Assembly (NCBI GenBank): GCA_002633115.1
Contig: NWBJ01000060.1
Location: 1-33,539, forward strand
Reading direction: 5' to 3'
From: Muribaculaceae bacterium Zag1
Lineage (GTDB): Bacteria > Bacteroidota > Bacteroidia > Bacteroidales > Muribaculaceae
DNA: 33,539 nucleotides
Part shown: piece after piece, positions 1-33,539 of the stretch
How the letters are laid out: every line of letters begins with the position of its first letter
Numbering within the stretch: the stretch's first letter is position 1
Made by a program: the position numbers and the translations under genes
The notes under the pieces: model-generated
Database searches by the model: none
What the model was told of the DNA's origin: nothing
Seen by the model: the letters and a program-made list of their open reading frames with translations, nothing else

Positions 1-860
1 GGTTTGACTGGGCGATGAAGTACATGCTGCGCAGCCCGGCCAACTTCGACGTGCTCGAGGGTTTGCTTTCTGCCGTGCTCGGCGAAAAGATTAAGATCGA
101 GGCCATTCTCGAGAGCGAGGGTGACAAGAAAGAGCAGGATGAGAAGTTCAACCGTGTCGACATCCGATGCAAGAACAGCAAAGGGCACATCATAATCATC
201 GAGGTTCAAAACACCAGCGAGGCCGACTATATCCACCGCATCTTGTTCGGAGTGTCGCAGGCCGTGGTGCGCCACATCGACGAAGGCAAGCATTATGCCG
301 AAATCCCCAAGGTTTACTCCATCTCCATCATATACTTCAAGCTCGGCAACGGCTCTGACTACATTTACAGGGGCAAATACGAGTTTACTGGGCTGCACAA
401 CCAGGAAGCGCTGACATTCACAGACAAGGACAAGAAAGTCTTGGGCATCAGCTCTCCCAGCGATCCTATGCCTGAAACCTACTTCTTGATGGTCAAGGAC
501 TTCGACAAGGTGGCAAAGACACCGTTGGAAGAATGGATGCGATTCCTGAAAGACGGCGTAATAGACCCAGACACAAAGGATAAAGGGCTGAAGGCCGCGC
601 GCCACAAGCTCGATTACATGAAGATGTCTCGCGATGAGCAAGACCGCTACATGCGTCACTACTGTGATGCCAACAGTTTCACCTATACTCAGGCGCGTGA
701 GAAGGAAATAGCCTTCCACGAAGGTAGGGAGGAGGGCATCGCCATCGGTGCCCAAAATGCCATGGTCGATGTTGCACGCAAGATGAAGGCGGCTGGGCTT
801 CAACCCTCAGAAATTTCAAAATTTACTGGACTAACCGAAGAACAAGTGAATGAATTGTAG
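1..860 (+). CDS. Rpn-family recombination-promoting nuclease / PD-(D/E)XK 'transposase' (5' partial)
   Basis: The frame is open from the first bases of the window: codons before the first internal ATG (position 15) read F-D-W-A, and 'FDWAMKYMLR' followed by 'ANFDVLEGLLSAVLGEKIKI' is the usual N-terminal block of this family. The true start therefore lies upstream and the gene is cut by the window edge. The PD-(D/E)XK core is visible: 'LESEGD', then 'RVDIRCKNSKGHIIIIEVQN', with D in VDIRC and E-V-Q as the likely metal-binding set. The C-terminal part is charged and helical, ending in a helix-turn-helix-like stretch ('GLQPSEISKFTGLTEEQV'). Relatives are annotated as Rpn nucleases or PDDEXK-family transposases and are multicopy in gut Bacteroidales. 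Their role is only partly known (DNA cleavage, RecA-independent recombination, suspected phage defence). It stands alone here, convergent to the next gene. Confidence 0.85.
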   Translation, partial: FDWAMKYMLRSPANFDVLEGLLSAVLGEKIKIEAILESEGDKKEQDEKFNRVDIRCKNSKGHIIIIEVQNTSEADYIHRILFGVSQAVVRHIDEGKHYAEIPKVYSISIIYFKLGNGSDYIYRGKYEFTGLHNQEALTFTDKDKKVLGISSPSDPMPETYFLMVKDFDKVAKTPLEEWMRFLKDGVIDPDTKDKGLKAARHKLDYMKMSRDEQDRYMRHYCDANSFTYTQAREKEIAFHEGREEGIAIGAQNAMVDVARKMKAAGLQPSEISKFTGLTEEQVNEL

Positions 861-910
861 GTATTCGCTTATACTCCATTTTACATAGACTTAAACTGAA
901 TAAAACAGAA

Positions 911-943
911 ATAAGGCGCGGATCCGGGGGATTCGCGCCTTAT
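911..943 (-). terminator. Hairpin terminator for the minus-strand giant-protein operon
   Basis: Perfect 10-bp arms (ATAAGGCGCG and CGCGCCTTAT) enclose a 13-base loop. Read on the minus strand the hairpin lies 25 bases after the stop of the 2644-aa gene and is followed by a T-rich run (TTCTGTTTTATTC). On the plus strand, downstream of the Rpn gene, the following bases are less T-rich, so its main target is probably the minus-strand operon, though it could act both ways. Confidence 0.6.
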
Positions 944-967
944 CGATTTATAGGGGGACAGCTGGGA

Positions 968-3900
968 TTACTTTACGATCAGCTTGGTGACATGGCCATT
1001 GAGGGAGACGATGTAGAGGCCCTTGCCACCTATCGGGTAGGTGTTGTGGCCCGACTCTACATTGAGGACAGTGCTGCGGCCAGCAATGTCGCTGAGGATA
1101 GCCTGGGCCGAGCAGGGAGCCACAATGTGGAGCACACCGTCAGACAGCCAGAGGCGGAAGTCAGAGTTGACAACCGAGGCAATGCCCTGGGTGTCGGTCA
1201 CAATTGCACTGGCATCATCGGTCGAATAACTGATGATGTCGCTGCCATCGATGGTCACCACTAGGCCATTGGTGAGGGTAATCTCCTGCATCTGAGGCAT
1301 AAAGTCGGCATCAGCCTCAATCACCACCTCAAAGACAGTGCCAATAGTAAGGGCATCCTCAATCGCGCTGTACAGAATCATGCGATTCAGAGAATTGCGC
1401 CTCCAAATCACATAAGTTGATTCTGGCACATCATCTCCAGCGTACACATCCGATATGGTCAAGCCGTCGGGCAGTACCAGGTCGGCTTGCATAGCGGCAT
1501 AACCGCTGCCGTCAACGATGTTGACCTTGAGCACAGCCTTCTCAGCCGGCTCGATAGCCAGATTGTCGATATCGAGAGCGGCAACCGGTCCACCCCAAGT
1601 GAGAGGAGCGGTCAGGCGCTTCCATTTGGCAGCGAGGTCCAGGATAGTAAAGATATCATCGCCATCGAGCGAGTCATTCTCATCGGCATCAGCTGCCACC
1701 TCGTCAAACTCATCAACCTCGTACTCATCGAGATAGCGAGCCAAAGCCACGGCATCGGCCACAGTAATCTGAGTGTCGGCATTGGCATCGCCAAGCACGT
1801 AGCTCTCGGTGCTGCGCAAGTCGGCATCAACGGCAAAGTCGCCATCGACAGTGATGGTAATCTCGCGGTCGCGACTGTAAATCTTGCCATCTACTCGCCA
1901 GCCTACCCAACGATAACCGGCAGCAGGTTCGATTCCAATGGTGAGCTCATCGCCATACTCATACACGCCTGTAGCGGCGCCAGTGAGAGCGGCAGCGCCC
2001 TCGGGATAATTCACGTCCACGCGATAACGCTTGGCAGCGAATCCGGCGGTATAGAGAGCATCGCCGAGCAGCGTAGCCTTGTATTCGGGCTCAGTGCTTA
2101 CAGTCTCGCCATCGCGGCTCCAACCGGTGAACTCATAGCCCTCGGCCGGCACAGCCTTGAGAGCCACCTCTGCGCCATAGTCGTAGCGGCCCGAGGCAGG
2201 AGTAACGGTGCCACCCTTGCTGGGCGAAGCCACAACCGAGAGAGTCACCTTGCCATCGGCATACTGTATCCACGAGGCCTGACGGCCAGAGGTGCCAGTG
2301 AATCCCTCTGTATCAACGATGCCAGCGGTCTGTACGGCCAGAGTATAATATCCATCCCCTGAATTGACATTCGATAGGTCAAGCGAGTATTGCTGGTCAG
2401 AGAGCTGAGTGATTGTTACAAGTGCCGCATCAAGCTTCTCGCCTTGGCAATGCAGAGTGATGTCATCTGCCGAGAAAGTGGTCGAGTCGATAGCCTTGTT
2501 GAACTCAACAGTCACCTCAGCGAGAGGCTCCTTGAGCACCACGCCCTCGTCGGGCAGGCCATTGATAGCGGCTACCTCGAGAGTCACCTCGGGTCGAGGC
2601 TCGAAGGTGAGCACATAAACATCAGCTCCACCGAGCATATTATCGGCAAAATGAATCAAATTCTCATAGATAGGTTCCTTGCCGTCGGGCAGAGTGCGGT
2701 CGGTCTGCCAGAAATTGCGCAAGTTGATCTGCTGTCCGTCGCTCTGGCGAGTGATTGAAGCGAGAGCTTGTCGCCCGGCCGTCGGGTCTACGATAGCACC
2801 GTAGTTCCATCCAGCCGAGGATGGGGTCACAGCCAACAGGTAGCGCTCGCCATCGCCCGAGGCAATCTCTGCGCTCTTGGCGATAGCCACATCCTCGACA
2901 CTGCCATCCGACAGATACAGGCGGTCGGGATAATCATTAGCATCCTCAATGTCGTTGACCAAGAATCCGGCCAGGGCATCATCAGTGGTGCCTAGCTTGA
3001 GGCTGCGTATCAACTCATGGATGGTCACATCGCCGAGCAACGACAGGTCGGGATTGCCATAGCTGGTGACATGAGTAGCCTCGACATTGTAGCTGTTGAA
3101 GTGGCCAAGCAAAGTGCTGGTAAACCACCACTGGGCATACGCGGTCGACTTAGACGGAATCTCGCCAAAGTCGGTTGCCACGGTGCCACCAAGAGCGAGG
3201 GTCTTGTCTTGGCCATTGAGTTGGGCGCTGATGATTTCAAAGTCGATGAGCAGACCCTTTTCGTTGTCGACAATCTTGGGCTGCTCGGTGAAGATTTGCA
3301 CGCGAGTGGCATCGCCATTGCCCACATTGTTGATCAGGAGCGAGAACTCAGCCTCTTGCATCGGTTCGATTGCCTCGGTCAGCGGGTCATCGCCGAATAC
3401 ATCGCGCTGCATAAAGTAGGTCAGGTCGAGCACTGGGCTCGGCTTAACAGTAAGAGTAACCGGCGAGAGGTCGCGACGCACCTCCAATCCAGTGCTTGGA
3501 TCGATATAGCTAAGAATACCACCGAATGAATATTCCATCGGCAGCTCGGGAGCGGCATATTTGGTAGGTATAAACAGCACGGTGGCTGTGCCGGTCGACT
3601 GAGCGGCAAGGCTCCAACCAGCCTCAAGGTCGAGCTGGCCAGTGAATCCGTCGAGGCTCTCAGCGTTGATTTGGAACTCGCGGCTGGTAGCCACAGCGCC
3701 ATTGGGGTCGGTGATAGAGATAAGCAGCTTGACATCGGTCATAGCAGTCGACTCATTGCCATTGTACACGGTAAGGGTGCCACGGAATGCCTGGCGAGTC
3801 ACAACCATCGTCTGCGAGAATTGCACAGTCACGCTCGAGCAAACCGACTTGGAACCCTCAGAAAGCAGCGGCTCCATAATCTCGTATTGCTCATTCCACA

Positions 3901-6900
3901 TCTCCTCGGTGCTTTCGTAACCAAGGGCTATCGACTGATTCTCGGCATCCTTGATGAGCTCGACATACTCAGCGAGTTTATCATAGTCGATGTAGTTGTC
4001 GCTCGATGGAGCCTTGCCATTGTCGCGGAGGAATGAATTGTTGATTCTCTCCACGAAATGAGCCAACTCAGGAGTAGATATGCTCATCGGCTTGACATCC
4101 ACGAAGTCTTCGATGGTAAAGCTCTCCTTGTCGCTCTCGGCGATTACAGAGAACATTCCCTCAAGCTCAGTGCCAATAACCTCGTCCCAAGCGTCAGAAC
4201 CCAGAATTTCGAGCAAGAACTCGCGATAAGCGGTAATCTCTTGCAATGGAATCTCGGCACGCTCATGGAATGTGGCGATATTGTCGCTCTGCGCTTTGCG
4301 CACTACCATATAGTCGGTAGGATTCTTGGTGCTATCTTCGGGACACGGCTCGGTGAGATTTATCAAGCACGAACCGATATTGGCCAGCCAGCCTACGATT
4401 GTGCACCCGGCAGCCGCAGCTGCTCCGGCTCCTGTTGCTGCGGTAGCAGTGCCAATTGCAGCGCATACCGAAGCTACGCAAGACACAGCGGTAAGGCCAC
4501 AGCCAGCGGCATTACGGGCGTTGAATCCGCCAGTAGCGCAGTCTGCTACGCCCTTGGGGCATCCCCATACCGGATCCCAACCGATGATGCAATCAATCCA
4601 TTTCTTAGCAGCATGGGCGCGGCATGGGTCGCAAAAGTCAGTGTCGCTTGTAGTCGGTGTCGACTGGTTGGAGCTCGGCCCGTAGGTGCCGCCTCCGCCG
4701 CCACCTCCGCCAGGACCGCCGAGGCCGCCTCCTCCGCCACCAAAGCCGCCGATGCTGCTGGCGATAGTGCCGAGCATACAGGTGCCGACTGCGAATCCAG
4801 CAGCTGTGCTATTGTCCTTCAGGTCTTGGCCGGGGCAGAGCGTCTTGTGGCGTTCGTTCATATTGGCCATGCAGTTGGTATAGGTGCGAGTGGCATCGCT
4901 GGCACGGCGCACAATCTTAGTGGCGCTGCCGCTATCGCTCAGGCCCTTGCGGGTGAACAGCACGGGATAAACCACGGTCTGATTGGCAGGAATGTCAATC
5001 AGTCGCTGCTCATCGACAAACTCAAATTTCCAATTCTCATTCTCATCAGGCAGGATAAATTGAGTCTCAAACGCGGTAATCAAGCCCTTGTTGGTGAGGG
5101 TGAAATAGTAGAGACGCGATTCGCCATCGACCATATCGTCAAACTCTATCTCATCGGGACCCTCGATCAGCACCACCGGAGCCGGCACATTGGTCTCGAA
5201 AGCGACAGTGGTGACGATGCGGTACTCGTCTTCAACCTCGGTCTCGACCACATCCCAGGTGTAGGAGATGGCCTGATACGATAGATTCACATTGATTGAG
5301 CGGGTCTGAGCCGGGTCAATCAGGATATTGTTGCTGTAGCAGTCATGATTTTGAGCGCTTACGCTCAGAGCATAGTAGCCCTCGGGCAACTCTACATCGT
5401 AGCAGCCAGTGGCATCTGTCTCGCCCTGGGCAACGACGGTATTGTTGTAAGTGCTGCGCACAATCACCTTGGCACCCTCGACATGCGGAGCCTCAGCGGT
5501 GAAATAGGTGTACTCGTCGCAAACATCGACATGCAGCCAACCCGTAGTCTCAGACACTGGCACGATCGAGTAGGGGATTGACATGCCCTTGCCGCTCTCG
5601 CTGTTGAGGGCGATGGTGCCGGTGATTGGCACATTGATATTCATCGATGAGGTGGGTTCGAGCATCAACACCACCTGAGCCGTATCGTTCTTGGCCAGGC
5701 TGTTGATTTCAAGCGGAGTAGCGCTCTTCATCCAAGATGGCAGGCTCAGTGTGATTTTGCCCGTGGCTCCATCGCCAGTGTTGGTAATCTGGAATGGATA
5801 AGCGCGGCTTTCGCCCACGGTCATCGTGGTATTGATAGTTGACACGCTTGCCTTGAGCGTTGGCTCGGCATTGCGCACATAGTAATATACGGTGGTGGTA
5901 AGCGCTTGACCATAGTCAGTGGTAACTGTCACATCCAGAGGATACCATTTCACCTCATCGCTCTGCTTTGAGCCGGTAAGAGTGATGCGCAAATCAGCCT
6001 TGGCACCACTCTGCATAGTGCCGATGGGCTCAACTGTCACTTGCATATCATCGGGCGCACCAGCCACTGTTGCGGTCACATTGCCCATGGCGATATCGCA
6101 AGGATTGGTAAGCGGAATCTCGCATACATAGGGCTTGTCGGTAACCATCTCGCACTTGATATAGCCAGTGGTAGCGCGCTTCAGGCCGTAGAGGTTGAAG
6201 TATGCCTCGCCATCGGTGAGATTCTCGCCGGGATAGCAAGCGCCAACGTCAAAGCGGCCCACTTGGCCAGTAAGAGGAGCGAACTCGGCCGAGAAATCAC
6301 CATTGTCATCGCTCTTGGCCGAGAGGGTCTGGCGCACGCCATTGTTCACTACATAGATCTCAACGTCTTTTTGCTTGACATCCTTGCCAGTGACCTTGCC
6401 GGAAATATTGACCGATTCTCCAGCCTTGACTTCGGCCTTGTCGACCGCTACGCTCAGCGAGTAGGGCGACACCACAGTGACGAGGGCATAAGCCGAAACA
6501 TTGTTGGTGTAGTTGATTTCTTTAGCCTTTTGGCCATCATTGACCACGGCATAGAGATTGGCTGCGCCAACTGTGGACGGGAGGGTAATTTCTTGCTCGA
6601 TTTCAAGCGTAGTACCCTCGGCTACATCCTGCGGCAAATAAGCGGTAGCGGCAGCAACTGTCTGGCCAGCAAAGTAGAAACCTACCTTGGTAGCCTCGGC
6701 CAGAGGCGCAAAACCAATATTCTCAACCGTAATCTTTGCAGTGACTGTCTCAGACGCGCAGCCCTCAGATGCACTCAGCGAGATAGCCGAGATGATGCCA
6801 TCGGGCAGCGACTGGTCGGTAATCATCACCCAGCACTTGCCCATAGTGTAGTCAGTGGCCTCGGCTGTGAATACTATTGTCTCGGTATCATCCGAAATAT

Positions 6901-8902
6901 CATTCTTAAGCACATTCACCAAGGCCTGCACGCTATTCTCGCCTGACGGGATAGTGACTTGCGAGGGGTACTCAACGCGGCTGTCGGCATTGCTGCTCAG
7001 GCTGACTGTAAGAGCACGGTCGGCTGAGGTATTGCGCGACACTGTGAGCACATTGCCCTCCGAGCCCTCAAGCCAAGTTCCATTCTGGGCCTTAAGCTCT
7101 ACAGCCGGGCCATCATTGTCAAGAATTGTAAGGGTAGCCTTGACTGTGCCGCCCGAGGTGTTTGGAGCCGAACAACTGCACGATGCGATATACACGGCAG
7201 CCTGAATCTCTACATCGCTTACCTCATCGACAATGGCATTGTCGACAATTCCGATTGAGAATTGCGCTTGCTCTACACCGCTGGCCATGGTGATCATGTC
7301 GGTCTGGTAGTAGATGCGCCCCTCAGAATTGTCGGTAATCTTGATTGTGGCTTGCTTGTTGATATTGGTGGTGCGCTTCAGCACTGCCACTACGGCGTTG
7401 GGCCCAGCGGCCTCGCTCACAGCATCGGGGGTGAGCTCAAGAGTGATCTCCGGCATATCATCGTCGGCAATCTCCACTGCGCAATAGCCATCTTCAAAGC
7501 CTTCGGCTTGAGCGGTAAATACCGCAGTGGCGTCTTCCTCAACATCGTCATTGTCAACAGTCGAAATCTCGACAGTCACCGAGCTGGTTCCAGCCGGCAG
7601 CGCGACAGATGAGGGATAGGTGAATCTGCGAGGCAGATCGCAATAAAGATTGACAATGGCATCGGACTTAGGCGCACGCTGAGCAGTAATTGTCAGGGTC
7701 AAGGATTCGCCCTCAGTGACTGCGCTTGCCGAGGGAGTAATCGACAGGGCCGGATATTCGTCATCAATCACGGTGAGCGAGGCCTGAGCCACCTCATAAG
7801 CATTGCCGGATGCCTCAATCAGGAATGCATCGCTCTCGTCAAGCTCGGAATTGTCAACTACAGAGATTGAGAAATTGGCCGAGGCAGCCCCCGAGGGGAT
7901 TGTCACTGACGCTGGCAGCGCCAAGCGCGAATCGCCCTCAGCGAGAGCGAGGTTGAATACCTCGTCGGCCTGACGGCTGCCGCTGCGAGTGAGTTTGCAC
8001 GAGAGGGGCAGTCCGTAATTCTCATCAACCGACGCGGTAGGCAACTCGATGTAGAGCTGTCGGCCGATATTGATGGGGTTGGCCGATACGGCAGTGTTGT
8101 TTGCTTGAGCAGTGGCCGGTTCGCCAGCATCGCTATTGGCAACTACCTTGACTTGCACTGTGGCGTTGCCGTCCAGTCCGATTATCTGAGGCAGCTCAAT
8201 CTGAGCCTGTCGCGAAGCGGTGCCAGAGGCGGCAAGATTGCCGCCATCATAATAAACAGTGGCTATCTGCTTGCTCTCCAAGCCATCAGCGCCGATCAGC
8301 GAGATTTGCTCCTTCCAACCGCCGGTGGTAGGCATACCGCCCACGTTGGACACTTGCCAGCTTACGCTGATGATGTCGCCGGGCATGGCCTGGCTCTTGT
8401 CGGTAGTGACTGCGCTGGTCTCAAGGTCAGGAGCCTTGACTACCGAAAGCACACCAGCAGAATAGCCAGTCATCACATTTGCGCCGGTTTTATCCGTAAG
8501 GGTCACGTCTGAAAGAGCGAGTTGGTAATCGCCCTCGGCAAACCCATCGGGCAGGTAGGCCTCGATGTAGAATAGGGTGCCAGAGTTGCCGCGCATCGCG
8601 CTATTGTCGGTCGAGAGACCGAGCACGCGAGTGGTGCCTGCCACATTGGCAATCTGTATCTGGTGCGAGGCCGAGCGGTCAGTGGTGGCTACGCCAGTGG
8701 CATAGATGCCTTGCGGCAGAGCTATGTCGAACTGGAAGCCAACGATTTCGGCCGTATTGTCAAGCATTACTGGCAGCTGCGCAGTGCGTCCGGCTTGGGC
8801 CTTGACATCTGGCAGGGAGAGCTTGTTTTGGGCTGCGCCCAATCCTACCCCAAATGTCATGGCCAACAACAGCGCCAGCAGTCGGCATGTTATCTTTTCC
8901 AT
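968..8902 (-). CDS. Giant multidomain secreted adhesin-like protein (Calx-beta, CARDB, dockerin-like, T9SS-like C-terminus)
   Basis: A 2644-aa exported protein with a clear signal peptide (about 1-25, ending GLGAAQ). The order I can see is: cohesin-like beta domain (26-155), CARDB-like domain (about 158-272), four Calx-beta-like repeats each ending in a 'VIDDEYP' or 'LDNDGP' type motif (about 280-700), a second CARDB-like domain, Ig-like domains, a carboxypeptidase-regulatory-like domain (about 1120-1200), a poly-glycine tract (about 1386-1407) leading into a Cys-rich hydrophobic segment (1423-1520), an unassigned central block, an SbsA/Ig-like domain (about 2100-2200), two InlB-B/bacterial-repeat-like units (about 2220-2365), a dockerin-like region ('GDANADTQITVADAVALA', about 2367-2430), another cohesin-like domain, and a C-terminal T9SS type A-like sorting domain ('GGKGLYIVSLNG'). 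It is probably a cell-surface structural or adhesive protein; no enzyme motif is visible. It is the second gene of an operon, 12 bases after its neighbour. Confidence 0.8.
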   Translation of the reverse strand: MEKITCRLLALLLAMTFGVGLGAAQNKLSLPDVKAQAGRTAQLPVMLDNTAEIVGFQFDIALPQGIYATGVATTDRSASHQIQIANVAGTTRVLGLSTDNSAMRGNSGTLFYIEAYLPDGFAEGDYQLALSDVTLTDKTGANVMTGYSAGVLSVVKAPDLETSAVTTDKSQAMPGDIISVSWQVSNVGGMPTTGGWKEQISLIGADGLESKQIATVYYDGGNLAASGTASRQAQIELPQIIGLDGNATVQVKVVANSDAGEPATAQANNTAVSANPINIGRQLYIELPTASVDENYGLPLSCKLTRSGSRQADEVFNLALAEGDSRLALPASVTIPSGAASANFSISVVDNSELDESDAFLIEASGNAYEVAQASLTVIDDEYPALSITPSASAVTEGESLTLTITAQRAPKSDAIVNLYCDLPRRFTYPSSVALPAGTSSVTVEISTVDNDDVEEDATAVFTAQAEGFEDGYCAVEIADDDMPEITLELTPDAVSEAAGPNAVVAVLKRTTNINKQATIKITDNSEGRIYYQTDMITMASGVEQAQFSIGIVDNAIVDEVSDVEIQAAVYIASCSCSAPNTSGGTVKATLTILDNDGPAVELKAQNGTWLEGSEGNVLTVSRNTSADRALTVSLSSNADSRVEYPSQVTIPSGENSVQALVNVLKNDISDDTETIVFTAEATDYTMGKCWVMITDQSLPDGIISAISLSASEGCASETVTAKITVENIGFAPLAEATKVGFYFAGQTVAAATAYLPQDVAEGTTLEIEQEITLPSTVGAANLYAVVNDGQKAKEINYTNNVSAYALVTVVSPYSLSVAVDKAEVKAGESVNISGKVTGKDVKQKDVEIYVVNNGVRQTLSAKSDDNGDFSAEFAPLTGQVGRFDVGACYPGENLTDGEAYFNLYGLKRATTGYIKCEMVTDKPYVCEIPLTNPCDIAMGNVTATVAGAPDDMQVTVEPIGTMQSGAKADLRITLTGSKQSDEVKWYPLDVTVTTDYGQALTTTVYYYVRNAEPTLKASVSTINTTMTVGESRAYPFQITNTGDGATGKITLSLPSWMKSATPLEINSLAKNDTAQVVLMLEPTSSMNINVPITGTIALNSESGKGMSIPYSIVPVSETTGWLHVDVCDEYTYFTAEAPHVEGAKVIVRSTYNNTVVAQGETDATGCYDVELPEGYYALSVSAQNHDCYSNNILIDPAQTRSINVNLSYQAISYTWDVVETEVEDEYRIVTTVAFETNVPAPVVLIEGPDEIEFDDMVDGESRLYYFTLTNKGLITAFETQFILPDENENWKFEFVDEQRLIDIPANQTVVYPVLFTRKGLSDSGSATKIVRRASDATRTYTNCMANMNERHKTLCPGQDLKDNSTAAGFAVGTCMLGTIASSIGGFGGGGGGLGGPGGGGGGGGTYGPSSNQSTPTTSDTDFCDPCRAHAAKKWIDCIIGWDPVWGCPKGVADCATGGFNARNAAGCGLTAVSCVASVCAAIGTATAATGAGAAAAAGCTIVGWLANIGSCLINLTEPCPEDSTKNPTDYMVVRKAQSDNIATFHERAEIPLQEITAYREFLLEILGSDAWDEVIGTELEGMFSVIAESDKESFTIEDFVDVKPMSISTPELAHFVERINNSFLRDNGKAPSSDNYIDYDKLAEYVELIKDAENQSIALGYESTEEMWNEQYEIMEPLLSEGSKSVCSSVTVQFSQTMVVTRQAFRGTLTVYNGNESTAMTDVKLLISITDPNGAVATSREFQINAESLDGFTGQLDLEAGWSLAAQSTGTATVLFIPTKYAAPELPMEYSFGGILSYIDPSTGLEVRRDLSPVTLTVKPSPVLDLTYFMQRDVFGDDPLTEAIEPMQEAEFSLLINNVGNGDATRVQIFTEQPKIVDNEKGLLIDFEIISAQLNGQDKTLALGGTVATDFGEIPSKSTAYAQWWFTSTLLGHFNSYNVEATHVTSYGNPDLSLLGDVTIHELIRSLKLGTTDDALAGFLVNDIEDANDYPDRLYLSDGSVEDVAIAKSAEIASGDGERYLLAVTPSSAGWNYGAIVDPTAGRQALASITRQSDGQQINLRNFWQTDRTLPDGKEPIYENLIHFADNMLGGADVYVLTFEPRPEVTLEVAAINGLPDEGVVLKEPLAEVTVEFNKAIDSTTFSADDITLHCQGEKLDAALVTITQLSDQQYSLDLSNVNSGDGYYTLAVQTAGIVDTEGFTGTSGRQASWIQYADGKVTLSVVASPSKGGTVTPASGRYDYGAEVALKAVPAEGYEFTGWSRDGETVSTEPEYKATLLGDALYTAGFAAKRYRVDVNYPEGAAALTGAATGVYEYGDELTIGIEPAAGYRWVGWRVDGKIYSRDREITITVDGDFAVDADLRSTESYVLGDANADTQITVADAVALARYLDEYEVDEFDEVAADADENDSLDGDDIFTILDLAAKWKRLTAPLTWGGPVAALDIDNLAIEPAEKAVLKVNIVDGSGYAAMQADLVLPDGLTISDVYAGDDVPESTYVIWRRNSLNRMILYSAIEDALTIGTVFEVVIEADADFMPQMQEITLTNGLVVTIDGSDIISYSTDDASAIVTDTQGIASVVNSDFRLWLSDGVLHIVAPCSAQAILSDIAGRSTVLNVESGHNTYPIGGKGLYIVSLNGHVTKLIVK

Positions 8903-8914
8903 AATTCTATAGGA

Positions 8915-11900
8915 TTATTCTGAATAAATTTTGGTGGTGATTGGAGCAATCCCCTTGGCTGTGAGGCGAATTATTGCCACAGTGCCGTGGGCAATGCGCA
9001 GGTCAATCGATGGTTCGACCGAGGTGTCGGCAATCGTGCGGTCAGCGATTAGGCGTCCGTCAACGGTATAGGCCTGTAGGCGCACATCTTTCAGGCCAGC
9101 TGGCAAAGCGAGCTTGCCGCCATTGATGCGCAACTCAGCAGCGCTTGCACCGATCGAAGAGATGCCCATGATGCCAACGCTCTCGGTGATGGCCTGAGCT
9201 TGCTGATTTGCGAGAGTGCAATCAGCCACTGAGCCAGACTGAAGCGTTGCTATCGGGGTTATGCCAACTGGCAGAGTAGCCATGCTCAGCGAGTAGCCTA
9301 TCAGGCGAGTGCGATTGCCGCGAGCAGCTTGCTTCACTGCGAATCCCATGCTCTCAAGCGCCTCTGATATCGCCAACGCATTGGCATTGTCGATGAGAAT
9401 ATCGAATGCGGCCACTGGCTCGGCTGCCGAAATCATCAGTTGACCATCTGCGATGTAGCAGAGTGGGGTAGAGTCTGCTCCATTCTCAGCGGCTACGCGG
9501 AGAGCGGTTGTCTCTGGAATATTGTCGCACAGCAGGTTGACCAGGCAAACGGCATCTTGCACATTCACCATAGAATCCTCCCACAGGTTGGCGGCAGTGA
9601 AATTAAACGGCATGCCCTGGTACATCTCAAAGATATGGGCAATGATGGCTTGGAGGTCAAGCACATCAATATCGCCGGTGAAATTGGCATCGCCCATAGC
9701 AAAGCTCAGAGCCAATTGCATCTGATGGCCAGTATTGTTGGCATTTTCTGTCGAAATATACACATCCAGCTTGTCGCCCGAGGCTCCGTGGTAGTCGGTG
9801 GGTGCGCTCTCAAGCCACAGCGACAATTGGCCATTGTAGCTGAAACCTATGCCCCAATCCTCGGTGGGCGATGAGCAACGGAATGTTACGCCCGCCATGG
9901 TGGTATTGTAGTCGCGTATCTCAGGATTGTAAGCCACTATGGTGGGAATTCCGGATACTATAGCCGTTGGATCCAGATCAGACAGGTCAATAGCCATTAC
10001 CCTGTCAATGGTTTGGCAGCTAAGATCAATCTCTGTGATTGTAGCGGGGAGGGCTGGATAGAGGTCGGCAAAGCAGTTGCCGTACACATTCAGGTTCTGG
10101 AGATTGCTTAGCGCATAACCAATAGCTCCGACATTGCCAGTGAGTTGGTTGCAGCTCAGGTCGAGACGCTTCAAGGCAGTGAAGGCGTATACCGAGGCGG
10201 GCACTTCTCCCTTCAGTCCGCGATTTGAGAGGTTGAGGCTAACTGCACGGCCGCCCTCAATTGATATCTCTGAAATGGCCGATGCGCCAGCTGCTCCGCG
10301 AGTCAAATCCCATTGCGGGTCGCAACCTATGGCTGAGAGTTCTTGCGACAGAGCGCACACTGCCAACCAGTCGTTTGCGTCAAATTGATAGATACTGAAT
10401 TCAATGGGGAAGTATTGGCCATCAAAGCTTGTGCCATAATAGCAAGCCCCTTCTTCCACGCCAAGCCAATTGGCTACATATTTGCCAGCCTCGCATGGGA
10501 TGCCATCAAATGATGCGCCATCTTTAGTGTATTGGATGATAGCCTCGCCTATGCCCCATGGGCCGTTCAGCCTCACGGGATGCTGCTCGCCATCGTAAGT
10601 GATGTCGTCTCCGTCATACTCTATCGATACGCTCTCTGAGGGGTACGGAGCCTTGTCGATGTAGAACTCTGCCATAAGCTCACCGGTGAAATTGTTGATA
10701 CCTTGCACCGTGACAGTGCCAGTGCCGGGGAGCCAGTTGTCGGCGTAGGTGGCGATGTAGTCCTGATTTGGATACAAAGACTGATTCCTCTGATCAGTAA
10801 ATGACCATTCGGGATATTGATTTGAGCCATCGTAGACCAATTGCGTCTCTGCCAGCTGTATTGAGCCTGGCAATGGCAATTGAGTGACCTCGAATGTGTA
10901 AGAACGAGTGCCTATAGTATATGGGAAGAGGCCCTCAACTCGCATAGTAGCCACACCCGCATTGACATTGCTGGAATATTTCACCGTAAACTCGTCGGTC
11001 GGAATGGAGCATGACAATGCTGGCTGCCATACTGGTTCGCCGTAGTTGTAGGGGAGAGCCTGTATGCCAGCAACCTCGTAATAAGCCATATCCTTGTACA
11101 CGATCGGTTGCAGCACCGTGGTATTGCCCATGGCATCGACAATGCGGAAACGGATATAGTGGTCGGCTTTGGAAGCATCAAAATTGGCCACGAGCGTAGC
11201 CTCAAATTCAGAACCGGAAGAAAGCAAATCAGTGATTGCCTCCCATTGGTCAGTGTCTTCTGATGAAAATTCTATACGGCCATCTATGCCAGCTGGGCTC
11301 TCGTAGGTGCCATTTATGGTCAGGCGGTGGGGGAGGCTTACATTATTCCAACCATCTGGGTCGTCGGGAGTAACCTCAAAACTGCTATTGGGCTCAAGGG
11401 TCACATCGCCAATGCCCATCAAGATTGAGAATGTTTGGGTCTCGCCGGCAGCGAGGGTGCGGTCTTTCCAACACCAGCCCATAGCGCTGTCATACGAGCC
11501 GTTCTCAACCATCCAGTTGCCCGACTGTTCGTAATTGCCCACTATTTGCCAAGCCCAGGAATTGTATCCGTAGTTGCCAAACCAGAAGTCATCAACGCTG
11601 GTCACACCGGCAATGCCAGACCCGAACAGCACGCACAGCTGCGCGCCCTCGCCGTCCCTCATGGTCAAGCCATACGTTGCTCCCGTGGTATCGATGCAGC
11701 GCGAGATAGGAGCCGAGTCATTGTAGCCAATCATCACATCGGCATAAGTGCCAAGGCTGATTTGAGCCGGGCTGGCGGTAGTGTTGCGGAGGGTGTAGGT
11801 GATGCGAGCAAAATCGCTCTGCTCCTCGACCGAGGCGGAAAACTGCACCCCGAGGAGCTCAGCCCCATTGAGGCAGTCGACCTCGTCGTAGTACTGCTCA

Positions 11901-12229
11901 CCCTCATTGTTAGAGACACACAGGGCGGCGTGGTAGCCTCCGTCGCTAAAAGTCGATGAATAGTAGTAGTCGCCAAAGGCACCGTAGATGTCGATGGTCC
12001 ATTCCTGGCGAGCATAGAGGTCGGTGGTGCCAACGCGCTCATAGCCATAAGGAACATCAGATTCCACCGAGCGGCTGGGAGCGAATCTCTTGCTCGGATC
12101 CGAGCCCTTAACTTGCGCCATCGCCGCGACAGCGCAGAGGGTCATGGCTGCCACTGGCAGTCCGCGCCTCAACGCCGTAAGCCACCATCGGCCTTTGCGA
12201 CATGGCGGCATGGGGAGAAATAGCTTCAT
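8915..12229 (-). CDS. Large secreted protein with Ig/MBG-like domains, leucine-rich repeats, dockerin-like region and T9SS-like C-terminus
   Basis: 1104 aa. The N-terminus has an Arg-rich start then a hydrophobic run ending 'AVAAMAQ', a signal peptide; a Met at residue 7 is an alternative start. Residues about 50-300 form a beta-rich domain of unknown type. Around 300-640 are Ig/MBG-like repeats (for example 'DDITYDGEQHPVRLNG'). At about 660-730 there are a few leucine-rich repeats ('LKRLDLSCNQLTGN'). A dockerin-like pair lies at about 843-905 ('GDANFTGDIDVLDLQAII' and 'NLWEDSMVNVQDAVCLVNLL'). The last 70 residues resemble a T9SS sorting domain ('AYTVDGRLIADRTI'). I infer export across the outer membrane and surface attachment. 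It is first in the minus-strand operon; its stop and the next start are 12 bases apart, so the two surface proteins are probably made together. Confidence 0.78.
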   Translation of the reverse strand: MKLFLPMPPCRKGRWWLTALRRGLPVAAMTLCAVAAMAQVKGSDPSKRFAPSRSVESDVPYGYERVGTTDLYARQEWTIDIYGAFGDYYYSSTFSDGGYHAALCVSNNEGEQYYDEVDCLNGAELLGVQFSASVEEQSDFARITYTLRNTTASPAQISLGTYADVMIGYNDSAPISRCIDTTGATYGLTMRDGEGAQLCVLFGSGIAGVTSVDDFWFGNYGYNSWAWQIVGNYEQSGNWMVENGSYDSAMGWCWKDRTLAAGETQTFSILMGIGDVTLEPNSSFEVTPDDPDGWNNVSLPHRLTINGTYESPAGIDGRIEFSSEDTDQWEAITDLLSSGSEFEATLVANFDASKADHYIRFRIVDAMGNTTVLQPIVYKDMAYYEVAGIQALPYNYGEPVWQPALSCSIPTDEFTVKYSSNVNAGVATMRVEGLFPYTIGTRSYTFEVTQLPLPGSIQLAETQLVYDGSNQYPEWSFTDQRNQSLYPNQDYIATYADNWLPGTGTVTVQGINNFTGELMAEFYIDKAPYPSESVSIEYDGDDITYDGEQHPVRLNGPWGIGEAIIQYTKDGASFDGIPCEAGKYVANWLGVEEGACYYGTSFDGQYFPIEFSIYQFDANDWLAVCALSQELSAIGCDPQWDLTRGAAGASAISEISIEGGRAVSLNLSNRGLKGEVPASVYAFTALKRLDLSCNQLTGNVGAIGYALSNLQNLNVYGNCFADLYPALPATITEIDLSCQTIDRVMAIDLSDLDPTAIVSGIPTIVAYNPEIRDYNTTMAGVTFRCSSPTEDWGIGFSYNGQLSLWLESAPTDYHGASGDKLDVYISTENANNTGHQMQLALSFAMGDANFTGDIDVLDLQAIIAHIFEMYQGMPFNFTAANLWEDSMVNVQDAVCLVNLLCDNIPETTALRVAAENGADSTPLCYIADGQLMISAAEPVAAFDILIDNANALAISEALESMGFAVKQAARGNRTRLIGYSLSMATLPVGITPIATLQSGSVADCTLANQQAQAITESVGIMGISSIGASAAELRINGGKLALPAGLKDVRLQAYTVDGRLIADRTIADTSVEPSIDLRIAHGTVAIIRLTAKGIAPITTKIYSE

Positions 12230-12291
12230 AGTGATTTATATTAGTTTATGTTGAAATTTCATCATTCAGACACTAGATCTGGTATAGATTG

Positions 12292-12324
12292 CAAAATTAC
12301 ACAATTTCATAGACAACTCACAAT
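12292..12324 (-). promoter_or_regulatory. Bacteroidetes-type promoter for the surface-protein operon
   Basis: On the minus strand, TAATTTTG (12299-12292) fits the -7 consensus TAnnTTTG exactly. ATTG (12324-12321) lies 21 bases upstream as a weak -33 box. The leader to the ATG at 12229 would be about 50-60 bases. The rest of the 245-bp divergent spacer is AT-rich; for the plus-strand porin only a weak candidate, TAATATTG (12403-12410), was seen. Confidence 0.5.
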
Positions 12325-12474
12325 CTTTTTGCATAAATATGTTGGTTTAAGTTGCAAAAGTTTATCGACAAATGGGTAGAACAAAAATTTTTGGTGTGTC
12401 GTTAATATTGTGGTTGCGTCCCGACTGAGCGCAGCCCTACACGTTTAACTAACCTTTATTACGACGCAACGGCT

Positions 12475-13518
12475 ATGAAACACTTGACAATCCTCGTGCT
12501 ATTGGCCATCGTTTCGACTACAGCCAACGCACAATCCATCACTCGCCTGGAACTGGGCACGCGCCTCGACCTGAACGAACAGTGGGTCGACGGCCACTAT
12601 TATGACGACGGTTCGGGATTCAACGGCCAGTACCTGCGCTTCCGCATCGATGGCACCATCCTCCCCAACCTGAAATTTGTGTATCGCCAACGCCTCAACA
12701 AGCAAAACAGCGACGCATCATTCTTCGACTCAGTAGATTTCATGAAACTCATGTACTACACCGGCCGTTTCTGCTTCATCGCAGGCAAGGACGATGTATT
12801 TGTGGGCAATTACGAAAACGACCGAGCTGCCTACGATGTCTATTTCTACTCTGACGTGTGGCGCCAGTTCGCCAACAAGGAATTTGGATTCTCAATTGGC
12901 TTCAACACCTACGGCGACGACTGGCTCGAGGCGCAAGTGGGCCAGAGCCCATTCTGCCGCAGCGAGTACAACACCTCAGACAGCAAAAACATGTACATGT
13001 ACAATCTGCGTTACCGCCTCAAGCGCGGCATTCTGGGCGCGATGCTGTCAGAGAGCATGTTTGAGTATTTGCCCGGCAAGTACATCAATTATCTATGTCT
13101 TGGCCTGAAGCTTGACATCCCCGTGTTCCTGCTCGAATTTGACTACGTAAACCGTTACACCCGAGGCGAGGCATTCTTCGGCACCGACTATTCGGTGGTT
13201 GCCAATACCATAATACGCCCGTGGCGCCATGTGCATTTCACCGCCAAGTACGCCTTTGACTCCAACAACACCGACTATGAGCACGACTACTACGTGCTGC
13301 GCAACACGGCCCTGCATGTGGTGAGCGCCGGCATCGAGTACTACCCATTCCGCCAAACCCATGACATACGCCTCCACGCCTTAGGGGCCTACGCCTGGGG
13401 ACGCTCGCCCGACACCACCTACCACCAAGATCACGAGTGGACCATCAAAGTCGGCATCACCTGGATCATAGACTTCTACAAGTTGCTCAAACTCGAGCGT
13501 TACTTCCCTAAAGATTAG
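12475..13518 (+). CDS. Outer-membrane porin (OprO/OprP-like beta barrel)
   Basis: 347 aa with a cleavable signal peptide ('LLAIVSTTANAQ'). The mature chain is a series of amphipathic beta strands with aromatic girdles ('YLRFRIDGTILPNLKFVYRQ', 'LLEFDYVNRYTR', 'WTIKVGITWIIDFYKLLKLE'), the pattern of Bacteroidetes porins related to the phosphate-selective porin O/P family. It should sit in the outer membrane and pass small solutes; the substrate cannot be read from sequence. It lies 93 bases upstream of the efflux genes on the same strand and could share their transcript or be separate: no terminator is visible between them. It is divergent from the surface-protein operon. Confidence 0.72.
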   Translation: MKHLTILVLLAIVSTTANAQSITRLELGTRLDLNEQWVDGHYYDDGSGFNGQYLRFRIDGTILPNLKFVYRQRLNKQNSDASFFDSVDFMKLMYYTGRFCFIAGKDDVFVGNYENDRAAYDVYFYSDVWRQFANKEFGFSIGFNTYGDDWLEAQVGQSPFCRSEYNTSDSKNMYMYNLRYRLKRGILGAMLSESMFEYLPGKYINYLCLGLKLDIPVFLLEFDYVNRYTRGEAFFGTDYSVVANTIIRPWRHVHFTAKYAFDSNNTDYEHDYYVLRNTALHVVSAGIEYYPFRQTHDIRLHALGAYAWGRSPDTTYHQDHEWTIKVGITWIIDFYKLLKLERYFPKD

Positions 13519-13611
13519 TAGGATTTTGGTCGATATTATTGGCGTTATGGGCGAAAACGCACAACTTTTACATAGACAATTCCGTTTCTATTCTTGATTA
13601 ATTTCATTTAG

Positions 13612-14766
13612 ATGACTCATTTGCCTATGCGACATATCAGCCATAATACCCTGCTCCCCCTGTTAGCTATCTGTTTGCTGGCCCTGTGCTGCGCTTGCAA
13701 AAAGAAGGCCGAACCATTGCCAGTAGTGGCCGTAACTCCCTCGACACAAGAGGATGTAGAGATCTACGGCGAATACGTGGGCCGAGCCCGCGCCCAACAA
13801 TTTGTCGAGGTCCGCGCCCGCGTCGAGGGATACCTCGAGAAGATGCTCTTTGAGGAGGGCAGCTATGTGCCAAAAGGTCAGACCCTGTTTGTAATCAACC
13901 GCGACCAATACAAGGCCAAGGCCGAAAAAGCCGAGGCTCAACTAAAAAAAGACGAGGCCAATGAGCAAAAAGCCAAGCGCGACCTCGACCGCATCCGTCC
14001 CCTCTACGAACAGAATGCCGCCTCGCAGCTCGACCTCGACAACGCCATCGCCGCCTACGAGACAGCCAAGGCATCGGTGGCCATGAGCAAGGCCGACCTG
14101 GCCCAGGCGCAGCTTGAGCTCGGCTACACCACCGTATCATCGCCCATCTCGGGTCATATCAGTGAACGCAACGTCGACCTCGGCACCCTGGTGGGCCCGG
14201 GAGCCAAGTCGCTGCTCGCCACCATCGTAAAGAGCGACACCGTGCTGATCGACTTCTCGATGACAGCCCTCGACTATCTGCGCTGCAAGGAGCGCAACCT
14301 CGAGCTCGGCCGCAAGGACGAGACGCGCTCGTGGAACCCCTTCGTCACCATCACCCTCGCTGACAATACCGTCTACCCATACAAGGGCCTCGTGGATTTC
14401 GCCGAGCCCCAGGTTGACCCCAATACCGGCACATTCTCGGTGCGCGCCGAGATGCCAAATCCCGAGCGCTCAATCCTGCCGGGACAGTTCACCAAGGTCA
14501 AGCTGCTGCTCGATGTCAGGGAGGATGCCACAGTGGTGCCCCGCAAGGCTGTCATCATCGAGAAGGGCGGCGCATTTGTCTACGTGATGCGTCCCGATTC
14601 GGTGGTCGAGAAGCGATTTATCGAAATCGGCCCTGAGATTGGCAACAACATAGTGGTCGAGCGCGGCATCGCTCCCGGCGAATACATCGTCGACGAGGGG
14701 TACCACAAACTGAGTCCGGGTCTGAAAGTGCGCCCAGCAACCCCTAAAGCCGAAGCTGAAGAATGA
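13612..14766 (+). CDS. RND efflux periplasmic adaptor (membrane-fusion) lipoprotein, AcrA/MexA type
   Basis: 384 aa. It begins with a lipoprotein signal ('LLAICLLALCCAC', Cys29 the likely lipidated residue); the Met at residue 6 is an alternative start. The order fits the family: a beta-barrel/lipoyl half ('VEVRARVEGYLEKMLFEEGS'), a coiled-coil hairpin (about 100-175, rich in Ala, Lys and Glu), the second lipoyl half ('LGYTTVSSPISGHISERNVD'), then barrel and membrane-proximal domains ('VPRKAVIIEKGGAFVYVM'). It links the inner-membrane pump to the outer-membrane channel. Its stop overlaps the start of the pump gene (ATGA), which indicates translational coupling. TATTCTTG at 13589-13596 is a weak -7 candidate upstream. 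No TetR/AraC-type regulator is adjacent. Confidence 0.92.
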   Translation: MTHLPMRHISHNTLLPLLAICLLALCCACKKKAEPLPVVAVTPSTQEDVEIYGEYVGRARAQQFVEVRARVEGYLEKMLFEEGSYVPKGQTLFVINRDQYKAKAEKAEAQLKKDEANEQKAKRDLDRIRPLYEQNAASQLDLDNAIAAYETAKASVAMSKADLAQAQLELGYTTVSSPISGHISERNVDLGTLVGPGAKSLLATIVKSDTVLIDFSMTALDYLRCKERNLELGRKDETRSWNPFVTITLADNTVYPYKGLVDFAEPQVDPNTGTFSVRAEMPNPERSILPGQFTKVKLLLDVREDATVVPRKAVIIEKGGAFVYVMRPDSVVEKRFIEIGPEIGNNIVVERGIAPGEYIVDEGYHKLSPGLKVRPATPKAEAEE

Positions 14767-17700
14767 AGATGACTTTTTTCATCGATAGGCCAGTGTTTTC
14801 GGCTGTGCTGTCAATCCTGATTGTGATTCTGGGCACAGTCGGCCTGATCCTCTTACCTATCGACCAATATCCGCAGATCACACCGCCGGTGGTGAAAATC
14901 TCGGCCTCGTATCCGGGGGCGAGCGCCCTCACCGTGTCGCAAGCCGTGGCCACGCCCATTGAGCAAGAGCTCAACGGCACCCCCGGCATGCTCTATATGG
15001 AATCATCGAGCAGCAACTCGGGCGCATACACGGCTACTGTGACATTCGACATCGGCTCAAGCCCCGAGCTGTCGGCCGTAGAAATCCAAAATCGCGTAAA
15101 ACTGGCCGAGGCTCGCCTGCCGGCCGAGGTGGTGAAAAACGGTCTGTCGGTCGAGAAGCAAGCCTCAAGCCAATTGCTCACCATCTGCCTCACATCGAGC
15201 GACCCCAAATTTGACGAAATATACCTTAGCAACTTCGCCACCCTCAATGTGCTCGACCTATTGCGCCGCATCCCCGATGTGGGCCGCGTGGCCAACATCG
15301 GCAGCCGCTACTATGCCATGCAGATATGGGTGCAGCCCGACAAGCTGGCCAACCTCGGCATCACTGTTGGCGACCTGCAGAAAGCATTGCAAGACCAAAA
15401 CCGTGAATCGGCAGCCGGCACCCTGGGTCAGCAGCCCGTCAAGGGCCTGGATGTGACCATCCCGATCACAACCAAGGGCCGACTTTCGTCAGTTACCCAG
15501 TTTGAAGACATTGTGGTGCGCGCCAACCCCGACGGCTCGATCATCCGCCTGAGGGATGTGGCTCGCATATCGCTTGAGGCCCAAAGCTACAACACAGAGA
15601 GCGGCATCAACGGCGAGAACGCCGCCGTGCTGGCCGTGTACATGCTGCCGGGAGCCAACGCCATGCAAGTGGCTGAACGCGTGAAGAATGCGATGAAGGA
15701 AATCAGCAAGACCTTCCCCGAGGGCATGAGTTACGACATCCCATTTGATATGACCACCTACATTTCAGAGTCAATTCACGAGGTGTACAAGACTCTGTTT
15801 GAGGCTCTGTTCTTGGTGATTCTGGTGGTATTCCTGTCGCTACAGACCTGGCGCGCCACGCTCATCCCGCTTGTGGCTGTGCCTATATCATTGATAGGCA
15901 CATTTGGATTCATGCTCATATTCGGATTCTCTCTCAATATCCTCACCCTGCTGGGCCTGGTGCTTGCCATCGGCATCGTGGTCGACGATGCCATCGTGGT
16001 GGTGGAGAATGTCGAGCGTGTGATGGAGCAAGACCACTGTTCTCCCTATCAGGCCACCAAGAAGGCCATGCAGAGCCTGACCAGCCCTATCATCGCCACC
16101 ACCCTGGTGCTTGCGGCTGTGTTTGTGCCGGTTAGCTTCCTGCCGGGCATCACGGGCCAACTCTATCGCCAATTCACCATCACGATTGTGGTGTCGGTAA
16201 TCCTATCTTCGATCGTGGCATTGACGCTGAGCCCGGTGATGTGTTCGCTGATTCTGAAACCTCAGGAGCACACCAAAAAGAAAAATATAGTGTTCCGCCG
16301 CATCAACCATTGGCTGTCGGTGGGCAATTACCATTTCATAAACCTCATCAAACTATCAATAGCGCACAAAAAGATTGTGCTGATTGGCTTTGCCGTGATG
16401 CTCGGCGTGATTGTGCTGATCAACGCCTTGATGCCCAAGAGCTTCCTCCCCATCGAGGATCAAGGCTATTTCACCGTCGAACTTGAGCTGCCCGAGGGCG
16501 CGACCCTCGAGCGCACCCGCGTGGTTACAGACCGCGCCGTGGCATACCTGCTCGAAAATCCGGCCGTAGACTATGTGCAGAGCGTGGCCGGAAGCAGCTC
16601 GCAGGTGGGCAGCAGCCAAGCGCGCAGCACCCTCACTGTAATCCTCAAGCCCTGGCAAGACCGCAGCGGCGAGACCATCGATGACGTAATGGCCGTTGTT
16701 CGCCGCGACCTGGCAGAGCATCCCGAGTGCAAGGTGTATCTGTCGCGTCCGCCGGTGATTCCGGGCTTGGGCACATCGGGCGGCTTCGAGATGCAGCTTG
16801 AGGCTCGCGGCGATGCCTCGCTCGAGGACTTGATTGCCGCCACTGATACCATCATGGAGTATGCTCGCCGCTCAGGCAAGGTGACGGGCCTGTCGACCTC
16901 GCTCCAAGCTGACATACCTCAGCTGTATTTCGATGTCGACCGCGACAAGGTGAAATTTGCCGGGGTGCCTCTGGCGGATGTCTTCTCAACGATGAAGGCT
17001 TTCACCGGGTCGGTATACATCAACGACTTCAACATGTTCAACCGCATCTACCGCGTGTATCTCCAGGCCGAGGCACCATATCGCGAGCATCGCGAGAATA
17101 TCAACCTATTCTATGTGCGCGGCGCCTCTGGCACAATGATACCCTTGACTTCGCTCGGCACCACGTCCTATACCACTGGCCCTGGCAACATCAAGAGATT
17201 CAACATGTTTACCAGCGCGGTAATCCGTGGCGAAGCGGCACGCGGCTACAGTTCGGGTCAGGCCATGTCCGAAATCGAGGAGATTGCCCGCGAGAAACTG
17301 CCCTCGTCCATCGCTGTCGAGTGGAGCGGCTTGTCGTTCCAGGAAAAGAAGCAGGGTGGGCAGACCTTCATAGTGTTGGCCCTGGTATTCCTGTTCGTAT
17401 TCCTATTCCTCGCTGCCCTCTACGAGAGCTGGACAGTGCCATTGTCAGTGCTGCTGTCACTGCCAGTGGCAGCCCTCGGCGCCTATCTCGGCGCGTGGGT
17501 GTGCGGCAGGGAGAATGACGTGTATTTCCAAATCGGTTTGGTGATGCTGATGGGTATGGCGGCCAAGAATGCCATCCTTATCGTTGAGTTCGCCAAAGAC
17601 AGCGTCAACGAGGGCATGCGGCCATTGGATGCCGCCATCGAGGCCTCAAGGCTCAGATTCCGACCCATCGTGATGACATCGCTGGCCTTCATCCTCGGCA

Positions 17701-19235
17701 TGGTGCCTATGGTAATCGCCTCAGGTCCGGGTTCGGAGAGCCGCCAGTCGATAGGCACGGGGGTATTCTTCGGCATGATCTTCGCCGTGACGCTCGGTGT
17801 GCTGTTAGTGCCCTTCTTCTTCGTTCTGATATACTCGGGGTTGGCAAAACTGCGCACCGTGCATCTCTCCAAGCTGAGAATCATCATTGGCATTGCTATC
17901 CTATCCTCAACCATGTCGAGCTGCAAACTCGGCCATCGCTATACTCGCCCCGACCTGGACATGCCTCAGCAATATCTCGAGCAAAATTACGACTCTTTGG
18001 CTCTGGCAAATATGCAGTGGTGGCAAGTATACCAAGACACCCTGCTCCAGCGATTGATTTCCACAGCTTTGGAGTACAACAAAAGCCTGCTGTCATCTGA
18101 GGCGCGACTGCGCGAAATGGCGGCTCGCAAGCGTCTGGCCACTGCCAACCTGCTGCCGCAGATCACGGGCGATGTCTACGACCAAAAGGAGGTGCTAAAT
18201 TACGGTGGCGACAACAAGAAGCCCGACCCAGAGCTGGGCATTAAATTCACTGCCAAGTGGGAACTCGACATTTGGGGCAACAAACGCTGGTCGCGCGAGG
18301 GCAGCATTGCCGACTGGCTGGCGGCCAAGGAGACGCGCAATGCCCTACAGCTGAGCATCATCTGCGATGTGGCCAAGGCTTATTTCGAGCTTGTGGCCCT
18401 CGACCACGAGTTGTCGATGGTTGAGCATACGCTCGAGGCCCGGCGCGAGGGCGTCAGGCTCGCCAAACTGCGCTACGAGGGCGGATTGACTTCAGAGACA
18501 TCGTATCTGCAGGCCCAGGTGGAATATGCCCGCACGGCAACGCACGTGCCTGTGATTGAGCGTAATATCGAGCTTAAGCAAAACGAAATAGCGTATCTCA
18601 CTGGCTCATATCCCACGGCCATCGAGCGCGCCAAATCGATGGGCAGCGAGCAGTGGAACGACACCCTGGCAGTCGGTCTGTCATCCCAACTGCTTGAGCG
18701 GCGCCCCGACATACGCGCTGCCGAGCAACAACTGATTTCGGCCAATGCAGCAGTCGGGGTAGCTTATACCAACCGCTTTCCCACCCTTACGCTCACAGCC
18801 CAGGGCGGCGTGGAGAGCGAACACCTGAGCGATCTGCTCAAATCGCCGCAGCACTTCCTGCAGGGTGCCTTGTCGGGACCAGTTTTCGACTTTGGCCGCA
18901 AGCAGGCGAGCTACCGAGCCGCACAGGCGGCTTATGAGCGCGCCGTATATGACTATGAGAATGTTGTGATTTCGGCATTTCGCGAGGTTAGCAATGCCAT
19001 CACGCAGTTCAACAAGAGCAAGGAGATTTACCAGTCGATGGCTCTGCTGCGCGATGCCACTCGCGCCACCACGGTCAAGGCGCAGCTGCAATACATCAAC
19101 GGCGTGATTTCCTACCTCGACCTGCTCGACGCTCAGCGTAGCTATTTTGACGCCCAGGTCAGCGCCATCAATGCCGAGCGCGATCGTCGCATCGCCCTCG
19201 CCAACCTCTACAAAGCCCTCGGCGGCTCCTGGTAG
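14763..19235 (+). CDS. Fusion of RND multidrug efflux pump (AcrB-like) and TolC/NodT-like outer-membrane efflux lipoprotein
   Basis: One uninterrupted 1490-aa frame. Residues 1 to about 1030 are a complete HAE1-type RND pump: N-terminal 'FFIDRPVFSAVLSILIVILG', TM4 proton-relay pair Asp408-Asp409 ('AIGIVVDDAIVVVENVE'), and the conserved TM10 Lys935 ('MGMAAKNAILIVEFA'). It ends after the last membrane helix ('FFFVLIYSGLAKL'). With almost no linker there follows a lipoprotein signal ('RIIIGIAILSSTMSSC', Cys1054) and a full-length outer-membrane factor (1054-1490) with its repeated helical domain and 'RRPDIRAAEQQLISANA' motif. A GTG codon at 17859 (codon 1033) would give a normal 21-residue signal peptide, so the channel may be made by internal initiation, or released from the polyprotein by signal peptidase II. 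A lost stop codon or sequencing error is the simpler alternative. It exports drugs, bile salts or similar with the upstream adaptor. Confidence 0.9.
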   Translation: MKMTFFIDRPVFSAVLSILIVILGTVGLILLPIDQYPQITPPVVKISASYPGASALTVSQAVATPIEQELNGTPGMLYMESSSSNSGAYTATVTFDIGSSPELSAVEIQNRVKLAEARLPAEVVKNGLSVEKQASSQLLTICLTSSDPKFDEIYLSNFATLNVLDLLRRIPDVGRVANIGSRYYAMQIWVQPDKLANLGITVGDLQKALQDQNRESAAGTLGQQPVKGLDVTIPITTKGRLSSVTQFEDIVVRANPDGSIIRLRDVARISLEAQSYNTESGINGENAAVLAVYMLPGANAMQVAERVKNAMKEISKTFPEGMSYDIPFDMTTYISESIHEVYKTLFEALFLVILVVFLSLQTWRATLIPLVAVPISLIGTFGFMLIFGFSLNILTLLGLVLAIGIVVDDAIVVVENVERVMEQDHCSPYQATKKAMQSLTSPIIATTLVLAAVFVPVSFLPGITGQLYRQFTITIVVSVILSSIVALTLSPVMCSLILKPQEHTKKKNIVFRRINHWLSVGNYHFINLIKLSIAHKKIVLIGFAVMLGVIVLINALMPKSFLPIEDQGYFTVELELPEGATLERTRVVTDRAVAYLLENPAVDYVQSVAGSSSQVGSSQARSTLTVILKPWQDRSGETIDDVMAVVRRDLAEHPECKVYLSRPPVIPGLGTSGGFEMQLEARGDASLEDLIAATDTIMEYARRSGKVTGLSTSLQADIPQLYFDVDRDKVKFAGVPLADVFSTMKAFTGSVYINDFNMFNRIYRVYLQAEAPYREHRENINLFYVRGASGTMIPLTSLGTTSYTTGPGNIKRFNMFTSAVIRGEAARGYSSGQAMSEIEEIAREKLPSSIAVEWSGLSFQEKKQGGQTFIVLALVFLFVFLFLAALYESWTVPLSVLLSLPVAALGAYLGAWVCGRENDVYFQIGLVMLMGMAAKNAILIVEFAKDSVNEGMRPLDAAIEASRLRFRPIVMTSLAFILGMVPMVIASGPGSESRQSIGTGVFFGMIFAVTLGVLLVPFFFVLIYSGLAKLRTVHLSKLRIIIGIAILSSTMSSCKLGHRYTRPDLDMPQQYLEQNYDSLALANMQWWQVYQDTLLQRLISTALEYNKSLLSSEARLREMAARKRLATANLLPQITGDVYDQKEVLNYGGDNKKPDPELGIKFTAKWELDIWGNKRWSREGSIADWLAAKETRNALQLSIICDVAKAYFELVALDHELSMVEHTLEARREGVRLAKLRYEGGLTSETSYLQAQVEYARTATHVPVIERNIELKQNEIAYLTGSYPTAIERAKSMGSEQWNDTLAVGLSSQLLERRPDIRAAEQQLISANAAVGVAYTNRFPTLTLTAQGGVESEHLSDLLKSPQHFLQGALSGPVFDFGRKQASYRAAQAAYERAVYDYENVVISAFREVSNAITQFNKSKEIYQSMALLRDATRATTVKAQLQYINGVISYLDLLDAQRSYFDAQVSAINAERDRRIALANLYKALGGSW

Positions 19236-19268
19236 CCCCTTATAGTCTCGGAGAGGCTCAACAATATT

Positions 19269-19319
19269 AACCCCGGGTTGTGGTACCGCGCACGTGGTGC
19301 CACAACCCGGGGTTTTTGC
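19269..19319 (+). terminator. Strong intrinsic terminator after the efflux operon
   Basis: Perfect 15-bp arms (AACCCCGGGTTGTGG, 19269-19283, and its complement 19300-19314), extended inward by G-U and Watson-Crick pairs, are followed by TTTTTGC. It is flanked by an 11-bp direct repeat, CTCGGAGAGGC, at 19247-19257 and 19336-19346. The gene-free stretch 19236-19677 otherwise holds the promoter, palindrome and leader repeats listed next. Confidence 0.88.
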
Positions 19320-19466
19320 AATCCCCTCCCCGCGCCTCGGAGAGGCACCACAATCCCCCTACTTGCAACAAAATATTTACAATTTTTAAACTATCGTAAC
19401 GTTTCACTCTATACTATCAATTTGCTATTTTATAAGCCTTTAACCCCTCTTTTTGATATTATTTTG

Positions 19467-19499
19467 AAAATTATTTTGACAAATTGTCAAAATAATTTT
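19467..19499. promoter_or_regulatory. Perfect 33-bp palindrome, likely operator of the PII-Amt operon
   Basis: Two 16-base arms around a single central A, with core TTGACAAATTGTCAA. The right arm ends inside the -33 TTTG box of the promoter for the nitrogen module, a position where a dimeric regulator would block or recruit RNA polymerase. The core loosely resembles sites of Crp/Fnr-type dimers but with a 5-base spacer; the binding protein is unknown. There is no T-run, so it is a poor candidate for a terminator. Confidence 0.6.
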
Positions 19500-19527
19500 G
19501 TAATTAGCAGAAATGTGTTTAACTTTG
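19497..19527 (+). promoter_or_regulatory. Consensus Bacteroidetes promoter of the nitrogen (omp-PII-amt) operon
   Basis: TTTG at 19497-19500 (-33) and TAACTTTG at 19520-19527 (-7), separated by 19 bases, match the Bacteroidetes primary-sigma consensus fully. Transcription should start near 19533, giving a leader of about 145 bases before the ATG at 19678. Confidence 0.85.
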
Positions 19528-19550
19528 CGTCATTCCAATAGCACTTTTAC

Positions 19551-19651
19551 AAGGTTTCCATACAATTTCCAAGGTTTCACTAATAATCCAAAGTTTCAAG
19601 ATCAACAACAAAAACAAGGTTTCCAACAAACAACACAATTTCTAAGGTTTC
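19551..19651 (+). repeat. Five iterated AAGGTTTC motifs in the operon leader
   Basis: AAGGTTTC occurs at 19551, 19571, 19616 and 19644, with the one-mismatch copy AAAGTTTC at 19590. Spacings are 20, 19, 26 and 28 bases, all on the same strand. All lie downstream of the predicted transcription start, so they could be DNA sites or, in RNA form, unpaired protein-binding sites. They are separated by A/C-rich sequence with little pairing potential. Confidence 0.7.
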
Positions 19652-19677
19652 AACACTATTTAATTTGAGAACGAACA

Positions 19678-20409
19678 ATGAAAAAGATTGCGTTAGGAAT
19701 GTTACTCGGCGCAGCAGGGATGCTGGCGCCGACCGCCAAGGCCGACGTCACGTTGGCAACTGAGGGCGACTTCGCCGCCTCAGTGTCGGCCGATCTGGTT
19801 ACCACCTACGTGTGGCGTGGCCAGCAGCTCGGAGGCTTCAGCCTCCAGCCAGGGGTCAGTGTGAGCTGGCGCGGCCTGGCGCTCAGCGCCTGGGGCTCGA
19901 CCAGCATCGAGGACAAGTGGAATCGCGAGGTCGATTTCACTCTCTCGTACACCGTAGGGGGCTTCACAGTGGGAGCCACCGACTATTGGTTCTCGCGCAC
20001 GGCTGACGGCATCGACGCCCGCTATTTCAGCTACGGGGCGCACAACGCTTATAACTCGCACGTATGGGAGGGCCACTTGGGCTACGACTTCGGCCCAATG
20101 GCGATCGATTGGTACACCAACATTGGCGGCCAAGACGGCGTGGACCACAAGGGTCACCGCGCCTATTCATCGTTTGCCGAGGTGACAGTGCCATTCTCGG
20201 GCCTTGGCATCGACTGGGAGCTCAAAGGCGGAGCCACGCCATACTGCACAACCTTCTACAACGCCAACTCTTTTGCCGTGACCGAGGTGGCCCTCAAGGC
20301 CTCAAAGACGGTGACTGTCAGCGACCGTATCGCCTTCCCGGCTTGGGTGCAGCTGGTGGCAAATCCGCGCAGTTCGGGCATGTACTTCGTGGCTGGCGTA
20401 AGTTTCTGA
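19678..20409 (+). CDS. Outer-membrane beta-barrel protein, TorF-family putative porin
   Basis: 243 aa with a 23-residue signal peptide ending 'APTAKA'. The mature protein alternates short amphipathic strands ('VSADLVTTYVWRGQQLGG', 'VDFTLSYTVGGFTVGATDYW') and ends in 'GMYFVAGVSF' with a terminal Phe, the recognition signature of BamA-assembled barrels. The 'ADLVTTYVWRG' opening is typical of the TorF-like small porin family. It is first in the operon with PII and Amt (30 bases before the PII gene), which suggests a role in letting ammonium or a small nitrogen compound cross the outer membrane. That role is inferred from context only. Confidence 0.72.
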   Translation: MKKIALGMLLGAAGMLAPTAKADVTLATEGDFAASVSADLVTTYVWRGQQLGGFSLQPGVSVSWRGLALSAWGSTSIEDKWNREVDFTLSYTVGGFTVGATDYWFSRTADGIDARYFSYGAHNAYNSHVWEGHLGYDFGPMAIDWYTNIGGQDGVDHKGHRAYSSFAEVTVPFSGLGIDWELKGGATPYCTTFYNANSFAVTEVALKASKTVTVSDRIAFPAWVQLVANPRSSGMYFVAGVSF

Positions 20410-20439
20410 TTTCCCTAACCATCCAAAATCCAATCTGTC

Positions 20440-20796
20440 ATGAAAAAGATTGAAGCAATCATCCGCAAGACCAAATTTGAGGATGTTAAGGAGGCCCTGC
20501 TTGCGGCCGACATCGAGTGGTTTTCCTACTTTGATGTGAGAGGCGTGGGCAAGATGCGCCAGGCACGCATCTACCGTGGCGTGATGTACGACACCTCGGC
20601 CATCGAGCGCATACAGATGTCGATCGTGGTGCGCGACATCAATGTCGAGAAGACTGTACGGGCTATCATGTCGGCAGCGCAGACCGGCGAGATAGGGGAT
20701 GGGCGCATATTCATCCTCCCCGTGGATGACGCTATACGCATACGCACCGGCGAGCGCGGCGACTTCGCGCTGTACAATGCAGAAAAAGCTGAATAA
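20440..20796 (+). CDS. PII nitrogen regulatory protein (GlnB/GlnK family)
   Basis: 118 aa, the normal length. It starts 'MKKIEAIIRKTKFEDVKEAL' and carries the C-terminal signature 'TGEIGDGRIFILPVDDAIRI' with 'RTGERGD', which form the ATP/2-oxoglutarate site. PII trimers sense energy and carbon/nitrogen status and block Amt channels through the T-loop. The T-loop here ('GKMRQARIYRGVMYDTSAI') keeps the tip Tyr of the YRGxxY motif but is one residue shorter than in E. coli GlnB. It also lacks the usual 'GRQKG' start, so the Gln that contacts 2-oxoglutarate is not in its normal place. I believe this is common in Bacteroidales PII. It sits directly before amt, the classic glnK-amtB linkage, so GlnK is the likelier functional label. 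Confidence 0.92.
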   Translation: MKKIEAIIRKTKFEDVKEALLAADIEWFSYFDVRGVGKMRQARIYRGVMYDTSAIERIQMSIVVRDINVEKTVRAIMSAAQTGEIGDGRIFILPVDDAIRIRTGERGDFALYNAEKAE

Positions 20797-20848
20797 GAAG
20801 GGCACCAGTCGAAATTAACCTAACTACAACCATTTACAAGACACAACT

Positions 20849-22240
20849 ATGAAACCATATAGACCTACCGCAGAGGGCTGGCCCATGCTCAAGCCCGCGC
20901 TGCTCATTGGCGCTCTGATGTGCGCGCCGGCACTGATGGCCGAAGGGCCCGGCACCGACAATCTCCCAGACCCGATCGAGACTATGTTGCAGCTAGAAAA
21001 CGGCCTCAATACCGTGTGGATGCTGCTGGCAGCAATGCTGGTATTCTTCATGCAACCGGGCTTCGCCCTGGTCGAGGCCGGATTCACTCGCACCAAAAAC
21101 ACCGCCAATATCCTGATGAAGAATTTCGTGGACTTCACCCTTGGCGCGTTGCTGTTTTGGATCATAGGATTCGGATTTATGTTTGGCGCCGGAGGATTCC
21201 TGGGGATGCCGCATCTGTGCGACTATTCGTTCTGGTCGGGCGATGGCGGACTGCCTTCTGCCGGATTCTTGGTATTTCAGACTGTGTTCTGCGCTACTGC
21301 TGCCACTATCGTGTCGGGAGCTATGGCCGAGCGCACCAAATTTTCGATGTATCTGGTCTATACCATAGCCATCTCGGTGCTTGTCTATCCCATCTCGGGC
21401 CACTGGACCTGGGGCGGGGGCTGGCTGATGGATGATTCTGAGGGCTCGTTTATGATGCGCACCTTTGGCACGGCGTTCCATGACTTCGCTGGTTCTACCG
21501 TGGTGCACTCAGTCGGCGGCTGGATTGCCCTGGTAGGCGCAGCCATCCTGGGGCCGCGCATCGGCAAGTATGCCAAGGACGGTAAGTCGAAGGCTATCCC
21601 TGGCCACAACTTGACGATTGCCGCCTTGGGCGTGTTCATCCTCTGGTTTGGATGGTTCGGCTTCAACCCCGGTTCGCAACTCGCTGCCTCTACACCTGAT
21701 GATCAAGTGGCTATCTCCACCGTGTTCCTTACTACTAATCTCGCGGCTTGCGCCGGTGGCTTTATGGCATTGGCTGTGAGCTGGATCAAATATGGCAAGC
21801 CATCCCTCTCGCTTACCCTCAACGGCATCTTGGCCGGCTTGGTGGGCATCACCGCCGGGTGCGACGCTGTGGACGCATGGGCGGCTGTGTGCATCGGCGC
21901 CATCTGCGGATTTGTGATGATATTCTCGGTCGAATTCATCGACCGCGTGCTCAAGGTCGACGACCCCGTGGGCGCCAGCTCAGTGCATGGCGTGTGCGGC
22001 TTCCTCGGTACTGTGCTTACGGGCCTGTTTGCCACTGAGGGTGGCCTCTTCCTCGGCGGAGGCTGGGGCATGCTGTGGGCCCAGCTGTTTGGAGCCGTTG
22101 TGGTCGGCGCGTGGGCCGCTCTGATGGGATTCATCATCTTCACGGGCCTCGACAAGATCCACGGCCTGAGGGTTGAGCATCGAATCGAGGAGGAAGGCCT
22201 CGACATCTACGAGCACGGCGAAAGCGCCTACAACATCTAA
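20849..22240 (+). CDS. amt: Ammonium transporter
   Basis: 463 aa. A signal-like N-terminus ends 'ALMAEG' (a Met at residue 13 is an alternative start), followed by eleven membrane segments. Family marks include 'VFFMQPGFALVEAGFTR', the Amt signature around 'DFAGSTVVHSVGGWIALVGA' with the first pore His, and the second pore His in 'GASSVHGVCGFLGTVLTG'. It conducts ammonium into the cell in the inner membrane and is gated by the PII protein encoded 52 bases upstream. The C-terminal tail ('GLDIYEHGESAYNI') is the region that contacts PII. Its last 51 bases, including the stop, are repeated exactly at 31718-31768, at the far end of the defence island. Confidence 0.95.
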   Translation: MKPYRPTAEGWPMLKPALLIGALMCAPALMAEGPGTDNLPDPIETMLQLENGLNTVWMLLAAMLVFFMQPGFALVEAGFTRTKNTANILMKNFVDFTLGALLFWIIGFGFMFGAGGFLGMPHLCDYSFWSGDGGLPSAGFLVFQTVFCATAATIVSGAMAERTKFSMYLVYTIAISVLVYPISGHWTWGGGWLMDDSEGSFMMRTFGTAFHDFAGSTVVHSVGGWIALVGAAILGPRIGKYAKDGKSKAIPGHNLTIAALGVFILWFGWFGFNPGSQLAASTPDDQVAISTVFLTTNLAACAGGFMALAVSWIKYGKPSLSLTLNGILAGLVGITAGCDAVDAWAAVCIGAICGFVMIFSVEFIDRVLKVDDPVGASSVHGVCGFLGTVLTGLFATEGGLFLGGGWGMLWAQLFGAVVVGAWAALMGFIIFTGLDKIHGLRVEHRIEEEGLDIYEHGESAYNI

Positions 22241-22313
22241 CCCCATACCCCGTTTGGAAACCTCGCGAGCCATCCCGCGCCTCTCCCCGGCGCGCCGATG
22301 GCTCGCTAAATTT
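22190..22313 (+). repeat. Left copy of 124-bp direct repeat (amt 3' end plus terminator)
   Basis: Aligned with 31718-31841: the first 54 bases (amt codons through the stop and CCC) are identical. The next 70 differ by two substitutions and two single-base indels. Both copies are in the same orientation, 9528 bp apart. This copy is part of the intact amt gene, so it is the original site. Confidence 0.93.
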
Positions 22314-22314
22314 T
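22265..22314 (+). terminator. Terminator of the omp-PII-amt operon
   Basis: Arms GCGAGCCATC (22265-22274) and GATGGCTCGC (22297-22306) pair perfectly, and an inner CGCGC/GCGCG stem adds stability. TAAATTTTAC follows. The same hairpin is present in the right-hand repeat at 31793-31834. Confidence 0.8.
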
Positions 22315-22415
22315 ACTTTATACTTTCTTATTTACAATTTTTTTACAATTATCGACCAAAATCATTTACAAGTCAATATTTGCAAATGAATTGTTAATAT
22401 TTGGTCAACATTTTC

Positions 22416-22473
22416 TTGAATTTCTCAAAAACGTGTAAATTGGCCCATTTGAATTTCTCAAAAACGTGTAAAT
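22416..22473. repeat. Two exact 25-bp direct repeats beside the left island boundary
   Basis: The 25-base unit, beginning TTGAATTTCTC and ending ACGTGTAAAT, is at 22416-22440 and again at 22449-22473, a 33-base period. It lies between the amt terminator and the stop of the nuclease gene (22498). Function unknown; a recombination site, a protein-binding site or local slippage are all possible. No copy was seen near the right boundary. The rest of 22315-22497 is AT-rich without a gene. Confidence 0.8.
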
Positions 22474-22497
22474 GTTAATGAAATGCAAATTCAAAGT

Positions 22498-23889
22498 CTA
22501 CTTAAAAGGCCGAGAAGAAGTGGCTCGCAATTCTTCAATGGTAGTAAAGTAGGGCACCGTGTGAGCCTTGCCACCCTTCAGGGCGCAACGACTAAGGTCT
22601 AAATCTCTTATATCTATAGGATGCTTACTCTTGAGCTTAAACATGAGATAACTTCCCCCAGAGGGATTAAATCCTTTAGCCTTTAAATCTTCAACGGTAG
22701 CTGACTTGGGTGGATATCCACTCAATTCATACATCTTACGATTTTTCTGAGCGTCATGGAGCAGCAAATACTTTGCCTTATCAAATCCGTACACTAATTC
22801 AATGGAGCCTGGCTTAAACCCTGAAGGCACATAATAGACGAGCTGATCTAAAATGACTTGCTCAGTAGCTTTGTCCTTTATGTACCCCACCAATACCAAA
22901 TCTTCTCGCTTGGCTGCTTCCATCGGAATATAGCTAAGACCGCGTTGGGGTATTGAATCTTCGATTTGTTGTAATCGAGAGCGGTCAACAAGCACCGAGG
23001 TCAAATGTTCACGCAGTAGCCAACCCTCCTTTTCAGGATGGCCTACATCGGGTAATAGGGGAAAGGCACCGATATTGACCGACTCTATGCTCTTATAGAA
23101 ATAGCGTTCCTTAATCTTGGCATCAGTGGCTCGGCCAGGAAATAGGATGAAACCACCTATGATTTCTTTTGCGGCATGGTCTTCACGTCCGCTCCCATAA
23201 TAAATAGCATCACGATAGCGGTGCATTTGGTTTATGGCATCGCTGGGAGGATAATCAGCATAGTCGGCATCAGGATTATCCATATCACCAGCATTGCGGT
23301 CATCAAGCACTCGATATTTCGCATCGTAGAGATAGGTAAGGGTGAATCCATCAGGCTTAATGATATTAAGCACAATATCAGGTCGTTGCTCTGTGGTGGC
23401 AGTATGCACATCACCCGTAAATCGATTATAGGTATGCTGATATCTTAGTTCTATCCTATCGCCACTCTCTGGGTAATAGGTTACAATGTGCTCCATCTGA
23501 TTATCTCGAAATGGATCAAAACCATCGGGGCGCTCTTGGGTGATATGTTCGTCATCAAATTCCAACCCTAAGATTTCGGCTATCATGCGCTTCATCTTGA
23601 TGAAACACCAAAGCTCATAGAGTTCCCAAATCGGTCGAACACCAATGTCGGTAGCTCCAGAATAGAGAGACAGACCGGAATTTAATATATGCCAAGCGCG
23701 ATATACTTGAGCGTAACCTGTACGCTTTTGCAGTACATTGCTCTCTTGCCTAAAGCCCTCAAATCGACCTACACGGCGAAATAGACTGTTACGTGCCAAC
23801 CTCTTTAAGCTCTCGCTATATCCCGTGAGTTCGGCCTTTTCAGCCGCTGACAATTGGTCTTCATAGGCTTGACATAATTCGCCGAGCAC
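22498..23889 (-). CDS. DUF2357/McrC-like PD-(D/E)XK restriction nuclease, C-terminal part (separated from its N-terminal part by an in-frame TAG)
   Basis: 463 aa if counted from the first possible start (a GTG at 23889), but coding signal continues upstream: the 27 codons back to the TAG at 23971-23973 read '...STIDTRENRFVKF...', a conserved block of the family, in the same frame as the upstream gene. The catalytic core is present: 'RPDIVL' (Asp171 in this numbering) and 'YLYDAKYR' (Asp189-x-Lys191), a PD-(D/E)XK nuclease site. A later block ('SVNIGAFPLLP', 'IPQRGLSYIP', 'YLLLHDAQ') is shared with the remnant at 31840-32457. In McrBC/LlaJI-like systems such a protein is the DNA-cleaving partner of the AAA+ subunit. 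Without readthrough this half probably is not translated efficiently, so the nuclease may be inactive. Confidence 0.82.
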   Translation of the reverse strand: MLGELCQAYEDQLSAAEKAELTGYSESLKRLARNSLFRRVGRFEGFRQESNVLQKRTGYAQVYRAWHILNSGLSLYSGATDIGVRPIWELYELWCFIKMKRMIAEILGLEFDDEHITQERPDGFDPFRDNQMEHIVTYYPESGDRIELRYQHTYNRFTGDVHTATTEQRPDIVLNIIKPDGFTLTYLYDAKYRVLDDRNAGDMDNPDADYADYPPSDAINQMHRYRDAIYYGSGREDHAAKEIIGGFILFPGRATDAKIKERYFYKSIESVNIGAFPLLPDVGHPEKEGWLLREHLTSVLVDRSRLQQIEDSIPQRGLSYIPMEAAKREDLVLVGYIKDKATEQVILDQLVYYVPSGFKPGSIELVYGFDKAKYLLLHDAQKNRKMYELSGYPPKSATVEDLKAKGFNPSGGSYLMFKLKSKHPIDIRDLDLSRCALKGGKAHTVPYFTTIEELRATSSRPFK

Positions 23890-23970
23890 CTTGTTTATTC
23901 TGCCTGAAATACTTTGGAGAGTAAACTTAACGAACCTATTCTCACGAGTATCGATAGTGGACTCCTTTAC

Positions 23971-23973
23971 CTA
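23971..23973 (-). other. In-frame amber stop splitting the nuclease gene
   Basis: The upstream part ends '...SMRFRN' then TAG, and the same frame continues 'VKESTIDTRENRFVKF' without another stop into the catalytic part. Removing this one codon gives a 764-codon frame, about what I would expect for a complete DUF2357 nuclease. It could be a nonsense mutation, a suppressed or readthrough amber codon, or a sequence error. Confidence 0.8.
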
Positions 23974-24792
23974 GTTACGAAAACGCATCGACTCCAATCT
24001 GTCATCATAGGCAGCCTCATTCAATCGCTCTGCCATTAGCGGACTCCAATGCTTAATCGCATCGGCCCGATGCTGATATACATGACGTTCAACTCTGAAA
24101 TGAGGCTTATTAACGATGTAGGTAATGGCTTGAATATAATCTGCAACAATTGACTTGAATATGGAAAGCCATATCAAATCATTGCTTTTGCCTCCGCGTT
24201 GGAGACCCTGATAGGTTTTGGTAAGGAATTTGAATACTAAGTTCTCGTATTCCTCATTTACTTTATTGAGGATGTGGAGATAATCACGCTTAGTATCCAA
24301 TTTTGGAGATACTACTTGGAAATCCAAACAATCGGTGCGTTCTGGTTCGCCTATGGGTTTGTAACGGTAGCGGAGTGAAAATTTACCCGGCTCATTGAGG
24401 AAATCTACAGAGCCGCTCAAAAAAGCCACTCCGTTGCCACCGCTGAAGCAACTAAATCGCTCTACTACTTCTTTTGATGGATGCCCTATTTGAGGCTCAC
24501 CTTCGATTCCTTGAAATCGAAGCGAAAAAGTATAAACGCAAGTCTCAAACATCACAGGCCATTCTGTTGGCCAGACCGTCTGGGAGCCCTCCCCAACTTG
24601 GACCAATTGTGTGCTTTGGTTGGGGAGGTCTATTAAGGATAGACTGCCTGAATGCGTAGAGGAATAATCTGAATATCTGGTTGCTTCCTCTCCTATACGA
24701 CTCTTGAATCTACGCCAAGCTCCAAAGACAGAGTTGGCAGCGATTTTTATCTCTACCAACCCATCCTCACTTATATAGCGCAGTACATCCAT
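23971..24792 (-). CDS. DUF2357/McrC-like restriction protein, N-terminal part
   Basis: 273 aa from an ATG 12 bases after the McrB-like gene. It is a beta-rich N-terminal domain followed by a helical region ('TKRDYLHILNKVNEEYENLV'), the DUF2357 arrangement that in McrC-like proteins docks onto the AAA+ ring. It has no catalytic residues; those lie in the C-terminal part after the in-frame TAG. If translation stops here, the cell makes a non-cutting McrC-like adaptor that might still bind the McrB-like protein. That is speculation. It is third in the methyltransferase - AAA+ - nuclease operon. Confidence 0.78.
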   Translation of the reverse strand: MDVLRYISEDGLVEIKIAANSVFGAWRRFKSRIGEEATRYSDYSSTHSGSLSLIDLPNQSTQLVQVGEGSQTVWPTEWPVMFETCVYTFSLRFQGIEGEPQIGHPSKEVVERFSCFSGGNGVAFLSGSVDFLNEPGKFSLRYRYKPIGEPERTDCLDFQVVSPKLDTKRDYLHILNKVNEEYENLVFKFLTKTYQGLQRGGKSNDLIWLSIFKSIVADYIQAITYIVNKPHFRVERHVYQHRADAIKHWSPLMAERLNEAAYDDRLESMRFRN

Positions 24793-24804
24793 CCCTTATG
24801 GAGA

Positions 24805-26730
24805 TTAGGGCCAGAAACTGGTGAAATTTTTCTGAGCCAAGTAATGTTGCATCTCTTGTATTTTAGCGTTGCTCTTTGGATAGTTTCCTCGAGTAAAACT
24901 CTCCAAATTACGCAGAGTGTCGTTAAGTTCCTCTCCTCCATCAACCCTTGGTAGCACTTTCATTAGCATTATGTCATCAAAAGCTTGATTGAGCAGGGCA
25001 TTGCCATCTACCTCAGGATTCTCCTCACGTAGAGCGGCAAAGTATATCACCAACTCATTCTGCACTCGATAAGCGATGCGGAATGGTGAGCCTTTGAGAT
25101 GCTGATCTAAGGATTTGAGCATAGCTACGGCATCGACTTGCATCAACTGCTTATCCTCGTCATTCATTTGCGAATGGGCATCACGAGCACTCGCGTATTT
25201 GGGTAAGAAATACTTGGCTTCAATGGGCTCATCGCGGTATTTGAGAGTATCTTCTCTTTCTGGGTCGAGCATAGCGTCAAAATCCACCTCATTCATCTCA
25301 ATGGTCATGGCTCGATCAATCACCTTACGAGAGAATTGACATGTGGTATCATCCATATTCACTGTCCCCACCACAACCAGATTTGGTGGTAAGGTAAGAC
25401 CGCTTTGAGAAAGCTTTGCCCATACCTCCATATCAGCCTCGGGAACTGTGATATATTTATTATGATGCTCGTTAAAGTTCAGATTGTAATAAGCGCATTT
25501 GAAACTATTGAGATTGGCTTGTATCACCTCAGGTTTGACTATCGGCTCACTTACAATTATTCCCTCTTTGAGTTTTCTGCTCTCCAACACGGATAAAAAC
25601 TCAGCGAAATAATGTTCCACAGGAGCTAAGTTCATCTCATCAAGACAAACAAAGAATGGAACCTTCGGATTCATCCATGCCTTAATCAAGAAATTAAGGA
25701 ATGGTGTAACCATATACTTGCTGCTAAGAGTTGAATAATATCCCAGAATCTCTGTTGAGTCATGCCAATTAGGCTTTACCTCGATTATGCAATAGTTGCC
25801 TGGCGATACTTCGTCTTCATCTTGCAATTCTTGGGGACAGCTTACAAATGCCATCTCTTTCACGATACGACTTTTGCCCGTACCACTGATACCTGCCAAA
25901 AGCAAGAAGGGTTTGGTACGCATTGCTGTAAGAAGGTCCTCAAACTCAGTTCCTCTCACCTTATCCATAGCTAAAATTCCAACTGACATGTTATCAGATT
26001 CCTTGGCCTCTGCACTCATTGGGAAAAGGGTATAAAAGTCGGCCTTTACCAGTTGACATGGCTGTCCAGACAAATATGATATGGAATATTGGCTCAGAGC
26101 TTCTTTAGCTTCAGTTTCCTTTGGTAGCAAGGTATCTACCAATTCCTGAGTGTAATCATTTAATAAGGCCTCCTTCAAACCGTTGTATAAGGCATCAACG
26201 GAAAAATCATTGTCTGCTATCGCCAAATTATTAGCACGATTAAGCCAGAGAGCCAAAGCCATTCGAGACTCCACATGAGGAATGTAATGAAGCACGTTTT
26301 TGTACATGCCAACATTTCTAATCAACATCTCAGATTGAATGTTGAATAGGGGATATTGGCCGCGCTGGGGATATTCTACAAGTTGGCCACCATTATTGTG
26401 TGAAACTTTAACTTGGCCAACCGAATAAAAGTTACTTCCACAATTGTAGTCCCCATTATGTTGTTTCAAAGGGAGGTAGAACTGGGGCGTGTAGAGCATC
26501 TCCGAATCACAAACTCTACAGAATTTGCCTACGCAATGACTGAAGTCAAATTTATCTTCTATATCTCTGACATTGCAATTACGACCCTCAGTCCTGTAAA
26601 ACATATCGAGGGCAAAGAAGTAACGCAATGCACTCACCACTTGCGTGGCTCCTTGCATTGTAGGGTCTTCATGGATTTCAGACAGCTTTTTATAGGCCTC
26701 CAAAACCATTGGTTTGGATAGATATGGCAT
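24805..26730 (-). CDS. McrB-like AAA+ NTPase of a restriction system
   Basis: 641 aa. The N-terminal 250 residues contain a possible metal-binding Cys cluster (Cys66, Cys71, Cys74 in 'HCVGKFCRVC') and are probably the DNA-recognition or specificity region. The AAA+ core follows: Walker A 'GISGTGKS' (280-287), Walker B 'FFVCLDEMNLAP' (359-370, Asp364-Glu365), the McrB-style 'GTVNMDD' (455-461) and 'KVIDRAMTIEM' with a possible Arg finger. The 'LDEMNLAP' and 'GTxNxxD' pair is diagnostic of the McrB branch of AAA+ motors, which translocate on DNA with GTP or ATP. It starts 2 bases after the methyltransferase stop and is followed 12 bases later by the McrC-like gene, so it is the motor of a three-gene system. 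Confidence 0.88.
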   Translation of the reverse strand: MPYLSKPMVLEAYKKLSEIHEDPTMQGATQVVSALRYFFALDMFYRTEGRNCNVRDIEDKFDFSHCVGKFCRVCDSEMLYTPQFYLPLKQHNGDYNCGSNFYSVGQVKVSHNNGGQLVEYPQRGQYPLFNIQSEMLIRNVGMYKNVLHYIPHVESRMALALWLNRANNLAIADNDFSVDALYNGLKEALLNDYTQELVDTLLPKETEAKEALSQYSISYLSGQPCQLVKADFYTLFPMSAEAKESDNMSVGILAMDKVRGTEFEDLLTAMRTKPFLLLAGISGTGKSRIVKEMAFVSCPQELQDEDEVSPGNYCIIEVKPNWHDSTEILGYYSTLSSKYMVTPFLNFLIKAWMNPKVPFFVCLDEMNLAPVEHYFAEFLSVLESRKLKEGIIVSEPIVKPEVIQANLNSFKCAYYNLNFNEHHNKYITVPEADMEVWAKLSQSGLTLPPNLVVVGTVNMDDTTCQFSRKVIDRAMTIEMNEVDFDAMLDPEREDTLKYRDEPIEAKYFLPKYASARDAHSQMNDEDKQLMQVDAVAMLKSLDQHLKGSPFRIAYRVQNELVIYFAALREENPEVDGNALLNQAFDDIMLMKVLPRVDGGEELNDTLRNLESFTRGNYPKSNAKIQEMQHYLAQKNFTSFWP

Positions 26731-26732
26731 AT

Positions 26733-27929
26733 TTATCGATTTAAAGTATCTATTAATGTTTTAGCGATTACCCAAGCTAGTACTGGGGGTACCGCATTTC
26801 CTATAACCTTATATCTCGACTGCAAGGGTATACTTGAGAAGCTATAATCATCTGGGAAGGATTGAATTCTTGCGATTTCACGCACCGAATATCTGCGATT
26901 CTCTACTGGATGAGTAATTCCACAATTCTCGGGTTGCGCTGAGGCTGTAATGGTACCATTTATCTCACCATAGGCAAATCTTCTGAAGAATTTAGGAGCA
27001 TGATATTTTTTCGGATCATTATAAATTTTCAGAAATCTATCCGACAATTTCTCAGGAGGTACATCCTTCCAGGATTTACCTTCAAACGCAATTGGAGGCA
27101 GTTGGGACAAAGAAGCACAATTCTCAAACCACTTTATTGCCTCAGCCCCATGAGCACATGGGCCGATATTTTCTATCATATTTTGGGTGGTCTGGCTATA
27201 TGCCCATACCTCATTATCAGGCAAATCTTTGATTCCCTGCAATATACTCCCTATCATCAAAGGAATATAATTACCCATCTCTACCGAAGGAAGATTTAGA
27301 GCTCTTACCAAACCATCCATTTTATCGAAGTCGAAATACCCAAATTCTTCTTCTACTCCGACTATCAGATAACGATATCTATTTTGAGGCACCCCGTAAT
27401 TACTGGCACAGATTAAACGCGCAGAGACATTGTAGCCCAAAGCTTCCATTCTCCTTCTGATTTCATTAGGTACAGTCTCCCCATTGGGCATTTTTGAGGA
27501 CATAATACCTCTAACGTTCTCATATACAAATGCTTTAGGATGATACCCCTTGGCAATCTGGCCTTTGAGTATGCGTTCGCACTCCTCAAAAAGAGTTCCG
27601 CGACCGTTATGGTCATTTACGCCCTTGCGATTACCAGCATTAGAGAAAGGCTGGCATGGGAAACCTGCCAGTAAAATATCATACTCCGGGATATCTTTAA
27701 CATCCACAGTGCGAATGTCTTGCAGAAGACATTCATGGCCATCTTTTGTGAGAAGAGGATTAGAATTATAACATACAGCAGCATCCTTGTCAAAATCATT
27801 AGCAAAGACAGTCTGGGTATCTAATCGATCAAATTTTCGACCCATAAACTCAAAACCGCCTGAGAAGCCTAAATCTAGGCCTCCGCAATCAGAAAACAAC
27901 GATGCTATTCTATATGTCTTTTTATTCAT
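26733..27929 (-). CDS. C5-cytosine-specific DNA methyltransferase
   Basis: 398 aa from the ATG at 27929; the frame is open a little further, to a TTG at 27941, but the ATG gives the standard start ('MNKKTYRIASLFSDCGGLDL'). It has motif I 'SLFSDCGGLDLGF' for SAM binding, motif IV 'GFPCQPFSNAG' with catalytic Cys92, motif VI 'YENVR' (Glu137-Asn138-Val139), motif VIII 'QNRYR' (182-186) and motif X near the C-terminus ('RYKVIGNAVPPVLAWVIA'). It transfers a methyl group to carbon 5 of cytosine within an unknown recognition sequence set by residues about 200-310. It is the first gene of the operon with the McrB-like and McrC-like genes, so it probably marks self DNA for that system. Confidence 0.93.
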   Translation of the reverse strand: MNKKTYRIASLFSDCGGLDLGFSGGFEFMGRKFDRLDTQTVFANDFDKDAAVCYNSNPLLTKDGHECLLQDIRTVDVKDIPEYDILLAGFPCQPFSNAGNRKGVNDHNGRGTLFEECERILKGQIAKGYHPKAFVYENVRGIMSSKMPNGETVPNEIRRRMEALGYNVSARLICASNYGVPQNRYRYLIVGVEEEFGYFDFDKMDGLVRALNLPSVEMGNYIPLMIGSILQGIKDLPDNEVWAYSQTTQNMIENIGPCAHGAEAIKWFENCASLSQLPPIAFEGKSWKDVPPEKLSDRFLKIYNDPKKYHAPKFFRRFAYGEINGTITASAQPENCGITHPVENRRYSVREIARIQSFPDDYSFSSIPLQSRYKVIGNAVPPVLAWVIAKTLIDTLNR

Positions 27930-27974
27930 TCTAATTTGCAATCATACACACCCAAGAATATGGGTTTTCGTTTG

Positions 27975-27982
27975 CAAAGGTA
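27975..27982 (-). promoter_or_regulatory. -7 box (TACCTTTG) of the methyltransferase operon
   Basis: On the minus strand TACCTTTG matches TAnnTTTG and would give a leader of about 40 bases. No clear -33 TTTG is found at 17-23 bases. A second perfect -7 box, TAACTTTG, lies at 28053-28046, next to the hairpin at 28055-28090, so two start sites are possible. Confidence 0.5.
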
Positions 27983-28054
27983 ACACTTTTTGACGATACT
28001 GGGAGAATAGACCCTTGGAAAAATCCAAAAATTCTCTTGTCACCGCAAAGTTAA

Positions 28055-28090
28055 AATAGGGATTGGGCAATTTCATTGCCCATCCCTATT
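28055..28090 (-). terminator. Long hairpin between two minus-strand operons
   Basis: Arms 28055-28070 and 28076-28090 pair over 15 bp with a single bulged base and a 5-base loop. On the minus strand it lies about 110 bases after the small gene at 28204 and is followed by TTAAC, a weak T-run. It may terminate the ATPase/small-gene transcript. Since it abuts the TAACTTTG box it may also be an operator for the methyltransferase operon. Confidence 0.5.
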
Positions 28091-28203
28091 AAATTATTCA
28101 AAAGAAAAAATTATACAGGACGCAGACAACCCATGATAGTAGTAAGAAAAGCAGTCAGAAAACCGATGAAAGCGGTCAGAAAACTCAATATCTAAAAGGA
28201 CAA

Positions 28204-28422
28204 CTATGCATAGGGCTTCCTGTCGTGCAGATGGCGGAAGCCTTCAATCTTTTCTTCTGTCAGCTCTCCTGTCGCCCAAAGGCGATCGACTTCGGCTTGT
28301 GCGAGTTTGGCAAAATGGGAGGCTATGGCTTGCTTTAGCTCGCTGAGCATCTCATCAGATTTGACACAGGCCATCATCTCCAGAATCTCTATTTGCACTG
28401 GGGTCAGGTCTTGGATATTCAT
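28204..28422 (-). CDS. Small acidic helical protein, antitoxin-like
   Basis: 72 aa, predicted all-helical ('IQDLTPVQIEILEMMACVKS', then 'ELTEEKIEGFRHLHDRKPYA'). The small size and the form of the C-terminal tail recall Bacteroidales small proteins found beside toxin genes, but I do not recognise a named family. It lies 38 bases after the AAA_14/DUF4143 ATPase gene on the same strand, so the two are probably co-transcribed. No toxin gene follows it; the downstream 260 bases hold only a hairpin and the next promoter. Function unknown. Confidence 0.6.
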   Translation of the reverse strand: MNIQDLTPVQIEILEMMACVKSDEMLSELKQAIASHFAKLAQAEVDRLWATGELTEEKIEGFRHLHDRKPYA

Positions 28423-28460
28423 ATTCTATTGTTTATGTTGCCATTGAAATGTAAAACCAA

Positions 28461-29663
28461 TCAGTACAGTAGGCCAAACATCCAGAGTGGGATGCGACCA
28501 CGGCTGCCGATTTCGGTATCGTCAACAGCCAGATAGCTATTGGGGATATTTGCTATTTGATTAAAATCCTTGCCCTTGCCGCCAACCTCAAATAGCCACT
28601 TCCCATCTACCATGAAATCGCCACTGCCCGGGACTGTCACCGCATGACCTTGCTCGAGTTGGTTGAGAAAGAACGTCTCTCGTATAGTCCCCATATCGGG
28701 GCTAGGGGTGAGAGCATACATAAGGTTAGGGTTGTCCAAGAAAATTTTCTCTGGGCGCGTCAGATTCTTGTAGCTTTTAGGCTTGGTAGAATACAGGCGC
28801 AAAATGTCAGCCCGATCCAGAAGATTGATCAGCTGGAGCCCTTGATCGTAAGTGGTCTCTATTTGTTGGTATACTTTGGATAATTTAGGTACTGTAGGCA
28901 CATTCTCAGCAATCACCATTAGCAAAGCTTTGGCCTTCTGCCGGGTAGCAAAAGACACATCTGCGACTGTTGGAAGGTCAACATCCAAAACCGTGCGCAA
29001 CACGTCTTGCAGCCTCGTTAAATATTGGTTTCCCTCTTGTCTATAGAAAGGATAATAACCGTGTTGGAGATAATTATGGAAATGGGGTAGAATCTTTGTA
29101 CGCGCAGCAATTTCCATAGCCATTGGCACATGCCTATCAAGCAGCTCATTGAGTGTAAGAGTTGGTACCTCCAGTCCTTCAAATGCCAAGTATTCTCGGA
29201 ATGACAATCCAGGCATGTAATACAAACTCTGCCTTCTTGATAAATCCCCTATCGAATTATCTATCTTGAGCATGCTGCTCCCAGTATATACAATATTGAG
29301 CGTATCGTATGTGTCGTAGATGTTTTTTATAATTTGGTTCCACCGAGGATAGGTATGGACCTCATCCAGAAATAGATGAGTGATGCCTTGCTGGTCGGCC
29401 CATTGAGCCAGGTCAAGCAAGCTGTTGGTTTGGAACCAAAAATCATCTAGTGATGCATAAATCACCTTAGTAGAGTCGGGAAAGAATTCTTTAATGTGTT
29501 GGAGCAACATAGTAGTTTTTCCAACACCTCTGGCTCCTTTGATACCTATCAACCGAGAAGTCCAGTTAATATTCTGATATAAGAATCTTTTGAAGTCGGT
29601 ATTGATAGGGACTAACTTTCTCAGATAACGATCCAAGAGGGGTTGTGGGGTGGCATTATCCAT
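28461..29663 (-). CDS. AAA_14 + DUF4143 ATPase
   Basis: 400 aa. Walker A is 'GARGVGKTT' near residue 45 and Walker B 'HLFLDEVH' near residue 98, followed by a sensor stretch 'LNIVYTGSSML'. The C-terminal half is the DUF4143 domain, whose end ('VDGKWLFEVGGKGKDFNQI') resembles the PD-(D/E)XK fold found in this family. These proteins are abundant and multicopy in gut Bacteroidales. They are predicted ATPases of the STAND/Orc-Cdc6-like group with an unproven role, often placed in defence or mobile regions. Its promoter region carries two tandem inverted repeats. It probably forms an operon with the small gene downstream. Confidence 0.85.
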   Translation of the reverse strand: MDNATPQPLLDRYLRKLVPINTDFKRFLYQNINWTSRLIGIKGARGVGKTTMLLQHIKEFFPDSTKVIYASLDDFWFQTNSLLDLAQWADQQGITHLFLDEVHTYPRWNQIIKNIYDTYDTLNIVYTGSSMLKIDNSIGDLSRRQSLYYMPGLSFREYLAFEGLEVPTLTLNELLDRHVPMAMEIAARTKILPHFHNYLQHGYYPFYRQEGNQYLTRLQDVLRTVLDVDLPTVADVSFATRQKAKALLMVIAENVPTVPKLSKVYQQIETTYDQGLQLINLLDRADILRLYSTKPKSYKNLTRPEKIFLDNPNLMYALTPSPDMGTIRETFFLNQLEQGHAVTVPGSGDFMVDGKWLFEVGGKGKDFNQIANIPNSYLAVDDTEIGSRGRIPLWMFGLLY

Positions 29664-29688
29664 ATTTTTCCGCGTTTAGTAATCTCTG

Positions 29689-29696
29689 CAAAGTTA
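29689..29696 (-). promoter_or_regulatory. -7 box (TAACTTTG) of the AAA_14/DUF4143 gene
   Basis: Exact match to TAnnTTTG on the minus strand, 26 bases before the start codon at 29663. The -33 position falls inside the inverted repeat at 29698-29725 and does not match TTTG well, so an activator or alternative recognition is possible. Confidence 0.55.
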
Positions 29697-29697
29697 C

Positions 29698-29757
29698 AAA
29701 AAGTTCTTTTTGAAAAGAACTTTTTGTGGGTAAAAGTTCCTTTTGAAAAGAACTTTT
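29698..29757. repeat. Two tandem inverted repeats upstream of the ATPase gene
   Basis: Unit 1 (29698-29725) has perfect 13-bp arms AAAAAGTTCTTTT / AAAAGAACTTTTT with a 2-base loop. Unit 2 (29732-29757) is a near copy with one changed base, 34 bases further on. They overlap or lie just upstream of the promoter, as expected for binding sites of a dimeric regulator, possibly the ATPase system itself. The surrounding stretch 29664-30036 otherwise holds a broken HEPN gene and a plus-strand promoter. Confidence 0.75.
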
Positions 29758-29794
29758 TTACAGAGTTAGTTAGAAATTACCTATTCCAGGAGCA

Positions 29795-30031
29795 TTGATT
29801 ATTACCAGTAGTTCCTCTAACAGTATAATAAACCGGTTGTATTACGCATGTTTCTATGCTGCGATAGCTTTACTTTTAAGCCGAGGGATAGAAACTAAAA
29901 GCCATGAAGGAGTACAACGAATGTTAGGACTGCATTTTATTAAACCTGGATTAATTGGTAAATTTGTAAAAATCAAGCGAGATTTGGTAATACAAATAAA
30001 AAGCATTACCTTTGTGGGGATAAAAATTTGA
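29795..30031 (+). pseudogene. Remnant of a HEPN-domain protein gene
   Basis: The frame from about 29810 reads 'NSIINRLYYACFYAAIALLL' then 'GIETKSHEGVQRMLGLHFIK', a clear middle section of a HEPN domain (helical RNase/nucleotidyltransferase-partner fold). The N-terminal helix is missing (no ATG; only a TTG start and a nearby upstream stop). After 'FIKPGLI' the sequence turns into unrelated AT-rich bases that hold the next gene's promoter. Only about 50 codons of an expected 120-130 remain. It is probably a decayed MNT/HEPN-type toxin or its partner. Confidence 0.65.
29983..30014 (+). promoter_or_regulatory. Consensus promoter of the AAA/PDDEXK_9 gene
   Basis: TTTG (29983-29986), 20 bases, then TACCTTTG (30007-30014). 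A start near 30020 puts the ATG at 30037 as the first usable start codon, with a very short leader. Confidence 0.8.
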
Positions 30032-30036
30032 TAGGC

Positions 30037-31608
30037 ATGGGACTTTATGTTAACATAGGAAATCGTAATTTTCAAAGGACACGAAATGGCGAGTATGTCG
30101 ACAAGTCAAGACTTATTGCGGAAATCAATGATACACTTGACACCAATAAGTGCATGACTTGCGTTACTCGCTGCCGTAGGTTTGGAAAATCTATTGCTGC
30201 CGAGATGCTGTGCGCTTACTATGACAAGTCCTGCGATTCGCGTGAGTTGTTCCATGGCCTTGAAATCGAGAAAGACCCATCGTTTGAGAAGCACCTTAAC
30301 AAGTATTCCGTCATATTCGTCAGCCTCACCACCTTTACCTCACTCTATAACCACGACCCTGAGATTGTGGCGAAAATGCAGCGTGATCTTATAGCAGACA
30401 TACATTCCGAACATCCTGACGTTGAATTAAATCCCAATGAGGATTTGATGGCATTTTTGTCTCGCATTGCGACTCAGAAAGGAGAAAGGTTTTTCATGAT
30501 CATCGACGAGTGGGATGCGATAATACGGGAATTCAAAGATAGCGAGAAGGTGATGGATGAGTATGTCAAATTCCTTCGCCGCCTCTTCAAGGATCCAATC
30601 ACCAGCCGCGTGTTCGTCGGGGCCTACATCACAGGCATCCTCCCCATCAAGAAATACAACACCCAGTCGGCCCTCAACAATTTCCGAGAGTACACGATGA
30701 TCCAGCCCGGAAAGCTCGCCAGTTACTTCGGCTTCACCAAGCAGGAGGTTGAAGCTTTGGGCAGCAAATACGGAGTCGACCCTGAGGATTTGGAGCAATG
30801 GTACGACGGCTACAGGATTGGGGTCGAGCCCTCGATGTTCAACCCCAATTCCGTGATGACTGCCATCGACAACGGCGTATGCGCCAACTATTGGAGCAGC
30901 ACTGGCGCCTACGACAACGTGGCCCGCTACATCCAGATGAACTTCGAGGGGCTTAAGGAGGACATCGTAAGGATGATAGCCGGGGAGGAATGCACGGTCA
31001 ACTACGTCCGCTTCAACAACGACCTTAAAGAGATAAAGAGCCGTGACGACGTGCTCACCATCCTCATCCACCTCGGCTACCTCTCCTACAACCCCGACAC
31101 TCGCAAATGCTACATCCCCAACCGCGAAGTGAGGGAGGAGATGGAGAGCGCCGTTTTGGCAACGAAGTGGAAGGAGTTGGTTAGCGCCATCAGTTCCTCG
31201 GAGGCGTTGCTGCGCGCCGTGCTCAACCGTGACGAAGCATCAGTAGCCTCAGGGGTGGAGAAGGTGCATCAGGATGTGGTAAGTATTCAGAAGTACAATG
31301 ATGAGGACAACCTGTCGCAGGTGGTGTACTTGGCCTTCTACTCTGCCATCAACGACTACATCATTCACCGAGAATACCAGTCGGGCAAGGGATTCGCGGA
31401 CTTGGCTTTCGTCCCCCGGAAGCATATTGACGCCCCAGCCCTCTTGATTGAACTGAAATACGACAAGAACGTAAAAACAGCCATTAATCAAATTAATGAG
31501 CGAAACTATCCGGACAAGCTGCGCGAATATGCCTCCAACATCATCCTGGTGGGCATAAACTACGATCCACACACCAAGACCCACACCTGCAAAATCGAAC
31601 AAGCATAA
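30037..31608 (+). CDS. AAA-ATPase_like / PDDEXK_9 nuclease-fold protein
   Basis: 523 aa from the ATG at 30037, chosen because the promoter's start point is about 17 bases upstream and family members begin 'MGLxVN'; an upstream TTG (30028) is less likely. The ATP-binding site is the family's variant P-loop 'CRRFGKS' (about 46-52) with Walker B 'FFMIIDEWDAI' (about 152-162). The C-terminal domain has a PD-(D/E)XK-type site: Asp in 'GFADLAFVPRK' and 'LLIELKYDK' (about 453-475). Such proteins are multicopy in gut Bacteroidales and Firmicutes; their function is unproven, with defence or mobile-element roles suspected. It is the last gene inside the two amt-end repeats. Confidence 0.87.
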   Translation: MGLYVNIGNRNFQRTRNGEYVDKSRLIAEINDTLDTNKCMTCVTRCRRFGKSIAAEMLCAYYDKSCDSRELFHGLEIEKDPSFEKHLNKYSVIFVSLTTFTSLYNHDPEIVAKMQRDLIADIHSEHPDVELNPNEDLMAFLSRIATQKGERFFMIIDEWDAIIREFKDSEKVMDEYVKFLRRLFKDPITSRVFVGAYITGILPIKKYNTQSALNNFREYTMIQPGKLASYFGFTKQEVEALGSKYGVDPEDLEQWYDGYRIGVEPSMFNPNSVMTAIDNGVCANYWSSTGAYDNVARYIQMNFEGLKEDIVRMIAGEECTVNYVRFNNDLKEIKSRDDVLTILIHLGYLSYNPDTRKCYIPNREVREEMESAVLATKWKELVSAISSSEALLRAVLNRDEASVASGVEKVHQDVVSIQKYNDEDNLSQVVYLAFYSAINDYIIHREYQSGKGFADLAFVPRKHIDAPALLIELKYDKNVKTAINQINERNYPDKLREYASNIILVGINYDPHTKTHTCKIEQA

Positions 31609-31717
31609 GAGTCGTTCTTATGAAATAATTTATTGGACTCCTAAGTTACAATTTCATTTTTAGGAACTCTCGGGGATGGACGTGATGGATGCCAGCGTAG
31701 AAACCGAGCGAGGAGGA

Positions 31718-31841
31718 GAGGAAGGCCTCGACATCTACGAGCACGGCGAAAGCGCCTACAACATCTAACCCTATACCCCCGTTTGGAAACCTGCGAGCCA
31801 TCCCGCGCCCCTCCCCGGCGCGCCGATGGCTCGCTAAATTT
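31718..31841 (+). repeat. Right copy of 124-bp direct repeat (orphan amt 3' end plus terminator)
   Basis: It repeats 22190-22313 with four differences, all after the amt stop codon. The reading frame of amt stays open leftward for 17 further codons ('MDVMDASVETERGG' follows a TAG), but that stretch does not match the real amt sequence, so only the end of the gene is here. The stop codon of the nuclease remnant on the minus strand (31842-31840) overlaps its right edge. The hairpin at 31793-31834 is retained and can terminate both strands. Nothing else is visible in 31609-31717. Confidence 0.93.
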
Positions 31842-32457
31842 ATAAGGGGATAGTGGTAAAGAAGGGTTTGGGGGTAGCTTTGCCACGGTGAACGACCTCA
31901 TCCCAATCGATGTGGGACCAAAGAGGGATTTCTGTAGTATCAAATTCGTAAACCAGATATTTCTTTTCTGGATCTTTATTGCCTTCAAAACCGTAATCCT
32001 CCTTCATCTTCCTTTTTGTCTTGTAGTTACCAGAATTAGGAATTATACGGAATAATTCTCTTCTCGGGCCATTATGAAGCAACAAATATTCTGGATGGTC
32101 GGGGTGAGGACCATGCATGTCAATAGCACCTTCTGTACCTCCTGTGCGCACATAGCAGAAACCTCTTGCTTTAAAAGTCTCGAATAGTTGTTCTTTTGCA
32201 TAGACCACCAGCAATACCGCCGAGGTCTTTGTCTCAGAATACTCCAAGCCGCGCTGCGGGATGGTTTCCAGCAAGGTATCGATGCTTGATTTGCCTATTA
32301 TGCGGGCCAGGAAGCAGCGCAAGAAGCCGTCTTTGGCTCCATCTCGGGCAGGGCGCAAGGGGAAAGCGCCGATATTAACCTTGTCGATCGAGCGCATGTA
32401 ATTCTTTGAATCTACCCTGTGGCTATATTCAGAAAAAATTTCACGATTTGAGGAAAA
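31840..32457 (-). pseudogene. C-terminal remnant of a second DUF2357/McrC-like nuclease
   Basis: The frame is open from 32457, before any start codon, reading 'EYSHRVDSKNYMRSIDKVNI' and on; the first ATG is only at 32397. It aligns with the end of the nuclease at 22498-23889: 'KVNIGAFPLRP' / 'SVNIGAFPLLP', 'IPQRGLEYSE' / 'IPQRGLSYIP', 'YLLLHNG' / 'YLLLHDA', 'PFFTTI' / 'PYFTTI'. The two are clearly diverged, so it is not a recent duplicate. The N-terminal domain and the PD-(D/E)XK active site are missing, so it cannot cut DNA. It faces the duplicated amt terminator exactly as the intact locus faces the original one. Confidence 0.8.
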
Positions 32458-32604
32458 TTAATGAGGGAATGGTGGTCAGAAAGGTGGTCAGAAAACACAG
32501 AATGAGGGAGAGAAAGTGGGGGAACAACGTAGGCTTTCTTAGCAGGTAATGAGAAATCCCATAATTTCCTCCCATCAAAAATTTATGGGAAACTTTACTT
32601 TTTA

Positions 32605-32636
32605 TTTGGTTGTTTCAAATAAAGATAGTACTTTTG
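32605..32636 (+). promoter_or_regulatory. Consensus promoter of the small-protein/GNAT pair
   Basis: TTTG (32605-32608), 20 bases, then TACTTTTG (32629-32636), a full match to the Bacteroidetes consensus. The start point is near 32643, about 20 bases before the ATG at 32663. The stretch 32458-32604 upstream has no gene; it holds tandem GGTCAGAAA motifs (32472-32495) and an imperfect inverted repeat around 32557-32592. Confidence 0.8.
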
Positions 32637-32662
32637 CATATAACATATAAAAATGTCCCATT

Positions 32663-32821
32663 ATGTTAGGCTATAACTACCCGCGAGAGCCTCTTAAGGG
32701 GGAGTTCGCAAAGAAAGTAAGAGAATTGGCCGCTAAAATGAATGTTGACAAACCCATACATTTCAATTCTAGCGCCAACTCTAAAAACAGAAAGAAAATA
32801 AACATTATCCTGGACTTCTGA
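32663..32821 (+). CDS. Small basic protein paired with a GNAT acetyltransferase (antitoxin-like)
   Basis: 52 aa: it starts 'MLGYNYPREPLKGEFAKKVR', has a Lys-rich middle and ends 'KKINIILDF'. It lies directly behind a consensus promoter and one base before the ATG of the GNAT gene, the layout of a toxin-antitoxin pair in which the first small gene is the antitoxin. I do not recognise a named family. It seems intact, whereas its partner is broken. An upstream ATG in another frame (32653) gives only 7 codons. Confidence 0.6.
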   Translation: MLGYNYPREPLKGEFAKKVRELAAKMNVDKPIHFNSSANSKNRKKINIILDF

Positions 32822-32822
32822 T

Positions 32823-33005
32823 ATGGATAACCTAATTATTAGACCTCTTCAAGATTTTGACTCGTTGAAGAGGTTTTCTTGTGGAGAGCCATCCATGGAT
32901 TCATTCATCCAAAAGAAATTATGGAAAAGCATTGCTTTTGGATATTGTAAAGGTTATGGATGCTTTTCTGAGCAAGATAAGTTAATTGCAAAGACACAGT
33001 GTTGA
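32823..33005 (+). pseudogene. Truncated GNAT-family acetyltransferase
   Basis: 60 codons: 'MDNLIIRPLQDFDSLKRFSC', then 'SMDSFIQKKLWKSIAFGYCK' and 'DKLIAKTQC' before a TGA. This is the N-terminal third of a GNAT protein of the kind found in acetyltransferase toxins (normally about 160-170 aa). The acetyl-CoA binding motif is absent because the sequence changes after 'LIAK'. It is co-directional with the 52-aa gene. It is probably non-functional. Confidence 0.65.
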
Positions 33006-33035
33006 TGTTCTTTCCGGTTTTGTAACCTCTTCCCC

Positions 33036-33060
33036 TTGCCATTTGCATCACAAATGGCAA
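33036..33060. other. Perfect 10-bp hairpin
   Basis: TTGCCATTTG / CAAATGGCAA with loop CATCA, 30 bases after the broken GNAT frame. There is no T-run on either side, so a terminator is doubtful. It may be a scar or an end of a lost element at the truncation point. Confidence 0.4.
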
Positions 33061-33090
33061 AATCGTGTGCCGGTCCTGGAGGTGTAAAGA

Positions 33091-33145
33091 GAGTATTAAT
33101 GAGCTATGGGTCTATTTTTTTGATAGTTACGCCCCATTAATACTC
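33091..33145 (-). terminator. Inverted repeat at the end of the zinc-ribbon gene
   Basis: Perfect 11-bp arms GAGTATTAATG (33091-33101) and CATTAATACTC (33135-33145) around a 33-base loop. The stop codon of the minus-strand gene (33139-33137) is inside one arm. It could act as a weak terminator for that gene, but the long loop and absence of a T-run leave this uncertain. Confidence 0.35.
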
Positions 33146-33539
33146 TACATAGCCCTTCCCGTAACATTGAGTGCACATTTCGTGGCGATGGCCAGTCGAA
33201 ACCTCTTGACGACATTGCTCACACCATTTCTTCTGCCCAGCCCCATAATGCAGACGGATTACTTGCCCTGTCCCACCGCAAACAGTACATTTGTGCTGAG
33301 TCTGAGAATGAGATGAAGAAGGGGTGGTAGGAGAAACCGGCATAGGTGTGGCTGCAGATCCACCAGTAGAAACTTCTCTTCTCAAAGAACATGTAGTTTG
33401 ACCTTGCGGAGGGGTGGCTTTCTTGTAGACATATACAGTACCTTCTGGAGTGCGAATATTCAACACTCCTTTCGAATCATAAAAAGTGAAAGAACATTCA
33501 TTGCCATAGTAGCATGCACAAAACGGAGCATTCCCGCCC
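33137..33539 (-). CDS. Zinc-ribbon (DnaJ-type CxxCxGxG) protein, 5' partial
   Basis: The frame runs off the right edge of the window; codons beyond the first internal GTG (33466) remain open and coding-like ('NAPFCACYYGNECSFTFYDS'), so the start is outside. At least 134 residues are present. A Ser/Thr/Pro-rich linker separates an N-terminal part from a C-terminal zinc ribbon with 'CTVCGGTGQV', 'CEQC' and 'CTQCYGKGYVEY', the two CxxCxGxG-type knuckles of DnaJ-like zinc centres. No J-domain is visible in this part. Function unknown; a zinc-stabilised binding module is likely. Confidence 0.72.
   Translation of the reverse strand, partial: GGNAPFCACYYGNECSFTFYDSKGVLNIRTPEGTVYVYKKATPPQGQTTCSLRREVSTGGSAATPMPVSPTTPSSSHSQTQHKCTVCGGTGQVIRLHYGAGQKKWCEQCRQEVSTGHRHEMCTQCYGKGYVEY

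Follow-up and report, generated by a model that had tools for sequence, protein, structure and literature searches.

Why does the 3′ end of an ammonium transporter gene occur twice, with defence-type genes in between? The window, which is the whole stretch of 33,539 nucleotides analysed here from Muribaculaceae bacterium Zag1 (contig NWBJ01000060.1), carries an intact amt gene (20849..22240, forward strand; 463 aa; PF00909, E=1.8e-123), the product of which is 98% identical at the amino acid level to that of a sister species (genome G014). A repeat search of the window revealed that a segment of 124 nt at 22190-22313 recurs in direct orientation at 31718-31841, with a spacing of 9528. The left copy (forward strand) consists of the final 51 bases of amt with the stop codon, followed by what folding indicates is a terminator-like hairpin; the right copy, aligned on the same strand, is a relic of the same gene end and terminator. 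The copies are 93% identical when aligned without gaps and 97% with gaps, and chance does not account for a 124-bp repeat at 97%. The first 54 bases, made up of the 51 coding bases including the stop codon and the trinucleotide CCC, are the same in both copies; the remainder has two substitutions and two single-base indels between the copies, each of them 3′ of the stop codon. The hairpin folds in the same way in the left and right copies (z-scores -5.90 and -5.86). The position of the repeat, the identity of its coding part and the confinement of the four differences to the DNA after the stop had been noted in a preliminary description, and all were confirmed by the repeat search and alignment. 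That description had also considered that the segment might be a dispersed repeat unrelated to amt; the 4.46-Mb, 137-contig draft genome of the same organism contains two matches only. In a protein search of this genome, similarity to Amt at the right copy was restricted to the last 36 residues, with a stop inside, and there was no amt gene upstream of the 51-bp relic.

The interval between the copies had been described as AT-richer. Measured in 1-kb windows, G+C stays at about 0.50-0.60 up to amt, is 0.38-0.46 between about 22.5 and 30 kb and reaches 0.48-0.53 over 30-31.5 kb, so that much of the interval does have a low G+C, but the low G+C is not bounded at 31841: since it drops to about 0.41 again right of the right copy, the AT-rich region continues past that point.

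The mcrC, mcrB, dcm and AAA_14 ATPase genes behind the left copy are referred to here as island A. Between the 3′ ends of amt and mcrC lies a 25-bp exact direct repeat with a spacing of 33 (22416..22473), which is nearly kept in G014. The mcrC-like gene (22498..24792, reverse strand; DUF2357 and PDDEXK_7 from the ORF list and Pfam) has its frame broken by an internal stop codon (23971-23973, in frame), whereas in G014 it is a single open frame of 764 aa; Pfam matches to DUF2357 and a PD-(D/E)XK nuclease were obtained both on the intact G014 McrC-like protein and on two pieces from the window. It is followed by an mcrB-like AAA+ gene (24805..26730, reverse strand; 641 aa) with a Walker A motif (GISGTGKS), an NxxD motif (NMDD) and a match to the PADLOC model PDC-M26A (8.7e-48). 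By eye, NMDD stands after VVVGTV, so that the Nx(xx)D signature is present; the Pfam AAA match of this protein is weak (AAA_5, 18.5 bits versus a cut-off of 22). PDB sequence searches with the McrB-like and McrC-like proteins gave no match, and a literature search for PDC-M26 turned up no paper. The next genes encode a DNA cytosine-5 methyltransferase (dcm; 26733..27941, reverse strand; 402 aa; PF00145, 6.3e-59; TIGR00675) and an AAA_14 ATPase (28461..29663, reverse strand; 400 aa; Pfam and the PADLOC PDC-S01 models). Paired palindromic repeats are seen in the promoter region of the latter, at 29698-29758. An AAA-ATPase_like gene with a PDDEXK_9 domain (30028..31608, forward strand; 526 aa; Pfam) comes next; it is absent at the corresponding place in G014, and 86-87% identical homologues are found elsewhere in the Zag1 genome (G000, contig C12) and in G014 (C214). 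Six proteins of the region had no match in PHROGs.

McrBC systems with associated DNA methyltransferases, and the Nx(xx)D motif of McrB, have been described (PMC11090510). Judged from sequence, island A putatively resembles the systems covered there in having a McrC-like protein with DUF2357 and a PD-(D/E)XK nuclease, a McrB-like protein with NxxD and an adjacent cytosine methyltransferase. It differs from them in the stop-interrupted mcrC and in the N-terminal part of the McrB-like protein, which has no assignment. McrB homologues at E≤1e-60 occur in 23 of 361 family genomes (the Zag1 genome and G014 counted), and the mcrC-mcrB-dcm layout is also found in one of them, G120 (locus L179). Another, G116, has both mcrB and amt, on different contigs.

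How does the locus look in relatives? Within the genus, the amt end was matched in only two of 49 genomes, Zag1 itself (G000) and G014, and a search for amt at E≤0.001 likewise found only these two. The comparison of the locus is thus with a single genome, and both genomes are drafts. In G014, a single amt 3′ end precedes the mcrC-mcrB-dcm island known from the window; as regards an empty site, the sole relative with the locus thus carries the island, but only one amt end. Island A is 93.3% identical to its G014 counterpart over 6 kb, compared with 91% for 10.5 kb of upstream DNA, and its presence at amt therefore dates from the species split, or it has been exchanged since. In 500-base bins, the identity of the island ranges from 90.7 to 98.4%, except for one gapped bin at 81.5%, and the AAA_14 stretch (28386-29797) is 97.7% identical. 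In G014, a small ORF lies past the AAA_14 gene, and past this ORF an intact DUF4143 ATPase gene of 415 aa, about 0.4 kb beyond which the contig ends.

It is this DUF4143 gene that is found, broken, at the right copy. Only its 3′ tail is left there (31636..31725, reverse strand), 91% identical to the tail of the intact G014 gene. The match extends over 90 bp and stops at GAGGAAGG, where the amt sequence starts; in the alignment, these eight bases (31718..31725, forward strand) are common to the DUF4143 tail and to amt. In a simulation that joined the window to the G014 contig at random 200,000 times, an overlap of at least 8 bp was met in 0.0115% of the draws, an estimate computed after the 8-mer had been seen. 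By comparison with the intact gene, the DNA that abuts the right copy is the interior of the DUF4143 gene, and not the end of an element.

The two copies also differ in their resemblance to the sister species. Three of the four left/right differences can be compared in G014 (the fourth falls within a G014 gap), and at all three the right copy has the G014 state. G014 differs from both window copies by a 4-base gap and one base, and 3′ of the hairpin it runs on like the left copy, as expected from the shared island A. The 51 coding bases are the same in the left copy, the right copy and G014, and the nearest amt difference between the species lies 58 bases from the end; their identity is therefore uninformative on age, although for a relic it is mildly unexpected. 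The amt genes of the two species differ at 96 of 1392 positions, and the left and right copies by four differences in 73 noncoding bases, which is of a similar order. Because the right copy is G014-like after the stop codon and unlike the left one, two diverged amt ends have probably been joined, as judged from these alignments, rather than one sequence having been recently duplicated.

On the other side of the right copy there is a C-terminal relic of a second, different mcrC-like gene (31840..32397, reverse strand; 185 aa), identical to the G014 mcrC product at 62 of 194 positions (32%). This second mcrC tail faces the amt end, and is placed and oriented with respect to the terminator just as the left mcrC is. 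The relic has no Pfam match of its own; at E≤1e-15, with itself excluded, it matches proteins of 32-35% identity in four of 397 family genomes (G049, G120, G185 and G251), all four of which have an mcrB homologue on the contig of the match, no more than about 2 kb away. Neither the repeat search nor the comparison with G014 revealed a repeat of, or a DNA match to, island A in the DNA after the right copy. Because the second mcrC tail adjoins the right terminator and its four matching genomes have a nearby mcrB, it appears that another island, B, now decayed, once stood directly behind an amt terminator. Further on is a small ORF (32660..32821, forward strand; 52 aa; no Pfam match); in G014, a stretch that is 91% identical to it lies next to the intact DUF4143 gene. 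The apparent start of a broken acetyltransferase gene is visible by eye 3′ of this ORF.

What brought the two ends together? On balance, the 124-bp repeat is probably the scar of two diverged amt-linked islands that were joined in tandem via homology-facilitated illegitimate recombination. This reading starts from direct observations: the repeat with its diverged terminators, the junction at microhomology and, in G014, an intact DUF4143 gene together with only one amt end. A genome with amt and island A (mcrC, mcrB, dcm and the AAA_14 ATPase gene behind an intact amt, as in the sister species) would have recombined with a genome of a diverged lineage carrying amt and island B. The latter would have brought its own amt 3′ end and terminator, and would later have decayed to the mcrC tail and fragments. 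On the homologous side, the exchange presumably involved a crossover in shared flanking DNA, either in amt or past the end of the contig; the far end of island B lies past the window contig, so that no such crossover was observed. On the illegitimate side, the amt 3′ end would have been joined within the DUF4143 ATPase gene at GAGGAAGG, thereby destroying that gene. Either genome may have been the donor, and we infer the placement of island B directly behind a complete amt and the recombination route itself. Since the AAA-ATPase_like gene is present only in the window and the small ORF is placed differently from that in G014, several events are required.

The duplication of a gene end on either side of AT-rich accessory genes is also the usual look of a site-specific element, and the preliminary description had allowed for such an element, joined at the amt 3′ end while restoring it and with its integrase since lost; the original end would then remain as the right copy. 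An island made by an integrase would put the end of the element beside the displaced amt end, but what stands there is internal DUF4143 sequence, from a gene that G014 has in full, with 8 bp of microhomology at the join, and this counts against it. So do the four differences between the copies, the lack of near matches to 22190-33539 in phage or plasmid records and, in viral contigs, the lack of an exact match to 45 bases taken from the end of amt. A scan of proteins of the window, covering the interval and the stretch past the right copy as far as the contig end, gave no match to integrase or transposase families, in agreement with the description, which had seen none inside the interval. Such an element is thus highly unlikely. 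The same description had offered recombination through shared amt ends between strains, with no integrase involved. This reading is supported in part: the right copy is G014-like and unlike the left one, but one of the joins was made at the DUF4143 microhomology and not between amt ends. Clean homologous recombination between amt ends, with a donor that already had the DUF4143 tail joined to amt, would give the same end product and would fit the diverged terminators; it shifts the illegitimate join to an unseen donor, however, and is considered improbable to a similar degree.

A tandem duplication within one lineage, reaching from the DUF4143 interior to amt and followed by replacement of the second copy of the island, is unlikely, if less remote. 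A duplication ending in microhomology yields the same DUF4143-amt join, and a convergent mcrC tail is found 3′ of both copies. However, the right end should then be followed by island A again, whereas the mcrC tail there has 32% amino acid identity and there is no repeat or DNA match, and the left and right terminators are as different from each other as from that of another species. The order of the interval could also be unreal, the 54-bp exact stretch having been mis-threaded during assembly. The genome is a draft of 137 contigs, and the end of the window contig has about 24 bases in common with two other contig ends, which hints at a short-word assembler; were the order wrong, island A could exist as a circle of 9.5 kb joined at the amt end. 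On the other hand, the copies differ and each keeps its own flanks, and the link between amt and island A is seen independently in G014; an artefact is quite unlikely.

Tyrosine recombinases that integrate genomic islands at the 3′ ends of genes leave the gene end duplicated at both borders. The window shares this duplication, but no integrase was found among its scanned proteins, and its border is a broken gene rather than an attachment site. To see the 3′ end of a gene twice next to an island is not, on its own, evidence of an integrative element. Homology-facilitated illegitimate recombination has been described for natural transformation and in E. coli conjugation experiments (PMC3240628). 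The product predicted from that description, with one homologous and one illegitimate side, and the 8-bp microhomology junction agree with the window, where the process is inferred from a natural scar and the homologous side is unseen, unlike in those experiments. Integrase-free turnover via recombination at flanking core genes is likewise documented (PMC5635113). As in the turnover reported there, defence-type accessory genes lie beside a core-type gene, no mobility gene was found, and there are signs of exchange between diverged lineages; in contrast to it, the window has a microhomology join that left a duplicated gene end, and only two genomes have the locus. The locus is one more instance of known island turnover, now with a concrete junction. 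It forms a readable fossil of how defence islands can change hands without mobility genes, in which one can still make out the junction, the gene that was broken and both of the diverged amt ends. That accessory defence islands of these bacteria carry the 3′ end of a neighbouring gene as a built-in homology arm, allowing stacking and later loop-out between the 54-bp perfect repeats with no integrase, is conceivable but quite unlikely.

Is the amt 3′ end a general hotspot for integration, as the preliminary description had suggested? At a strict E≤1e-120, amt is found in 10 of 361 family genomes, including Zag1 (G000) and G014, and none of the other eight showed a defence gene or a further amt end next to amt. 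Their contigs extend past amt by as little as about 0.7 kb (G215) and as much as about 16 kb (G117); the DNA is also short in G116 (about 2.4 kb) and G118 (about 3.5 kb). The amt end of the window was matched at one place only in seven of the eight (blastn versus the window, E≤1e-4); G215 had no match at this threshold, and its amt end was located by a protein motif. Downstream ORFs were listed for the seven genomes other than G215, with Pfam run on one or two genes in each; in G116 and G118, the genes scanned lie past an initial short ORF. The scanned genes encode adenylosuccinate lyase and a pseudouridine synthase in G227, an MFS-like protein (under the Pfam cut-off) and a HlyD-like protein in G117, enolase in G116, a carbohydrate-binding Cthe_2159 protein in G118, DUF5063 and a cytidylyltransferase-like protein in G050, isocitrate/isopropylmalate dehydrogenase in G209, and a protein of no assigned family in G084. 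A general hotspot is not supported. The description had called for a search for strains with a single amt end and different cargo; the single end was found in G014, but the cargo there is the same island, and none of a defence type was seen in the eight others.

Carriage of the region by phages or plasmids was dropped as a lead, there being no near matches to it in phage or plasmid records and no exact match to the amt end in viral contigs, in which no confirmed relative of mcrB was found either. Bracketing repeats (at least 30 bp, at least 85% identity, at least 2 kb apart) as a general trait of mcrBC islands were also rejected, being found at only two of 20 loci, several of the stretches being cut by contig ends; these were drawn from 24 mcrB places, 22 of them outside G000 and G014, with two at contig starts omitted. 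The repeat at L179 is 101 bp long, intergenic, AT-rich and not a gene end, and L181 has several short repeats. Synonymous constraint at the amt 3′ end was set aside as weak, since neighbouring windows overlap. The last 17 amt codons ranked 1 of 407 windows in eight family genomes, 2 of 407 in the three nearest and 6 of 407 in a set of 29 loci from a broader contig scan (best match 81% identical among the matches listed; used for the codon comparison only); after correction for degeneracy, they ranked 11 of 407 in the eight family genomes and 9 of 407 in the three nearest.

The promoter surroundings of the AAA_14/DUF4143 ATPase genes seem, by eye, to carry palindromic or direct repeats that are specific to each gene. 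Read in this way, such repeats lie near the promoter of the AAA_14 gene in the window (29698-29758) and 5' of the genes at loci L141, L143, L144 and L148. A repeat finder reported repeats in 3 of the 11 upstream stretches (those of the window, L148 and L149); for L142, L145 and L149, the stretch used was probably not at the true gene start.

Short tandem repeats were also seen by eye 5' of the DUF4143 ATPase gene at L134 2175-4027, which is present in the window's own genome (G000) and missing from the same place in the sister-species genome G014 (L133 6704/6705); comparison of the two loci revealed no target-site duplication. Elsewhere in G000, a further DUF4143 tail (contig C116, 55603-55737; L137) adjoins what appears by eye to be an AAA-ATPase_like 3' end, an arrangement resembling that at 31608-31725 of the window.

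In G014, about 0.5 kb of additional DNA adjoins the AAA_14 gene (locus L009, about 3308-3822). By eye, it reads like a small toxin-antitoxin pair, with similar gene starts on its flanks. G014 also retains nearly the same sequence as an exact 25-bp direct repeat, with 33-base spacing, found between the convergent amt and mcrC genes of the window (22416-22473).

A different repeat, 101 bp long, AT-rich and intergenic, flanks both sides of the mcrBC island at L179 (6685-6785 and 18381-18481; copies 98% identical), in a genus other than that of the window. The final ~24 bases of the window (33516-33539) recur at the ends of two other G000 contigs, C102 and C7, and a repeat therefore probably lies beyond the window end.
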